Below are positions 1-48,099 of a stretch of DNA of 48,099 bases, piece by piece. Position numbers and translations under genes: made by a program. Location of the stretch: IMG/VR virus record IMGVR_UViG_3300048088_000772, positions 1-48,099 of that record. The stretch is one strand, 5' to 3'. Numbering within the stretch: position 1 is the first letter of the stretch; each line of letters starts with the position of its first letter. A model generated the notes under the pieces. That model did not search any database. It had not been told where the DNA came from and saw nothing but the letters and a program-made list of their open reading frames with translations. The stretch is from a virus.

Positions 1-369
1 ATGGGACACTCACCAACTCCCAGCGAGTTGTACAAAATCAGGGCCGCCCTGTCCGACATCTTTGTCGACACTGGGGTGGACTACCCCTACATCGCTGAGC
101 AAATCAAAGGCTACGAGCCGGAACTGCTCAAAAACATCCTCTACTCGGAAGTCGCCGTCGTCTGCGCCGACAACCTGGAATGCGTACTTCCCCCGATCTG
201 GACAGGCTTCGAACCCGACTGGTTGAACCGGGAAATCGAGCAAATGCTGCTCGCCAACAGGAACAGCAGGTTTCGCCGGCAACTTCATAAGCTACATACC
301 GCCTGGCTGCGCTTCAGCTATCGGGACGTCTGGAAAGAACTGTCAGCCCACCTCAAACAATCGAGCTGA
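1..369 (+). CDS. DUF7079-like putative T6SS immunity protein (orphan copy)
   Basis: This 122-residue soluble protein is one of three paralogues in the window; the others begin at 2547 and 5802. All share an N-terminal pattern (ALSDxFVDTxVDY, then a helix ending ILYxEVAxxC) followed by NLE, a W-x-GF-x-x-W segment and a C-terminal YxxxWKE. The pattern resembles the uncharacterised DUF7079 family. The other two copies directly follow an effector gene, so an immunity role is inferred from position. No signal peptide or membrane segment is visible, so it is probably cytoplasmic. The window begins exactly at an ATG; the partner effector, if there is one, would lie to the left, and an earlier start cannot be excluded. 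Confidence 0.75.
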   Translation: MGHSPTPSELYKIRAALSDIFVDTGVDYPYIAEQIKGYEPELLKNILYSEVAVVCADNLECVLPPIWTGFEPDWLNREIEQMLLANRNSRFRRQLHKLHTAWLRFSYRDVWKELSAHLKQSS

Positions 370-419
370 TACAGCCCTCCGTGGCACCGGCCTGACCGCT
401 CGCCACAGAGGCACGCGCC

Positions 420-782
420 CTACGCCTTCAACTTAACGTTATCCAACGCCTGATTCACCGCCAACTCCCCCAACATCACCACCTGCGCAATGCCCAGCAG
501 CGTCTTGCGGTGCGAGATATCCAGCAACGCGGCGAATTCGTTGAGCATGGTGGTGGCGGAACCCAGCGACTCACTGGCGTTGGCGAGCAGGGATTCAGTG
601 TCGTAGGCCGGGTTGGCGAGGAACATCGGTTTGGCGGTGTTGACGCTGGCCATGATCTGGCTGGTTGGAGTGAGGTAGTGATCGAGAGCGCGTTCGGCGG
701 CTTCGTGGAGTTTGCGGGAATCGAGGGATTCGTAGGGGGATGCGGGGTCGGTTTCTGGTGGGTTTGGGGTTGGTTTGATCAT
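420..782 (-). CDS. DUF6124 family protein
   Basis: This short helical protein of about 120 residues starts MIKPTPNPPETDP. The charged, proline-rich N-terminus and a middle segment of the type FLANPAYDTESLLANASES resemble the DUF6124 proteins common in Pseudomonas genomes, whose function is unknown. The ATG at 782 is chosen because AGGAG lies eight bases upstream; the longer frame to 818 lacks a better ribosome site. No signal peptide or transmembrane stretch is seen. It runs opposite to the T6SS genes and is preceded by an unusually structured leader (see 860-1002), so it is probably an independent transcription unit. Confidence 0.75.
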   Translation of the reverse strand: MIKPTPNPPETDPASPYESLDSRKLHEAAERALDHYLTPTSQIMASVNTAKPMFLANPAYDTESLLANASESLGSATTMLNEFAALLDISHRKTLLGIAQVVMLGELAVNQALDNVKLKA

Positions 783-859
783 GGATGAAACTCCTAACAC
801 TTTTAGTGAAGGCTTCACTCTTTCGCTACCAAACGAAGGGTGGCGGCCATGAACAGGTT

Positions 860-1002
860 GGTAGACCGGGTGTTAGGAGCCGGCGCGCCCGAAGACGCCC
901 TGTACATGACCACCATAGACCCCGATCGAAAGTACGATCGGTGATGGTGACGCTGTACATCTAACACTCGGGCTACCAAACCCGATCACTGGTTTTCAGT
1001 GA
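860..1002 (-). promoter_or_regulatory. Structured leader upstream of the DUF6124 gene
   Basis: The stretch upstream of the DUF6124 gene holds nested inverted repeats. GGTAGACCGGGTGTTAG (860-876) pairs with CTAACACTCGGGCTACC (961-977) with two mismatches. Inside it TGTACA (901-906) pairs with TGTACA (954-959), CACCAT with ATGGTG (944-949), and CCGATCG with CGATCGG (935-941). A separate TCACTG/CAGTGA hairpin lies at 986-1002. It would form the 5' untranslated part of the DUF6124 mRNA. A cis-acting RNA element or an interspersed repeat are the two explanations that fit. Confidence 0.5.
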
Positions 1003-1009
1003 CCCGAGA

Positions 1010-1038
1010 ACGATAGAACCCACGGTCTAGACGCACAA
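1010..1038 (-). promoter_or_regulatory. Candidate sigma-70 promoter for the DUF6124 leader
   Basis: Read on the minus strand, TTGTGC (1038-1033) and TATCGT (1015-1010) are separated by 17 bases. Transcription would start just before the structured leader and run into the gene starting at 782. Both hexamers match the consensus only partly. Confidence 0.35.
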
Positions 1039-1223
1039 GCCGGCGGATTCTGTCTTAGGTGTAGGGGGAGGCGCAAGGTGGTGTAGGGCCGAATCCGTGC
1101 TGACCACCACACTTTAAACAGACTGAATCTCAACCGTTTAAATTGAAGGCGCTGTACCAAGGCACGGGTCCAAGCAAGTCTGATAAAGTCGGCACCGGTT
1201 CATTCGTTGACAGGGAGTCAACC

Positions 1224-1769
1224 ATGGCAAAGCCAGCCGCACGCATCACCGATCCCATCAGTTGCCCAATGCCCGGGCACGGCCCCAAAGCCATCGCCTC
1301 CGGTTCCCCCGACGTATTCTTCGACGGACTTGCAGCCGCCCGAAAAGGCGACGCCTGCACCTGTGGCAGCGCATTGGCATCAGCGGTTTCAGGGACAGTT
1401 TTCATAAACAGCAAAAACGCCGCGCTTGTCGATACGGTCGGCACTCATGGTGACATCATCATTGGCGGATCAGGTACGGTGATCATTGGTGATTCGCATA
1501 CCCCTGCTCCCTTCATTCCACCTACCCCGATGGTCGTTCACGGCGACTGGATCGGGTTCAAAATTCCGGCTAACGAAAACTATGAAGGACTTTCCTGCGT
1601 CGCTCATTTTGAAGACGGCTCTAAAATGGAAGGCGTGTTTGACGCAAATAACACGGTGAAATTTTCAAATCCCACGGGCAAGGCCTGTACTGCGATTGAT
1701 TACGGAACTGACGAGATCCAAAGCGGCCCGTCGATTCTGGAAACTATTCTCGGCAAAATTCAGAGATAA
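1224..1769 (+). CDS. PAAR-domain T6SS tip protein, cassette 1
   Basis: A 181-residue protein with an N-terminal PAAR domain (residues 1 to about 95: AARITDP, then the CPMPGHGP and GSPDVFFDGLAAAR segments and a glycine-rich end). PAAR proteins form the sharp metal-binding tip on the VgrG spike and carry effectors to it. The last 80 residues form a separate domain (CVAHFEDGS, NPTGKAC) that may be an effector adaptor. The ATG at 1224 follows AGGGAG. The next gene begins ten bases after the stop, so PAAR, effector and immunity genes look co-transcribed. It is the same length as the copy at 4467. Confidence 0.9.
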   Translation: MAKPAARITDPISCPMPGHGPKAIASGSPDVFFDGLAAARKGDACTCGSALASAVSGTVFINSKNAALVDTVGTHGDIIIGGSGTVIIGDSHTPAPFIPPTPMVVHGDWIGFKIPANENYEGLSCVAHFEDGSKMEGVFDANNTVKFSNPTGKACTAIDYGTDEIQSGPSILETILGKIQR

Positions 1770-1779
1770 GGAGTATCTC

Positions 1780-2562
1780 ATGACAGAACCAATGCTCATT
1801 ACTGGTAGCTATGTCTTGAAGAGAGAGCACGATCTTCATAGCTCACCTTTAGAAATGGCAATCGCTGGAATGGAAGGCGCAGCAGCACGTTTTGCGACTG
1901 ATGCTATTAAAGACGCTAATACTCGTCTGAAATATCAAGCCAAGATCAAGGAAATGTCTCGCCTGGTTGAGGCTGAGGTCATGGCAGGAAAGGTTTCAGC
2001 CAAAGACGGCGTTGCTTACTGCCAAGAAATGCGAAACAACATTATGAACGAGCACCGCAAGTTTACGTCTGCTCAGGGCGTCGCCGTTGCGGAATACATC
2101 AAGCTCAACGGCCCAACACTACAGACCACTTTAGACAAATACGCTCACACGCTATTCAAGAAAAAGTTTGACCTTTTGACCGATGCAGAAAAGTCTAAAG
2201 TCCATTATCTGATTCTGAAAAAGTCCGGCGTAGACAATGCCAAGGTTACTCGTGGCACGAAGATGATGAAAGTCACCGGTAAGGTCGCATGGATTGTAAC
2301 CGCTGCCTTCGCTGCCTCTGAGATCTACAAAGCAGACAACAAGCCAAAAGAAGCCGGACGCCAAGGGATTATCCTGGGTGGAGGCGCCGCCGGTGGTGCG
2401 TTAGCCGGATTGAGTATTTCGATGCTGTGCGGACCCGCCGCCCCGGTCTGTGCAATCGCAGTTGTGGTTGCGGGAGGCGTCGCAGGCGGTATTCTTGGCG
2501 ACGTAGTGGCGGATAGTCTGGATGAAGAACTGGAGGAGTTTTTGACATGGAACGTTCAATGA
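1780..2562 (+). CDS. Putative T6SS effector with glycine-zipper C-terminus, cassette 1
   Basis: A 260-residue protein directly behind the PAAR gene, with AAGGAG six bases before ATG. The N-terminal 100 residues (GSYVLKREH, SPLEMAIAGMEGAA, EMRNNIMNEHRKFTSAQGVA) are shared with the copy at 5023. Residues 110-150 diverge between copies. The C-terminal part has a hydrophobic helix (VAWIVTAAFAA) and a long Gly/Ala-rich zipper interrupted by CGPAAPVC. This architecture suggests a membrane-acting, perhaps pore-forming, toxin or a translocation domain; no enzymatic motif was recognised. The effector role is inferred from context and is not proven. Confidence 0.7.
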   Translation: MTEPMLITGSYVLKREHDLHSSPLEMAIAGMEGAAARFATDAIKDANTRLKYQAKIKEMSRLVEAEVMAGKVSAKDGVAYCQEMRNNIMNEHRKFTSAQGVAVAEYIKLNGPTLQTTLDKYAHTLFKKKFDLLTDAEKSKVHYLILKKSGVDNAKVTRGTKMMKVTGKVAWIVTAAFAASEIYKADNKPKEAGRQGIILGGGAAGGALAGLSISMLCGPAAPVCAIAVVVAGGVAGGILGDVVADSLDEELEEFLTWNVQ

Positions 2563-2909
2563 CGGATGAGGAACTCGCTTACGTCTATTGGGCGCTATCT
2601 GACGCTTTTGTTGATACAGAAGTTGATTACGAAGCTATTGCGCGCCAAACCGAAAACTATGACCCTGAGGAGATCAGGCGAATTCTCTATCACGAGATAG
2701 CGCCTGTCTGTCATACGAATCTTGAGACGGTGATTCCAATGATATGGTCAGCATTCAATTTAGAAAATTTGAAAGCGGACATAGAGAGCATGCTAAGCAT
2801 GCGAAAAAATAGTTACTTTCGCCGCCAAAAAGACAAACTATTAATACGTTGGCTAGAATTCAGGTACAGCTATATCTGGAAAGAGATTAAAAAACACTAC
2901 AAGAGTTAA
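2547..2909 (+). CDS. DUF7079-like putative immunity protein, cassette 1
   Basis: A 120-residue paralogue of the protein at 1-369 (ALSDAFVDTEVDYEAIA, ILYHEIAPVC, YSYIWKEI). Two starts are possible. The ATG at 2547 has GGAGGA nine bases upstream. The ATG at 2559 gives an ATGA overlap with the effector stop, as in cassette 2. Either way it is translationally coupled to the effector, the usual arrangement for an immunity gene. Predicted soluble and cytoplasmic. It may protect against the effector at 1780, although that effector looks membrane-active and a cytoplasmic antidote would then have to act at the inner face of the membrane. Confidence 0.75.
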   Translation: MERSMTDEELAYVYWALSDAFVDTEVDYEAIARQTENYDPEEIRRILYHEIAPVCHTNLETVIPMIWSAFNLENLKADIESMLSMRKNSYFRRQKDKLLIRWLEFRYSYIWKEIKKHYKS

Positions 2910-3039
2910 CCACCTTGAACAAAAGACCATATCGAAATAGCAGGCTTAGGATTACTGATGAAGCTGTGTTTGAAACGAAAAATTGGCGTATGTATTTACT
3001 ACCAAGCATCCCAACGACTAACAAAGGACTAACAAAGGG

Positions 3040-3086
3040 GACGGATTTATTTACCGCCGAAACCTCAGCCTCTAAATAAATCCGTC
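3040..3086. repeat. Perfect 14-bp inverted repeat downstream of cassette 1
   Basis: GACGGATTTATTTA (3040-3053) and its exact reverse complement (3073-3086) enclose 19 bases and are followed by ACTTTTTC. It could be a terminator for cassette 1, though the U-run starts late. The GGGACGGATTTATTT-type end also resembles ends of REP-associated transposon remnants in Pseudomonas; that comparison is from memory. Confidence 0.6.
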
Positions 3087-3092
3087 ACTTTT

Positions 3093-3470
3093 TCATCCCC
3101 GATGAATGATTGAGTCATTTATCGCGCCGACGACTCTGGAAATCCAGGACAGATCCACATCTTGCAGCGCCTGTTGCTCTCCAGAGGACGTAGTAAGCAC
3201 AATTGTGTAGATCGTCTTCTGCATAAAGAACCAAGCAAGACCTGCAAAAAACAAGACGACGGAAACCGTATTGATACCTTTGTTATATCCGATAATCACC
3301 CCAACGATCATCAGCAGTACGGGCCAAGTACGGTTAGGATTTATTTGAGAGGTTTTCACAGCCGTGACTCCACTCATCGCAAACGTCTTTTGCCCCGGAA
3401 GGATGAACCGGCTGTTGGTAACCTTTACTTCACGTTCGTCAAAAAAGACCTTTTCTTGCTGAGCGTCCAT
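3093..3470 (-). CDS. Small two-helix membrane protein (DUF6232-like)
   Basis: This protein of about 125 residues has an N-terminal beta-rich segment (FFDEREVKVTNSRFILPGQKTFAMSG), two adjacent hydrophobic helices (WPVLLMIVGVIIGY and VSVVLFFAGLAWFF) and a C-terminal segment (YTIVLTTSSGEQQAL). The layout is that of DUF6232-type inner-membrane proteins of unknown role. The ATG at 3470 has AAGGA six bases upstream; a GTG 15 bases earlier is less likely. It is convergent with the T6SS cassette. Confidence 0.75.
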   Translation of the reverse strand: MDAQQEKVFFDEREVKVTNSRFILPGQKTFAMSGVTAVKTSQINPNRTWPVLLMIVGVIIGYNKGINTVSVVLFFAGLAWFFMQKTIYTIVLTTSSGEQQALQDVDLSWISRVVGAINDSIIHRG

Positions 3471-3672
3471 TGCTTTTCCTTTCACAAGCTTGTGGTTTTG
3501 TTGCTCTAGAAAATAGATGTTCGGCCATCAAATCGCCACCCCTAGCTAGTCGATTGATCGAAAAAAGCACTCTTAAATGCGACGAGTACCATGGAAGAGC
3601 ATCTGCAAGCCCACCACCCTCAATCCTGATAAACTCCCCCACCTCCCAGCCCCACCCAATCCAGAACCGCCA

Positions 3673-3747
3673 ATGTCCCCTATCTCCGCCACACCCGCCC
3701 CACTCTCCCGCCGCTTCTCCGTCGCCCCGATGATGGATTGGGCGTAG
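3673..3747 (+). pseudogene. dusA: dusA 5' fragment, likely left attachment junction
   Basis: Codons 1-24 read as the start of tRNA-dihydrouridine synthase A: a short leader, then LSRRFSVAPMMDW, after which a stop appears where intact DusA continues TDRHCR. Only the first 24 of roughly 330 codons are present. Integrases of the type encoded at 46984 are known to target this point of dusA and to rebuild the gene on the other side. The fragment is therefore best read as the abandoned original 5' end, with the crossover in or near CCGATGATGGATTGG (3728-3742). The host dusA promoter should lie between 3486 and 3672. Confidence 0.8.
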
Positions 3748-3886
3748 TACGCGGCTTGCACCCCGGCCAGCCTGGCTTGTCCCTCAAATACACAATGCTT
3801 CGTAGCAATTTCTAAGCATGCAGCAATTACCACCCACACAGGGCACTACCAGTACTATGCTTTCCTTTTTCGAAAGGAGTCGAGCC

Positions 3887-4099
3887 ATGTCCGACGAATA
3901 TTCGTTAGCGGATGTGCTGGAGAGGATGTATCAGAATCAGCTCGGTCTAGAAGCAGCCTTGATGGAGCTTACGCTTCGTGCCGAACAGCAAGGCCAGGCC
4001 GAGGTTGGGGACAACGTTCGGGGTGCTTTGTGGGTGATTGGCGAGAACGCTGGACACATTAAACAGGGCCTGGCGAAACTCCGGAGCAAAAACCTCTGA
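3887..4099 (+). CDS. Small conserved helical protein next to the attachment junction
   Basis: A 70-residue acidic protein (LADVLERMYQNQLGLEAALMEL, then GDNVRGALWVIGENAGHIKQGL) with no cysteines or membrane segment. The ATG at 3887 follows AAAGGAG with seven bases spacing. It lies about 140 bp inside the putative attachment junction, which suggests it travels with the integrated element. I recognise the sequence type from Pseudomonas but no function is known. Apparently a single-gene unit. Confidence 0.7.
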   Translation: MSDEYSLADVLERMYQNQLGLEAALMELTLRAEQQGQAEVGDNVRGALWVIGENAGHIKQGLAKLRSKNL

Positions 4100-4234
4100 A
4101 AGACCACACCCCGATTGTGCTCGAGTACCTCGGTCGTTAAGCCCTTCCCCCGTGTATTTACTGGGATTCGGCGCGCGTGACCTTTGCATGTGCTAACGCA
4201 TGAATGGCATTGAATTGCATTGATTGGCGGACGG

Positions 4235-4253
4235 TTTGCCCCATTTTTGCCCC
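4235..4253 (-). repeat. Paired GGGCAAA motif, left flank of cassette 2
   Basis: On the minus strand two GGGCAAA units lie 11 bases apart. A near copy with the same spacing lies on the other side of cassette 2 (6320-6338). Such paired repeats could be arm sites or the end of a lost integrase region. Nothing else recognisable is present between 4100 and 4466. Confidence 0.35.
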
Positions 4254-4466
4254 ACCCACACTCCCCACCATTCCCCTCAAGGCGCACTTGATCGCTTATG
4301 AACTGGACACGCATCCACCTTTAACCTGCCGTGCCTGCCCTAAGGTTACCTTGTCTTCCCCTATCGCAATATCCAAGCATGGCGGTAGGCACTTGGGGCA
4401 GAAGAGCACCTTTCAAAGCAGGTCTGATACAGTGCGTTGAGTAAATTCATTGACAGGAAGTCAAGC

Positions 4467-5012
4467 ATGGCAAAGCCTGCAGCTCGCATCACTGATCCCA
4501 CCAATTGCCCAATCCCAGGGCACGGCCCTAAAGCAATCGCCTCTGGTTCTTCAGACGTATTTTTCGATGGCCTTGCTGCTGCTCGTAAAGACGACACGTG
4601 CACATGTGGCAGTGCATTAGCCTCGAGCGTATCGAGTACGGTATTCATTAACGGTAAAAATGCGGCGCTGGTCGGTACAGTCGGTACCCATGGTGACGTG
4701 GTGATCGGCGGTTCGGGAACCGTCATCATAGGTGACTCTCATACACCTGCTCCTTTCACTGCACCTATACCCATGATCATTCACGGCAATTGGATTGGCT
4801 TCAGGATCGCTGCTGAAGAGAGCTACGAGGGATACGCTTGTGTAGCTCACTTCGATGATGGCTCTTCAATACCCGGAGTGTTCGATTCTAATAATTCAAT
4901 TAGATTCTTAAACCCGACGGGCAAGACATGCCATACATTGGCGTTTGCACAAGATGAAAGCCTGTGCACCACTGCAGGGATCGACGGGCTGCTGAACGAC
5001 ATTTTGGGATAA
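4467..5012 (+). CDS. PAAR-domain T6SS tip protein, cassette 2
   Basis: 181 residues, the same length as the copy at 1224 and strongly similar throughout: PAAR domain at residues 1-95 with CPIPGHGP and GSSDVFFDGLAAAR, followed by a C-terminal domain of about 80 residues (CVAHFDDGS, NPTGKTC). The shared upstream sequence TTGACAGG-AGTCAA ends in the ribosome site of both copies. The effector gene follows after ten bases. Differences are mostly conservative, so both copies look functional; the duplication includes the 5' leader. Confidence 0.9.
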   Translation: MAKPAARITDPTNCPIPGHGPKAIASGSSDVFFDGLAAARKDDTCTCGSALASSVSSTVFINGKNAALVGTVGTHGDVVIGGSGTVIIGDSHTPAPFTAPIPMIIHGNWIGFRIAAEESYEGYACVAHFDDGSSIPGVFDSNNSIRFLNPTGKTCHTLAFAQDESLCTTAGIDGLLNDILG

Positions 5013-5022
5013 GGATATTCTC

Positions 5023-5805
5023 ATGAACGAACCGAATGTGGTAACTGGTAGCTACGTTGTTAAAAGTGAACACACGCTCACACACTCGCCACTAGAGATG
5101 GCAGTGGCCGGAATGGAAGGCGCTGCTACGCGCTTCTCCGTTGACGCCATTAAGGATGAGCGGGTTCGTGCTAGTTATGAAAGAAATATCAAGCGAATGT
5201 CACAACAGATATTTGCGGACGTACGAGCTGGTAATGTCACGGTTGAAGACGGGACAAAGTTCAGCAACGAAATGCGCAATAAAATAATGTATGAGCACCG
5301 AAAGTTTACTTCAGCTCAAGGCGTGGCCATTGCCCAAAAAAAGAAAGAGACCGGCAAAACCTATTCTGAGATCTTAAACGAAAAGTCTCAGACGCAGTTC
5401 AATAAAAATTACGAGCAGCTTACAAAATCACAGCAAAAAGAGGTTCTATACAGAGCATTAGAGCGTTCAGGAAATGCGAACGCAAGATTCAGCGCTGGCA
5501 CTAAGATCATGTCCGCGATGGGTAAAGTCGGTATTATCCTCACTGCCGTCCTCGCCACTTACTACATACTAGATGCAGACGACAAGGCTAAAGAAACTGC
5601 GCGCCAAGCCACCATCTTGGGTGCCGGTGCTGCTGGTGGCTTTCTCGCAGGTTTAGGCGTATCAGCGATTTGCGGTCCTGCAGCACCCGCCTGCGCCATA
5701 GCTGTAGTCCTAATCGGCAGCGTCGCCGGCGGTATCGCAGGAGGTGTAGCGGCTGACACTTTTGACGCAGAGCTTGAAGAGCTTGCCCACTGGGACATTC
5801 TATGA
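5023..5805 (+). CDS. Putative T6SS effector with glycine-zipper C-terminus, cassette 2
   Basis: 260 residues, co-linear with the effector at 1780. Conserved blocks are GSYVVKSEH, SPLEMAVAGMEGAA, MRNKIMYEHRKFTSAQGVA, the GTKIMSAMGK helix entrance and the Gly/Ala zipper around CGPAAPAC. The middle third (residues 108-155) is different in sequence, which may be where the cognate immunity protein binds. As in the first copy, a hydrophobic helix (VGIILTAVLATYYIL) precedes the zipper, pointing to membrane insertion. The start has GGA 11 bases before ATG. Confidence 0.7.
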   Translation: MNEPNVVTGSYVVKSEHTLTHSPLEMAVAGMEGAATRFSVDAIKDERVRASYERNIKRMSQQIFADVRAGNVTVEDGTKFSNEMRNKIMYEHRKFTSAQGVAIAQKKKETGKTYSEILNEKSQTQFNKNYEQLTKSQQKEVLYRALERSGNANARFSAGTKIMSAMGKVGIILTAVLATYYILDADDKAKETARQATILGAGAAGGFLAGLGVSAICGPAAPACAIAVVLIGSVAGGIAGGVAADTFDAELEELAHWDIL

Positions 5806-6161
5806 GCCCTGAAGAGAGAGCTTCCATTCAGATCGCTTTAGCTGAGTCATTTGTAGATAGCGCTGTCGACTACGCGTCTATAGCTGAACGCGTTCGCAGA
5901 TTTGATCTCAAGACCGTTGAGGAAATACTCTACTCTGAGGTGGCTCCAATATGCTTCAGCAATCTTGAAACCCCCGTGCCCTCCGTTTGGACAGGATTTA
6001 AGGATGACTGGCTATTGAGCGAAATATCAAAACAAAAGACAGCGAGAGAAGCCAGCAGAGTACGACGATACTTTGATGCATTAAAAATAGCTTGGCTACG
6101 TTACAGTTATGGTTATATCTGGAAAGAAATAACAAGCCACCTTAAATTAGAAGCACGTTAA
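5802..6161 (+). CDS. DUF7079-like putative immunity protein, cassette 2
   Basis: 119 residues, homologous to the proteins at 1 and 2547 (ALAESFVDSAVDYASIAERV, ILYSEVAPIC, WTGFKDDWLL, YSYGYIWKEI). The ATG overlaps the effector TGA as ATGA, so translation is coupled. Sequence differences from its paralogues are spread along the whole protein, as expected if each copy has adapted to its own effector. No signal peptide. It ends the second cassette; the next recognisable gene starts more than 600 bases later. Confidence 0.75.
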   Translation: MSPEERASIQIALAESFVDSAVDYASIAERVRRFDLKTVEEILYSEVAPICFSNLETPVPSVWTGFKDDWLLSEISKQKTAREASRVRRYFDALKIAWLRYSYGYIWKEITSHLKLEAR

Positions 6162-6200
6162 ATAGTCACATATCCACATAAAGGCAAAGGAAAGGTGCCG

Positions 6201-6338
6201 AGTTGAGGATGCATAGGGATTCGAACCCCTTCTAGCGTCTTTGTAGACCGCTCAAGGCCACAATTTACGGCTCTTTAATGCATCATGCATGGCGTCACAC
6301 GGTCTGTGGCGGCCCTGAATTTGCCCTAATTTTGCCCT
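6201..6338 (-). other. tRNA-3'-end-like relic and paired GGGCAAA motif
   Basis: On the minus strand a T-arm-like segment GGGGTTCGAATCCC is followed by ATGCATC, which can pair with GATGCAT about 65 bases upstream. No normal anticodon arm forms between them, so this is not a working tRNA. Next to it (6320-6338) is the second paired GGGCAAA motif. Together they look like the worn edge of a former tRNA-targeting element. Confidence 0.35.
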
Positions 6339-6435
6339 AAACCCGCCTGCCGGATGTTATTTGACCAAGGCGTACTGCACCTCTTAGTGGATGCCTTCAC
6401 CTATCATTCTCCACTCCCCTCTGACGCGCTTGTGA

Positions 6436-6609
6436 GGCGCGGTCAAATACCAGGCACGGACCTTCGATGGCCCCGAGGTTGAGTGGCTTCACCGTTTAGA
6501 TGCCCATGTTAAAGCCTTCGGCTCTATTGGCCGCATGAAGCGTGTCAGCCAAAGTGCTTGCCCACTGCCAAGCCAATTAGCTGCCTTCCCTAACCGCATG
6601 GCGTGTTGA
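6436..6609 (+). pseudogene. Unrecognised 57-codon open fragment without a start
   Basis: An open stretch reads VKYQARTFDGPEVEWLHRLD and onwards to a TGA. It has protein-like composition but no start codon or ribosome site at its beginning. It may be the tail of a lost gene. I do not recognise the family. The TGA overlaps the -35 element of the promoter that follows. Confidence 0.25.
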
Positions 6610-6634
6610 CACTGTTTGCCTTAAAGGGTAAATT
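6606..6634 (+). promoter_or_regulatory. Strong sigma-70-like promoter upstream of the small RNA and DUF3800 gene
   Basis: TTGACA (6606-6611) is a perfect -35 hexamer, separated by exactly 17 bases from TAAATT (6629-6634). The predicted start is near 6641, at the beginning of a run of four hairpins. It is one of the best promoter matches seen in the window. Confidence 0.65.
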
Positions 6635-6640
6635 TTCTGC

Positions 6641-6767
6641 GAGTCGGTAGCGCTGCCCATAGCGGTGCATGAAGGAAATCCTTCGCTGGCTTACCTAATT
6701 CGTTAAAGCTGTGCCACATGCACAGTTCTCATTACCAAAGTCGAGCAGCCAGCTCGACTTTTTTTTT
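6641..6767 (+). ncRNA. Candidate small structured RNA before the DUF3800 gene
   Basis: Between a strong promoter and a strong terminator lie about 125 bases with no convincing reading frame and four consecutive hairpins: GCGCTGC/GCGGTGC (6650-6668, with G-U pairs), GAAGG-AAAT-CCTTC (6671-6684), CTGTGC/GCACAG (6709-6725) and the terminator stem. Structured RNAs upstream of DUF3800 genes have been described as DUF3800 RNA motifs; I cannot say whether this matches one of them. It could act as a separate RNA partner of the protein or as an attenuating leader. Confidence 0.5.
6738..6767 (+). terminator. Rho-independent terminator before the DUF3800 gene
   Basis: AAGTCGAGC and GCTCGACTT form a perfect 9-bp stem with a 5-base loop, running into nine consecutive T. 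It ends 27 bases before the DUF3800 start codon. It therefore either ends a separate small RNA or attenuates DUF3800 expression. Confidence 0.85.
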
Positions 6768-6794
6768 GCCTTTCTTTTGCATGGGGATGACAGG

Positions 6795-7586
6795 ATGCAC
6801 CTTCTCTACGTTGACGAATCAGGCTCGCCAAGCGATCCGGACCAGAATTTTTTTATCCTATCCGGAGTGTCTATCTTTGAGCGGAAGACGCACTGGGTTG
6901 AAGCACAGTTGAATGAAATCGTAGCCAAGTTTAGCCCTGAGGACCCTTACGCGTTAGAGCTGCACGGCTCGCCGATGCGATCTGGTAAAAGCGAATGGAA
7001 GCATTTTCAGAAGGATGATCGTATCCAAGCGATAAAGGACTGCTTGTCCATCATCGCCGAGTCGAAGGGAAAGATCAGATTATTTGCTGCGGTGATAGAG
7101 CGTGGAGCGAATGGTGGCGACGATCCAATCCAAAGCTGTTTTGAACAAGTTGCCTCGCGTTTCGACATGTACCTGCGTCGACTCCATGCGCAAGGCGATC
7201 CTCAACGAGGGATTGCCATTTTTGATAAGTCGAGCACTGAAAAAAGTATTCAGAACCTTGCAAGAACCTTTAAGCACGACGGCCATTCGTTCGGCAAAAT
7301 CAAAAATTTTGCTGAAGTGCCGCTGTTTTTAGACTCTAAAGCGTCCAGGATGATCCAGCTTGCAGATTTAGTCGCATTCTCCATTTATCGGCACTATCAG
7401 GCTGGCGATTCGCAGTTCTACGACATCATAAAAAACTGCTTCGATAACGTCGGAGGTACCGTGCACGGCCTACATGTACGCCGAAAACTACAGCGTGTTG
7501 AAGCTGCCCCGAAGCTAGCAACGGCGACCATGGTCACTACAGTCGAAGCAATGCAGGTGGAAATTCAAATGCATGATAATGGCTAA
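6795..7586 (+). CDS. DUF3800 domain protein (predicted RNase H-fold nuclease)
   Basis: A 263-residue protein beginning MHLLYVDESGSPSD. The DES acidic motif close to the N-terminus, a following FILSGVSI strand, and the C-terminal SRMIQLADLVAFSIYRHY helix are hallmarks of DUF3800, which is predicted to have an RNase H-like fold with metal-binding acidic residues. Members occur in phages and defence islands and lack an established reaction. The ATG at 6795 is preferred because the conserved strand starts there, with GGGGA upstream; the frame extends to 6711 but would run through the terminator stem. Downstream lies a HEPN gene on the same strand. Confidence 0.8.
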   Translation: MHLLYVDESGSPSDPDQNFFILSGVSIFERKTHWVEAQLNEIVAKFSPEDPYALELHGSPMRSGKSEWKHFQKDDRIQAIKDCLSIIAESKGKIRLFAAVIERGANGGDDPIQSCFEQVASRFDMYLRRLHAQGDPQRGIAIFDKSSTEKSIQNLARTFKHDGHSFGKIKNFAEVPLFLDSKASRMIQLADLVAFSIYRHYQAGDSQFYDIIKNCFDNVGGTVHGLHVRRKLQRVEAAPKLATATMVTTVEAMQVEIQMHDNG

Positions 7587-7752
7587 ACTCCGATTGTGCT
7601 CCTTGCGAGCCTGTGCGGAGCCTAGGTCGCCGTTACTGGCTCACAAATTACGTAACTCAAGGAGCGCCTTTGTGCTTCAGCGGGATTGAAGCCTTGATCT
7701 CGGCCTGCAAGAGGATCATGAGGCGCAACACAACACTAATGAGGAGTTCGAA

Positions 7753-9009
7753 ATGGAAGCAAAATGGAGTGACAAAAGCGCAAAATTCAAGCCACAGATC
7801 TTCATCAAGCCGATACTAGAATGCTCTTCTGTGAATGCAAACGGCAAAGTGCAATACGATGGTTTCAAATACTTCGAAAATAGGGGCCTACTTAGAAGCA
7901 TGATTCTATTTGAAGGAAAGGAATTTCTTTCTCCTAAAACGGAAGATGACATCTTTGACTCAGGGCTAAACTCTTTTGCGCTATCCTCAAAAATAACCGA
8001 CCCGAATTTACCAGCAGCGCTTCTAGCATGTATAAATATAAAACTGAAAACTTATCTATCCAAAAGCAAGAAAAAATTCTTTATAGTCACGTCCATTTCC
8101 ACCAATGGAAAACTACCTATAACCAAGCTCATTAACAACGGGATCGAAATAAAAATCCATCCATCGGGCATCCCTAAAAAATTCAGATCACGAAATCAAT
8201 ACGACAAGCTTTGGCAACAACCTGAACCTCATACTCCAACTGAATTTGCAGGAGTTGTAGTAAAGGCTGAAGCACGCACTCCAGATGACGCAATGTATGC
8301 GGCGATAGAAGAAGTAGATTTTTTGCGTGGGATTTTATCTTTTTTTGCCAATCCGACAATGTCGCTGTCGCTATATGGAGGTAAGAGCAAAGGTATAAAT
8401 CGTATTCGCCTTGGTGGACTACATAGCGTGCATAGTGAAGATGGAGTTGTCGCGAGCAAACAATTTTGGTATGAGCCAAATCACACAATTAGAACCCCCT
8501 ATACTTTTAATCACGAAAACCTGAAACACATCGCTATGAAAATAAGGAAAATTTTCAGACGCATTGAACAAATTAAAGGAGGCCTTAAAATCAGAGATGG
8601 GATAATCCGATATGTCAGAGCATTAGACGAGAGCGACAATGATCATCTTATTATAAAGCTATGGGGTGCATTGGAAGCGACGGTTGGTGAAGGCGACAAA
8701 AGTGATTTGATCATAAAACGCTGCTCTTACCTTTACAAAGATCAAGAATTTGTACGGCAAATTTTGGAAATCTCAAAAGTTTATAGAAACAGAAATGTTC
8801 ATGGAAACCACAGCTCCAGTATAGCAAATCAACTAGGGCATCACCTCCACAGTATTTTTACACACCTGATACTCTTTTATGTTGGCAGCAAAGATCTTAT
8901 CAGTGTATCAGAGGCAAACTCATTCTTAGACTCACCTCTTTCGTCAGGCGACTTAGAAAGGAAAATTTTTCTATTAAAGAAAGCCATTCGTTTTAGATCA
9001 GGCACTTAA
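7753..9009 (+). CDS. HEPN-domain protein, ApeA-like candidate RNase
   Basis: A 418-residue, AT-rich gene unlike its GC-rich prophage neighbours. The N-terminal 240 residues form an uncharacterised, probably beta-rich domain. The C-terminal third is helical (LWGALEATVGEGDKSDLIIKR) and ends in the HEPN signature Rx4H at residues 345-350 (YRNRNVHG), with the polar residue after Arg typical of HEPN ribonucleases. The layout resembles ApeA-type abortive-infection proteins. GAGGAG lies six bases before the ATG. It lies 166 bases behind the DUF3800 gene on the same strand, with no terminator seen between, so the two may work together. The target RNA is unknown. Confidence 0.7.
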   Translation: MEAKWSDKSAKFKPQIFIKPILECSSVNANGKVQYDGFKYFENRGLLRSMILFEGKEFLSPKTEDDIFDSGLNSFALSSKITDPNLPAALLACINIKLKTYLSKSKKKFFIVTSISTNGKLPITKLINNGIEIKIHPSGIPKKFRSRNQYDKLWQQPEPHTPTEFAGVVVKAEARTPDDAMYAAIEEVDFLRGILSFFANPTMSLSLYGGKSKGINRIRLGGLHSVHSEDGVVASKQFWYEPNHTIRTPYTFNHENLKHIAMKIRKIFRRIEQIKGGLKIRDGIIRYVRALDESDNDHLIIKLWGALEATVGEGDKSDLIIKRCSYLYKDQEFVRQILEISKVYRNRNVHGNHSSSIANQLGHHLHSIFTHLILFYVGSKDLISVSEANSFLDSPLSSGDLERKIFLLKKAIRFRSGT

Positions 9010-9030
9010 CCATCTATATTGGCAGGAGAA

Positions 9031-10308
9031 CTAGACACAGGCAACTCTCCATAACTGATCCAATTTGGTGGTGTAGCTCTGACTCATCATTTCGCGGCGC
9101 ATTCCCCATGTAGGGTTAGCTGGCACACTTGCAGCACGAAGTGTTCCGCTCCCCCAACGCTCATTGATCTGATCTAGGACCACCATCACCCTAGTTGCTT
9201 CCGCCGGCTGCGATTTAGCAAAAAAATCGTCGGTGTACTCACCTGGCTGACACAGATTTAGCAGCATTACCTCGGCCTTGCTATATTTGAAGCCTGGGCG
9301 AAATACGCGCTCAAGTGCCCCTACTGCCGCCTGAGTGAGAAGGCGAACGTCACCAGTGGGATACGGCAAATCTATCATTACACCGTTGGCGTATTTCGCC
9401 TCCTCAGGATTAAACATTCCGGTGCGGATACAAACGCGCACCTTCTTACAGAGAGAGTTCTGAGCACGGAGCTTTTCAGATGCTCGCATCATGTAGGTGG
9501 CCACCGCCTCTTTGATAGGCAGCAACTCCGTCAGACGCTGGCCGAACATGCGACTACAGCAAATCTCCTGCTTTGGAGGATCTGGTTCGTCCAGCTCCAG
9601 GCAAGGCGTGCCGGCCAACTCCCGGGCCGTTTTCTCGATCACCACGCTGAAATTTTTTCTCAAAGTCCACGGGTCTGCTTTCGCCAGATCCATGGCGGTC
9701 TTGATCCCCATGCCGTCGAGGTGCACTTTCATGCGCCGTCCTACTCCCCACACCTCCGCTACGTTCGTGTTACGCAGCACCCAGTCGCGCTTGACTGGGT
9801 CGCAGATGTTCACGACGCCACCGGTTTGCGCCTGGAGGCGTTTGGCGGTGTGGTTGGCCAGCTTGGCCAAGGTTTTGGTGTGCGCGATACCGACACCGAC
9901 AGGTATACCCGTGCAGCGAAGTACCTGGCTGCGGATCTTGCGGCCGAGACTGTCCAAGTCATTGATGCCGGTGAAGTCGGCGAAGGCTTCGTCGATGCTG
10001 TACACCTCAACGGCCGGCACCATCGATTCGATCAGGGTCATGACGCGTTCGCTCATGTCGCCGTACAGCGCGTAATTCGAGGAGAACGGGACGATGCCGT
10101 GCTGCTTGAGCTTGTGCTTGATCTGGAAGTACGGCTCGCCCATTTTCACGTAGGGTTTGGCATCGTAGCTCCGGGCGATGACACAGCCGTCGTTGTTCGA
10201 CAGCACCACGATGGGCACCTTGGCCAGGTCAGGACGGAACACGCGTTCGCAACTGGCGTAGAAGCTGTTGCAATCGATTAGGCCAAATACCGGCGTCACC
10301 TTAGACAT
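9031..10308 (-). CDS. umuC: Error-prone DNA polymerase V subunit UmuC
   Basis: 425 residues, close to E. coli UmuC (422). A Y-family polymerase that copies past DNA lesions when bound to processed UmuD and RecA. Motifs are ALIDCNSFYASCERVF-type metal-binding site at the N-terminus (here FGLIDCNSFYASCERVF), VEVYSIDEAFADF with the paired catalytic acids, and the GVGRRMKVHLDGMGI helix-hairpin-helix region. The start codon overlaps the umuD stop by eight bases. Controlled with umuD by the LexA box at 10745. It is convergent with the HEPN gene. Confidence 0.96.
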   Translation of the reverse strand: MSKVTPVFGLIDCNSFYASCERVFRPDLAKVPIVVLSNNDGCVIARSYDAKPYVKMGEPYFQIKHKLKQHGIVPFSSNYALYGDMSERVMTLIESMVPAVEVYSIDEAFADFTGINDLDSLGRKIRSQVLRCTGIPVGVGIAHTKTLAKLANHTAKRLQAQTGGVVNICDPVKRDWVLRNTNVAEVWGVGRRMKVHLDGMGIKTAMDLAKADPWTLRKNFSVVIEKTARELAGTPCLELDEPDPPKQEICCSRMFGQRLTELLPIKEAVATYMMRASEKLRAQNSLCKKVRVCIRTGMFNPEEAKYANGVMIDLPYPTGDVRLLTQAAVGALERVFRPGFKYSKAEVMLLNLCQPGEYTDDFFAKSQPAEATRVMVVLDQINERWGSGTLRAASVPANPTWGMRREMMSQSYTTKLDQLWRVACV

Positions 10309-10726
10309 GGCTGCGCACGCTGCCGATGATTACGCCCCAGATGGCTAGCTCATCACCTTCCAGCACATAGCGAGGCGGATACTTGGGGTTCTCAGACAAT
10401 AGGATCACGTCCTTTCCGCGGACGCACAGTCGTTTACACAGCGGATCGTTGTTCAGCAGCGCCACGACGATGTGACCATGGGCCGGCTCCAGCGAACGAT
10501 CTACTACCGCCAGATCTCCGTCAAAGATGCCCGCGCCCTGCATACTTTCCCCGGTGATTTTCACCAGGTAGACATGCGGGGCGCGGATGTTGAGCACCTC
10601 ATCTAAGGAGATGTGTGCCTCAATGTGATCAGCCGCCGGCGAAGGAAAACCAGCGGGTACCTGGAACAAACAAAGAGGCAGCTTCAGGCCGACCTCGGCA
10701 ATTGGGCCTAAAATTGAATAACTCAT
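10301..10726 (-). CDS. umuD: UmuD-type self-cleaving polymerase V subunit
   Basis: 141 residues, matching the usual UmuD length. The cleavage region reads PAGFPSPAADH, so the scissile bond would be Ala-Gly instead of the Cys-Gly of E. coli. The Ser-Lys pair of the S24 fold is present: GESMQGAGIFDGDL with the nucleophilic Ser, and Lys in LCKRLC. RecA-stimulated self-cleavage converts it to the active partner of UmuC. The ATG at 10726 has GGAAG upstream; the frame opens further to 10771, but that stretch contains the LexA operator and is not conserved. Confidence 0.95.
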   Translation of the reverse strand: MSYSILGPIAEVGLKLPLCLFQVPAGFPSPAADHIEAHISLDEVLNIRAPHVYLVKITGESMQGAGIFDGDLAVVDRSLEPAHGHIVVALLNNDPLCKRLCVRGKDVILLSENPKYPPRYVLEGDELAIWGVIIGSVRSHV

Positions 10727-10744
10727 GACGCACGACTTCCAACA

Positions 10745-10760
10745 CTGTACGAACATACAG
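10745..10760 (-). promoter_or_regulatory. LexA box of umuDC
   Basis: CTGTACGAACATACAG fits CTGT-N8-ACAG exactly. It lies 19 bases upstream of the umuD start and 60 bases upstream of the divergent SRAP gene, so DNA damage could induce both directions. Confidence 0.9.
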
Positions 10761-10819
10761 TTAACTTTCATAAGCGCTCGCGGTCAATTTCTGTAGGAAA
10801 TATCTGATAGGCGGGCGAT

Positions 10820-11503
10820 ATGTGCGGGCGACTCTCACAGTACGACGGCATCCACGACTTTGTAGCGGCGTTGAGCATGCCGAACGCGCTAGTCAATCAC
10901 ACCGGCGACCTACCCTTCGAGCGCTACAACGCGGCACCTACCACCCAACTGGCGATTTTCCATCAGGAGGATCAGCACCTGCACGCCGACATGGTCCGCT
11001 GGGGATGGCGTCCACACTGGGCGAAGGACCGCGCTGCACCGATCAATGCCCGGGTAGAAAAAGTCGCCCATGGCCCCTTCTTCCGTGCGATCTGCCCGCA
11101 CCGGGCAATAATTGCAATCAACAACTGGTTTGAATGGGTGGATGAAGGTGGACCCAAGAAGCAGCCCTACTTGATTCGTCGGCGTGACAGGGCGCCTATC
11201 CTTTGCGCCGCGATTGGGCAATATCCCAATGCAGAGCATCCACCTGGCGAACACGACGGCTTTGTAATCATCACCGCCGACAGTGCTGGAGGCATGGTGG
11301 ATATTCACGACCGACGCCCCGTGACACTTTCGCCAGAATTGGCTCGGGAGTGGTTAGACCCGGCTACGCCCAAGGACCGCGCCGAGCTATTGGTGTTACA
11401 ACAAGGCGAACCCACTGAGGCCTTCGAATGGTTCAAGGTCGACCGAGCCATCGGCAATGTGCGCAATCAAGGGAGGGACCTGCTAATGCCTAAAGAGGAC
11501 TAG
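10820..11503 (+). CDS. SRAP (HMCES/YedK-type) abasic-site protein
   Basis: 227 residues starting MCGR, with the Cys2 that crosslinks covalently to abasic sites in single-stranded DNA once Met1 is removed. Further SRAP landmarks are NAAPTT, the ARVEK segment after PINARVE, WFEW with the catalytic Glu, and DIHDRRPV with the active-site His. It shields abasic sites at replication forks. Divergent from umuDC with the LexA box in the shared gap, making an SOS-linked tolerance cassette. Frequently found in mobile elements and phages. Confidence 0.93.
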   Translation: MCGRLSQYDGIHDFVAALSMPNALVNHTGDLPFERYNAAPTTQLAIFHQEDQHLHADMVRWGWRPHWAKDRAAPINARVEKVAHGPFFRAICPHRAIIAINNWFEWVDEGGPKKQPYLIRRRDRAPILCAAIGQYPNAEHPPGEHDGFVIITADSAGGMVDIHDRRPVTLSPELAREWLDPATPKDRAELLVLQQGEPTEAFEWFKVDRAIGNVRNQGRDLLMPKED

Positions 11504-11547
11504 CACCCAAGAGAAGATTTTTGCTTCTGCCGACTTAAAAGCCTTGT

Positions 11548-11619
11548 TTCGTTATTTCGTTATTTCGTTACTTTGCTAATTCGTCATTTCGTTAATTCGT
11601 TAATTCGTTAATTCGTTAA
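11548..11619. repeat. 72-bp tandem array of an 8-mer (TTCGTTAA type)
   Basis: Nine 8-base units in direct tandem: TTCGTTAT twice, TTCGTTAC, TTTGCTAA, TTCGTCAT and then four identical TTCGTTAA. The array lies in the non-coding gap between the SRAP gene and the prophage late region. The unchanged copies at the right end suggest recent slippage there. Confidence 0.9.
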
Positions 11620-11703
11620 TCCACCATCACATTGATATCCTTCAAATATCCTTTGAATATTAAGATTTGCAAATCACTAGCATCAAGCGCGAAGACAAAG
11701 CCC

Positions 11704-11760
11704 TCCTATACACCCATCGCCCTATGACAGGGCTTTCCTATACACCCATTGCCCTATAAC
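11704..11760. repeat. Two 25-base direct repeats 32 bases apart
   Basis: TCCTATACACCCAT followed by (C/T)GCCCTAT occurs at 11704-11728 and 11736-11760 with two mismatches overall. No gene was recognised in 11504-11994 besides these repeats. Confidence 0.7.
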
Positions 11761-11994
11761 ACGTTACAAGGCCCGCTTACCGAGTTGAGACTTGACGAGA
11801 CGCTACGACTAAAACTAAGGTGCCACACAAGAAATTACCGCTACAAGATCAAACGTCGCTTCCCAGCGTCGCGAACTTACTTACCTTACGAGAAGCCAAT
11901 GAAATACATTAGCTATGCGCGGCTGTGCCTAATTTTCGCAATTGAGTTAGTTCGACTGCTTCAGCTTCTCGTTAAGAAAATTCCATGGTGATAG

Positions 11995-12789
11995 TTAAAA
12001 CAATCCTCCCAGCGACTCTGGCGCCCAATTCATGATCACCAGCTCGCCGCTCACCTCGGCTTTGCTTTGCCGCTGGTTGGTATTGGAGTAACGGACGTCG
12101 AGTGTCTCGAAGTGGAAGCCTTCGAACACACGGCGGATGTCTGGGTGGTCGTTGATGCTCACCATCACTTTGCCTTTGCAGCGGCGCATGAAGTCGGCCA
12201 TCCGTTCGTAGTTCTCAAACGGAAAGTCGACGCCATAACCGGCGGTCTGCCAGTAAGGCGGATCCATGTAATGGAAGGTGTGGGCACGGTCGTAGCGTTC
12301 TGCGCAGTCAAGCCAGGGGAGGTTTTCAACGTAGGTGCCGGACAGGCGCTGCCACGCGGCCGAGAGGTTTTCCTCGATGCGCAGCAGGTTGATGGCCGGT
12401 GCGGTAGTTGCCGTGCCGAACGTCTGACCGGAGACCTTGCCGGCGAAGGCATGGTGCTGCAGGTAGAAGAATCGGGCGGCGCGCTGGATGTCGGTGAGGG
12501 TTTCAGGGCGGGTCATTTTCTGCCATTCGAACACCTGTCGCGAGCTGAGCGCCCATTTGAACTGGCGCACGAACTCTTCGAGGTGGTTCTGCACGACGCG
12601 GTAAAGCGTGACCAAGTCGCCGTTGATGTCGTTGAGGACTTCGACCGGCGATGGCTGGGGCTTCATGAAGTACAGCGCGGCACCGCCGGCAAAGACTTCG
12701 ACGTAGCATTCGTGTGGCGGAAAAAGCGGAATGAGGCGGTCGGCCAGGCGGCGTTTGCCGCCCATCCAAGGAATGATGGGTGTAGACAT
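11995..12789 (-). CDS. D12-class adenine-N6 DNA methyltransferase (Dam type)
   Basis: 264 residues. Motif I is PWMGGKRRLADRLIPLFP followed by YVEVFAGGAAL; the catalytic DPPYW motif lies in the second half (HYMDPPYW). It transfers methyl groups to adenine N6, possibly at GATC-like sites, protecting phage DNA from restriction or altering regulation. The ATG at 12789 is preferred over an in-frame start nine bases earlier. It is the last gene of the late strand but has its own LexA box 18 bases upstream, so damage-inducible expression independent of the late promoter is likely. No matching restriction enzyme gene is present. Confidence 0.9.
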   Translation of the reverse strand: MSTPIIPWMGGKRRLADRLIPLFPPHECYVEVFAGGAALYFMKPQPSPVEVLNDINGDLVTLYRVVQNHLEEFVRQFKWALSSRQVFEWQKMTRPETLTDIQRAARFFYLQHHAFAGKVSGQTFGTATTAPAINLLRIEENLSAAWQRLSGTYVENLPWLDCAERYDRAHTFHYMDPPYWQTAGYGVDFPFENYERMADFMRRCKGKVMVSINDHPDIRRVFEGFHFETLDVRYSNTNQRQSKAEVSGELVIMNWAPESLGGLF

Positions 12790-12806
12790 AAAAAGCAAGA
12801 CCTTTA

Positions 12807-12822
12807 CTGTATGGATAAACAG
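12807..12822 (-). promoter_or_regulatory. LexA box upstream of the adenine methylase gene
   Basis: CTGTATGGATAAACAG fits CTGT-N8-ACAG exactly, with the AT-rich core typical of Pseudomonas SOS operators. The methylase start lies 17 bases downstream. Confidence 0.85.
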
Positions 12823-12899
12823 GTGCTAGGCTCGCCGCGCTTTGTGCACGGAGCAAGAGCCTTGGCTGGACTTGCAGGGACAATCTGCAGGGACGGCGA

Positions 12900-12929
12900 C
12901 CGGTCCGGATGTTGACGCATCCGGACCGG
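12900..12929 (-). terminator. 12-bp perfect hairpin after the spanin genes
   Basis: CCGGTCCGGATG and its exact reverse complement enclose six bases, starting nine bases after the Rz stop on the minus strand. There is no U-run on that strand, so it may serve as a 3'-end protecting stem or a factor-dependent terminator that separates late transcription from the SOS-driven methylase gene. Confidence 0.45.
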
Positions 12930-12938
12930 CCGCTCTTT

Positions 12939-13481
12939 TCACTTCGGTGTTGAGACTTCTTTGGCGTATGCCTGACAGGCCGCGAGGGCAATCAGCCCCC
13001 GGTCGCCGTCATCGGTGACGCCGATAATTCGTTGAGCATGCGCTGGGTCAAGTTCGGCTCTTGTGGGGCCATGAACCACGCCGCCGGTGGCGGTGGTGGC
13101 TGACAACGATCCGTTGCCGGCACCGGTGGTGGCGTCGAGTAGGACTGACAGGCGCAGATCAGCAGTGGCAAGGCGGTCGCGCAGGCGACCTTGATCACGT
13201 TGGACATCGCTCAAGACTCGATAATGGGTTTGTTCGCTGGTCGCCAGACGCTGCTCGAGCGCGAGGCGCTTGTCCTGCTCGGCACGCTGTTGCGCGGCCG
13301 TGGCCTGGGCCAACTGATTGAGGGTTTCGGTGTGCTGCCGGGACTGCTCGCTGAGGCGACTACCGTAGCGCCAGTCCTGCACCTGCCAGGTAATGGCGGC
13401 GGATATGCCGACCAAGGCGATTAGCAGCGCCACCTTGCCAAGCAGCCGATAAGGCGCAGGTATCAGGTCGCTGAGACGCAT
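12939..13481 (-). CDS. Rz: Rz inner-membrane spanin
   Basis: 180 residues. One N-terminal signal-anchor helix (LLGKVALLIALVGISAAITW) is followed by a long coiled coil (SEQSRQHTETLNQLAQATAAQQRAEQDKR segment) and a flexible C-terminus, the layout of lambda Rz. With Rz1 it spans the periplasm and fuses inner and outer membranes in the last step of lysis. The ATG at 13481 overlaps the endolysin end by 19 bases. The open frame extends to 13637 but that part lies inside the endolysin gene. Confidence 0.85.
   Translation of the reverse strand: MRLSDLIPAPYRLLGKVALLIALVGISAAITWQVQDWRYGSRLSEQSRQHTETLNQLAQATAAQQRAEQDKRLALEQRLATSEQTHYRVLSDVQRDQGRLRDRLATADLRLSVLLDATTGAGNGSLSATTATGGVVHGPTRAELDPAHAQRIIGVTDDGDRGLIALAACQAYAKEVSTPK
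12992..13207 (-). CDS. Rz1: Rz1 outer-membrane lipoprotein spanin, nested in Rz
   Basis: 71 residues encoded entirely inside Rz in another frame. The N-terminal signal ends in a lipobox-like LLICAC, so the lipidated residue is probably the second Cys. The mature part is short and proline-rich (TPPPVPATDRCQPPPPP). Both features define Rz1, and the nested position is classical for lambdoid spanins. It would pair with the Rz C-terminus in the periplasm. Confidence 0.85.
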   Translation of the reverse strand: MSNVIKVACATALPLLICACQSYSTPPPVPATDRCQPPPPPAAWFMAPQEPNLTQRMLNELSASPMTATGG

Positions 13482-14026
13482 AAAACCGCCCTCGCCCGCC
13501 CCCACAACTCCAGCCGATCCTGCAGGCCGTTGAGACCGCCGTTGATCCTGCGGGTAATCGTGTTGAATTCGTTTTGATCCGCAAGCGTGTTCAACCCATT
13601 CACCGACCAGAACCAGGCCGCCGACTCGGCGGCCCACTGTGGCAGCTCCAACAGTTCCGGCGTGCGCAGCAATCGCTCGTCGCCGAACAGTGCCAGGCTG
13701 CAGCGCAGGTAGTTGTCGTGGCCGGTCACCTGAATCAGCCCGCGACCGCGATAACGCTGTCCATCGCCGTCCGCTACCGGGGTGTTGCCCAGTTTTGCGG
13801 CCAGGGCACCGGTGTCGTATTTGCTCAGGTATTGATCGCCGCCCAGTTCCCGGACGTACTGCAGCTGACCGGACTCGTGTCCGATTTGAGCAAGGAAAGC
13901 GGCTTGGCGTTTCGGCGTGTTGATCTGTCGGTGCGCCATGGCAGCGTTGAGTGCAGATACAAAAACGCCCGCTTGGCGGCGGGCGTTGGGCATGATGCGT
14001 TGCAGTTGCTGTTCTGTCAGTGACAT
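13463..14026 (-). CDS. GH19 (chitinase-like) endolysin
   Basis: 187 residues. FLAQIGHESGQL carries the catalytic Glu of the glycoside hydrolase 19 fold, and YRGRGLIQVTGHDNY is the substrate-binding segment typical of phage GH19 lysozymes. It cleaves peptidoglycan glycan strands. No signal peptide or anchor is visible, so export depends on the holin, whose gene is far away at the other end of the late region (34281). A terminator-like GC stem with an A5 tract (13961-13985) lies within its first codons. Confidence 0.9.
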   Translation of the reverse strand: MSLTEQQLQRIMPNARRQAGVFVSALNAAMAHRQINTPKRQAAFLAQIGHESGQLQYVRELGGDQYLSKYDTGALAAKLGNTPVADGDGQRYRGRGLIQVTGHDNYLRCSLALFGDERLLRTPELLELPQWAAESAAWFWSVNGLNTLADQNEFNTITRRINGGLNGLQDRLELWGRARAVLCVSAT

Positions 14027-14060
14027 CGATGTCTCCTTGAGGTGTGGGGATGCGACGCTA

Positions 14061-15107
14061 TTAGTTGAGCTGAACGACCTTCAGATCCTTCGCCGCTTTT
14101 TTCTTCTTGCCTTTGGCTTTCGCCTTGCCCTTCTTGCCGCCGTTGCACTCGACCGTTGTGCTCCAGCCGGACTGGGTAAACACCTGCTCCACAGAGTCGA
14201 CCAGGTACTCGCCATCGAGGCCGACCTTGAAGCCTTGAGCGTTGATCGATCGTTCGGCAAACAGATCGGTGCGCCCTGGCATTTCCAGCCGGACCCCGGC
14301 AGTGGAGCGGTTGAACGCAGTGAGACGTGCCTGGGCTGCCGCTTCGGCGGCTGACTTGTTCGGGTAGATGTGGCGGTCGGTATGCACCGGCGGCAAGCCG
14401 TCCGGCGATTCGTCGTTGTCGAGGGTGACAACGGCGAGCTTGCCGGTCTTTTTGTCCTGGTGCTTGGCCGACACGGCCTTGTGCGTGTTGCGGTCTCCGA
14501 GTCGGAACTGGAAGCGACTGACGTCCCGGCGCTGAATCGTCACCACCCCGAGCGCTTTGCCCGAAGCACTCTCACCGCCCTGACGCGGCATCACCAGTAG
14601 TTTGCCGTCGGCCACCTTGGCCGTGCAGTCGTACTGTTTGGCCAGCCGGGTGATGAAATTGAAATCGGACTCACTAAGCTGATCGGCACGAGGCACTTTG
14701 GTCTGCACTGGGCAGACCGCCTGCCAGCCGTTGCGAGCGGCAACATCGGCAACGATCCGCGACAGCGGCACATTTTCCCAACTGCCGCTACGGGTGGTCT
14801 TGCCACTGCCGCGCATGTCGCTGGCCTTACCGGTGATGACCAGCGTATCGGGCGGGCCAGATAGCTCAATCTCATCGACGACGTAACGGCCGATGCGGGT
14901 CAGTTTGGTTTCTGCATAACCGAGGAAGATCTCGATGCTGGCCCCGCGTGGAGGCAGCACCACAGCGCCGTCGCGGTCGTCGATGCGCAATTCGAACTCG
15001 TCGGATTCCATGCCGGGTTTGTCTGTCGTCTTCAACTGCAGCAGGCGGTCATTGATCCGCTGGGTGATGTCGGCGCCGTCGGCCACGACACGAAAGATTG
15101 GGGTCAT
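14061..15107 (-). CDS. Phage tail hub protein, P2 gpD family
   Basis: About 348 residues starting MTPIFRVVADGADITQRINDR, the usual opening of the late control D family (VgrG gp27-like hub). The body matches the family (ESDEFELRIDDR, QLSESDFNFITRLAKQYD). The C-terminus is a lysine-rich tail (KKGKAKAKGKKKK). It forms the baseplate hub on which the tail tube sits. The start at 15107 has GGA seven bases upstream. It follows gpX behind a terminator-like hairpin. Confidence 0.9.
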   Translation of the reverse strand: MTPIFRVVADGADITQRINDRLLQLKTTDKPGMESDEFELRIDDRDGAVVLPPRGASIEIFLGYAETKLTRIGRYVVDEIELSGPPDTLVITGKASDMRGSGKTTRSGSWENVPLSRIVADVAARNGWQAVCPVQTKVPRADQLSESDFNFITRLAKQYDCTAKVADGKLLVMPRQGGESASGKALGVVTIQRRDVSRFQFRLGDRNTHKAVSAKHQDKKTGKLAVVTLDNDESPDGLPPVHTDRHIYPNKSAAEAAAQARLTAFNRSTAGVRLEMPGRTDLFAERSINAQGFKVGLDGEYLVDSVEQVFTQSGWSTTVECNGGKKGKAKAKGKKKKAAKDLKVVQLN

Positions 15108-15117
15108 CATTCCATCC

Positions 15118-15142
15118 AAAAGAAAGCCCGCACTGGGCGGGC
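15118..15142 (-). terminator. Terminator-like hairpin before gene D
   Basis: On the minus strand GCCCGC pairs with GCGGGC over a 5-base loop and is followed by TTTCTTTT. It lies just upstream of the D ribosome site, inside what must be one late operon. Confidence 0.55.
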
Positions 15143-15176
15143 CGATTGAGTCATTGCGCGGCATACCGGAGGGGCA

Positions 15177-15383
15177 TCAGCCCCACAGCATCACCTCGCT
15201 GTCATCGGGTGCGGGCAGATCCGGCAGCTCGATCACGATGCCGGCGCGATACGGTTGCGGCTCGTCGGCCAGCCCCTGATTGGCGTCCAGCACCGCCTCG
15301 ACCGTTCCGCTCAAATGCCCATAGGCGTGGTAGCACAGGGTGTCCAGCAGATCCCCGTCAGACGTTCTGCAGGTCATCGCCAT
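15177..15383 (-). CDS. Tail protein X (LysM-like), P2 gpX family
   Basis: 68 residues (TSDGDLLDTLCYHAYGHLSGTVEAVLDANQGLA, then YRAGIVIELPDL), a short LysM-like fold found in phage tails between U and D. It probably helps attach the tube to the hub or to peptidoglycan. ATG at 15383 has GGAG ten bases upstream. The first codons overlap the end of gene U by 26 bases. Confidence 0.88.
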   Translation of the reverse strand: MAMTCRTSDGDLLDTLCYHAYGHLSGTVEAVLDANQGLADEPQPYRAGIVIELPDLPAPDDSEVMLWG

Positions 15384-16203
15384 AGCGTACAAACTCCAAG
15401 GTGAACGCCTGCTTACGCGGGATCCCGCCCTGCAGCAGCGCGCTCTGTTCTTCTTCGACGTTCTTCAAGCACCAGGTACCGAGCACGTCGCCATAGCCGG
15501 TGGTCAGGGTCAGAGGCAGGAGCTGGGCACCGAGACTGCGCAGGGTGTCCAGCTGTTTGATCCCGCCCTTGAAGCCGGGGAAAATCGCGCCCTTGAGGGT
15601 GATTTTTTCCTCGCCGATGCCCACCGCTTGCTGCGCCGGACGGCGGGTCAACCGTTCCTGCGACGCCCAGCGGTACTCCGTCGAGCGTCGCAGTTCGTCG
15701 AAGGCGGCGGTGTCCAGGTTGAAGTAATACGGGACCGCCTTGGGATCCAGCGGCTGCACGATCAGTAGGTGCGGAAACGGCTTCACTGCTTCCGGAACCG
15801 GTGTCGCGTCACCCGCCAGTGATCCGGTCGGCAGAATGTTCCCGAGGGATGGGCTGACCTTGCCGGCGATCTTGTTGATCGCGGTGGACGCCCGCGCTGC
15901 CTGTTCCTTGAGTTCGCCCATCCGCTCATCAATCTGCGACACGGCGCGGGTGGCCTTGTTGTAGGTGGCCACCACCTGGCCGACTTTGGCCTGCGCGGCG
16001 TTGACGCTGCGCATGACGCGCTGGAGTTTTGCGCCGACCGCCGGCCCCACGATTGGAATGCCCTCCAGCTCCGAAGCCGCGCCGCTGATCTCGCTGATAG
16101 CTCCGTTGACCGGTCCCATCATGCCGTCCAGGCTACGGCGTCCAGTCTCCCCCGCTGCAGCCAGATTTTTCAGCCCCGACTGCAGCTGTTCCATATAGGC
16201 CAT
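15358..16203 (-). CDS. Tail terminator-type protein GpU with N-terminal coiled-coil extension
   Basis: 281 residues. The C-terminal 135 residues match P2 gpU (YRWASQERLTRRPAQQAVGIGEEKITLKGAIFPGFKGG, then GTWCLKNVEEEQS). P2 gpU alone is about 160 residues; here roughly 140 extra residues precede it, rich in Ala, Gly and heptad-like repeats (VNAAQAKVGQVVATYNKATRAVSQIDERMGEL segment). GGAGG precedes the start. The extension could link GpU to the tape measure protein encoded immediately upstream. Confidence 0.85.
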   Translation of the reverse strand: MAYMEQLQSGLKNLAAAGETGRRSLDGMMGPVNGAISEISGAASELEGIPIVGPAVGAKLQRVMRSVNAAQAKVGQVVATYNKATRAVSQIDERMGELKEQAARASTAINKIAGKVSPSLGNILPTGSLAGDATPVPEAVKPFPHLLIVQPLDPKAVPYYFNLDTAAFDELRRSTEYRWASQERLTRRPAQQAVGIGEEKITLKGAIFPGFKGGIKQLDTLRSLGAQLLPLTLTTGYGDVLGTWCLKNVEEEQSALLQGGIPRKQAFTLEFVRYGDDLQNV

Positions 16204-16212
16204 TGTTCCTCC

Positions 16213-18711
16213 TTACACATGCGGTTCGTCATAAAGCTTGCGGCTCTGCAACTGCTGCGTGGCCTGCTGCAACTGCTGCTCGATAAAAGGCCGCAGCTCG
16301 CGTGCCATTTGCGCCGGATCTTTCACATCCCCCTGTACGGTGATGTGCAGAGGCGCCGAGATCTCGACGCGCTGCTCGATCTTCGGCGGCTCGGTTTTAA
16401 TCGCTGCCGGCGGAGGAGCCAGCAGCGCCGGTACGCTCGGCGGCGCGGGTGCGCTCAGGGAACGCGTCACATCACCCATCGCAGCCGCATCGGCAGCGCG
16501 CTCTGGCAACAGGCTCTGCACTGCCGAGGGCGTTGGAGTGCCCTGAACAAGCGGAGTCGCGGCGGCAGGCGCAAATGAGCGGGCAATGTTGCCCATCACC
16601 GGCGGCAGGTTCTGTCCGGCGTTGGCCATCATCAGTGGCCCGGCATCCGGTACTTTCTTCAACGACTCGTCCGCACCGAACATTGACTTGCCAAGCGATC
16701 CGCCCAAAGCATCGCCGCCCATGTAACCGAGGTAACCACCGATCAGACCGCCGACGATGTTGCCGATAATGGGCACCGCCGTGCCGATGGCGGCACCTGC
16801 AGCGGCACCGGCCAATGTGCCGGCCAAACCTCCAGCAGCCTTACCATAGCCCTCGGCCTTTTCATCCTGCGTCTCGGCGTTTTCGTAAGTGTCGTAAGCC
16901 TGATAACCCGCCTGCGCGACTGCAAGGATCGCGGGGCCTTTCATGCCGCCCGCGATCTTGGCGCCGCGACCGCCACCTCCTCTCCCGCCGCCTTTCCCCC
17001 CTTTGCCTTTCTTGCCTTCACCGCTGGCATCGAGATCACTGCCACTCAGCCCTCCGCCAGCACCTGGCAGATTGGTGACGATCACTTTTTGCGGGATGTT
17101 GGGGTTGCCCATCAGGGTGCCCCTTCCAAGGTTCATCAGCCCCTTGCCAACCTTGAAAGCGCTGACGGCCCCCTTGAGCGCAACCAGTCCAGCCACGGCC
17201 GTGCCGATGCCAAGCGTGACCCGTGGAAACTCGTCGGCAAAGCCCGACAGTTTGCGACTGACGTTGTTGAGGCCGTCAGCGACGGAATCGGTGACAGGCC
17301 GGATCGCATCGCCGATGCTGCGCATGGCGTCGTCCATCGATTGGGCCATTTCAGACCATTTCTGCGCTGAGGTTTGCCGGCGCTCGGCGAGGTTCTTGTC
17401 GAGGATTCCGGTCGCCCCGGCGGAATCTTTTTTCAACTGCTCATACAGATCCTTGTTCTGCATGTACGCAGTCAAGGCTGCCTTGACCTGCATATCAGCG
17501 AACAGGTCACCGGTACGCAAAGCCTCCTCCAAAGACTTCATCATGGCTTTGGCTTTTTCGGGATCGGCCTCTTTACTGATAGCCGCAGTGGCCTTGGCCA
17601 TCTCGGCGGCCCGCTTCGGATCGGTCGCTTCGATGTACTTCTGGGCCAGGGCAAAACTGGATTCCAGTGTGGATTTGCCATTCTGCAAACCGGTCTGCAT
17701 CGACCCCTTATAGTCGATCCCGGCCTTCTTGTAGGCCTTGACCGTTTCACCGGAGCCGATTTTCTCCATCCAGTTTTTGAGGTTGTTCGCCGCTTCGTCT
17801 GAACCACCGGCCGTCTTCATCTGCACCTGCAGCATCGCGCCGAGTTGCGTCACGGAGTCCATGCCGGTGATTCCCAGTTTGCCCATGCCGGCCAGCAACT
17901 CAGGAAACCACTTGGCCATGTCGACCGCTTCAAAACTGCCCGCCTGGCCCTGATAAGCAATGGCTTCCAGCGCCTGCTGCATCACCTTCGGGTCAGTGAT
18001 CTTGGCGTTCTGACCCAAAGCGTTGATCATCTTCGCCGTTTCAGTGCCTTCCGATCCTTGGCCCACCGCGAACTTGGCTGCGGTCGGTGCATAGGACAGC
18101 GCCTTGTCCAACTCCATACCGGCGCCGACCAGGGCGTTGACCACCTCGGCCACCTGATTGCGCGCCATGCCTGTATCGCGTGACGTATCGATCACAGTCT
18201 TGGACAGTTGCGCCTCTTCCGGCGTGTTGGCAATGTTGGCCTTGATCGCAATGTCGCGAATGATCGCGCCATAGTCCGCACTGACCTTGGTCGGGATGGC
18301 TGCTGCAGCGGTCAGCGCACCGGCTTGACCGAGGGTGCTTTTCAGGCCGGACCGGCCCTCCTCGATCTGCCGGTGGCCCAACGCTTTCAGTTCGGCGCCG
18401 GCGGCCACGCGGCCCATCGTGGCGTATGCCTTGCTCAGCCGCCCCACCTCGACGCCCTGTTTCTTGAGCAGTGCGAGATTCTTTTCATATTTGGCCAGCA
18501 GCTTGTCTGCGCCTTCAGCGCCCGTGGTGTGCGCTTTGCGCCATTCATCGCGCAGACGCATGGTGTCGCCGATGGTGTTCTGCAACACGCGGGCCTTGCT
18601 GCCCACAGTGTCCAAATGTTTGATCTTGCTTTCGACGTCCTTGAACGCTTTGCCTACCGTCGGATCGACGGCGCCGCCAATGACAAAGCCGAGTGCGAGG
18701 TTCTTCGCCAT
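16213..18711 (-). CDS. Tail tape measure protein
   Basis: 832 residues. N-terminal coiled-coil region, then a TP901-type core (SADYGAIIRDIAIKANIANTPEEAQLS, GMARNQVAEVVNALVGAGM), a hydrophobic Gly/Ala-rich stretch (GGLAGTLAGAAAGAAIGTAVPIIGNIVGGLIGGYLGYMGG, positions about 600-660) and a Pro-rich end. It sets tail length and is injected ahead of DNA. The N-terminus and gene order (after E, before U) match P2 gpT. A Gly/Lys-rich linker (GKKGKGGKGGGRGGGGRG) is conspicuous. Confidence 0.92.
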   Translation of the reverse strand: MAKNLALGFVIGGAVDPTVGKAFKDVESKIKHLDTVGSKARVLQNTIGDTMRLRDEWRKAHTTGAEGADKLLAKYEKNLALLKKQGVEVGRLSKAYATMGRVAAGAELKALGHRQIEEGRSGLKSTLGQAGALTAAAAIPTKVSADYGAIIRDIAIKANIANTPEEAQLSKTVIDTSRDTGMARNQVAEVVNALVGAGMELDKALSYAPTAAKFAVGQGSEGTETAKMINALGQNAKITDPKVMQQALEAIAYQGQAGSFEAVDMAKWFPELLAGMGKLGITGMDSVTQLGAMLQVQMKTAGGSDEAANNLKNWMEKIGSGETVKAYKKAGIDYKGSMQTGLQNGKSTLESSFALAQKYIEATDPKRAAEMAKATAAISKEADPEKAKAMMKSLEEALRTGDLFADMQVKAALTAYMQNKDLYEQLKKDSAGATGILDKNLAERRQTSAQKWSEMAQSMDDAMRSIGDAIRPVTDSVADGLNNVSRKLSGFADEFPRVTLGIGTAVAGLVALKGAVSAFKVGKGLMNLGRGTLMGNPNIPQKVIVTNLPGAGGGLSGSDLDASGEGKKGKGGKGGGRGGGGRGAKIAGGMKGPAILAVAQAGYQAYDTYENAETQDEKAEGYGKAAGGLAGTLAGAAAGAAIGTAVPIIGNIVGGLIGGYLGYMGGDALGGSLGKSMFGADESLKKVPDAGPLMMANAGQNLPPVMGNIARSFAPAAATPLVQGTPTPSAVQSLLPERAADAAAMGDVTRSLSAPAPPSVPALLAPPPAAIKTEPPKIEQRVEISAPLHITVQGDVKDPAQMARELRPFIEQQLQQATQQLQSRKLYDEPHV

Positions 18712-18748
18712 GTGCGGACCTTATGCGCAAGGTTGGTTAAGCGGTGGC

Positions 18749-18844
18749 TCAGTCAGAGAGCCACCACACCAGTTCGTTGAAGGGCATAGCCAGGATCTCG
18801 GCTGCTGAGAACCCAGTCTCCCGGGCCATGCGTTTGGCCAGCAT
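18749..18844 (-). CDS. Tail assembly chaperone E' (frameshift extension candidate)
   Basis: A 31-codon stretch (ending ILAMPFNELVWWLSD) fills the gap between gene E and the tape measure gene. Its place and W-rich helix fit the small GpE'-type extension found in contractile-tail phages, usually made as a fusion to E by programmed frameshifting. The frame is open upstream through the E stop codon, but reaching it from E needs a +1 or -2 shift, not the -1 shift of P2. An internal ATG at 18844 has only a poor ribosome site, so fusion is favoured over separate translation. Confidence 0.55.
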   Translation of the reverse strand: MLAKRMARETGFSAAEILAMPFNELVWWLSD

Positions 18845-18866
18845 CTTCAACGTGGTTCCGTCGCAC

Positions 18867-19181
18867 TTAGTCGTCCGTGACCAGACGAAAGTAGCCGGCC
18901 TGCAGGCGCATGTAATCGACCACCTTGAGCGTGACCAAATCCGCCTCCGGGGTCTGGGTCAGCGAAGCGAAGAGCGACAGTTCGCGCTGCTCGGCGTCAC
19001 CGTTAGAGGCCGCCTGTGCCGCCCGCACATCCCGCACGCACGGTGCACGCATCGTCAGGCGGTCGACCTGAACGCCATTGAGTTCAGTCGGGTGCTTGAG
19101 GCTGATCCGGAAACCTTCCTCGGTCAGTTCCATCCACTTCGGGAGCGACAGCTCTGGCGTTACTTGAATTGCTTGAGTCAT
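18867..19181 (-). CDS. Tail assembly protein E, P2 gpE-like
   Basis: 104 residues (LSLPKWMELTEEGFRISLKHPTELNG, VDRLTMRAPCVRDVRAAQ). Its position between the tube and tape measure genes and its length mark it as the tail assembly chaperone that coats the tape measure during tail assembly. The C-terminus ends LVTDD. See 18749 for the possible frameshifted extension. Confidence 0.85.
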   Translation of the reverse strand: MTQAIQVTPELSLPKWMELTEEGFRISLKHPTELNGVQVDRLTMRAPCVRDVRAAQAASNGDAEQRELSLFASLTQTPEADLVTLKVVDYMRLQAGYFRLVTDD

Positions 19182-19192
19182 TGCGTATGTCC

Positions 19193-19696
19193 TTAAAGGC
19201 CCAGGGCCGTGCGTTCTTCAGCGAGTTGATCGACGCCATCTACCACCAGCACCATGCCGACCATGTCGATCTCATAGATCAACCGGCCGCCGACTTCGAG
19301 CTTGTAATAGGTCAGCGCCATGTTGTGTTTGCTCTCGGCCTTTTCACCGGCTTTCCAATCGCCCATATCGACTTCTTTGAGACCGCCGCGCATGGTCACG
19401 ATGACCGGAGTGACCTTGCCCTTAAGGCCTTTGAACGAGGCGCGAAACACCGCCGTGCAGGCGGTACGGTCGGACAGGCCGAACCATTTCAGCGCCTCAC
19501 GGCGCACTCCGTTGGTGGTAAACCCGGCTTCAAGTTTCTCGACACCGGTCGGGATCTCGATCTCGCCGGCCATGCCGCCGCCCCGGTAGGTCTCGGTTTT
19601 CAGCACGACCTTGGGCAGGGTAAGGCTCGGCATCTCGCCGGAAAAACTCACGCCGTCGATAAAGCCGGCGCAGTTGGACAGAACTTCAGGAATCAT
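19193..19696 (-). CDS. Major tail tube protein, P2 FII family
   Basis: 167 residues (MIPEVLSNCAGFIDGVSFSG, GGMAGEIEIPTGVEKLEAGF, YYKLEVGGRLIYEIDMVGMV). Both ends match the contractile-tail tube family; it stacks as hexamers inside the sheath. It directly follows the sheath gene with 12 bases between, the invariant order of sheath then tube in P2-like phages. Confidence 0.93.
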   Translation of the reverse strand: MIPEVLSNCAGFIDGVSFSGEMPSLTLPKVVLKTETYRGGGMAGEIEIPTGVEKLEAGFTTNGVRREALKWFGLSDRTACTAVFRASFKGLKGKVTPVIVTMRGGLKEVDMGDWKAGEKAESKHNMALTYYKLEVGGRLIYEIDMVGMVLVVDGVDQLAEERTALGL

Positions 19697-19708
19697 CAGG
19701 GGGCCTCC

Positions 19709-20875
19709 TTAGGCGGCTTCAAGCACTTCGGTCATCCACTCGTTGGTGACTTCGAAGAGGAAATTCGGGTTCTCGGCCGGCGGCACGTCGGTGAAGCGGA
19801 TTCGCCAGTACACCTTACCCTGCTCAATCTGGCTGGCCGTGTTCAGCTCCTGGTCGGCGTACACCTCGAAGTTGATCACCGCTCCCTGATTTTTCAGGTC
19901 GCGCATGAATGCTTCCAGGCCGTCGGTGACGTCCTTAACGTAGGTCTTGGTGATCGAACGATCGACCGCCCATTTGTGCCCGGCCTGCACCGCATCCATC
20001 AGGATGAACAGCGTGCGCACGCGGGTGACGAACGACCATTTCGGATCGCTCGACAGGGTACGGTTGCCCCAGAGGCGATAACCGTCGTCGCGAATGATCG
20101 TGGTGATGTTCGCGTTGTTGAGCAGGTTGGCTCGGCAGGTTTCATCGCCGTCCAGATACTCGACGGCGCGGGTGGTCCCGGTGATGCCGGTGAGCTCCTT
20201 GTTCGAAGGCGAAGCCCAGAAACCGTAGGTGGCATCGGTCCAGGCAAACAAGCCGGCAGCCCAGGCCGAGCCGGGCGCATCGACCGTCTTGCTTTCGCCG
20301 GTATCCCAGTACTGCACGCCCGGGTCGACCATGAACAGGTTGCGGCTGCCGAAGTTCTTCGCATAGGCCATGGCGGCTTCGTCGGTGGTGCATGGTCCGT
20401 CGATGATGCCGATGGCCCGCAGCTTCTGCGCCAAGCTGTCCATGGCCGTGGCCACCGCTTGCGTAGCCGAATGACCGGGTGCGATCAACAATCGCGGCTG
20501 TGCGTTGAACAGACTCTTGCCATCGAGCAGCGCCTGCAATCCGGTACGCTGACCGGATTCCAAAACACCACCGATGATGGCCGAGGTCTGCAGCGCCGGG
20601 TCGTCCATCTTCGGCACACCGATGGCGACGATCACCGCTTTGGCTTTGGCGTAGATCGCCTGGCAGGCCTTGGTGATCGCCGATTCGGCGCCGAACGCGG
20701 CGATGGCTTCACGCTCGGTGGTGATCAGCTTGAGTTCGCCGGCCTTTGCCGTACCGCCACCGCCCAAGCCAGGGCTGAAGGTGTCACACAGGCCGATGAT
20801 CGACGAGGACGGCAACGAAATAGTGCGTGCGCCGGTATCGACCGAGGTGGTCGTGACGCCGTGGAAGAAACTCAT
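19709..20875 (-). CDS. Contractile tail sheath protein, P2 FI family
   Basis: 388 residues, close to P2 FI (396). MSFFHGVTTTSVDTGARTISLPSSSIIGLCDT is the conserved opening; SVDAPGSAWAAGLFAWTD-like and LWGNRTLSSDPKWSFVTRVRT segments mark the conserved sheath core. The ATG at 20875 has GGAG ten bases upstream. It contracts to drive the tube through the envelope. A terminator-like hairpin lies just upstream of the ribosome site. Confidence 0.95.
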   Translation of the reverse strand: MSFFHGVTTTSVDTGARTISLPSSSIIGLCDTFSPGLGGGGTAKAGELKLITTEREAIAAFGAESAITKACQAIYAKAKAVIVAIGVPKMDDPALQTSAIIGGVLESGQRTGLQALLDGKSLFNAQPRLLIAPGHSATQAVATAMDSLAQKLRAIGIIDGPCTTDEAAMAYAKNFGSRNLFMVDPGVQYWDTGESKTVDAPGSAWAAGLFAWTDATYGFWASPSNKELTGITGTTRAVEYLDGDETCRANLLNNANITTIIRDDGYRLWGNRTLSSDPKWSFVTRVRTLFILMDAVQAGHKWAVDRSITKTYVKDVTDGLEAFMRDLKNQGAVINFEVYADQELNTASQIEQGKVYWRIRFTDVPPAENPNFLFEVTNEWMTEVLEAA

Positions 20876-20895
20876 AAGGCTCGTTCTCCAGAAAC

Positions 20896-20920
20896 GAAAA
20901 AGCCCCACTTTCGCGGGGCT
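20896..20920 (-). terminator. Terminator-like hairpin before the sheath gene
   Basis: AGCCCC and GGGGCT enclose eight bases and run into TTTTT on the minus strand, about 20 bases before the sheath start. A weaker copy (CCCCG/CGGGG with TTTT) follows the Tfa gene at 20955-20976. Confidence 0.6.
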
Positions 20921-20979
20921 GTGAGGTGTGTTCGAGTTGCGCGTAATGCAAATGAAAACGCCCCGTCAGTGCGGGGAGT

Positions 20980-21420
20980 TTATTGGGTTTGGTTGGCCAC
21001 CCACTCAGGTGCCACGGGTCGATACTCGGCCGAGGGAAAATCGGGGGACTGCGGCCAATCACGCAGGCTCTTCACATAAGCCAAAAGTTCGCTGAACTGG
21101 TCAGCGGTCAGCGTGGTTGGCTCGCCGACGTCCTGCTCGTCTCGATGACGCTCACGCAGCCATTTCACCCGCTCGATTTCCGCATCACGCCACGCACGTT
21201 CATCCCGCATAAGCTCGTCGGGCGAAGTTTGCGGAACAACCAGAATTGGCAGTCCCTCAGCATCATGGTCGCGTACCATCCCCGGCACAGGCTCTGCGAT
21301 GACAGCCTGATAGCGCTCCTTGCTGATAGGCACCGCGTCTTCGGGGATCTGCCCATCATGCATACCCTGCAGATAGCAGCAGCCCGTGGTTTTCGAGTAG
21401 AACATTTTTCCTGACGCCAT
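20980..21420 (-). CDS. Tail fibre assembly chaperone (Tfa-like)
   Basis: 146 residues (FYSKTTGCCYLQGMHDGQIPEDAVPISKERYQAVI, then AWRDAEIERVKWLRERHRDE). The N-terminal pattern of a short beta strand pair with ISxERY is typical of phage tail fibre assembly proteins, which fold or cap the fibre encoded immediately upstream. It begins three bases after the fibre stop. The C-terminal half is a charged helix followed by a segment with a WPxxPxFPxxxRP pattern. Confidence 0.85.
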   Translation of the reverse strand: MASGKMFYSKTTGCCYLQGMHDGQIPEDAVPISKERYQAVIAEPVPGMVRDHDAEGLPILVVPQTSPDELMRDERAWRDAEIERVKWLRERHRDEQDVGEPTTLTADQFSELLAYVKSLRDWPQSPDFPSAEYRPVAPEWVANQTQ

Positions 21421-21423
21421 TTC

Positions 21424-23058
21424 CTATCTCCCCACTGCGAGCCAGCGGTAGTTGGCCGCACCGCCGCCGCCAGAAAAGTGATAAACAGTAATGGCCGTTT
21501 TACTGGTCGCGCTCACAGCACCGCACAAAGCTGCCGTAAAGTTTCCCGAGCCGTTTACCGAGACAAAGGCATTCAGAATCGCATTGGGGAATTCGAGGGG
21601 CATCGGCACAGAAACCGACGAACCGCTGTTGATCAGCACGGTTGATCCCCACTGAAGAACCAGTCCGCCAAGCCAGCTCGGAAACGCGATATAGCCGTTG
21701 GTGCCCAAACCGATCTGGAAGCCAAAACGTAGCTTTTTCGGAGTAACGATGGTGCCGTCATCGACCCCGGCATCTGTCAGCGCCTGCGTTGCGATCTTAG
21801 CCGTACCGAGTTTGACTTCGGTGGCCTGGGTCGCCAATGCCGAGAGCGCGACGATATCGATGTTTCCCTGATTAATCGGCGCGTTCCAAGCCTTGATGCA
21901 CCACATTACCGCCAAGTTGCGCGGGCGTGCTCCAACGAGGGTGCCTCGCGTGTACTGAGCGTCATCCGTCAGGTAAACCGCCGCTGACGACGAAGCGGGA
22001 TCAACAACAGAGATCCCGGCGCCGACATACTGCGCCGCACTAACAACATCACCACCAACAAGTAAATGGGCAGCGCCCGAGCCATCCGCGTTATGTTTCC
22101 ATCCAGCGGCGGCGGCTTGAATTCCTAACCCCGCCGGGGTAACAACATCCGTTGCCGTCAACGTTGCTTTTTGCCAACTGCCAATTGCCCGCCCAGCATC
22201 CGTACCGCGCCCGTGATCCCAGCCTCGCAAGAATTCGCCGCGTGACTCGGGCAAGCGGAAATTTCCGGCGCCCTCATCGCCCTTGTTGAAGGCCGTACCG
22301 AGGAATGCCGCCAGATCCGGATAGACCGCAATACTCTTGACGCTGCCGTCCAGTTCAAGAAAGCCCGGCGCGACCTTGTCCAACGGAAAAGCTACCGTAG
22401 CCCCCACCGGCAATGCCGAGGCCTGCGCAATCATCGACTCGATTTCTGTCTTGGTGTAGGTGTCCTTAATTCCAAACCCGGCCAAGGTTGTCGGATTCGA
22501 CCCGGACACAAATACGCCTCGATCATTCACGGTGACCTTGGTGTACGTCCCGGCCACCTTATTCGCAGGTAGCAGTCCGTTGATCAAGTCGTCCACATAG
22601 CCGCGAGTCGCCAAGACAACAGACGGATCGATCTTCAACTGAATGTTCGAGGTGCCGCTGGTGATGATGTGCATCCGCACCACCTGGTTGCGTCCAGAAC
22701 CTTGCGCAAGTAACGGTTTGTAGCTAGGGGCAGCATTCGCCACCGCGCAGAAAACGCCGTCCTTGTCTTCCAGCGCAAGCTCACGAATCCACCAACCACC
22801 CACGTCCGGTGGCAACACCAGCTCAGCAATCAGGACATTGGAATCGGTGGGAGACACACGCAACTGATTGAGCTGCGCCCGGTAAACCTGATTTACCAGT
22901 TTGGTTTGCGAGGCGCTGGGGACGGGGTCGGTGCCATTTGCATCACCGATCAGCATGTAGCGCGGTTCCCAAGGGATGCCCAGCGCGTCGCAGTTGGTTT
23001 TCTTGGCGGCACCCTGCGTGGTGAGCACGCCGCCAAAAATAGAGTTTTTATCAACCAT
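21424..23058 (-). CDS. Tail fibre protein with tail-collar domain
   Basis: 544 residues from MVDKNSIFGGVLTTQGAAKKTNC. The first 150 residues match the P2-type fibre base (WEPRYMLIGDANG, LNQLRVSPTDSNVLIAELVLPPDVGGWWIRELALED). A tail-collar domain follows (VAFPLDKVAPGFLELDGS, FRLPESRGEFLRGWDHGRGTDAGR). The C-terminus (IAFPSWLGGLVLQWG to YRWLAVGR) resembles gp53-type receptor-binding ends. The start overlaps gene I by eight bases; a further in-frame ATG at 23103 with AGGGG upstream remains possible. It decides host range. Confidence 0.9.
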   Translation of the reverse strand: MVDKNSIFGGVLTTQGAAKKTNCDALGIPWEPRYMLIGDANGTDPVPSASQTKLVNQVYRAQLNQLRVSPTDSNVLIAELVLPPDVGGWWIRELALEDKDGVFCAVANAAPSYKPLLAQGSGRNQVVRMHIITSGTSNIQLKIDPSVVLATRGYVDDLINGLLPANKVAGTYTKVTVNDRGVFVSGSNPTTLAGFGIKDTYTKTEIESMIAQASALPVGATVAFPLDKVAPGFLELDGSVKSIAVYPDLAAFLGTAFNKGDEGAGNFRLPESRGEFLRGWDHGRGTDAGRAIGSWQKATLTATDVVTPAGLGIQAAAAGWKHNADGSGAAHLLVGGDVVSAAQYVGAGISVVDPASSSAAVYLTDDAQYTRGTLVGARPRNLAVMWCIKAWNAPINQGNIDIVALSALATQATEVKLGTAKIATQALTDAGVDDGTIVTPKKLRFGFQIGLGTNGYIAFPSWLGGLVLQWGSTVLINSGSSVSVPMPLEFPNAILNAFVSVNGSGNFTAALCGAVSATSKTAITVYHFSGGGGAANYRWLAVGR

Positions 23059-23662
23059 GGGGATATACGTCCAATTCGTCGAGGGTGTATTCGCTGACGC
23101 CATGGTTCCCCTGAACCATTACGTCCATGTCCGGGTTGCTCCATGGGTAAACGTCGATTTCATCACCGTCGTAAACGGCAAAACCGACATAGGCGTCCAA
23201 GTGAGTTTCCAGTGTGATGTCGAGTCCGGTCAGTTTCCGGCTGACGGGTTTGGCATCGTCGATCAGGCGTTCGAGTTCGAGGTACATCTCCTCGGTGATG
23301 CCGGTGTCCAGCACGCCGACCTTCAATGCGAAGGTGCCCGGCACGCCTTCCGGAACGGTCTGCCACCACTCAGAGATCTCGATCAGATAGCCCAGCGGTT
23401 CGACTACCCGGCGCAATGCACCGATGGTGCCCTTGTGTTTGTGGATGTAGAACGAGGCCTTGATGGCGGCGCGTTTGACCGCTTCCGGCCAAGCCGGATC
23501 CCAGCGGTCAACTGACCAGGCCCACGCCAGATGCGGCAGCAGATGAACCGGACAGGTGTCGGGGTTGTACAGCGTGCGTAGCGGAATCAGCGTGGTCTCG
23601 GCAAAGGTCGCCTCGATAGCCCGTTCCAGGGGAGTGCTGTTGAGCGGTAGAAGACTGCGCAT
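23051..23662 (-). CDS. Tail protein I, P2 gpI family
   Basis: 203 residues (MRSLLPLNSTPLERAIEATFAE, CPVHLLPHLAWAWSVDRWDPAWPEAVKR, KHKGTIGALRRVVEPLGY). These are the diagnostic gpI segments; it is a baseplate-rim protein that connects fibres. The length is close to P2 gpI (176) with a longer acidic end. Next to J without a gap, in the order W-J-I-fibre. Confidence 0.93.
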   Translation of the reverse strand: MRSLLPLNSTPLERAIEATFAETTLIPLRTLYNPDTCPVHLLPHLAWAWSVDRWDPAWPEAVKRAAIKASFYIHKHKGTIGALRRVVEPLGYLIEISEWWQTVPEGVPGTFALKVGVLDTGITEEMYLELERLIDDAKPVSRKLTGLDITLETHLDAYVGFAVYDGDEIDVYPWSNPDMDVMVQGNHGVSEYTLDELDVYPHG

Positions 23663-23663
23663 A

Positions 23664-24548
23664 TCAGCCCCCCAATACGACGGTGCACCCGGTGCAGTAC
23701 GCCGCCTGTGCTTTGGTGGGCTTCAGATCCTGCCAGTCCTTGAGTTCAACGCGAGCCACACCAGCGACGTGCAACTGCGCATCGACACCCGAGCGCGCTA
23801 CCTCGACACCCAAGCGACGGCGCGGATTGATCCAGGCCTCAAGACGCTTGATCGCCTCGGCGAGCGCGGCGTCGTTTTCCGGTCCGGTACCTTTCATGTA
23901 CAGCACCGCATCGATCCGGTACCGCAGGATCTCGGCACCCCTTACTTTCACCCGGTCACCGACCGGGCGCACATCGTCATCATTCACAGCATCGGCGACC
24001 AGGGCCAGCATCTCCGGCCCGACCGCGCCGTCCCCTTCCAAACCCAGCACCGTCACGTCGACGCAGGCCGGCGCCGGGCTTTCGGCTGTTGCGTCAGCAA
24101 CCAACGCCGAGGCGTTACGGGCATGCAGGATGTAGCTGTTGCGTGGTCCCGCCGTGGTCAAACCCTCATAGGCCATCTGCACCCGTTCACGCAGAGCATC
24201 GTAGGATTCCAGTACTGCCTCGACCGGCGGCACCGCCAGCGGATCCGCCGCCTGAATCACCAGGCGTTTGAGATTGACGTTCGCGGCCAGTTGCTCCAGA
24301 TCGGCGCCGACGGCATAGGCCAGCAGCTGTGCCTTGGCCGCGTCGTTGACCCGCGCCCGGTTGCCGAGTTTGATGTAACTGCCGACCTCCAGCAGTTTGG
24401 TCACCGGATCGCTCTCCAGCGCCGCCGTCCAGTTGCCGCCCATGTAACCGCGAAACACGCCAAGCGCTTCGCCGTATACCTCTTCAAAGTCCAGCGGCTC
24501 CAGCACGTCAGGTGCGGGCAGCTCCGTCAGATCCACCAGCGTACTCAT
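23664..24548 (-). CDS. Baseplate assembly protein J
   Basis: 294 residues (LPAPDVLEPLDFEEVYGEAL, LLEVGSYIKLGNRARVNDAAKAQLLAYAVGADLEQLAA). This is the gpJ/gp6-like baseplate wedge family. ATG at 24548 overlaps the W stop as ATGA, so the two are coupled. The length is close to P2 gpJ (302). Confidence 0.93.
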   Translation of the reverse strand: MSTLVDLTELPAPDVLEPLDFEEVYGEALGVFRGYMGGNWTAALESDPVTKLLEVGSYIKLGNRARVNDAAKAQLLAYAVGADLEQLAANVNLKRLVIQAADPLAVPPVEAVLESYDALRERVQMAYEGLTTAGPRNSYILHARNASALVADATAESPAPACVDVTVLGLEGDGAVGPEMLALVADAVNDDDVRPVGDRVKVRGAEILRYRIDAVLYMKGTGPENDAALAEAIKRLEAWINPRRRLGVEVARSGVDAQLHVAGVARVELKDWQDLKPTKAQAAYCTGCTVVLGG

Positions 24549-24871
24549 ACCCACACCTCCAACGTGCCGCGCTCACCAAGGTATTCGCCGGTGATCCTGA
24601 AATTGATTTTCCCGCCCAGCACCGAGATGGCGACGACGCGCTCAAGCTTAAGTCGCGGCTCCCACTGGCGCAGCGCCCGGGCCGCTTCCGCTTGAGCGGC
24701 GCTTTTCCAGCCTTCGTTGATGGGCAGATCGACCATGCGCCGCAGCTTGCTGCCGTACTCCGGACGCTCGCGGCGGCTCAGCAGCGGCGTGCCGAGAATG
24801 TCCGCCACCGACTGACGTAAATGCTCGATGCCGGAGATGGGTTGCCCGGTGTGGCGATCCATTCCGATCAT
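24545..24871 (-). CDS. Baseplate wedge protein W (gp25-like)
   Basis: 108 residues. MIGMDRHTGQPISGIEHLRQSVADILGTPLLSRRERPEYGS is the classical opening of GPW/gp25 baseplate wedge proteins; the RRExPEYGSxLRRMVDLP block contains the conserved EPR-like core. Forms the inner baseplate with J. Confidence 0.94.
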   Translation of the reverse strand: MIGMDRHTGQPISGIEHLRQSVADILGTPLLSRRERPEYGSKLRRMVDLPINEGWKSAAQAEAARALRQWEPRLKLERVVAISVLGGKINFRITGEYLGERGTLEVWV

Positions 24872-24876
24872 CGGGT

Positions 24877-25107
24877 TTACTCCTTGAGTTGCTCGAACTC
24901 GGCGTGGGCTTTAAGGCACTTCAGCGCTACATCGTCGGTGGCATCAACCGACACCTGGGCTTTCGCTACGGCCAGGGTGCGGCCGTCAGGCAGGATGACC
25001 GTGCGCGAGGTGTAGAGGGTGTCGCGAAAGGTCACGGTCGAGGTCATCTGCACCGCGCTGATCGGGACAGACTCAGGCGCAGTCGAATTATCTTGATGTT
25101 TGGCCAT
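24877..25107 (-). CDS. Small phage protein between V and W
   Basis: 76 residues starting MAKHQDNSTAPE, with a beta-rich core (TSTVTFRDTLYTSRTVILPDGRTLAVAKAQVSVDA) and a short C-terminal helix. ATG at 25107 has GGAG five bases upstream. Function unknown; its place suggests a tail accessory role. A terminator-like hairpin lies just upstream. Confidence 0.75.
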   Translation of the reverse strand: MAKHQDNSTAPESVPISAVQMTSTVTFRDTLYTSRTVILPDGRTLAVAKAQVSVDATDDVALKCLKAHAEFEQLKE

Positions 25108-25123
25108 GGTTTCTCCAGGCATG

Positions 25124-25146
25124 AAAAAGCCCGCACGCGGCGGGCT
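25124..25146 (-). terminator. Terminator-like hairpin between V and the small tail gene
   Basis: AGCCCGC and GCGGGCT (7 bp) enclose five bases and run into TTTTT on the minus strand, about 17 bases before the next start. The stem sequence is almost the same as the one before the capsid gene (28257). Confidence 0.65.
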
Positions 25147-25160
25147 GAATGAGTGATGAG

Positions 25161-25748
25161 TTAATGCTTGTGATGGTTGTCACTTACGCCGGCGGCCAGA
25201 ATGTCGGCATCGCTGGTGATGCTCTGTGTCGCGTGCAACGATCCGTCGATGTTGACCGGCCCCTTGATGTTCACGGCGCCCTCCAGATTGATCGTTCCGG
25301 ACTTCACGCTGACAGCGTTGTCGGTGACTTCGGCCTGGGTCGATCCGACCTTGATGGTGACCGTACCGCTCGGCAGGGTGATGGTGTAACTGTTGGCTTG
25401 CCAGTCGTAGACCAGTGAGCCGCCATCATCGAAACGCCAGACCTCGACGTGGTCGCGGTTGTCCGGTGGCGGGCCACCATTGCCGTAAAGACCAGGAATG
25501 AACGTGCCCTGCGCTACATCGCCGCTGGCACTGATCAAAGTGCCCTGCTCGTCGATGCTAGGTGCCCGCCAGTGCCGCGCCTTGCCAGCTGCAACGCTGT
25601 GCCAGCGTACCCAGCCGCTGACCCACTCCCCGTCCGAGACTCGACACACTGGGGGTGACGCGGCGAGATCCACCGCCACCACGTAGCAATCCTTGACCAG
25701 GCCGGCGAGCATGCGGTCGTGCTGAGCCGCGACGTAACCGGAACTCAT
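25161..25748 (-). CDS. Baseplate spike protein V
   Basis: 195 residues. N-terminal OB-like domain (VAVDLAASPPVCRVSDG, GWVRWHSVAAGKARHWRAPSIDEQG), then a beta-helix of repeating short strands (TVTIKVGSTQAEVTDNAVSVKSGTINLEGAVNIKGP region) and a C-terminal apex SDNHHKH. The final His residues match the metal-binding HxH apex of P2 gpV spikes. It punctures the outer membrane. The start overlaps the end of the previous gene by four bases. Confidence 0.94.
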   Translation of the reverse strand: MSSGYVAAQHDRMLAGLVKDCYVVAVDLAASPPVCRVSDGEWVSGWVRWHSVAAGKARHWRAPSIDEQGTLISASGDVAQGTFIPGLYGNGGPPPDNRDHVEVWRFDDGGSLVYDWQANSYTITLPSGTVTIKVGSTQAEVTDNAVSVKSGTINLEGAVNIKGPVNIDGSLHATQSITSDADILAAGVSDNHHKH

Positions 25749-26266
25749 TGCACGTCCTCCGGACGGAACGGGCCGTCGCCTGGCTCAATATTCAAGACCA
25801 AGGTGCCCGGTGGTTGATCCGGCCAAGGCCATTCGGCGTCACCGAGGTAGATCTGCTGTGTCCATTCCACGACCCAGACGGTATAGCCGTCCAGTTCGGG
25901 TTTGGTCCAGTCTTGCATGGCCTGCACGAACTCGGCCGGTTCGACTTCAACACCCCAGCACTGCATGCGCAGCAACGCGGCGAGGTGGCCCGCCAGGAAC
26001 ACCGCCTGTTGATGATGATCCGACTGAATGGGATCGGTGATCACCCGAGCCTCGAACTTGCAGGCCAAGCCGGTTTCACCAGTTCCCGGATCGAGACCCG
26101 GCTCCATCTCGGCCAATTCGATCAGCACCGCAGGCAGCGGTAAGCGATCCAAATCATCCGGCCACATGCACACCGTCTGCAGGCACGGAAAGTGTTGCTG
26201 AATGCGCCGCTCGATGGCGTGATACAGCTGTTCAAGACTGAACGGCTCGTCCGAATGATCCGTCAC
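25745..26266 (-). CDS. Uncharacterised tail-region protein
   Basis: 173 residues with GTG start at 26266 (AGGGG seven bases upstream). Features are an N-terminal helix (LEQLYHAIERRIQQHFPCLQTV), an LPAVLIELAEMEPG strand, and WVVEWTQQIYLGD near the end. Position just after the gpZ-like gene and size fit a tail terminator or tail completion protein, as in P2 gpR/lambda gpU-type proteins, but the family was not recognised with certainty. Confidence 0.7.
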   Translation of the reverse strand: MTDHSDEPFSLEQLYHAIERRIQQHFPCLQTVCMWPDDLDRLPLPAVLIELAEMEPGLDPGTGETGLACKFEARVITDPIQSDHHQQAVFLAGHLAALLRMQCWGVEVEPAEFVQAMQDWTKPELDGYTVWVVEWTQQIYLGDAEWPWPDQPPGTLVLNIEPGDGPFRPEDVQ

Positions 26267-26267
26267 G

Positions 26268-26924
26268 TCATTTCCCCTTCAAGTGCTTCTGCACTTCGAA
26301 ATTGAGTTCCTGCTGCAGGACATGCACCAGGTGTTCGTCAGCCTGACGTACCCAGCTCTCGAAGTGCGGGCGGGCCTGCTCCAACGACACCTTGGCCTTG
26401 GCTAGGGGGAAGCGGTTGTCGTGCTCGGCGATCCAACCCGAACTCGCGCCGACCGCACCGCTGACATCGCTGTCGGGATAATCGCTCGCCCTGAAGTGCT
26501 TGCTGCCGGTACGAATCCAGACGTCTGCGCTGTTGCCGTAGACCTTCTTGAAGAACGCGCCCTGAAAGCGCCGACCTGCCACCGAGACACCGGAGCGACT
26601 CTGCCGAGGCCGGCCGATGCGACTGGCCTCCATGGCGTTGAGGCCGAACCACAATTTGCCGCTGTTGGCCCCGCCACTGACCGGATAGGCCCGCAGCCGC
26701 TGCCGCACCGCAGCAACCGCAATACGTTCCTGCCGGCCGACAGCGCGGGCAATTTGTGTCGCAAGCCAACGCAGGGTTTTGTTGATCGCTCGGCGCTGGG
26801 CATTGGCCGCTGCTTTTGGCACCAGGGCGGCAAAGTCCTGAAAGGCTTTCAGGTCTGCCGCCGAGGTCTGCAACGAAATCATCCCGCCGCCGGCCGAGGG
26901 CTTGAAGTGACTGCCAACACTCAT
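26268..26924 (-). CDS. Tail completion protein, lambda gpZ-like
   Basis: 218 residues. FAALVPKAAANAQRRAINKTLRWLATQIARAVGRQERIAVAAVRQRL is the conserved N-terminal helix-rich block of the prophage minor tail protein Z family, and GRRFQGAFFKKV with a later AEHDNRFPLAKAKV matches its second half. GAGG lies eight bases before the ATG. It probably primes joining of tail to head. Confidence 0.8.
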   Translation of the reverse strand: MSVGSHFKPSAGGGMISLQTSAADLKAFQDFAALVPKAAANAQRRAINKTLRWLATQIARAVGRQERIAVAAVRQRLRAYPVSGGANSGKLWFGLNAMEASRIGRPRQSRSGVSVAGRRFQGAFFKKVYGNSADVWIRTGSKHFRASDYPDSDVSGAVGASSGWIAEHDNRFPLAKAKVSLEQARPHFESWVRQADEHLVHVLQQELNFEVQKHLKGK

Positions 26925-27241
26925 GGTCGTTTCCTCAATATCAAGGCGACGAGTCCGTCACCGCCCGGCTCCAGCTGCAGCAGGTCGTAGTCACCGCCAC
27001 CATCCAGCTCTGGCAGGTCCACACTGACGAGCAGCCCTTTTCTTAGGCCATGCGAATCGCGAACGCGAATCTCGAACTTTGGTTCACGCAACGCCGTCCT
27101 GGTATTGCCCATCTTGGGTTGCAACCACGGAGCGGCGAACATGCCCAATACCGGCTCGTCGTAGCCCTCGATCCGAGCCGAGTCGCCCAGCGTTTCAAAC
27201 ACCACCGCGTCGACGTCAGCGATCAGATCGCGAAAGCCCAC
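26921..27241 (-). CDS. Probable head-tail joining protein
   Basis: About 106 residues from a GTG at 27241, chosen because GGAG at the end of the capsid gene lies eight bases upstream; the open frame continues to 27283 but inside the capsid gene. The body is beta-rich (VVFETLGDSARIEGYDEPVLGMF, DYDLLQLEPGGDGLVALILRKRP). Its size and location directly after the major capsid gene match lambda gpFII-type joiners; sequence similarity was not recognised. It overlaps the next gene as ATGA. Confidence 0.65.
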   Translation of the reverse strand: MGFRDLIADVDAVVFETLGDSARIEGYDEPVLGMFAAPWLQPKMGNTRTALREPKFEIRVRDSHGLRKGLLVSVDLPELDGGGDYDLLQLEPGGDGLVALILRKRP

Positions 27242-27243
27242 GG

Positions 27244-28239
27244 TCAGAGCTCCAGCAGGATCTGGGCGCGCGGTCGAGTGCACAGGTGCAGCGGGTTGGA
27301 CTGAGCTTCACCGGCCATGCCTTTGTTGAAAGGCAGCGGCTCGATCATGCTGTAGTACGGGATCCCTTGAGTGTTGACCGTTTCCATGTAGTCGGCAGGT
27401 GCAAACACAGAGATGTACAGATCTGGCACGCCTTCCGGAACCAGCAGCGCCTTGTCGTCATGGACAAAAGACACGCCGGCGACCTTGCCACGGTAACGCT
27501 CCCAGATGATGCCGCCGAACTCGAAGCTTTCCCGGGCGTCACCACGCAGCGCTGCCGCTTGCTGACTGTTGAGGTAGGTCTCTTTGACCGACTTGTGAAC
27601 AATCAGCTTGTTCCAGAAGTTCTTGCCGCAGAAAGCGCGCGAACCGGTACTGGTCACGCTGCCCAGCGCATCCTCCTGCATGTCCAGCGCCTCACCGCAC
27701 ATGACCCGCAGCTCGGTATCGGCCTTAGTCAGCCCCATGGACATCTTCTGACGCTGCACACCGAAGCGCTCATACAAGTCCAGCAGCACCGTCGAACCAT
27801 CAGCGTCGAGGATCTGGCCGTTGAGTGCGCCCATGCGCTGGAACTCATGCGTGGCGTCCAACTGTCGACGCGCCTTAGCCAGACGCGCATTGACCACGTC
27901 CTGCACCGCCTGCAGCTCAGTGCGAGTGCCGAAGGCGCGGATGCCTTGGATCTCATCCGCCTTGATGGTGAAACGCTCCGGCAGGTGCACGGTGTTGAAC
28001 GGGATCAGGTTGCGCTTGCTGGCCGCAACTACCAAGCCTGAACCACCGCGCTCACCGGCCGGCACCAGTGCCAGGGTGTCACCGTCCTTTTCAATCTGCA
28101 CGGTCAGGGTGGTAATGCCTTCCTCGCGGAACAGGCCCAGGGCGCTGATGCGGCCCGGCAGGTAGGGTTGATCATTGAGTGCAGCGGTCAGCGAGGTAAC
28201 GGTAAACGCTTCGTCTTCAAAAATGGCGATATCGGCCAT
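27244..28239 (-). CDS. Major capsid protein, lambda gpE family
   Basis: 331 residues, close to lambda gpE (341). MADIAIFEDEAFTVTSLTAALNDQPYLPGRI is the typical opening, followed by LPERFTIKADEIQGIRAFGTRTELQAVQDVVNARL and a C-terminal AQSNPLHLCTRPRAQILLEL. Forms the HK97-fold shell. ATG at 28239 follows GGAGAG. A terminator-like hairpin lies 18 bases upstream. Confidence 0.95.
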   Translation of the reverse strand: MADIAIFEDEAFTVTSLTAALNDQPYLPGRISALGLFREEGITTLTVQIEKDGDTLALVPAGERGGSGLVVAASKRNLIPFNTVHLPERFTIKADEIQGIRAFGTRTELQAVQDVVNARLAKARRQLDATHEFQRMGALNGQILDADGSTVLLDLYERFGVQRQKMSMGLTKADTELRVMCGEALDMQEDALGSVTSTGSRAFCGKNFWNKLIVHKSVKETYLNSQQAAALRGDARESFEFGGIIWERYRGKVAGVSFVHDDKALLVPEGVPDLYISVFAPADYMETVNTQGIPYYSMIEPLPFNKGMAGEAQSNPLHLCTRPRAQILLEL

Positions 28240-28256
28240 GGGTACTCTCCAGAAAC

Positions 28257-28280
28257 GAAAAATCCCGCACGCGGCGGGAT
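28257..28280 (-). terminator. Terminator-like hairpin before the capsid gene
   Basis: ATCCCGC and GCGGGAT (7 bp) enclose five bases and run into ATTTTTC on the minus strand. It separates the decoration protein and capsid genes, which must be in one transcript, so it may set their ratio or be overridden by antitermination. Confidence 0.65.
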
Positions 28281-28301
28281 GCATACAAAAGAAGGATCGA
28301 C

Positions 28302-28646
28302 TTAGCGAACGATCACGAAATGAGCGGCGAGTGCTTTCTCGGCAGCCAGATCGATGCCGGTCAGGTGCGCTTCGCTGACCTCGGCCAAACGCACCACGGC
28401 GCGACCGCGACGCACCACATCGGATTCGCCAAGCGGGCCGTAGAGAATGGCGACAGCGTTTTCTGTGCCGTCTTCAGCAGTCGGTTCGTAGGCTGCGAAT
28501 TCGCCGGAGGCGGTCACCAGCCCGAGGACTTGCCCGGGCCACAACGCTGGACCGGCCGCGACGTTAATCGCTTCACGCGAAATATTGCCGGCGCCTTCGG
28601 ACAGCAGGAATTCACCCGCGTGCATCGGTTCCTGTTTGATGGTCAT
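28302..28646 (-). CDS. Head decoration protein, lambda gpD family
   Basis: 114 residues (lambda gpD 110). FLLSEGAGNISREAINVAAGPALWPGQVLG and the acidic loop AAYEPTAEDGTENAVAIL are characteristic of gpD/HDPD capsid decoration proteins that stabilise expanded heads. The ATG at 28646 has GGAG seven bases upstream and overlaps the protease stop as ATGA. Confidence 0.92.
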   Translation of the reverse strand: MTIKQEPMHAGEFLLSEGAGNISREAINVAAGPALWPGQVLGLVTASGEFAAYEPTAEDGTENAVAILYGPLGESDVVRRGRAVVRLAEVSEAHLTGIDLAAEKALAAHFVIVR

Positions 28647-29797
28647 GCTCTTGCTCCTTTCGCGCTTTGCGCGGTTCCAGTTTGGGCCGCTTGGCGAGCA
28701 GCCCAAATCGAGTTGGGGTCAGGTTGTTTGGCCAGCACCTTGGGCGCCACGTCGTCCGCCAGCGGCAGACTGTTGTCTATTTCAAAGCCCTTACCGCTGG
28801 TGACAATCTTGTCGAACAGACGCGCCCGCACCGCCGGCGAATCCAGACCTGCCGCGACATACTCGGCGCTGAATTCAGGCAGCCGCGCGGCCACGCAGAG
28901 GTCGTTAATCGCCTTGGCGCGTGTCAGACCCGCCAAAACGATCTCTTCACTTTCAAGCTGGGTGGACTTGAGCAACGGCTCGATCAGGTTGCTGATGCCC
29001 GCCGCCGTGCAGCGCTGAGTGATCATCAATGCCAACTTGGCCGAGTCGACTACAGGCGGTACCAGCGGCGGATCGACAGGTTCAAGTTCGGGATCCGGTT
29101 CAGGTGGCTCATCAAGCTGTGCCACCAACTCAGCCGGAGCGTGCTGGTATCGTTGCAGCACCGCTCCCTGTCCGAGACAGGCTTTGACCTTGATGCCGTC
29201 GCCGACTTCGTCTGCCAGACCAAGAGCCAATGCTTCATTGGCAGTCAGCCAGGTTTCTGCATTAACCATTCGCCTCAGTTCGGCGTCATCGATGTCAGGC
29301 GCCTTGGCCTTATAGGCCGCAATGATCGCCTCCAAGGTTTGATCCAGCACATCAGCGACCCGACGGAAGTCCTCAGCGTCCCCGCCTGCATAGGTGTAGG
29401 GGTTATGAATCATCAACATGGCGTTCGCCGCGATTACTACGCGGTGTGCACCGCACACTGCCACGCTGGCCGCACTCGCTGCCAACGCGTCGATCCGACC
29501 GGTGCAGCGTTCGCCCAGCCGCGACAGCGCGTTGTGCATGGCCAGCCCGTCGAACAGGTCACCGCCGATACTGTTGAACGCGGCGATCACCGGCGACACA
29601 CCGTCGTCCATGGCACGTAGATCCTGCACGAACTGATTGGCGGTGATGCCCCATGTGCCAATCTCGCCGTAAACGAAAACCTCGATCACTCGCTCGGCGG
29701 CCTCTCCACTGGCCTGCAAGGCATACCAGGTCTTGTCCTGAACCTCGACGCGCTTGCCCGCGCGGTTGTAAATGCGCGGTCGCGCTTTTTTGCTCAT
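28643..29797 (-). CDS. ClpP-like head maturation protease with scaffold tail
   Basis: 384 residues. N-terminal ClpP-like domain with FNSIGGDLFDGLAMHNAL, a Ser in AASAASVA, His in MLMIHNPYT and GLADE near 190, which supply the expected serine-protease centre. After an acidic Pro-rich linker (EPPEPDPELEPVDPPLVPP) comes a helical domain of about 130 residues that probably acts as scaffold, as lambda C/Nu3. It cleaves head precursors during assembly. Directly downstream of, and overlapping, the portal gene. Confidence 0.9.
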   Translation of the reverse strand: MSKKARPRIYNRAGKRVEVQDKTWYALQASGEAAERVIEVFVYGEIGTWGITANQFVQDLRAMDDGVSPVIAAFNSIGGDLFDGLAMHNALSRLGERCTGRIDALAASAASVAVCGAHRVVIAANAMLMIHNPYTYAGGDAEDFRRVADVLDQTLEAIIAAYKAKAPDIDDAELRRMVNAETWLTANEALALGLADEVGDGIKVKACLGQGAVLQRYQHAPAELVAQLDEPPEPDPELEPVDPPLVPPVVDSAKLALMITQRCTAAGISNLIEPLLKSTQLESEEIVLAGLTRAKAINDLCVAARLPEFSAEYVAAGLDSPAVRARLFDKIVTSGKGFEIDNSLPLADDVAPKVLAKQPDPNSIWAARQAAQTGTAQSAKGARA

Positions 29798-31275
29798 GGT
29801 TGCTCCTTGTCGTCGGTGTCTTCGACGGCATCAAGGGTGTTGTAGTTGAGGCCCAGTTTTGTGGCCCGTGCCAGATCGGCAGCGTTTTCCAGATCGACCG
29901 TTTCGGCGTCGTAGCCGGTTCGCAGCACCATCTCGCTGCGAGAAGAAAACCCGGCTTGCACTTCCATACGGCGTGCCTGCACGTCCTGCACTGGCTGGAT
30001 ATAGGCCCAGCCTTGAGGCACCCAGCGAGTGCGCTGGTACTGGCGGCGTTTCTGTGCGTAATCGTCCAGCACCAGGACGCCCGAAAGCACAGCCATATCC
30101 ATCCACGCTGCCCGTACTGGGCGGCAGAGTTGATGGACGTACACGCTGAACTGCAGTTGTTCCAGGCGGCGGCGAAACTCGTTGAGTACCACCCGAAGTG
30201 CTCGGTCGTTGATCCCGCGCATGTCACCAGTGAGGATCTCGTAAGGTGTTCCCGACCCCGCTGCAGCAGCCATCAGTTGTTGCCGCATGAAGTCCGGGTA
30301 GTTGTTGCCGGCGTCTGGTGGCTTGGAGAACTCAACCTCCTCCCCCGCGCCCAGTTCCTGCATGGTGCCGGGTTCGAGCGCGACCATCGGAGTGAATCCG
30401 TCGCGATCCAGATCCAGCAAGGCGCCGGTAACTGGATCACGTGGCGCTTGCCCCGACTCCGGTGCCGGACGCTTGATGAAACCGGCAAACAGGTTGGCCA
30501 CTTCCTGCCGAAACAGCACCGCGTCGTCGTAGTTGTCCAGACTGCGCAGGCGTTTCAGCACCGGCGACAACCGCGGCACACCCCGCAACTGACCAGGCTC
30601 CACCGGTTCGAAGATGTGCAGCACCTGAGTAGCCGGCACGCGGACCAGCTGGTTGTAGCCGGCGTTCAGCGAGGCGGCATCACGCGGATGCGACAGGTAC
30701 ATCCAGTACGCCACCCGCTTGCCGCCGGGGGTGAATTCGATGCCAGCGCGGATGACGTTGCCGTTTTTGGTGGTCTCGAATTTGTCGTGCGGCACGAATT
30801 CCGGTGCAAGGATCTGCAGCTGCAGCGGAACGGCCAAGCCTTCATCAAGCCCGCGCGGACGCAACCGTACGAAGCACTCGCCCGAGGTTTCAACCGTGCG
30901 TGCTACCAGCGCCTGCTGGCCGTAGAAGTCAGTGCGATCATCCGCGTCCGACTCATCGACCCAATCCCCCCACAGCTCCTGCAGAAGCTTGCGCAAAGCA
31001 TCATCGTCGGTTGTCGGCCGGGGCGTTATACCGGTGCCGATCAGGTTGCTGACGCGTTTGTCGATGACGTTGAAGGCGTAAGGGTCGTTGCGAACCGCCG
31101 CCCGCGAGCGCGACCGCAGATTGCGCAGGGCCGGAGTGTTGATGCTGTTGATCCCGTTGTCGGGAGCGTCCCAGCCAGTGGAGCGGCGCCCTTCTCCAGC
31201 TCCTTCGTAACTGGCCTTGATGTTGGACGGCAGCACAAATCCGTTACGGGTCAGCGTTGGGAAGTGTCGGGCCAT
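29794..31275 (-). CDS. Portal protein, lambda gpB family
   Basis: 493 residues. RSRAAVRNDPYAFNVIDKRVSNLIGTGITPRP is the diagnostic lambda-family portal block, followed by VARTVETSGECFVRLR and GTPYEILTGDMRGINDRALRVVLNEFRRRLEQLQF. It forms the dodecameric DNA entry channel. The start shares one base with the gpW stop and the stop overlaps the protease start. Confidence 0.95.
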   Translation of the reverse strand: MARHFPTLTRNGFVLPSNIKASYEGAGEGRRSTGWDAPDNGINSINTPALRNLRSRSRAAVRNDPYAFNVIDKRVSNLIGTGITPRPTTDDDALRKLLQELWGDWVDESDADDRTDFYGQQALVARTVETSGECFVRLRPRGLDEGLAVPLQLQILAPEFVPHDKFETTKNGNVIRAGIEFTPGGKRVAYWMYLSHPRDAASLNAGYNQLVRVPATQVLHIFEPVEPGQLRGVPRLSPVLKRLRSLDNYDDAVLFRQEVANLFAGFIKRPAPESGQAPRDPVTGALLDLDRDGFTPMVALEPGTMQELGAGEEVEFSKPPDAGNNYPDFMRQQLMAAAAGSGTPYEILTGDMRGINDRALRVVLNEFRRRLEQLQFSVYVHQLCRPVRAAWMDMAVLSGVLVLDDYAQKRRQYQRTRWVPQGWAYIQPVQDVQARRMEVQAGFSSRSEMVLRTGYDAETVDLENAADLARATKLGLNYNTLDAVEDTDDKEQP

Positions 31276-31481
31276 CAGACCCCCTTCCCTGCATGGTACA
31301 GCCGGACCACGCGCGAACGCGGCCCAGCTGCATTTGCAAGTGACGACCGTATTTCTTCGCGAGCCTTGAACAGTTCATCGACCGTGCGGTATTCCACGGT
31401 GCGGTCGGTGTAGCGCACAGTTTTCTCACCACGTGCGATGGCCGCCTCAACCGCGTCGAGGTGCTTTTTCGTAAAGGACAT
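31275..31481 (-). CDS. Head-tail joining protein gpW
   Basis: 68 residues, the exact length of lambda gpW. FTKKHLDAVEAAIARGEKTVRYTDRTVEYRTVDELFKAREEI is the conserved helix-hairpin-helix fold. It plugs the portal after packaging. Located between terminase and portal as in lambda. Confidence 0.93.
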   Translation of the reverse strand: MSFTKKHLDAVEAAIARGEKTVRYTDRTVEYRTVDELFKAREEIRSSLANAAGPRSRVVRLYHAGKGV

Positions 31482-31482
31482 A

Positions 31483-33507
31483 TCAGCGTCTCTTCAGGTA
31501 ACCGCTGGCTGAGCTGCGGCGTTGAGGGGGGGCTGCCGGTCGTGATTGTGGAACCGGTGCAGCGGGTGGTGGTGCGGGGTGGGCTTGGCGTACAGCAGCG
31601 GGCGCCGGCGTTTGCTCAGCATCAAGTCGCTCGCCCTGAACAGGCTTGATGTTCAAGGCGTCATCGAACAAGCCGGACTGGGCCAAGGCTTGTCGCACCC
31701 TGTCCCAATCGTGTTCCTGATAGCGGTTGATGCCGAGGTAATGCGCCATCGCGAGGCAATACACCATCAGATCGAGCGCTTCGTTGCGCTCTGCCTTGCC
31801 CTTCACCCATTCGATGCGCTTGTGACCGCGAACGTACCGCACGACTTTGCGTTCGGCGACGCACTGGGCAAAAAACTCGTCCGGCAGGTCGTTGGCAAAG
31901 TGCAGCGAACCCGGGCCATCCGGGAATGGATAGCGGTTGTAGATCCAGTCTTTGGCCGTGTCGGTACCGACGAACCACAGCTCGGCACCGTTGCGTTCGG
32001 TCTGGCCTTTCCATGTCACGTCGACCATGGACGGGCGCTGTGCAATCACCGGTCGGCCCGGCTTGCTTGCGCCCTTGATGGCGAAGATGTTGCGCCAGCG
32101 CCGCACGCGGCAGAACTGGTAGACCTCATCGGTGTGGTGACCGCCGGAGTCGACGCCGACGGCGAGAATCGCCAGACCGACACCGCAGGGATGCCGGTAA
32201 CGGGCCTTGAGTTTCTCGTCCAGTACAGCCCAGGTGCGCTCGTCTGCCGGATCGCCCCAGATGATCTGGTGATCGACCACCCAGCGCTCCATGCCCACGC
32301 CGAAGCCCATCACCATCAACTCCAGACGGTTGGCTTGGACGTCGACGGCGCCGGTCAGCATCAGCACACCGGCAGGCATCGCGCCGAGGGTGTAGTTCTC
32401 CAGCCGCGCCCGAGCGATCAGCACTTCCGCCTTGGTCTGTTCGAGTGCGCTGTCCCAGACCTTGGCCAGACGGGTGTTGTAGAACACCTGCATCAAGCTC
32501 GTGTCGCCCTGGGCCTGAGCTTTCTTGGCGTCTTCAAACTCCTCGGCAAGACCGGCCCAATCCATCCAGCCAGTCGGCGAATACAGCGCGTTGAGATGAA
32601 AGCCAACGGTTTTGCCGTCGCCACCCGCATGGGCGCGCCACTCGCCTCGGGCGAGCATGTCGCTCTTGTGGTGTTCCTCGATCAGAACATCGCACTCAGG
32701 TGCTGCGCACTCGTAATGCACAGTGTTGAGGTCCTTACTGTAGTGCAGCCGCTCCCATTCCAGCACCTGCATATGACCACAGGTAGGGCATGGCACGTAG
32801 TAGTAGCGCTGGTCACTTGATTCGAACAGATCGGCGATCCGCGAGGCGCCTTTGATCGTCGGCGAGCTGGAGAAGTAGATCTTGGCGTTGCGACCGAAGT
32901 TGGTCGCCCGCGTCTCTGCCAGCTTGATGGGGTCACCCTCCTGACCGACGTCGTTCTCCCAGCGGTCAACTTCGTCGCCGTAGATGTAACGCGCCGACAG
33001 CTCCGAAAGGTTGGCCGCAGAACCGGCGGTGGTGACGTACAGCGAGCCACCCTCGAATTCCTTGGTGTCCATCGTGTTGCGTGCGTCCCGCGAGCGGGTG
33101 GCCGCGACCCGCTCGCGCAGAACGGGGGTGGCCTTGATGGTCTTGCTGATCCGCCCCGACACCCGCTTGGACAGCCCAAGGCTGGGGAGCAGCGCCAGGA
33201 TGTTCGACGGCGCCATGTGGATCAGGCCGCCCATCCAGTTCAGGGCGATCTGCGTTTTCATCAGCTGCGAGGCCACCATGGTGATCACGCGCCTGCAAGG
33301 GTGAGCCGGCGACAGGCAGCGCATAGGCTCGCGGGCATAAGGTGTCCGTGAGGTGCGGTACTGGCCGGGTTCAGGGGCACCGGTGTCACGCGGGATTCGC
33401 ATGTACTCGTCGGCCCATTCGTCAATCCAAAGGTCTGGATCGGGGCGCAGTCCACGGAAATAAGCCTCACGGTACACCTCTGCACCGTCAGGAAATTCCG
33501 TGTGCAT
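31483..33507 (-). CDS. Terminase large subunit, lambda gpA family
   Basis: 674 residues (lambda gpA 641). ATPase part: MVASQLMKTQIALNWMG as the variant P-loop, IYGDEVDRW as Walker B, YFSSSPTIKGASRI as the coupling motif. A zinc ribbon CPTCGH with a later C-x4-C pair sits near residue 260. The nuclease part has TGAVDVQANRLELMVMGFG and VGVDSGGHHTDEVYQF. The C-terminal 70 residues are a Pro/Ala-rich tail that lambda lacks. Packages DNA, probably with cohesive ends. Confidence 0.95.
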   Translation of the reverse strand: MHTEFPDGAEVYREAYFRGLRPDPDLWIDEWADEYMRIPRDTGAPEPGQYRTSRTPYAREPMRCLSPAHPCRRVITMVASQLMKTQIALNWMGGLIHMAPSNILALLPSLGLSKRVSGRISKTIKATPVLRERVAATRSRDARNTMDTKEFEGGSLYVTTAGSAANLSELSARYIYGDEVDRWENDVGQEGDPIKLAETRATNFGRNAKIYFSSSPTIKGASRIADLFESSDQRYYYVPCPTCGHMQVLEWERLHYSKDLNTVHYECAAPECDVLIEEHHKSDMLARGEWRAHAGGDGKTVGFHLNALYSPTGWMDWAGLAEEFEDAKKAQAQGDTSLMQVFYNTRLAKVWDSALEQTKAEVLIARARLENYTLGAMPAGVLMLTGAVDVQANRLELMVMGFGVGMERWVVDHQIIWGDPADERTWAVLDEKLKARYRHPCGVGLAILAVGVDSGGHHTDEVYQFCRVRRWRNIFAIKGASKPGRPVIAQRPSMVDVTWKGQTERNGAELWFVGTDTAKDWIYNRYPFPDGPGSLHFANDLPDEFFAQCVAERKVVRYVRGHKRIEWVKGKAERNEALDLMVYCLAMAHYLGINRYQEHDWDRVRQALAQSGLFDDALNIKPVQGERLDAEQTPAPAAVRQAHPAPPPAAPVPQSRPAAPPQRRSSASGYLKRR

Positions 33508-33511
33508 GGGT

Positions 33512-34114
33512 TCAGTCCGTTGTCATGGCGTGTTCAAGATCTGCCGAAGAGAGCCGCTCGGCTTCCTCCAGCGTTCGACGGAAGGTGGCCGTCAGGTGTT
33601 TTTCGATCAGCCAAGGATCAGTCATGGCCGCAAGGTCGTGGGACAGTTGCGGCAATGGCCCGAACAGCTGGTCACGCAGCAATCGGCCGGCATTGTAGGC
33701 ACCGGTTTCGACAGCCTCCTTGGAGACCAGGGAGCCTTGGGCTTTGCCCAGTTCGATCTCCGCCAGCTTGGCCATGTTGTGTTCACGCAGAGCGCGGGCC
33801 TTCTGAAAGTCGGGGAGCTTGCCGTCGCCGGTAAGCACCTGCGGCGGCGCAGCCGTGGAAGTCGGCTCGGTTTGGGTCGACAGTAGGCTGTAAACGTCAC
33901 GCTGAATCCGGTCTTGTTGGTGCCGATCAGCGACGGCGGCTTTGCTCGGGTCAGCGGTGTCGCGAATCAACGCTTCGCTGGCCTGAACGTCCACCAGTTT
34001 TCCGTCCGGCGACAGCACCAGGCGGTTGTTGTTTTTCAACCAGGTGATGTAGCTCGGTGCCCTGCCGATCCGCGCCGCGAAGGCGCTTTTTGACAGGTAA
34101 GTTGGTTCTGTCAT
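33512..34114 (-). CDS. Terminase small subunit, Nu1-like
   Basis: 200 residues. An N-terminal winged-helix-like DNA-binding segment (YLSKSAFAARIGRAPSYITWLKNNNRLVLSPDGKLVD) is followed by a long charged helix (RALREHNMAKLAEIELGKAQGSLVSKEAVE). Start at 34114 has GGAGG four bases upstream. It recognises the packaging site, which in this class often lies near its own gene; no cos site was identified by eye. Confidence 0.88.
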   Translation of the reverse strand: MTEPTYLSKSAFAARIGRAPSYITWLKNNNRLVLSPDGKLVDVQASEALIRDTADPSKAAVADRHQQDRIQRDVYSLLSTQTEPTSTAAPPQVLTGDGKLPDFQKARALREHNMAKLAEIELGKAQGSLVSKEAVETGAYNAGRLLRDQLFGPLPQLSHDLAAMTDPWLIEKHLTATFRRTLEEAERLSSADLEHAMTTD

Positions 34115-34280
34115 AAGCCCTCCTTTCAACGGCTTTTCAATGCAGACCTTTCAATTTCAATGGATTGAATTTCAGTAAGCTGGGGGCGCTCCCGCTAACA
34201 CTTTCCCGCGGGTTTCCGACCCCGTGTCCTTCAGATACCCCTAGGGTCCCCGGCGGTTTTCGGCGCACCAGATCGGTGCA

Positions 34281-34625
34281 TCACCCCTGTTCGCCCCCGG
34301 CAGGCGGGACTTCGCAGACGCCCAGCCGCTTGGCAGCCCATCGTTCGTACAACCCGATGGCTACGTCCGCACCGGCCATCGCCGTGAGGCACCCCAAGGC
34401 GCCCGCCGTCCAGATCGTCATACCGGCGGCGATCATCAGCATCATCGCCGACACCCCGCAGACAATGCAGGCCCCGGACCGAAGCGCGAGGCGGCGCAAC
34501 AATGCCCAGCCCCGCGCCCCATCCTTGTCTGCTCGCCACATCTCCCCCGATACGCCGCCGACCAGGGCCAGGACGATCACTAACCAGATCGGCATCTCTG
34601 CCAGCGCTTGTTGCTCGTTTGTCAT
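34281..34625 (-). CDS. Phage holin
   Basis: 114 residues with hydrophobic helices at IWLVIVLALVGGVSG, GACIVCGVSAMMLMIAAGMTIWTAGALGCLTAMAGADVAI and a charged C-terminus. It forms the membrane hole that lets the GH19 endolysin reach the wall. It is the first late gene, whereas endolysin and spanins are the last, about 20 kb downstream. A terminator lies just upstream of its ribosome site. Confidence 0.8.
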   Translation of the reverse strand: MTNEQQALAEMPIWLVIVLALVGGVSGEMWRADKDGARGWALLRRLALRSGACIVCGVSAMMLMIAAGMTIWTAGALGCLTAMAGADVAIGLYERWAAKRLGVCEVPPAGGEQG

Positions 34626-34642
34626 CGCCAACCCCTAAACGC

Positions 34643-34664
34643 AAAAAACCGGCGCAATGGCCGG
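34643..34664 (-). terminator. Terminator at the head of the late operon
   Basis: On the minus strand CCGGC and GCCGG enclose six bases and are followed by six T, 18 bases before the holin start. A terminator between the Q-like gene and the first late gene is the classical target of a late antiterminator. Confidence 0.75.
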
Positions 34665-34858
34665 GTTTGGTGGTGTGGTGCCTGCCGCTCTCTGCGGTCG
34701 CACCTATCGAAGATGGGTACTTTTTACAGGGCGATTCCGGTGGCAGCAACCCTGTTTTAATGCCACCCGGTGAATAAGTGGGTAACGCAGGGTGAACGCC
34801 TAGCGAATGTCGGCGAATACACCACCCCGGCATTCTGTTGTTTCGGTGGTGTCCCATA

Positions 34859-34888
34859 CGTCCCACTTTTCGAAATCGAAGTGGGACG
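34859..34888. repeat. Hairpin in the Q-holin gap
   Basis: CGTCCCACTT and AAGTGGGACG form a perfect 10-bp stem over ten bases. A second GC stem (CGGGGC/GCCCCG, about 34907-34921) lies beside it. The 34665-35151 gap holds no gene I can support and should contain the late promoter; no clear -35/-10 pair was identified. Confidence 0.6.
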
Positions 34889-35151
34889 CCTGAGAGCGCC
34901 TAAATTCGGGGCTTCGCCCCGCCGTCCTACTTATCTTTCTCCTTTCTCGTGTAAAGGAAGAAATTTAAAGAACACGCGTTCGCGCGTAAGCGCGTGCTGC
35001 TGCCCGCTATGCACACATGGGCGGGAGGCGGTCGCAGGCGGGACGGTGGGACAACCCAACAACGACAAGGCCCGCACCTGTCCCACTGCATCAAAACGCA
35101 GCGAGACAAGACGGGCCAGTGGGACAACCACAACCGGAGCGCCGCATGGGG

Positions 35152-35511
35152 TCACGCAGCCTCCCCCATCAGCACCCAATAAATCTGCAGATGCGCATCA
35201 TGCAAACGCTGATAGTACGTGTCGCGACCGCAACCGCAGTGGGCATACCGCAAGCGCATATCCACATCGAGCGTGCAGTAATGCTCACGCACCACCGTCA
35301 CCAGCTCTGACGCAAGGTGCTTGGTCACGATCAGTTCGATGTCCAGCGAACTTTCAAGCGGCGCACGAAAGGCGCGCCGCCCCCTGATCAGTTGCCCGTT
35401 GCTCTCCATCATCATGGCAACCATATTTCCCCCAGCCAGCCCCCCTTTTGAATGTTCCGAGTGCAGCTCCTCCGCCCACAACCGAAGCAGCGAATCGATC
35501 TCCTTAATCAA
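35152..35511 (-). CDS. Putative late-gene regulator (Q/antiterminator-like)
   Basis: About 119 residues from a TTG at 35511, selected because GAGGAG lies seven bases upstream and because it overlaps the primase stop. The N-terminus is helical and acidic (SLLRLWAEELHSEH); the C-terminus (LRYAHCGCGRDTYYQRLHDAHLQIYWVL) reads as a helix-turn-helix of the sigma-region-4 type seen in Q/RinA-like late regulators. Position directly upstream of the late operon fits. The start codon is uncertain and the family assignment is by pattern only. Confidence 0.6.
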   Translation of the reverse strand: MIKEIDSLLRLWAEELHSEHSKGGLAGGNMVAMMMESNGQLIRGRRAFRAPLESSLDIELIVTKHLASELVTVVREHYCTLDVDMRLRYAHCGCGRDTYYQRLHDAHLQIYWVLMGEAA

Positions 35512-37720
35512 AGCAAGGCTCCTCGACTTGGACCCGCTGCAACGCCGAAGCACCGCCCCACCCTGCCGGCTTTTTGTAAGCCCAAGGTCGCTGCCCGCTC
35601 TTAACCAGCGCCGGCAATCGCACACGCCGCCACCCCAACCGATGCATGATTGCACCGACCCGCATCTGCTCCGGCTTGCCCCAATGCCCGAAGTCCAGCT
35701 TCAGCGCATTGGCAAGCACCTCGCTGCCCGTGGTGGTCTCGCCGATCTGCGACTCCTCGAGCCAGGTCAGAATCGGACCTTCCCACTCATCCACCACAAA
35801 GCGCTCGTCCTGCTCCTCACCGAACATCGACGCCTCATCCAGCGTCACCCACCAAAGGTCGCCCGCGTCGTAGCAGAACACTGCCTCGGCCCAGAGCTGT
35901 TCACGGATGGAACGCAGTAACTCCAGATCCACCTTGGTACACGCCACCGGCCAGTACCGCCGGTTACCGGTCGCGTCCTTGAGGTACTCGTCCTGGTTCG
36001 TCGTCCCCACGAACACGCACTGACGCGGCACGTCCATCGTGCGACGGCCGTAGCTCTCGCGGTAGGTATCGGTAGACGCCGAGAAAAACTGCTTGGCCTT
36101 CGTGCTCTCGGCCTTGTTGAAGCTGTCCAGCTCACCCAGTTCGACGATCCACTTGCCCCGGATCGCCTGAAACCCATCCTTGTCGCCCAGAGCAAACGGC
36201 GTATCCATGAACCACTCACCGCCGAGAATGCTCATCGCCGTCGACTTACCGGCGCCCTGCGCACCCTCAAGGATCATCACCGAGTCAGCCTTGCAACCAG
36301 GCTTCATCACACGCGCCACAGCCGACAACATCCAGCGCTTGCCAACCTTCGACGAGTAATCGGTCGCCTTAACGCCCATGACGTCCGTGAGCCAGTTTTC
36401 CAGGCGCGGCACGCGATCCCATTCGAGCTTGCGCAGATACTGCCGCACCGGATGAAACGCGTGATCATGCGCAACCACACTCACCGCCTCGATCACATGA
36501 GACGCCTTGACCCGCAAGTTGTACTGCTGCGCGAGCCACTTCATCACCCGCACATCATCAATGTCCGCCCAATCACCCGTGCCGCCGCCATAAGGCGCCG
36601 CACGCAGCTTCACGATCTTCGAACTGAACGCGCTGTAGCTGATCACACCAGCCCAACGCTCATCGTTGGCCAGGATCAACTCGACGTTCTGCATGTGCGC
36701 AATCAGCGCGCCGCTTTCGCTACGGGCTAGTAGATCCTTCCAACCACCAGCGGCCGGGGGCTTGACCACCGCCAACACCTGACGGCGCACCGCCTCCAAA
36801 CCCTCAGCCACATGCAGATCATTGAAGTCGGTCCACTTGGCTTCCCGCTCACTGGAAAAGATCGGCGCAACCACCTGGCCACCGACAATCAGTGCCGCGT
36901 TGTTCGCTTTCTCTTCACCAGGGTTCCACGCATCGCCATTCGGTTTCGTTGTCTTCCAGTCATCGTCTCGGCAGATGATCAGTGGGCAACCGGCGAAACG
37001 CTCGCGCATGGCCTTGCAAACCACCAGCAAATTGCCCGCATCAAACGCAACGGCCACGGTGAGTGACGTGGCCATATGCAGACTTGCGCCGGTCGCGTAA
37101 CCCTCACACACCAGCACCGGCTCGCCCGGATCCGGGTGCGGCCCGATCAGATGGAAAGCACCCTCTTTGGACATGCCGTAAGGCCAATAGGATTTGTCCC
37201 GGCCGGTGTCCTCTTGCTTGGTCGGGAACACCACCTGCAGGCCGACAATCTCGTCGCGCACATTGCTCATCGGCACCAGAAACGCACCAGAGCGCGGCGC
37301 GTATCGAACGCCGAAGCCAACGATCTGCTTGCGGTCCAGATAGTCGCTACGGCCCTTCTCTGGCATGCGTTTGAACATACCTGCTGCACGCTTCGCCGCA
37401 CGACGTGCCGCGTTGGCTGAGATCTCAGCCGCGCGGCGTTTGGCCTCCTCCTGTCGAGCGCGCATAACTTCGCGTTCTTCAGGCGACATCCGTCCAGCCT
37501 TGACCTTGATCTTCTGAGACTCGCCCGAACGCCAGTCACCGAACGAGCCGAAGATCAGCGTCTCGCCTTTCTCGGTGCGCTGCTCATGAACGACATACCA
37601 ACCGTTCTTTTCCTTGCCCTTGTCTTGCGTCGTCTTGCAGCGGGTCAGCTTACCGAACACCAAAGGCTGCGCAGGCTCAAGGCCGTAATCAGCGAATTGC
37701 CCCAACACCTCATCGAGCAT
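35504..37720 (-). CDS. Primase-helicase fusion (TOPRIM primase plus VapE-type helicase)
   Basis: 738 residues. The N-terminal half has a TOPRIM core (EPVLVCEGYATGASLHMATSLTVAVAFDAGN, PLIICRDDD). The C-terminal half is a VapE-family superfamily 3 type ATPase with Walker A GAQGAGKST, KWIVELGELDSF and FVGTTNQDEYLKDATGNRRYWPV. The protein primes and unwinds phage DNA. The start overlaps the zinc-finger gene by 11 bases. No zinc-binding N-terminal primase finger is visible. Confidence 0.92.
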   Translation of the reverse strand: MLDEVLGQFADYGLEPAQPLVFGKLTRCKTTQDKGKEKNGWYVVHEQRTEKGETLIFGSFGDWRSGESQKIKVKAGRMSPEEREVMRARQEEAKRRAAEISANAARRAAKRAAGMFKRMPEKGRSDYLDRKQIVGFGVRYAPRSGAFLVPMSNVRDEIVGLQVVFPTKQEDTGRDKSYWPYGMSKEGAFHLIGPHPDPGEPVLVCEGYATGASLHMATSLTVAVAFDAGNLLVVCKAMRERFAGCPLIICRDDDWKTTKPNGDAWNPGEEKANNAALIVGGQVVAPIFSSEREAKWTDFNDLHVAEGLEAVRRQVLAVVKPPAAGGWKDLLARSESGALIAHMQNVELILANDERWAGVISYSAFSSKIVKLRAAPYGGGTGDWADIDDVRVMKWLAQQYNLRVKASHVIEAVSVVAHDHAFHPVRQYLRKLEWDRVPRLENWLTDVMGVKATDYSSKVGKRWMLSAVARVMKPGCKADSVMILEGAQGAGKSTAMSILGGEWFMDTPFALGDKDGFQAIRGKWIVELGELDSFNKAESTKAKQFFSASTDTYRESYGRRTMDVPRQCVFVGTTNQDEYLKDATGNRRYWPVACTKVDLELLRSIREQLWAEAVFCYDAGDLWWVTLDEASMFGEEQDERFVVDEWEGPILTWLEESQIGETTTGSEVLANALKLDFGHWGKPEQMRVGAIMHRLGWRRVRLPALVKSGQRPWAYKKPAGWGGASALQRVQVEEPCFD

Positions 37721-37940
37721 GACGAGCCTCCATCATTTCCTCAATGGCAAGGCATCCAACGCACTGCGTACAGCCGGGCTGCGCCAAACGGCGAGCTTCC
37801 GGGATAGGGTCATCGCACGTTTCGCAAAAGAGAAACGAATGCGCCGCCAAGGCAGGCTTGGCGGCGAGAAGACGTGCAGCCAGCGCTTGATCAACGCGCT
37901 CCTGCACCAGGTCATTTGCAAAGTCAGCAATGTCAGCCAC
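37710..37940 (-). CDS. TraR/DksA-type zinc-finger protein
   Basis: 76 residues with a GTG start at 37940 preceded by GGGG. FCETCDDPIPEARRLAQPGCTQCVGC contains the C-x2-C and C-x2-C pairs of TraR/C4-type fingers. TraR-type proteins bind in the RNA polymerase secondary channel without ppGpp and reprogramme transcription. The N-terminal coiled-coil tip is short (DFANDLVQERVDQALAARL). Overlaps both neighbours. Confidence 0.88.
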   Translation of the reverse strand: MADIADFANDLVQERVDQALAARLLAAKPALAAHSFLFCETCDDPIPEARRLAQPGCTQCVGCLAIEEMMEARHAR

Positions 37941-38451
37941 GATCAACACCCCGCGTAGTCTGGTTGACATACGTGGCGCGGTTGAACAAACCCAACAGCC
38001 CCTGAATCCCACGGAACACCTGCAGACGAATCGCGGCCAGCTCCTCATCGGAAACAACCCCGTCACCAATGCTCTTGGCCCAGGTATCCGCCAGATCCGC
38101 CACCTGCCGGAAGTACTCAGCAATCCCGGTGGTCAATGTCTCGGGCATGTCATTGGTGTACGCCTCAGCCAGCTCCTGCCAAGTCGTGTCACCGACCAAC
38201 GCATGCACCGCATCCAGAATGCGGCGATCCTTGGTCAGCTCCAGAATCTCGCCGAACTCTTGAATGTTCACCGTGTGGCTGGGGTGGGTTGGGGACAGCT
38301 TGTGCTGCAGCGTGGTCGCATTTCGGCCGGTGGTGGCGGCGATGGCTGCGGCGCCGCCGGGGTAGTCCCGAGCGGCATGGTAAAGCGCGAGATCGAGCGG
38401 CAAAACTTCCCGCTGCGCCCGCTCAACAGAACTCAGAGCGATACGGCTCAT
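37933..38451 (-). CDS. Phage regulatory protein CII (186/P2-type family)
   Basis: 172 residues (LDLALYHAARDYPGGAAAIAATTGRNATTLQHKLSP, VNIQEFGEILELTKD). This helix-turn-helix block is typical of the phage regulatory CII family, which activates lysogenic promoters in 186-like phages. It ends inside the zinc-finger start. Between it and the cro-like gene lie 330 bases without a gene I can support on this strand. Confidence 0.85.
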   Translation of the reverse strand: MSRIALSSVERAQREVLPLDLALYHAARDYPGGAAAIAATTGRNATTLQHKLSPTHPSHTVNIQEFGEILELTKDRRILDAVHALVGDTTWQELAEAYTNDMPETLTTGIAEYFRQVADLADTWAKSIGDGVVSDEELAAIRLQVFRGIQGLLGLFNRATYVNQTTRGVDRG

Positions 38452-38753
38452 GGCATTAATCCTTGTAAGTTGCCAGTGCCGCGCGACATGCAGTGGTGAT
38501 ACATTTGCCGCGTGGCTTGAAAGGGCCCAAACGCCGGCTAGATCTTCGGGATCGACACCGGCACCGTGCCGGGGCGAGCAATCCGTTGCTCACCCCTGGC
38601 GCAACAGCTGCCAAATCTGTGGTGGAAGAGGCAGCAACACCAAGGCTTCCGAGCCTTGGAAAAGCGCGATAAAGAGAGGTGGTTGCATGTGGTGTGCCCG
38701 CCTTTCTTTATCGCGACCCGACAGCGCTGTGGTGGTGCGTGCCGGGAGGAACT

Positions 38754-38778
38754 GGGCGACCTTCGGGTCGCCTTTTTT
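38754..38778 (+). terminator. Plus-strand terminator opposite the early operon
   Basis: GGCGACC and GGTCGCC form a 7-bp stem with a 4-base loop followed by six T on the plus strand. No plus-strand gene ends here. It may end an antisense RNA starting near 38450-38600. Confidence 0.7.
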
Positions 38779-38782
38779 CTGA

Positions 38783-39043
38783 CTACGCTGCAGCTTTTTG
38801 TGGAGCCGATGCGTTCAACAGCCAAGCCGCTTGGAATGCGTTGCCTTTCTGCTTCGCAGCAATTGCCAACAGCTCGGCGTATTTGGTTTCGCCTGTGTAA
38901 TCCGTTCGCGGCAGGCATGCAGCCTGACGCCATTTGTTCAGCGCTTGGTAGCTTCTGTTGCATACCTTCGCAGCGGCCCCGATGCCGCCAACGGCTTCAA
39001 ACGCAAACGCAATCGCGCTCGGAAAATCTGCGGGGTCCAACAT
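38783..39043 (-). CDS. Cro/YdaS-like repressor
   Basis: 86 residues with a helix-turn-helix of the Cro/YdaS kind (FAFEAVGGIGAAAKVCNRSYQALNKWRQAACLPRTDYTGETKYAELLAIAA). Divergent from cI across the operator region; the first gene of the leftward early operon. GGAGG precedes the ATG at 39043. It probably shuts off the cI promoter during lytic growth. Confidence 0.85.
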   Translation of the reverse strand: MLDPADFPSAIAFAFEAVGGIGAAAKVCNRSYQALNKWRQAACLPRTDYTGETKYAELLAIAAKQKGNAFQAAWLLNASAPQKAAA

Positions 39044-39057
39044 GACAACCTCCTTTT

Positions 39058-39131
39058 ATCAACTTACGGTTGATGTTATAGATCAACTGACTATTGCGCA
39101 ACCTCTGTGAGACTCTCAACTCATGGTTGAT
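39058..39131. promoter_or_regulatory. CI/Cro operator region with the leftward early promoter
   Basis: The 17-base operator ATCAAC-TTACG-GTTGAT at 39058-39074 is a perfect palindrome. A second, CTCAAC-TCATG-GTTGAT, lies at 39115-39131 and covers the cI start codon. A half site (ATCAAC) is at 39082. The leftward promoter is probably TTGCGC (39101-39096) with TAACAT 17 bases on, so operators sit at its -10 and on its spacer. The same palindrome recurs at 41195-41235. Confidence 0.8.
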
Positions 39132-39854
39132 AAAAATACACTCCGCGCAGCTTTCAGCGAGCGCCTACACGAAGCTCTCGACGATGCCGGCGTACGCAGC
39201 CGGGGTCGTGGGGTGGATATTCATCGTAAGTTGAAAAGCATGGGAGTCGAAAAGACCACGCAGGCCGTGAGCAAGTGGCTGAATGGCGAAGCGATGGCCG
39301 AGGCAGACAGCATGTCTGCACTCTGTTCATGGCTGCGGGTTAGGCGGGAGTGGCTTGAGTACGGCGTGCTACCGAAAGAGCAGACTGGCGAGAGTAATAT
39401 TCGCAAGATAGCCACAGGCGACATAAGCAACGTTAGGGAAATCAATCAACGCTTTGGTAAGGTTCCATTGATTTCGTGGGTTCAGGCTGGGGCTTGGTGT
39501 GAGGCGATTTCAAATTTTGAGTCATATGATGCTGACCATTGGCTCTCTTGCCCCGTCCCGATCAGCAATCAGGGATACGCCCTAAAGGTTTTAGGCGACT
39601 CAATGACGAACCCTGGACCAGGTCGTAGCTATCCGACTGGGTGTATTATTTTTGTTGATCCTGAGGCTGAAACGAAAACCGGTGACCGAGTGATTGCCAG
39701 GGTTCCTCGTACTAACGAGGCCACATTCAAGATTCTGGTGGAAGATGCAGGCAGGCAGTTTCTAAGGCCAATCAATCCGCAATATCCAATCATTGATATT
39801 ACGGAAGAGACACATATCTGCGGAAAAGTCGTCGGCTCATTTATTCCGGAATAA
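39123..39854 (+). CDS. CI-type prophage repressor, LexA-like
   Basis: 243 residues. N-terminal helix-turn-helix (RKLKSMGVEKTTQAVSKWLNGEAM) and C-terminal S24 peptidase domain with Ala-Gly cleavage site in SWVQAGAWCE, nucleophile in VLGDSMTNPG and Lys in ATFKIL. RecA filaments should trigger self-cleavage and induction. Its start codon lies inside an operator, so it represses itself. Its last 14 bases form a palindrome shared with the end of the convergent HEPN gene. Confidence 0.93.
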   Translation: MVDKNTLRAAFSERLHEALDDAGVRSRGRGVDIHRKLKSMGVEKTTQAVSKWLNGEAMAEADSMSALCSWLRVRREWLEYGVLPKEQTGESNIRKIATGDISNVREINQRFGKVPLISWVQAGAWCEAISNFESYDADHWLSCPVPISNQGYALKVLGDSMTNPGPGRSYPTGCIIFVDPEAETKTGDRVIARVPRTNEATFKILVEDAGRQFLRPINPQYPIIDITEETHICGKVVGSFIPE

Positions 39855-41085
39855 TCGAATCATCCGTATATGCCTCAATCAAAAAGCCTAATTTTGATTT
39901 GACTGCGTTCAACTTACTTAAGAAATCTGGCAGTTCCCATTCGCCGGTAGAATAGGCAGAAGTATGAACAACCAAATCTCTTACAGCTTGGAGATGCACC
40001 ACTTCATCACGAAGTTCTTTATCAATCACATCCTCTCGCAAAAGGCCATTTGCAAAAACTTTTGCACTTGCGCGCTCCCGCTTCGAAATACTAGTCTTTC
40101 CTACCTCACTATCTGACAAATAAGCTAGTTTGAACAACAGTTCATAAACTGCATTCCAACCAAACAAAAATTCACCTACTATTGAACTCATAGAGCTTGC
40201 AATATTCTCAGCAACATCTTCTTTTTGCTCGCTGGAAACTTGAACCTTATCCAATCCTTCGAGCGCTTGAGCAAGTTTATCCTTTACCTCCTTAGACAAC
40301 TTACAGATTTCATCAAAGTCGGCGGAACTCATAAAATTATTATGAGCAACAATGCATCGGAGCACATACAAACGCTCCCAACGCGGCTGTAGATAATCGC
40401 TTTTACAGTCCACTATCGGGGAAAAATATCGCTCCCAATTAGAGCTTGGCACTAACTCCTTAAGCTCAACCAAACTTAACTCGTCAATTTGTTTCGCCTC
40501 GCTTAACTTCTCAACAAGCTTTCTTGAGTTAGCAGTGGAGTACTCTTTAAAAAGGAAATTTGATAATTGAATGAAGTCCGCCTCATATAAATAATTCTGC
40601 CCGACTTCGCGCTTTCCTTTTATTGACTCAGACACTTCCTTTGGCACAGCATCCTTAGTCCACGCCAAACCTATTGTAATCAACATAAACTTAGTAATAA
40701 GTTTACGCATCATATTTTCAAGTTCGTGAATAATGGGGTACGCCAGTGCTGACAGCTCACTACTGGTATCATCCCACAGTACTTCAGGGGGTTTATCGCT
40801 AGCTTTAGTCAACAAGGAACGAATAGATCGCAGTAAAGATTTAAAAACCCCTAAATGTTTTGAGTCTTCGCATCCGAGACGAACATGAAAGTATCGTTGA
40901 GACCCCTCAACTATCTCTCCATACTGCACATCATAGGAAAAAATCACACCATCGAACTTAATCTTCCCTGGCGTGATTTTTATATTGTCATAGGACTGAA
41001 TCAAATTATTGAAGGAGGAAATTGATTTACAGAAAATTTCTTTCGAACTGATTACAGATAAATACTCAACCTTGTAAACATCCAT
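39841..41085 (-). CDS. Double-HEPN accessory protein (candidate phage-defence gene)
   Basis: 414 residues, AT-rich, on the opposite strand to its neighbours between cI and the rightward early operon. Two HEPN Rx4H motifs are visible: LRCIVAHNN (residues 243-248) and VRDLVVHTS (369-374), each in a helical setting. The N-terminal 100 residues are a beta-rich unknown domain (VYKVEYLSVIS, FSYDVQYGEIVEG). HEPN proteins are often RNases in abortive infection, and this place in the immunity region is a known spot for genes expressed by lysogens. ATG at 41085 has AGGA eight bases upstream. Function inferred. Confidence 0.7.
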   Translation of the reverse strand: MDVYKVEYLSVISSKEIFCKSISSFNNLIQSYDNIKITPGKIKFDGVIFSYDVQYGEIVEGSQRYFHVRLGCEDSKHLGVFKSLLRSIRSLLTKASDKPPEVLWDDTSSELSALAYPIIHELENMMRKLITKFMLITIGLAWTKDAVPKEVSESIKGKREVGQNYLYEADFIQLSNFLFKEYSTANSRKLVEKLSEAKQIDELSLVELKELVPSSNWERYFSPIVDCKSDYLQPRWERLYVLRCIVAHNNFMSSADFDEICKLSKEVKDKLAQALEGLDKVQVSSEQKEDVAENIASSMSSIVGEFLFGWNAVYELLFKLAYLSDSEVGKTSISKRERASAKVFANGLLREDVIDKELRDEVVHLQAVRDLVVHTSAYSTGEWELPDFLSKLNAVKSKLGFLIEAYTDDSIIPE

Positions 41086-41194
41086 GGTCTTCGTCCTAAA
41101 GCCAAGAGGCAAAAGCCATCACTTTACCATCATGGAGGCCCAGACGAATACGCGCCCTGCGCACAAAACTGATCGACAAGGCTAAATGGAAATT

Positions 41195-41238
41195 ATCAAC
41201 CACCGGTTGTTGACTTAAATAAACCATTGGTTGATATT
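41195..41238 (+). promoter_or_regulatory. Rightward early promoter with two CI operators
   Basis: TTGACT (41210-41215) and GATATT (41233-41238) are 17 bases apart. ATCAAC-CACCG-GTTGTT (41195-41211) overlaps the -35, and ATAAAC-CATTG-GTTGAT (41219-41235) covers spacer and -10. Each differs by one base from the perfect palindrome at 39058. CI bound here would silence the 41275-45347 operon, a counterpart of lambda OL/OR. Confidence 0.82.
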
Positions 41239-41274
41239 TGCTTCACTCTTCCACCACAGAGCGAGGCAAAAACC

Positions 41275-41451
41275 ATGAACACCACAGCAACACTGCACGT
41301 CCACCCGGCCGGCGCTGACCCCAGCCGAATCTTCGAGATCCGCCGTCTAGCCCGCGAGAGCGGCTGCATGTTTGTTACCAGCAAACCGAAGCAGCAAGCT
41401 CGCACCGCACCCACCCCATTCGATCCGAACGGCGGAGGGCACGCAGCATGA
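41275..41451 (+). CDS. Small early protein, first gene of rightward operon
   Basis: 58 residues (MNTTATLHVHPAGADPSRIFEIRRLARESGCMF). GAGG lies before ATG. It overlaps the next gene as ATGA, so it is coupled. Family not recognised; the acidic/basic helix DPSRIFEIRRLARESG could contact nucleic acid or a host protein. Confidence 0.7.
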   Translation: MNTTATLHVHPAGADPSRIFEIRRLARESGCMFVTSKPKQQARTAPTPFDPNGGGHAA

Positions 41452-42038
41452 TCAAGTACAAAATCGACAACCGCACGCTGCAGTTGCTCAACGCCCAGGT
41501 CAACCTGACCGAGACCTTCAATCACTTACTCCGCACGGCGCCCAAGCGCGAGTCTCTGGCGTTCCGTTTGAAGGCTGAACGCGGGACCACGGAAAGCACC
41601 TTCGTCGTGGAGCTGGGCAGCGAACGCCACACGCTGACCCTGCCAAACGACAAGAAAATGCACCTCAAGCTAGCCGACTTCATCGAAGAAATCGCCAATG
41701 GTCCGTTTGACGCGAGCAACACCAGCGACCTGGTGCACCGCCCGCACGCCAGCCGCGAATATGGCCGCTTCGAGGTCTCGGACAAGCAACGCGTGTTCGA
41801 GCTGGTAAGCACCGGCGGCGTGCTGAGCCTCGACATGGGCTTCGACTACCCCCTACACGTTGCGCTGCACCGCACCCAATCGCGCTCGGGCGTCACCACC
41901 ATCCTGAGCATCGGCAACACAAGCCCGCACACCCGGTGCTTCACCGTATACGGCAGCGATGTCGAGATCTACGGCAAGGTCACCGAGTCCATCAACCACC
42001 TCGCTGCAGCGGCCACCCCAGCCGCGCACGCGGCATGA
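41448..42038 (+). CDS. Uncharacterised early phage protein
   Basis: 196 residues, mostly beta strands alternating with charged turns (FVVELGSERHTLTLPNDKKMHLKLADFIEEIANGPFD, FDYPLHVALHRTQSRSGVTTILSIGNTS). No catalytic motif or membrane segment was recognised. Coupled by ATGA to the gene before it. It belongs to the CI-controlled early operon. Confidence 0.8.
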   Translation: MIKYKIDNRTLQLLNAQVNLTETFNHLLRTAPKRESLAFRLKAERGTTESTFVVELGSERHTLTLPNDKKMHLKLADFIEEIANGPFDASNTSDLVHRPHASREYGRFEVSDKQRVFELVSTGGVLSLDMGFDYPLHVALHRTQSRSGVTTILSIGNTSPHTRCFTVYGSDVEIYGKVTESINHLAAAATPAAHAA

Positions 42039-42048
42039 GAGGGACGCC

Positions 42049-42333
42049 ATGGAACGCACCCTCGCCCAGGCCGCAACCCAACTCGGCCTAACCCGCCCCA
42101 AGCTCATCGCTCGCATGCGGGAAAAAGGCCTGCTGAACGAGAAGAACCTACCGGCCTACCCCAACCGTGACCGCGACTACCTGCGAATCAAAGACGGCCA
42201 GTGGTACCACGACCAGCTCGGCATGCAGTACAGCCAGTCGACCCGGGTGAAACAACCCGGCATCCGCTGGCTGGGCGAGCAATTGGGCATCGACCTACCC
42301 GCCATTCCGACAGACAGCCGTGACGTGGCCTAG
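42049..42333 (+). CDS. KilAC-type antirepressor C-terminal domain protein
   Basis: 94 residues (TLAQAATQLGLTRPKLIARMREKGLLNEKNLPAYPNRDRDYLRIKDGQWYH). This is the KilA-C/ANT domain found at the end of phage antirepressors; the usual N-terminal domain is absent, so this is a stand-alone version. A DNA-binding or repressor-binding role is likely. AGAGGG precedes ATG. Confidence 0.88.
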   Translation: MERTLAQAATQLGLTRPKLIARMREKGLLNEKNLPAYPNRDRDYLRIKDGQWYHDQLGMQYSQSTRVKQPGIRWLGEQLGIDLPAIPTDSRDVA

Positions 42334-42499
42334 GGAATACGCCCGCCAGATCATCGCCATGCGGACACGAGAGGAGCGCAACGCCGCGCTCCTCGAAGTG
42401 CCCGAACATCTGCGCGAGCTGACCAGAACGCACTGCCTGAACGCCTGGAACCACCCGGCCAGAACACAACGCAAGGAGGCCCAACAAAGCCATGAGTAA
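42320..42499 (+). CDS. Small overlapping phage protein with GTG start
   Basis: 59 residues reading VTWPREYARQIIAMRTREER and on to ARTQRKEAQQSHE. The WPREYARQII and LRELTRTHCLNAWNHPA blocks are typical of a short conserved protein next to antirepressor genes in Pseudomonas phages, function unknown. It begins at GTG 42320 inside the KilAC gene and ends eight bases into the next gene. Easy to miss because of its length and start codon. Confidence 0.75.
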   Translation: MTWPREYARQIIAMRTREERNAALLEVPEHLRELTRTHCLNAWNHPARTQRKEAQQSHE

Positions 42500-42809
42500 C
42501 ACAGCACAGAACCCGCTCCGCCTGCACCCGGCGCCGGAATCAGCCACTGTCGAATTGCTTTACCGCATCTTCGGCGACGTCCTGATCCCGCTGGACAAAG
42601 TGCGCGAGCAGTACTTCCGCAACCTCAACGAGCAATCGTTCGTGGCCGAGATCAGCAGCGGCCGCATCCAGCTCCCCATCACCACGCTGGACACCAGCCG
42701 CAAGGCACCGAAGTACGCACACATCCGACACGTCGCTTCCCTGATCGACATCCGCGCCTACAAGGCCGACGAAGACATGCAACGGCAGCAGGATGACACC
42801 AACGAGTAA
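42492..42809 (+). CDS. PrtN-like activator, copy 1
   Basis: 105 residues. TVELLYRIFGDVLIPLDKVREQYFRNLNEQSFVAEISSGRIQLPI corresponds to the PrtN/pyocin activator core (PLDKVxxxYF, GxIxLPI), followed by HIRHVASLIDIRAYKADED matching its IHxxDLADYID end, though more diverged than the copy at 45078. PrtN proteins activate pyocin or phage late genes through P-box sites. Here it lies in the early operon under CI. Confidence 0.75.
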   Translation: MSNTAQNPLRLHPAPESATVELLYRIFGDVLIPLDKVREQYFRNLNEQSFVAEISSGRIQLPITTLDTSRKAPKYAHIRHVASLIDIRAYKADEDMQRQQDDTNE

Positions 42810-42866
42810 CACCCAAAACCGAATGGCTGCCACCACCAGCCAATGACAACACCAGGAGCACACCAC

Positions 42867-43286
42867 ATGACTGCAATTCAGATCTGCGCACTCATCGCCC
42901 TTATCACCCTGGCTGGCTTACTAGTCTGGGCCGGCTACTTCATGGGGCACAGCGACGGCATGTCCGCCGGCATGAAAGAAAGCGATAACTCCCTGCGCGC
43001 TGAAAGTGCCAAGACCATTCGCGAGTTGAGGGCCTCCCTCGACTTCATCAAGGCTGACCACGCCCACTTGGCGCAATTCAGCAAACGCCTTCAGCAAGCG
43101 TTGAAACTTGGTGAACCCGAACGCCAGACATTGCTCGATATCGCCGAAAAGCTCCGTATTGCCGCCGAGACATTCGCCGCGTTTCGCACGGGTAAAAAAC
43201 TCGAGCGCGAAACCCGCGCCCTGCGCGAAGAAGCACTCGTCATCGCAGCGCTACTGGAGCCAGCAGATCAGGAGAGCGCTGCATGA
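42867..43286 (+). CDS. Membrane-anchored coiled-coil phage protein
   Basis: 139 residues. One N-terminal membrane helix (IQICALIALITLAGLLVWAGYF) precedes a charged helical domain (SLRAESAKTIRELRASLDFIKADHAHLAQFSKRLQQAL, LDIAEKLRIAAETFAAFRTGKKLERETRALREEALV). GGAG lies nine bases before ATG. The function is unknown; an inner-membrane role in lysogeny or DNA entry exclusion is possible. Its end overlaps the next start as ATGA. Confidence 0.75.
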   Translation: MTAIQICALIALITLAGLLVWAGYFMGHSDGMSAGMKESDNSLRAESAKTIRELRASLDFIKADHAHLAQFSKRLQQALKLGEPERQTLLDIAEKLRIAAETFAAFRTGKKLERETRALREEALVIAALLEPADQESAA

Positions 43287-44317
43287 GCCAGATCTGCTCC
43301 CAATCCAACACCCACCACAACCCGGCTCACGCCTCACCAGCGGCTGATGAACCAACGCGCATTCGAAACACGGAGAAAAGCGGCATGCAAAAGGACCAGC
43401 ACAACACCCAATCCAAGACCGCTTTGCTCCGCACGGAAATCAGCGTCGACACACTAGAAACAAACAGCCTCTGCTGCGCAGCAGCAGGCATTATTGCTCC
43501 TTCCAGCAGCACCACCGAGGCGCTTATACCCCACGAAAAGCTGCGCGGGGCAGCGACACCCAATGCAACGCTAATCGCTCAGAATCGCCCGCCCGCGCAG
43601 CCTGCCGTGGGGTGTGAGCTCGTGCTAGGACTTCAATTTTTCAAGGTACAAGGTTTCAGAGGCAATGAGTTCGCTCACATGGGACTTAATCTCAGAGAGA
43701 TCATCAACTGCCCTTTTTCGATCAATCATTCCAGAAACGTCATCAGGGAAGATCAGCTTGATGAACTCCATGACAAGCATTCGTACATCGTAAACATGCT
43801 TCAAAAACATCACGTCAGAGCTCTTCAAACTCAAGATATTCAGTCGTTCGATTACATCCAGGGAGCGGTCGTATACAAACTCCCTAGCCCATCCATACGA
43901 CCCGTTGTTCCGACTTCCAACCGGGGATCCAAGAAGCTTTTGAGTCTCTTGAATCAAATTTCTAAATTGGTGGTAGGCACCCACCACACCCTCTACCTCG
44001 GTGATTTTCCTTTGTCTTCTTTCATCCTTTTTCATCACCGCCGGAACAATGACAGCAACGAATATTGCGAGAACAGAGCCGACAGCTTGAACCCAACCCG
44101 ACGCGTCCTTGGGAAGCCATTCAAGCTTCACCCAATAAGCAATAGAACCAGCCAAAAGCCAAAAGGCGGCCGTCCCGAACATCAGATACCACAGCGCCCA
44201 GATACTCCGTCGAATCATCCGATTCCTATCCAACATCACCCATGGCTCCTAGCCATAAAAAAACGAAGCATGACTAGATTCGACCGCCTCGTCCATTTAG
44301 GAGGGAAAAGTGAATGA
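43283..44317 (+). CDS. Doubtful long frame coupled to the upstream gene
   Basis: The frame opens with ATGA overlap after the membrane protein gene, which argues for real translation of at least the first 110 codons (QICSQSNTHHNPAHASPAAD onwards). From 43625 on it runs antisense to a better-supported minus-strand gene and loses protein-like character. The likely explanation is that a native gene was cut when the minus-strand gene was inserted at about 43620. No family recognised. Confidence 0.25.
   Translation: MSQICSQSNTHHNPAHASPAADEPTRIRNTEKSGMQKDQHNTQSKTALLRTEISVDTLETNSLCCAAAGIIAPSSSTTEALIPHEKLRGAATPNATLIAQNRPPAQPAVGCELVLGLQFFKVQGFRGNEFAHMGLNLREIINCPFSINHSRNVIREDQLDELHDKHSYIVNMLQKHHVRALQTQDIQSFDYIQGAVVYKLPSPSIRPVVPTSNRGSKKLLSLLNQISKLVVGTHHTLYLGDFPLSSFILFHHRRNNDSNEYCENRADSLNPTRRVLGKPFKLHPISNRTSQKPKGGRPEHQIPQRPDTPSNHPIPIQHHPWLLAIKKRSMTRFDRLVHLGGKSE
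43625..44218 (-). CDS. Membrane accessory protein on the opposite strand
   Basis: 197 residues, less GC-rich than its surroundings. Two N-terminal membrane helices (SIWALWYLMFGTAAFWLLAGSIAYW and WVQAVGSVLAIFVAVIVPAVM) are followed by a cytoplasmic helical domain (VVGAYHQFRNLIQETQKLL, VIERLNILSLKS). The ATG at 44218 has AGGA five bases upstream. As a single minus-strand gene set into the rightward operon it fits a lysogen-expressed accessory gene, possibly acting in superinfection exclusion; no family was recognised. Confidence 0.65.
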   Translation of the reverse strand: MIRRSIWALWYLMFGTAAFWLLAGSIAYWVKLEWLPKDASGWVQAVGSVLAIFVAVIVPAVMKKDERRQRKITEVEGVVGAYHQFRNLIQETQKLLGSPVGSRNNGSYGWAREFVYDRSLDVIERLNILSLKSSDVMFLKHVYDVRMLVMEFIKLIFPDDVSGMIDRKRAVDDLSEIKSHVSELIASETLYLEKLKS

Positions 44318-45065
44318 GCTGGCTCTTTTCGCAGGCGCTGGTGGCGGAATACTCGGAGGACACCTCCTCGGCTGGCGCACCGTATGCGCCGTTGAGCGTG
44401 ATGCCTACGCCGCACAGATACTGGCGCAACGACAAGCCGATGGACTGCTCCCGCCTTTCCCGATTTGGTCTGACGTGTGCAGTTTTGACGGACGACCATG
44501 GAGAGGCCTTGTTGACGTGGTTTCGGGAGGATTTCCTTGTCAGGACATCTCGGTTGCAGGCAACGGCCTTGGTATCGCCGGCGCCCGCTCTGGACTGTGG
44601 CAGCAGATGGCACGAATTACCGATGAGGTACGACCGCGCTACGTCGAACTGGAGAACTCACCATTGCTTGTGGGAAGAGGACTTGCCGTGGTGCTCGGTG
44701 ACCTTGCCGAAATCGGGTATGACGCGCGATGGGGTGTTATCGGAGCGGCTGACCTCGGCGCCCCTCATCAGCGGGACAGGATCTGGCTCATCGCAGAAGA
44801 CACCCGTCAGACGATGGCCAACACCGGTGGCGAGCATGGCCAAAGGATCCTCCCCTGCCGCACTGACTCGCCGTTCCGGGGCAGACCGCTCGAACGACCG
44901 CCTGGATCACGCCGTGATGGCTCTGGATGGTGGTCATCTGAACCCGGAATGGGCCGAGTGGCTGATGGGGTGGCCCATCGGGTGGACCGACTTAAAGCCA
45001 TTGGCAACGGACAGGTTCCAGTCGTGGCTGCAAGCGCATTCGAATCGCTTTCCCGCAATCATTAA
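44310..45065 (+). CDS. C5-cytosine DNA methyltransferase (phage Dcm-type)
   Basis: 251 residues from a GTG with AGGAGGG four bases upstream. Motif I LFAGAGGG (6-13), motif IV GGFPCQD with catalytic Cys77, motif VI ELEN (113-116), motif VIII QRDR (154-157) and motif X KAIGNGQVP near the end give a short but complete enzyme. The target-recognition region is small, so specificity is probably limited. It methylates phage DNA against restriction. A second long frame covers it completely (44314-45081). No partner endonuclease gene is visible. Confidence 0.88.
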   Translation: MNELALFAGAGGGILGGHLLGWRTVCAVERDAYAAQILAQRQADGLLPPFPIWSDVCSFDGRPWRGLVDVVSGGFPCQDISVAGNGLGIAGARSGLWQQMARITDEVRPRYVELENSPLLVGRGLAVVLGDLAEIGYDARWGVIGAADLGAPHQRDRIWLIAEDTRQTMANTGGEHGQRILPCRTDSPFRGRPLERPPGSRRDGSGWWSSEPGMGRVADGVAHRVDRLKAIGNGQVPVVAASAFESLSRNH

Positions 45066-45081
45066 TCAGGAGGTTGTATGA
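44314..45081 (+). CDS. Full-length overlapping frame over the cytosine methylase
   Basis: 255 codons in the +1 frame relative to the methylase. The ATG has the same AGGAGGG at the better spacing of eight bases, and its TGA overlaps the next start as ATGA, as true genes do in this phage. The protein opens MSWLFSQALVAEYSEDTSS and ends with HLNPEWAEWLMGWPIGWTDL, blocks I recognise from many annotated phage proteins. Those homologues could themselves be shadows of methylase genes, at least over motifs I-VIII, so a real product is plausible but unproven. No catalytic motif is seen. Confidence 0.5.
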   Translation: MSWLFSQALVAEYSEDTSSAGAPYAPLSVMPTPHRYWRNDKPMDCSRLSRFGLTCAVLTDDHGEALLTWFREDFLVRTSRLQATALVSPAPALDCGSRWHELPMRYDRATSNWRTHHCLWEEDLPWCSVTLPKSGMTRDGVLSERLTSAPLISGTGSGSSQKTPVRRWPTPVASMAKGSSPAALTRRSGADRSNDRLDHAVMALDGGHLNPEWAEWLMGWPIGWTDLKPLATDRFQSWLQAHSNRFPAIINQEVV

Positions 45082-45347
45082 ACACCCTTTTCCTTTTGAT
45101 GGCCCAGTACAACGGGCAAGCGGTCATCCCCCTGGATCGAGTCTGTGCAGACTACATGAATTTAACTGTCGAAAAATTTAAGGCAAAACAGCTTACCGGC
45201 GAGATCGACATACCAATTGTTCGGCTAGGTCCAAACAGCCAGAAAGCCGGGCTCGGCATCCACCTCAGGGATCTCGCAGACTACATAGACTGCCAACGAA
45301 AAAAGGCATTATCTGAACAAAGTAAGCTCATGAGGGGCGCCAGATAA
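45078..45347 (+). CDS. PrtN-like activator, copy 2
   Basis: 89 residues. MNTLFLLMAQYNGQAVIPLDRVCADYMNLTVEKFKAKQLTGEIDIPIVRLG, then KAGLGIHLRDLADYIDCQRKKA, follows the pyocin activator PrtN pattern nearly from end to end. AGGAGG precedes the start. Last gene of the CI-controlled operon, so it would accumulate after induction and could switch on later genes. Two PrtN-like proteins in one operon is unusual. Confidence 0.88.
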   Translation: MNTLFLLMAQYNGQAVIPLDRVCADYMNLTVEKFKAKQLTGEIDIPIVRLGPNSQKAGLGIHLRDLADYIDCQRKKALSEQSKLMRGAR

Positions 45348-45370
45348 TAAAAAGGGGCTGATCAGCCCCT
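45346..45370 (-). terminator. Terminator of the P-loop ATPase gene
   Basis: AGGGGCTGATCAGCCCCT (45353-45370) is an 18-base perfect palindrome followed on the minus strand by TTTTTATT. It ends the integrase-ATPase transcript. The plus-strand PrtN operon may end at the same stem, but without a U-run. Confidence 0.85.
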
Positions 45371-45379
45371 CCTCTAATA

Positions 45380-46987
45380 TTACTTATAATCGCGACTGAT
45401 CGAGAGATGCGCACAGAGCGCATTGTGTATAAAAATATTCTGATCAAAAAGAATTTCATCATCTCCTCGAAATGAAAATCTCATATGGGAGCCACCGGGA
45501 GCTATATTACCTATAACGCCGATTCGAAATAGATCCTTAACAATTTCTCTAACAGAATATTTTACGATCAGCGCATGAGTTTCTTTATGCTCAGTTGCAA
45601 CGGCATCAGCACGAGTTATGAGATCGCTCAAGCTACTAATCTGTTTGAACCCATAAAAAATATATTTAATTCCTTCGATTTCCGCCGTACTATATTTGGT
45701 TCTGAGCTCCTCCGTGAGCTCGACCCATGACGCAGTAGAATATGCCTTTCTTACTGCTTCGAGTCCTTGAAGAATAAAGCTTTTTTCATGTGGATATTGA
45801 TCCTGTACGGTTATCAACAACCTGACAATATCTCTCGGACGGTACCACGAATTGTGAAGAATATAGATCTGCGGAGAGCGACCATTAATTTCTCGTGGAA
45901 AATAACTTTGCCATAAATCATTTGAACTCAAAGGATCGAGCCCGGCTTCAACTCTCGCATTATTAATTCTCTGCTCAACTATATTTAACAATGGTTGTTG
46001 AGCCGCACTCAACCCCGGACGATTCCAGTGAATAAGCGAGCCAAAATCAGCTATGGACTTATTAATCTCCTTACCAAGAGCATCAACCGAAACTACCACC
46101 TCAGAACGAATAGCCGCATATAAACACAGCGGATATCCGAGCTTCTTTGAATTAGCATTTAACTTTTCAATAGAGACAATCAAATCTCTCACTAAACGTG
46201 AATCTCGCTGATATTGCTTGGCTGTTCCGTAGTTCAACTCAAGCTCATCGAAAAAAATGTTTAGCCGTTGACCGCTAGGTTCGAGAGCGTTAAAAGCGGC
46301 GTCGGCTTGCCGAACAAGCGAGTTAAAATTTATCTTGGCCTTTCCACTTTCATCCCAATCAAACTCAAGTCCTAATTTAGGACTCTTACTAATTTCTATA
46401 TTACCCTTACGAATATTCGGAACCAACCTCATCAAGCCAGCTCTCTCAGGTTGAGTTAACGCCTCAGAACTGACAACCGCTATAAATTTATCTAAATTTA
46501 TATTATTCTGAAATACATCAACATTTTTTTCCTGAATTGCCGCTGCTATTTTTCTATATATAAACCAACGCCATACTGTTTCGAGATCGTCACCTTCAAA
46601 GGCATCGCTATTCTCAGTAACAACTTGAACTCGTGCTGCCTTGGAAAAATCCTTCCGGAGATCTTCATCGATTTCAGATTTGAAGAGTACAAACGTTGAA
46701 ATCGACCCAAGCTCCTCTTCTAGCTTGATAGAAATATACCGTAATAATGCAGTTTTTCCTGTACCCTTTAAACCCACCACATAATATTTTTCTTTTTTTG
46801 TAAACTTTGTGATATCAAGCGCCGGAGGTACAACAAACGAATCGACAAATCTTTTAAATTCTTCAGGACTATTACTGAGCATTTCATTTTTCGCATCAGT
46901 ACTACCAAGATAGATATTTTTTAGCTTCAACATCAATGAGTCCTTTTTCCTTGATGGCTTTTTGCCAAAGCTACTGGCAACGCTCAT
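45380..46987 (-). CDS. P-loop ATPase coupled to the integrase gene (candidate defence protein)
   Basis: 535 residues, markedly AT-rich. Walker A GLKGTGKT at residues 72-79, Walker B LNIFFDELEL in the middle, later an arginine-containing segment HNSWYRPRDIVRLLITVQDQYP. The pattern resembles the Sll1717-type P-loop ATPases, whose role is unknown. The C-terminal part is a winged-helix-like region (VREIVKDLFRIGVIGNIAPGGSHMRFSFRGDDE). The ATG overlaps the integrase stop as ATGA, so production is tied to the integrase. Single-gene ATPases at the attachment edge are often phage-defence cargo; this is inference. Confidence 0.75.
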   Translation of the reverse strand: MSVASSFGKKPSRKKDSLMLKLKNIYLGSTDAKNEMLSNSPEEFKRFVDSFVVPPALDITKFTKKEKYYVVGLKGTGKTALLRYISIKLEEELGSISTFVLFKSEIDEDLRKDFSKAARVQVVTENSDAFEGDDLETVWRWFIYRKIAAAIQEKNVDVFQNNINLDKFIAVVSSEALTQPERAGLMRLVPNIRKGNIEISKSPKLGLEFDWDESGKAKINFNSLVRQADAAFNALEPSGQRLNIFFDELELNYGTAKQYQRDSRLVRDLIVSIEKLNANSKKLGYPLCLYAAIRSEVVVSVDALGKEINKSIADFGSLIHWNRPGLSAAQQPLLNIVEQRINNARVEAGLDPLSSNDLWQSYFPREINGRSPQIYILHNSWYRPRDIVRLLITVQDQYPHEKSFILQGLEAVRKAYSTASWVELTEELRTKYSTAEIEGIKYIFYGFKQISSLSDLITRADAVATEHKETHALIVKYSVREIVKDLFRIGVIGNIAPGGSHMRFSFRGDDEILFDQNIFIHNALCAHLSISRDYK

Positions 46988-48099
46988 GATTGTCCATTCA
47001 TGTTTATTCCATTTGAAAACACCTGAAGCCACGACCATTGACGGTAACGGTCACCTCTCCCACGGAGGTGTGTGTAGCGCCGTAAAGAATTCCAATCCCT
47101 ATGACCGGACACGCTCGACACCCTCGGAATGTCCCAGTCCATCTCAAACAGACGGCTCACACCTTCGTGCCTCAGATCATGGAAGTGCAGATCCTCAATC
47201 CCCAGCAGCGGGCACGCCCGCGTGAACGATGCGGATACCGACTTGGAGTTGTACGGAAAGATCTCGCGGTCGGTCCGGGGCATGCTCTGCAGGATCGCCC
47301 AAGCCTCATCCGGTAAATGGCACCACACATTGTTGCCGATCTTCTGCCCGGGGTTCTTCATATCACGCACCAGGACCGCCTGCCGGGACTCGTCAAGGTC
47401 ATCCCAGCGAATCCGCGTGATCTCCTCCTGACGGCGCGTCGAGAAGAGAGCAAACGCAATCATCTTCGGCATGTTGATCGACTCAGGTCGACGTACCTGC
47501 ATCTCGAAAAAATGCGCCATCAACCTATCCAACTCGTCGAGCGTCGGCCGACGGTTACGCTCCATGCTCTTGCTCACCATACCCAGCTTTCGCAACACCT
47601 TGCGTGCGTCAGGCATGGCAAGCGGATCCACCTCGTAGCCCCATGCCGGCCTTGCCACGGATAGGACAGCCCCTAGGTGCGAGAGATCATTGCCAACCGT
47701 CTGCGCCTGTACGCCGCCGCCCTCCTTCCCCATCCGCCACTGTGCAAACTCCACCAGCTTCTGACTGGTCAGAGCAGAGTCCTCAAGGTCTCCCAGCCAG
47801 GTATCCTTGATCGCTTTCAAGGTGGCGTTCTTGGTCTTTCCCAGCGGCCGGATCTTCTCGTACTCGTCCAGGTACTGCTCGATCATCTTCCTGATCGTCA
47901 CACCCTTACGGTTTGCACGCTCAATCGCACCAGGCTCAGCCAGCTCCGTCTCACGTCGTTTGATCCAAGCCTGCGCGACCTGCTTTCGGTCGAAGGTTTG
48001 GCTTTCCTGATAAACTGTGCGCCCGTCCCGATTGATCCGTATCTGCGCCGTGTAGGCCGTCGAGTTGTCCTTGCGCTTACGTGATGTGATCGTGCCCAT
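46984..48099 (-). CDS. int: Tyrosine integrase of the dusA-targeting type
   Basis: 371 residues; the ATG is the last triplet of the window. The N-terminus MGTITSRKRKDNSTAYTAQI is the AP2-like arm-binding part, then a core-binding helix region, then the catalytic domain with Arg in FALFSTRRQEEITRIRW, HDLRHEGVSRLF, GHRDW and the nucleophilic Tyr in SLRRYTHLRG. The N-terminus matches integrases that insert into the 5' end of dusA, which agrees with the dusA fragment at 3673. Upstream, beyond the window, attR and the rebuilt dusA are expected. Confidence 0.92.
   Translation of the reverse strand: MGTITSRKRKDNSTAYTAQIRINRDGRTVYQESQTFDRKQVAQAWIKRRETELAEPGAIERANRKGVTIRKMIEQYLDEYEKIRPLGKTKNATLKAIKDTWLGDLEDSALTSQKLVEFAQWRMGKEGGGVQAQTVGNDLSHLGAVLSVARPAWGYEVDPLAMPDARKVLRKLGMVSKSMERNRRPTLDELDRLMAHFFEMQVRRPESINMPKMIAFALFSTRRQEEITRIRWDDLDESRQAVLVRDMKNPGQKIGNNVWCHLPDEAWAILQSMPRTDREIFPYNSKSVSASFTRACPLLGIEDLHFHDLRHEGVSRLFEMDWDIPRVSSVSGHRDWNSLRRYTHLRGRGDRYRQWSWLQVFSNGINMNGQS

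What the first reader, a model, noticed from the sequence alone, without database searches (positions are those of the whole stretch)
6606..9009. Candidate RNA-guided or RNA-controlled defence locus: small RNA, DUF3800 nuclease and HEPN protein
A strong promoter (TTGACA-17-TAAATT), about 125 non-coding bases with four hairpins and a strong terminator come immediately before a DUF3800 gene (predicted RNase H fold), followed on the same strand by a protein with an RNRNVH HEPN motif. The unit sits between an attachment relic and an SOS cassette inside a mobile element. RNA motifs near DUF3800 genes are known, but their function and the link to a HEPN protein are not. The RNA could be a guide, an antitoxin-like partner or an attenuator that senses infection.
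Basis: partly seen in the sequence, partly recalled or inferred. Interest (0 to 1): 0.8.

Follow-up and report, generated by a model that had tools for sequence, protein, structure and literature searches.

The report
Small RNA paired with DUF3800 nuclease
A prophage carries a known but unexplained pair, a short folded RNA made just before the gene of a nuclease-like protein; the pair recurs as a self-contained unit across at least eight bacterial phyla and looks like a toxin held in check by an RNA, while the neighbouring HEPN-like gene is only a chance companion.

Summary
Positions 6641-6692 match Rfam DUF3800-VI (RF02915, 35.5 bits, cut-off 35), a three-way junction between a promoter and a terminator, 5' of a DUF3800 gene. 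A model built here finds the same RNA 5' of 91 of 95 related DUF3800 loci in eight or more phyla; covariation supports 18 of 20 pairs. A -10 box sits 5-9 bases before the RNA's first base, and nearly every leader ends the RNA before the gene, by a T-run after the junction or a separate hairpin. DUF3800 is predicted to have an RNase HII-like fold. No spacer-like segment exists, so a guide RNA is not supported. The HEPN-like protein is not a partner: close relatives carry RNA-DUF3800 without it, or it without RNA-DUF3800, and 75 loci share no conserved neighbour. In other DUF3800 clades different Rfam RNAs lie convergent at the gene's 3' side, which argues for an RNA acting in trans rather than a purely cis leader. 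Best reading: an RNA-neutralised nuclease that works like a type III toxin-antitoxin or AbiF/RCd22. Toxicity, RNA binding and phage defence are untested. The locus is a member of a known, functionally unexplained RNA-protein family.

The parts
6606..6634 (+). sigma-70-like promoter TTGACA-17-TAAATT of the RNA
   Evidence: a TANNNT box ends 5-9 nt before the RNA in the set of 77 unique leaders; homology of the module with L002 starts at 6596
6641..6692 (+). DUF3800-VI RNA core: three-way junction, P1 6641-6648/6685-6692, P2 6650-6656/6662-6668, P3 6671-6675/6680-6684
   Evidence: Rfam RF02915 35.5 bits; own model R1 58.7 bits; covariation
6693..6768 (+). 3' part of the small RNA: conserved single-stranded ACCTAATTCG, an extra hairpin (about 6707-6727) seen only in the window, L002 and L003, and the intrinsic terminator (6737-6761 plus T-run)
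6795..7586 (+). DUF3800 protein, 263 aa, predicted RNase HII-like nuclease (invariant D7, D144, D191; E8 in 91%)
   Evidence: PF12686; model and fold match to RNase HII/H2
7753..9009 (+). separate cargo gene: 418-aa protein with a HEPN-like R-X4-H motif (RNRNVH); not part of the module
   Evidence: occurs without DUF3800 in L004, L005, L012
9031..10308 (-). umuC-like polymerase of the SOS cassette next to the cargo slot
   Evidence: IMS, IMS_C, DUF4113
10301..10771 (-). umuD-like S24 peptidase; LexA-like box at 10745-10760

Best explanation
The locus is a compact two-part module: a small structured RNA (about 6641-6768) and the RNase HII-like DUF3800 nuclease. Transcription starts at the first base of a three-way junction and mostly stops at the terminator, so the RNA is made in excess; occasional read-through gives the nuclease mRNA. 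The most likely mechanism is that the RNA binds the nuclease and keeps it inactive (an RNA antitoxin), and that loss or degradation of the RNA, for example when a phage shuts off host transcription or the element is lost, frees a toxic nuclease. Shown: RNA structure, near-obligate pairing, the sequence signals for start and stop of the RNA, predicted nuclease fold with conserved acidic residues, independence from the HEPN gene. Inferred: RNA-protein binding, inhibition, toxicity, defence or addiction role. The HEPN-like gene is separate cargo in the same prophage slot.
For: RNA 5' of 91 of 95 related DUF3800 loci; of the four others L014 shows the junction by eye, L066 is cut by a contig end, L099 was not searched (its leader equals that of L097), and L048 has its gene start replaced by foreign sequence. 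Covariation: 95.6% of cells paired, 18 of 20 pairs with changes on both sides, 0 of 500 shuffles. Promoter at fixed distance. Terminator dichotomy: 20 of 21 short gaps have a T-run right after the junction, 55 of 57 long gaps a separate hairpin terminator, against 6.9 in shuffles. Same layout as type III TA (PMC5086642) and as AbiF/RCd22, an Rfam motif shown to neutralise its prophage-borne toxin (PMC12373285). RNase HII-like fold, Z up to 10.8. No intact gene without the RNA was seen, while broken genes with the RNA kept are frequent: L044, L045, L065, L088, L107, L112, L120, Agrobacterium L121 and L122. In eight loci of other DUF3800 clades an Rfam DUF3800-V, -VII or -IX RNA lies convergent at the 3' side, so an RNA partner does not need to be a leader. 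Module found on prophages, ColE1-type and Ti-type plasmids; in 5426 E. coli genomes only on plasmids.
Against: No toxicity, binding or phage data. Not shown to be related to ToxN-type toxins, and the RNA is single copy, not a tandem array. Persistence of the RNA beside freshly broken genes is also expected without selection. An RNase HII-like fold may act on RNA/DNA hybrids rather than cellular RNA. The predicted active site is by fold match and conservation only.
Confidence: 0.5

Rival explanations
1. RNA as obligate cofactor: the junction RNA and DUF3800 form an active ribonucleoprotein in which the RNA is a scaffold or activator, not an inhibitor.
For: Near-universal pairing, matched divergence of RNA and protein (Mantel r 0.63, 0 of 999), convergent layout in other clades, RNA in excess by termination. 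DUF3800 proteins accompany some type V-A2 and VI-F CRISPR loci (PMC12669027; PMC10910872).
Against: Frequent gene decay with the RNA kept fits a costly protein better; no target-binding segment.
Confidence: 0.22
2. Cis-regulatory leader: the RNA only controls transcription or translation of DUF3800 (Rfam types DUF3800-VI as Cis-reg), perhaps by the protein binding its own leader.
For: Always 5' of the gene on the same strand in this clade, 7-104 nt before the start; terminator before the gene.
Against: Junction bases pair with downstream sequence only 4% of the time on average, so no conserved antiterminator; in cyanobacteria, Verrucomicrobia and Treponema the junction itself is the terminator; eight loci of other DUF3800 clades carry their RNAs convergent at the 3' side.
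Confidence: 0.18
3. Programmable guide RNA for an RNase H-fold nuclease (OMEGA, CRISPR or bridge-RNA-like).
For: RNase H-like fold next to an upstream structured RNA.
Against: The RNA starts and ends in closed helices; short loops; proteins at least 95% identical have RNAs 98-100% identical; no hypervariable segment between the window and L002.
Confidence: 0.04
4. RNA, DUF3800 and the HEPN-like protein form one defence system.
For: Adjacent and on the same strand in the window.
Against: L002 has RNA-DUF3800 followed by another gene; L004 and L005 have the HEPN-like gene beside umuC with other cargo; GC 48.5% against 39.0%; no shared neighbour in 75 loci, first downstream ORF on either strand about equally often.
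Confidence: 0.03

Closest known systems
Rfam RF02915 DUF3800-VI RNA with Pfam PF12686 DUF3800
   Same: RNA model passes its cut-off, sits directly 5' of a DUF3800 gene; protein passes the Pfam cut-off
   Different: The window, L002 and L003 have an extra hairpin between junction and terminator; Rfam types the family Cis-reg, while the anatomy here is that of a terminated small RNA
AbiF/RCd22 of Clostridioides difficile (abiF RNA RF03085 with Abi_2 protein; PMC12373285)
   Same: Prophage-borne; promoter, 100-130 nt structured RNA, Rho-independent terminator, then the gene, expressed by read-through
   Different: Different RNA (two abiF motifs) and different protein; here a single three-way junction and an RNase HII-like fold; toxicity untested
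Type III toxin-antitoxin (ToxIN, TenpIN, CptIN; PMC5086642)
   Same: Single promoter, RNA, terminator, nuclease gene
   Different: No tandem repeats; the best fold matches are RNase HII/H2
DUF3800-V, -VII, -IX RNAs (RF02964, RF02967, RF02968)
   Same: Compact self-terminated RNAs next to DUF3800 genes
   Different: Convergent at the 3' side of the gene instead of a 5' leader
RNase HII / RNase H2
   Same: Predicted fold, N-terminal DE pair and further conserved aspartates
   Different: About 10% identity; DESG in place of the DEAGRG motif (motif from general knowledge)

Membership tests
DUF3800-VI RNA (RF02915) | covariance score at or above the gathering score | tested here: met
   35.5 bits against 35; own R1 model 58.7 bits (the window is in its seed)
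DUF3800-VI RNA (RF02915) | three-way junction supported by covariation | tested here: met
   18 of 20 pairs with changes on both sides, 0 of 500 shuffles
DUF3800-VI RNA (RF02915) | immediately 5' of a DUF3800 gene | tested here: met
   gap of 102 nt in the window; 91 of 95 loci
DUF3800 (PF12686) | Pfam cut-off and RNase H-like fold | tested here: met
   80.6 bits against 21; model pLDDT 91.6, RNase HII/H2 matches Z up to 10.8
Type III toxin-antitoxin | promoter, RNA, intrinsic terminator, nuclease gene in that order | tested here: met
Type III toxin-antitoxin | antitoxin RNA of tandem repeats | tested here: not met
   no repeat array at 6400-7000 beyond 1.9 copies of an 11-nt T-rich unit after the terminator
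Type III toxin-antitoxin | ToxN-like toxin fold | tested here: inconclusive
   best fold matches are RNase HII/H2; no ToxN listed, which does not exclude it
Type III toxin-antitoxin | toxic protein neutralised by the RNA | not testable with these tools
   needs expression and binding assays
RNA-guided nuclease (OMEGA, CRISPR, bridge RNA) | variable targeting segment in the RNA | tested here: not met
   RNA identity follows protein identity; no variable stretch between close copies
HEPN ribonuclease (7753-9009) | R-X4-6-H motif | tested here: met
   RNRNVH, invariant in four relatives
HEPN ribonuclease (7753-9009) | HEPN fold or profile match | tested here: inconclusive
   no Pfam, NCBIfam or PADLOC match; model unusable
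DUF3800-HEPN operon | co-occurrence in other genomes | tested here: not met
   separate in L002, L004, L005, L012; 0 of 369 genomes with the HEPN relative

The most novel reading that the evidence does not exclude
DUF3800 modules are a new, very widespread class of RNA-neutralised toxins: one self-terminating folded RNA restrains an RNase HII-fold nuclease, in two layouts (5' leader, or convergent at the 3' side), with no relation to ToxIN or AbiF, acting in plasmid addiction or abortive phage defence.
Probability: 0.33. Interest if true: 0.85.

Novelty: new member of a known kind. Interest (0 to 1): 0.55.

Why it matters
DUF3800-associated RNAs are catalogued in Rfam, but no function was found in the held literature. 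The evidence here narrows the options: not a guide, not tied to the HEPN gene, and probably not only a cis leader. It gives simple tests (express the protein with and without the RNA, mutate D7 or D144, supply the RNA in trans). If the RNA is an antitoxin, a structured-RNA toxin control system distinct from ToxIN exists in eight or more phyla.

Tried and rejected
Guide RNA: rejected. HEPN partnership: rejected. Conformational attenuator: no conserved alternative pairing. Self-mobile element with fixed ends: the conserved block starts about 38-53 nt before the RNA (the promoter) and ends shortly after the gene in several pairs, but longer syntenic blocks also occur and no terminal repeats were sought in detail. 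LexA control of the RNA promoter: no box there. HEPN structure: model unusable. Solved-structure sequence search: no relative of DUF3800, only a chance-level match for the HEPN-like protein. PADLOC: only weak partial matches to PDC-M04A/B and PDC-S51. Weinberg et al. 2017, which I recall as the source paper of the motif, is not held. Genus-level sampling around the window was not possible because it is a virus record. No ToxN structure appeared among the fold matches.

Full report
What is there. The window is a 48,099-base virus record. At 6606-6634 lies TTGACA-17-TAAATT, followed by a leader whose fold is far more stable than shuffles (z -4.45): a three-way junction (6641-6692), a hairpin (about 6707-6727), and a terminator hairpin with a T-run (6737-6768). 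Rfam DUF3800-VI matches the junction just above its cut-off. The DUF3800 gene follows at 6795-7586, then a 418-aa protein with an RNRNVH motif (7753-9009), then umuC, umuD and SRAP. The promoter scan as such is not above chance (6 found, 4.7 expected); the support for this promoter comes from comparison with relatives.

The RNA is conserved with the gene. Protein relatives were fetched from viral contigs, phages, plasmids and genomes. Their leaders show the same junction in proteobacteria, Acidobacteria, Cyanobacteria, Verrucomicrobia, Treponema, Meiothermus, Caldilineaceae and Chitinophagaceae. A covariance model from 11 of them (R1) finds the RNA 5' of 91 of 95 loci; the four others are explained by divergence (junction visible by eye in L014), a cut contig (L066), a gene start replaced by a sequence that resembles a transposon end (L048; my reading), or were not searched (L099). 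On 74 distinct sequences 95.6% of cells pair and 18 of 20 pairs show changes on both sides; no shuffle reaches this, and sliding the partners by one base drops the pairing to about 44%. That alignment was fitted to the model, but the seed alignment A3 gives the same result (97.3%, 15 of 20).

The RNA looks like a short transcript by design. A TANNNT box ends 5 to 9 nt before the first base of the junction: 77 hits at these five offsets among 77 unique leaders, against 0 to 5 per offset elsewhere. After the junction there are two solutions: where the gene is close (gap under 40 nt) a run of T follows the junction directly (20 of 21 unique leaders); where it is farther, a separate hairpin terminator is present (55 of 57, against a mean of 6.9 in block shuffles). 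Two independent ways of ending the RNA before the gene suggest selection for a terminated small RNA. The junction pairs little with downstream sequence (4% of bases on average), so there is no sign of a conserved terminator/antiterminator switch.

It is not a guide. RNA and protein divergence go together (Mantel r 0.63, 0 of 999 permutations); proteins at least 95% identical have RNAs 98-100% identical. The window and L002 differ by scattered changes only. The RNA begins and ends in helices and its loops are short.

The protein. The model is confident (pLDDT 91.6). The best solved matches are RNase HII/H2 (Foldseek E 4e-5, probability 1.0, modest TM-scores of about 0.4; second look Z 9-10.8, rmsd from 2.8). 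D7, E55, D124, D144, E149 and D191 are invariant in 65 sequences, and position 8 is E or D. By analogy to the DEDD site of RNase HII (general knowledge) D7, E8, D144 and D191 are the likely catalytic set; this is inference. An RNase H fold for DUF3800 was also reported by Altae-Tran et al. (PMC10910872).

The HEPN-like gene is not part of it. L002 has a block 88% identical to 6596-7654 (promoter, RNA, DUF3800), then a different gene, then umuC. L004 and L005 have 7740 or 7732 onwards (HEPN-like gene and umuDC) with other cargo in front. The slot in these prophages also holds a DUF3644/HEPN-like protein and a PIN_8 protein, and in L003 a PHP-AAA protein lies downstream of DUF3800, so it looks like a cargo slot. 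The HEPN-like gene is rare (0 of 369 gammaproteobacterial genomes; one 28-30% relative on a Shewanella plasmid without DUF3800) and AT-rich (39.0% GC against 48.5%). Among 75 DUF3800 loci no neighbour family recurs in more than three, and the first downstream ORF is on either strand about equally often (39 to 36): the RNA and DUF3800 form a unit of two.

RNA-first search. Searching genomes with R1 rather than the protein and reading the flanks: the ten hits of 35 bits or more in genomes not chosen for their DUF3800 gene all have a DUF3800 gene or remnant directly downstream; four weaker hits (27-35 bits) have none and are chance or decayed copies. Several of these genomes coincide with loci found before, so this is not a fully independent sample.

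Gene decay. In-frame stops, frameshifts or truncations of DUF3800 beside a kept RNA were seen in L044, L045, L065, L088, L107, L112, L120 and in Agrobacterium plasmids. No intact gene lacking the RNA was found. This fits a costly protein with a harmless RNA but is also what recent decay would give; I treat it as suggestive.

Other DUF3800 clades. Among 185 gammaproteobacterial genomes 26 have a DUF3800 gene. Five of twenty loci scanned carry Rfam DUF3800-V, -VII or -IX RNAs, in each case convergent with and at the 3' side of the gene, most with a T-run at or near the RNA's end. RNA-first searches added three more (L157, L160, L162), again convergent. Rfam types these as sRNA genes. A partner RNA that is a leader in one clade and a convergent gene in others is hard to explain as a purely cis-acting element. 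That the different RNAs are homologous is not shown.

Mechanism. The layout of promoter, folded RNA, terminator, nuclease gene is that of type III toxin-antitoxin loci (PMC5086642) and of AbiF/RCd22, where an Rfam motif upstream of a prophage gene was shown to bind and neutralise the toxin in cis and in trans (PMC12373285). I therefore favour an RNA-neutralised nuclease (0.5), then an RNA cofactor (0.22), then a purely cis leader (0.18). It is not filed as type III: the tandem-repeat criterion is not met and toxicity is untested. As to membership it belongs to DUF3800-VI/DUF3800, a known association of unknown function.

Noticed in passing
window 1244-1315 and 4487-4558: Rfam 'Pseudomonas sRNA P10' (RF01668) matches both lie inside ORFs that look like PAAR-type coding sequence (1143-1769, 4437-5012), so the P10 'sRNA' may be coding sequence.
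   Followed up: no
window 836-1016, minus strand: C4 antisense RNA and its a1/b1 target (RF01695, RF03163) side by side; the same pair occurs in L002 next to a kup-like gene.
   Followed up: no
window 1143-2909 and 4437-6161: Two diverged copies of a three-gene cassette (PAAR-like, membrane-like, DUF7079), 3243 bases apart; the last gene may be an immunity protein.
   Followed up: no
window about 6207-6237: Sequence resembling a tRNA T-arm end (GGGATTCGAACCCC), possible attachment-site relic; no tRNA gene is found in the window.
   Followed up: no
L129, L132, L137, L139, L144, L157, L160, L162: DUF3800-V, -VII and -IX RNAs are convergent at the 3' side of their DUF3800 genes, unlike DUF3800-VI.
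   Followed up: partly
L002, L004, L005 cargo slot next to umuC; L003: Alternative cargo: 259-aa membrane-like protein (L002), DUF3644/HEPN-like protein (L004), PIN_8 protein (L005); in L003 a PHP-AAA protein lies downstream of DUF3800. A possible defence-gene slot.
   Followed up: partly
L123 (E. coli plasmid pCAVP773_2): An IS3-family element lies beside a shortened DUF3800 gene whose RNA is no longer found next to it.
   Followed up: partly
L037, L032, L063, L065: Rfam's fast gathering search misses DUF3800-VI hits of 42-46 bits in Cyanobacteria, Caldilineaceae, Meiothermus and Acidobacteria that the slower search reports, so the family's spread may be under-reported.
   Followed up: yes
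L114 1501-1555, minus strand: A possible orphan junction RNA with a damaged P2 helix and no DUF3800 gene nearby (34.6 bits).
   Followed up: partly

Follow-up and report, generated by a model that had tools for sequence, protein, structure and literature searches.

Two overlapping frames at a phage methylase locus

A cytosine methylase gene and a second, full-length frame share one stretch of DNA and one ribosome binding site in this viral genome. The window, by which we mean the whole 48,099-nucleotide stretch analysed, is IMG/VR record IMGVR_UViG_3300048088_000772, positions 1 to 48,099. The methylase frame, f0, has 251 codons from GTG 44310 to TAA 45063-45065; the other frame, f1, lies in phase +1 relative to f0 and has 255 codons from ATG 44314 to TGA 45079-45081. 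The sequence reads A (44299) and GGAGGG (44300-44305), AAAA, GTG (44310), then AATG AGC, placing AGGAGGG 4 bases from the f0 GTG and 8 from the f1 ATG. A TGA in the f1 frame stands immediately 5' of that ATG, and f1 must therefore start at 44314. At the far end, the f1 stop overlaps the ATG (45078) of a prtN-like gene as ATGA. An earlier note on this DNA had read both ends in this way, with two starts four bases apart behind one AGGAGGG and an ATGA junction, and the sequence agrees. The features are as follows.

44299..44305, +: Shine-Dalgarno AGGAGGG, common to f0 and f1 (sequence)
44310..45065, +: f0, GTG start, cytosine-5 methyltransferase, proposed catalytic (large-domain) subunit (PF00145, PHROG 363, AlphaFold2, M.HhaI)
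44314..45081, +: f1, ATG start, full-length +1 frame, proposed recognition (small-domain, motif IX) subunit
44319..44357, +: f0 motif I (ALFAGAGGG...; invariant columns of alignment A3)
44523..44552, +: f0 motif IV with the catalytic Cys (SGGFPCQDIS; invariant columns of A3)
44652..44660, +: f0 motif VI (ENS; invariant E115 and N116 in A3)
44766..44795, +: f0 motif VIII (HQRDRIWLIA; the Pfam and HhaI sequence match ends here)
44835..45005, +: f0 stretch opposite the f1 core, residues 176-232, predicted confidence below 50 (AlphaFold2)
44991..45041, +: f0 motif X (LKAIGNGQVPVVAASAF; AlphaFold2 helix 237-248; hhalign to fusion proteins)
44791..44937, +: f1 WPTP-type segment, proposed variable recognition region (f1 dNN/dNS 0.14; aligns with LPTP repeats)
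44938..44994, +: f1 LNPEWAEWLMGWPIGWTDL, motif-IX-like (near-invariant columns of alignment A2; RLxxxFxEWMMxLPxG of one-chain methylases; C-terminus of fusions)
45078..45347, +: downstream PrtN/excisionase-like gene, ATGA overlap with f1 (PF11112, 4.1e-26; PHROG 1300 excisionase)

The numbers I, IV, VI and VIII are those we take these f0 motifs to have, and the invariant columns come from the 78 relatives of alignment A3. Motifs I, IV (PCQ), VI (ENx), VIII and X, which the earlier note had listed, are present and in order.

Two PrtN/excisionase-family genes flank the methylase, at 42492-42809 and 45078-45347 (PF11112, 1.8e-28 and 4.1e-26). Between the prtN-like gene and the integrase, an interval where phages often carry cargo, a gene for a 552-residue ORC-CDC6-like ATPase lies at 45380-47038 on the minus strand (PF24389, 2.7e-7); PADLOC gave no match to it. 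An Rfam search of window positions 43000-45500 also gave no match.

Conservation of both frames

The two frames travel together. Relatives were taken from IMG/VR (69 loci found by f1, 80 by f0 and 80 by the f1 alignment) and from bacterial genomes (80 kept of 166 confirmed). In these loci (L001-L309, some of which repeat the same contig), f0 and f1 are both present, overlapping and in the same +1 phase in 309 of 309, and none has f1 without f0. In loci L381-L438, from two genome sets, f0 was also matched in 57 of 58; the exception, L436, is a weak match with stops.

The f1 frame stays open far beyond chance. We shuffled synonymous codons within each f0 gene, keeping the f0 protein, and f1 of the window stayed open in 0.3% of shuffles. 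Across 108 distinct f0-intact genes (the window plus genes of L001-L149), the +1 frame holds 0.23 stops per gene against 3.72 expected, and f1 is fully open in 84 against 1.5 expected. Stops were then counted by region in representatives below 80% identity, with f1 openness not a condition. In 122 representatives, codons 2-160 hold 0 f1 stops against 332.3 expected, and the remaining codons, to 15 before the f0 end, hold 11 against 171.5. The same holds for the 31 representatives fetched by f0 alone, with 0 stops against 81.2 expected in codons 2-160 and 1 against 46.4 in the remainder; codons 2-160 are open in all 31, where 2.0 were expected. The earlier note had held that homologues with the second frame broken at normal frequency would speak against dual coding; we looked for them, and these counts are the reverse.

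Start signals are conserved with the frame. Among 244 distinct genes with an f1 ATG (the ATG being required for this count), a TGA lies just 5' of it in 218, an ATG, GTG or TTG lies four bases 5' of it in 221, and a Shine-Dalgarno is placed 8-9 bases from it in 162 of the 199 with a recognisable one. This layout bears on whether programmed +1 frameshifting, instead of two starts, joins f0 and f1 into one chain. Mycobacterium phage Shaka and loci L335-L340, in which f0 ends after motif VIII and the rest lies in +1, would suit such a mechanism, but f1 of the window family starts at a well-spaced ATG of its own, usually with a TGA directly before it, and f0 has its own motif X after the overlap. 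The separate f1 start disfavours frameshifting, which we consider quite improbable here.

Where a stop breaks one frame only in these genes, that frame is f0. Leaving out 3 of the 244 genes with an incomplete f1 match, both frames are open in 228 of the 241 that remain. Seven were flagged for a stop confined to f0, of which L068 is a start-codon artefact; the other 6 (L004, L159, L177, L202, L206, L209) have an internal f0 stop with f1 still open. None of the 241 has a stop in f1 alone, and 6 have frame slips. In an E. coli prophage copy (L444), both frames are broken. Of the methylases picked as controls, those of Nostoc and Paenibacillus plasmids both have f1 and that of V. cholerae is a tandem fusion, so these were reclassified; a Tsukamurella control shows no excess openness of its +1 frame. 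Two Microcystis methylases (L318, L329) were not counted in this comparison.

Purifying selection acts on both f0 and f1. For 42 close sequences (811 pairs), dNN/dNS of f1 is 0.22 (0.15-0.34) and dNN/dSN of f0 is 0.17 (0.12-0.24). Constraint on f1 is uneven: per 40 codons, its ratio is 0.45, 0.28, 1.04, 0.22, 0.14 and 0.15, with 1.30 in a last window of only a few codons, and the value of 1.04 falls in f0 codons 80-120. In codons 160-200, f0 is relaxed to 0.57 while f1 is at 0.14. The stronger constraint thus lies on f0 in the first two thirds and on f1 in the last third, and codons 160-240 are better conserved in f1 than in f0. Taken by itself, this ratio is weak, not decisive evidence, because the same measure ranged from 0.16 to 3.5 in 28 ORF families tested alike, many of them spurious antisense ORFs, and was 0.81 and 0.36 in two integrases.

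The codon-position profile is stronger evidence than this ratio. Pairwise differences at f0 codon positions 1/2/3 are 18.5/6.0/22.5, position 1 varying nearly as much as position 3; the integrase of the same contigs gives 9.1/3.5/42.5, two further integrase-like families give 7.1/1.7/44.9 and 11.2/5.2/46.8, and the Acinetobacter set gives 32.7/19.0/24.4. Changes placed on the tree number 345/112/444 overall and 230/69/112 in codons 160-244. Two mycobacteriophage sets of 5 sequences each (20/4/45 and 1/2/5) are too small to weigh. None of 243 distinct f0-silent changes created an f1 stop, where 4.2 were expected, and these changes are slightly milder in f1 than chance (-1.016 vs -1.134, sd 0.036).

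Could f1 still be a translation shadow, open and similar only through f0 conservation and codon usage that avoids +1 stops? The weak constraint in codons 80-120 would fit, as would the classical one-chain methylases found in Streptococcus phages and on a Listeria plasmid (L450, L451, L453, L441). These have their own RKLTPRECWRLQGFP in f0, and their +1 frames are open for 141-177 codons, a length reached by at most 1 in 1000 codon shuffles. Residues ~65-166 of f1 resemble these +1 frames, so part of the similarity in the f1 middle reflects f0. Against a shadow stand the empty codons 2-160 of the 122 representatives under f0-protein-preserving shuffles, the better conservation of f1 than f0 in codons 160-240, and the recurrence of the WPTP/LNP part of f1 in one-chain and fused proteins, which have no overlapping f0 from which it could arise. 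The annotation shadow raised in the earlier note is thus hardly credible for the window family, given shuffles, selection and stop counts, and something like it does occur in the Streptococcus phage and Listeria plasmid methylases. At the protein level both frames are conserved, and the sequence comparisons make dual coding, the other option in that note, very well supported and close to certain.

A catalytic frame and its candidate recognition partner

The f0 protein looks like a methylase large domain from which the small domain is missing. Its residues 4-168 match Pfam PF00145 (1.1e-29), and it matches PHROG 363 (1.5e-61); matches in Pfam and PDB sequences stop at motif VIII. The AlphaFold2 model (pTM 0.73) is confident for residues 1-175 and for the motif X helix at 237-248, where the motif X block has a mean pLDDT of 87, and falls below 50 at 176-232. 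It superposes on M.HhaI 12-322 over 181 residues (Z 21.0). In C5-methylases, as laid out in the relevant passage of PMC3404938, motifs I-VIII and X form the large domain, and the recognition region and motif IX form the small one. Because sequence matches end at VIII, the model is unconfident at 176-232 and the remainder aligns with the M.HhaI fold, f0 corresponds in that layout to a large domain minus its small domain. In a one-chain enzyme, motif IX and a target recognition domain would sit on that one polypeptide; judged by sequence and model, f0 is without a recognisable small domain.

The f1 protein resembles the missing part. It conserves an N-terminal MSWLFS segment, WPTP segments and LNPEWVEWLMGWPxGWTDL, its WPTP repeats being followed by a motif-IX-like LNPEWVEWLMGWP end. 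Actinophage methylases (L324-L330) are single chains in which LPTP repeats and RLxxxFxEWMMxLPxG lie between motifs VIII and X, and f1 matches this region of the one-chain enzymes by hhalign (Prob 96, E 4e-9); on this profile match, we regard the two as homologous. Six Vibrio and Alteromonas plasmid methylases carry f0 and then an f1-like domain as a tandem fusion in one chain, with residues 2-277 matching f0 (E 2e-30) and 300-411 matching f1 (E 2e-8). As a control, the f0 profile was compared with that of f1 and gave no match. This fusion is strong evidence that f0 and f1 work together. One PADLOC methylase profile is matched by f0 at 6-158 and by f1 at 297-351, the f1 match being weak (E 0.0068, 9 of 123 f1 proteins).

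Entries matching f1 already exist in profile libraries. PHROG 1008, 'DNA methyltransferase', is matched by 122 of 123 f1 proteins and phrog_26627 by 123 of 123; gene calling in some phages has therefore already included f1. In the library, phrog_26627 and phrog_35493 are of unknown function, and the entries for these two and PHROG 1008 make no mention of overlap or a subunit role. No Pfam family matches f1. Its profile also found no match to the classical motif IX of methylases with RKLTPRECWRLQGFP, and the one-chain actinophage set matches those classical methylases only around motif VIII; the label 'motif IX' for f1 thus rests on order and pattern. AlphaFold2 models f1 alone poorly (mean pLDDT 60.6, pTM 0.28), and neither PDB sequences nor PDB folds (Foldseek) gave a match. 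Two structural leads were set aside: the best BFVD matches were viral proteins at TM about 0.2, of no use, and alignment A4 against PDB gave a single weak match, Rad8, outside the segment in question.

We propose that the locus encodes one two-subunit cytosine-5 methyltransferase in overlapping frames, with a probability of roughly 0.8 on the sequence and model evidence. In this enzyme f0, which carries motifs I-VIII and X, would be the large domain and act as catalytic subunit, and f1 would be the recognition subunit, providing the small domain that f0 lacks. The variable WPTP region of f1 would choose the target, and its motif-IX-like end would dock on f0. Ribosomes loaded at the single Shine-Dalgarno would choose between two starts four bases apart, a single message would thereby yield the two proteins in similar amounts, and f0 and f1 would assemble 1:1. 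We infer the translation of both frames, their assembly, their joint activity and a target sequence.

Dual coding could also be real with f1 a separate protein, acting in anti-restriction or as a regulator of the methylase or the prtN-like gene. The ATGA overlap of f1 with that gene, the lack of a known fold or Pfam family for f1 alone, and the six genes that retain f1 despite a broken f0 all fit such a role. Yet an f0 relative stands alongside f1 in every one of loci L001-L309, f1 shares homology with part of one-chain methylases and follows f0 in the fused plasmid enzymes, and the f0 model is without exactly this domain. A separate function is thus unlikely, and the 'anti-restriction or regulatory partner' of the earlier note finds no support; by its homologies, f1 probably looks instead like the missing half of the enzyme.

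The arrangement is broad. Frames of the f1 type occur in +1 within methylases of Porphyromonas, Bacteroides, mycobacterial, Vibrio, Microcystis and Stenotrophomonas phages and of Leptospira, Acinetobacter, Nostoc and Paenibacillus plasmids. They also occur in a second methylase type, found in genomes from the family to which G001 (genome of L185) belongs and from the genus of G002 (genome of L150); alignment A2 was matched in 20 of 295 G001-family genomes and 28 of 398 G002-genus genomes. In distant forms (such as SG4, Porphyromonas and Bacteroides), f1 starts inside f0 and MSWLFS is absent. Each of 14 annotated records records one frame, f0 in 10 and f1 in 4 (L312, L313, L315, L321).

Some relatives carry further rearrangements. 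In a Gordonia phage (L323 and L324, about 580-2290 and 1600-3346), the methylase gene is split after motif VI by an insert annotated as an HNH endonuclease; its +1 frame reads AYVAGLIDGEG, LAGLIDADG-like by eye. A Paenibacillus plasmid methylase (L440, 1435-2925) has two successive copies of GQLNPxWVECLMGFP in the +1 frame and two copies of the matching frame-0 segment, which suggests internal duplication.

Such cytosine methylases are probably two-part machines of which annotation usually records one part only. We lean towards a wider reading, in which a large share of the orphan cytosine methylases of phages, prophages and plasmids, across many phyla, would be obligate heterodimers whose recognition subunit is nested in +1 and mostly unannotated. 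Because nested, end-overlapping, one-chain and tandem-fused versions coexist, this proposal also has the recognition half moving between reading frames in evolution. If true, cloning or modelling a single gene would, for many 'orphan' phage cytosine methylases, capture half an enzyme, a possible reason why attempts to see activity or a target have failed. These loci would also be a widespread example of long same-strand dual coding and have a readable logic, the overlapping proteins being two domains of one enzyme. Together, the one-chain, fused, split and nested forms would offer a natural series for studying how a domain changes its reading frame.

Relation to known split and overlapping methylases

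Split methylases and overlapping methylase genes both have precedents (for split enzymes, see passages in PMC3404938, PMC3439449 and PMC5944983). In Streptococcus thermophilus phages of the 5093 group, two 'DNA methyltransferase' ORFs overlap in different frames in what a passage of PMC5601072 calls 'total overlap', and that passage cites like overlaps in a pneumococcal phage and Tn5252. In phages 5093, P0091 and IPP55, unlike at the window locus, motif IX (RKLTPRECWRLQGFPDWAF) lies in frame 0 together with X, and the second frame spans only the f1 middle. The published streptococcal overlap belongs to the class with a classical motif IX in frame 0. We found no report of a nested recognition subunit in Gram-negative phages in the open-access library searched, which is not proof of absence.

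M.AquI (CYCGRG) is an alpha/beta C5-methyltransferase that, according to a passage in PMC3404938, occurs naturally as two polypeptides divided after motif VIII. It differs from the window locus in that motif X is also on its small subunit; nested genes are not part of the passage's description. Closer to M.AquI are Mycobacterium phage Shaka gp77/gp76 and loci L335-L340, where f0 ends after VIII and the +1 frame holds LPTP repeats, an RLxxxFxEWMMxLPxG-type motif and motif X. In Shaka (L452, 1120-2215), gp77 and gp76, both annotated as DNA methylase, are halves of a single methylase in an end-to-start +1 overlap.

The small-subunit gene of M.EcoHK31I lies inside its large-subunit gene in another frame. 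By comparison, f1 is 255 residues long and starts 4 bases after f0. M.EcoHK31I (YGGCCR) is a two-polypeptide C5-methyltransferase whose large polypeptide, according to the passage in PMC3404938, has motifs I-VIII and X, with motif IX in the small one. At the window locus f0 also has I-VIII and X. Its f1 matches the VIII-X region of one-chain relatives, which ends in the motif-IX-like RLxxxFxEWMMxLP, and gives no profile match to classical motif IX. The locus probably works like M.EcoHK31I and is a candidate member of that type. The two differ in where recognition would lie: the same passage places the predicted target recognition domain of M.EcoHK31I in the large subunit, whereas f0 is without an ordered segment there and the variable region is in f1.
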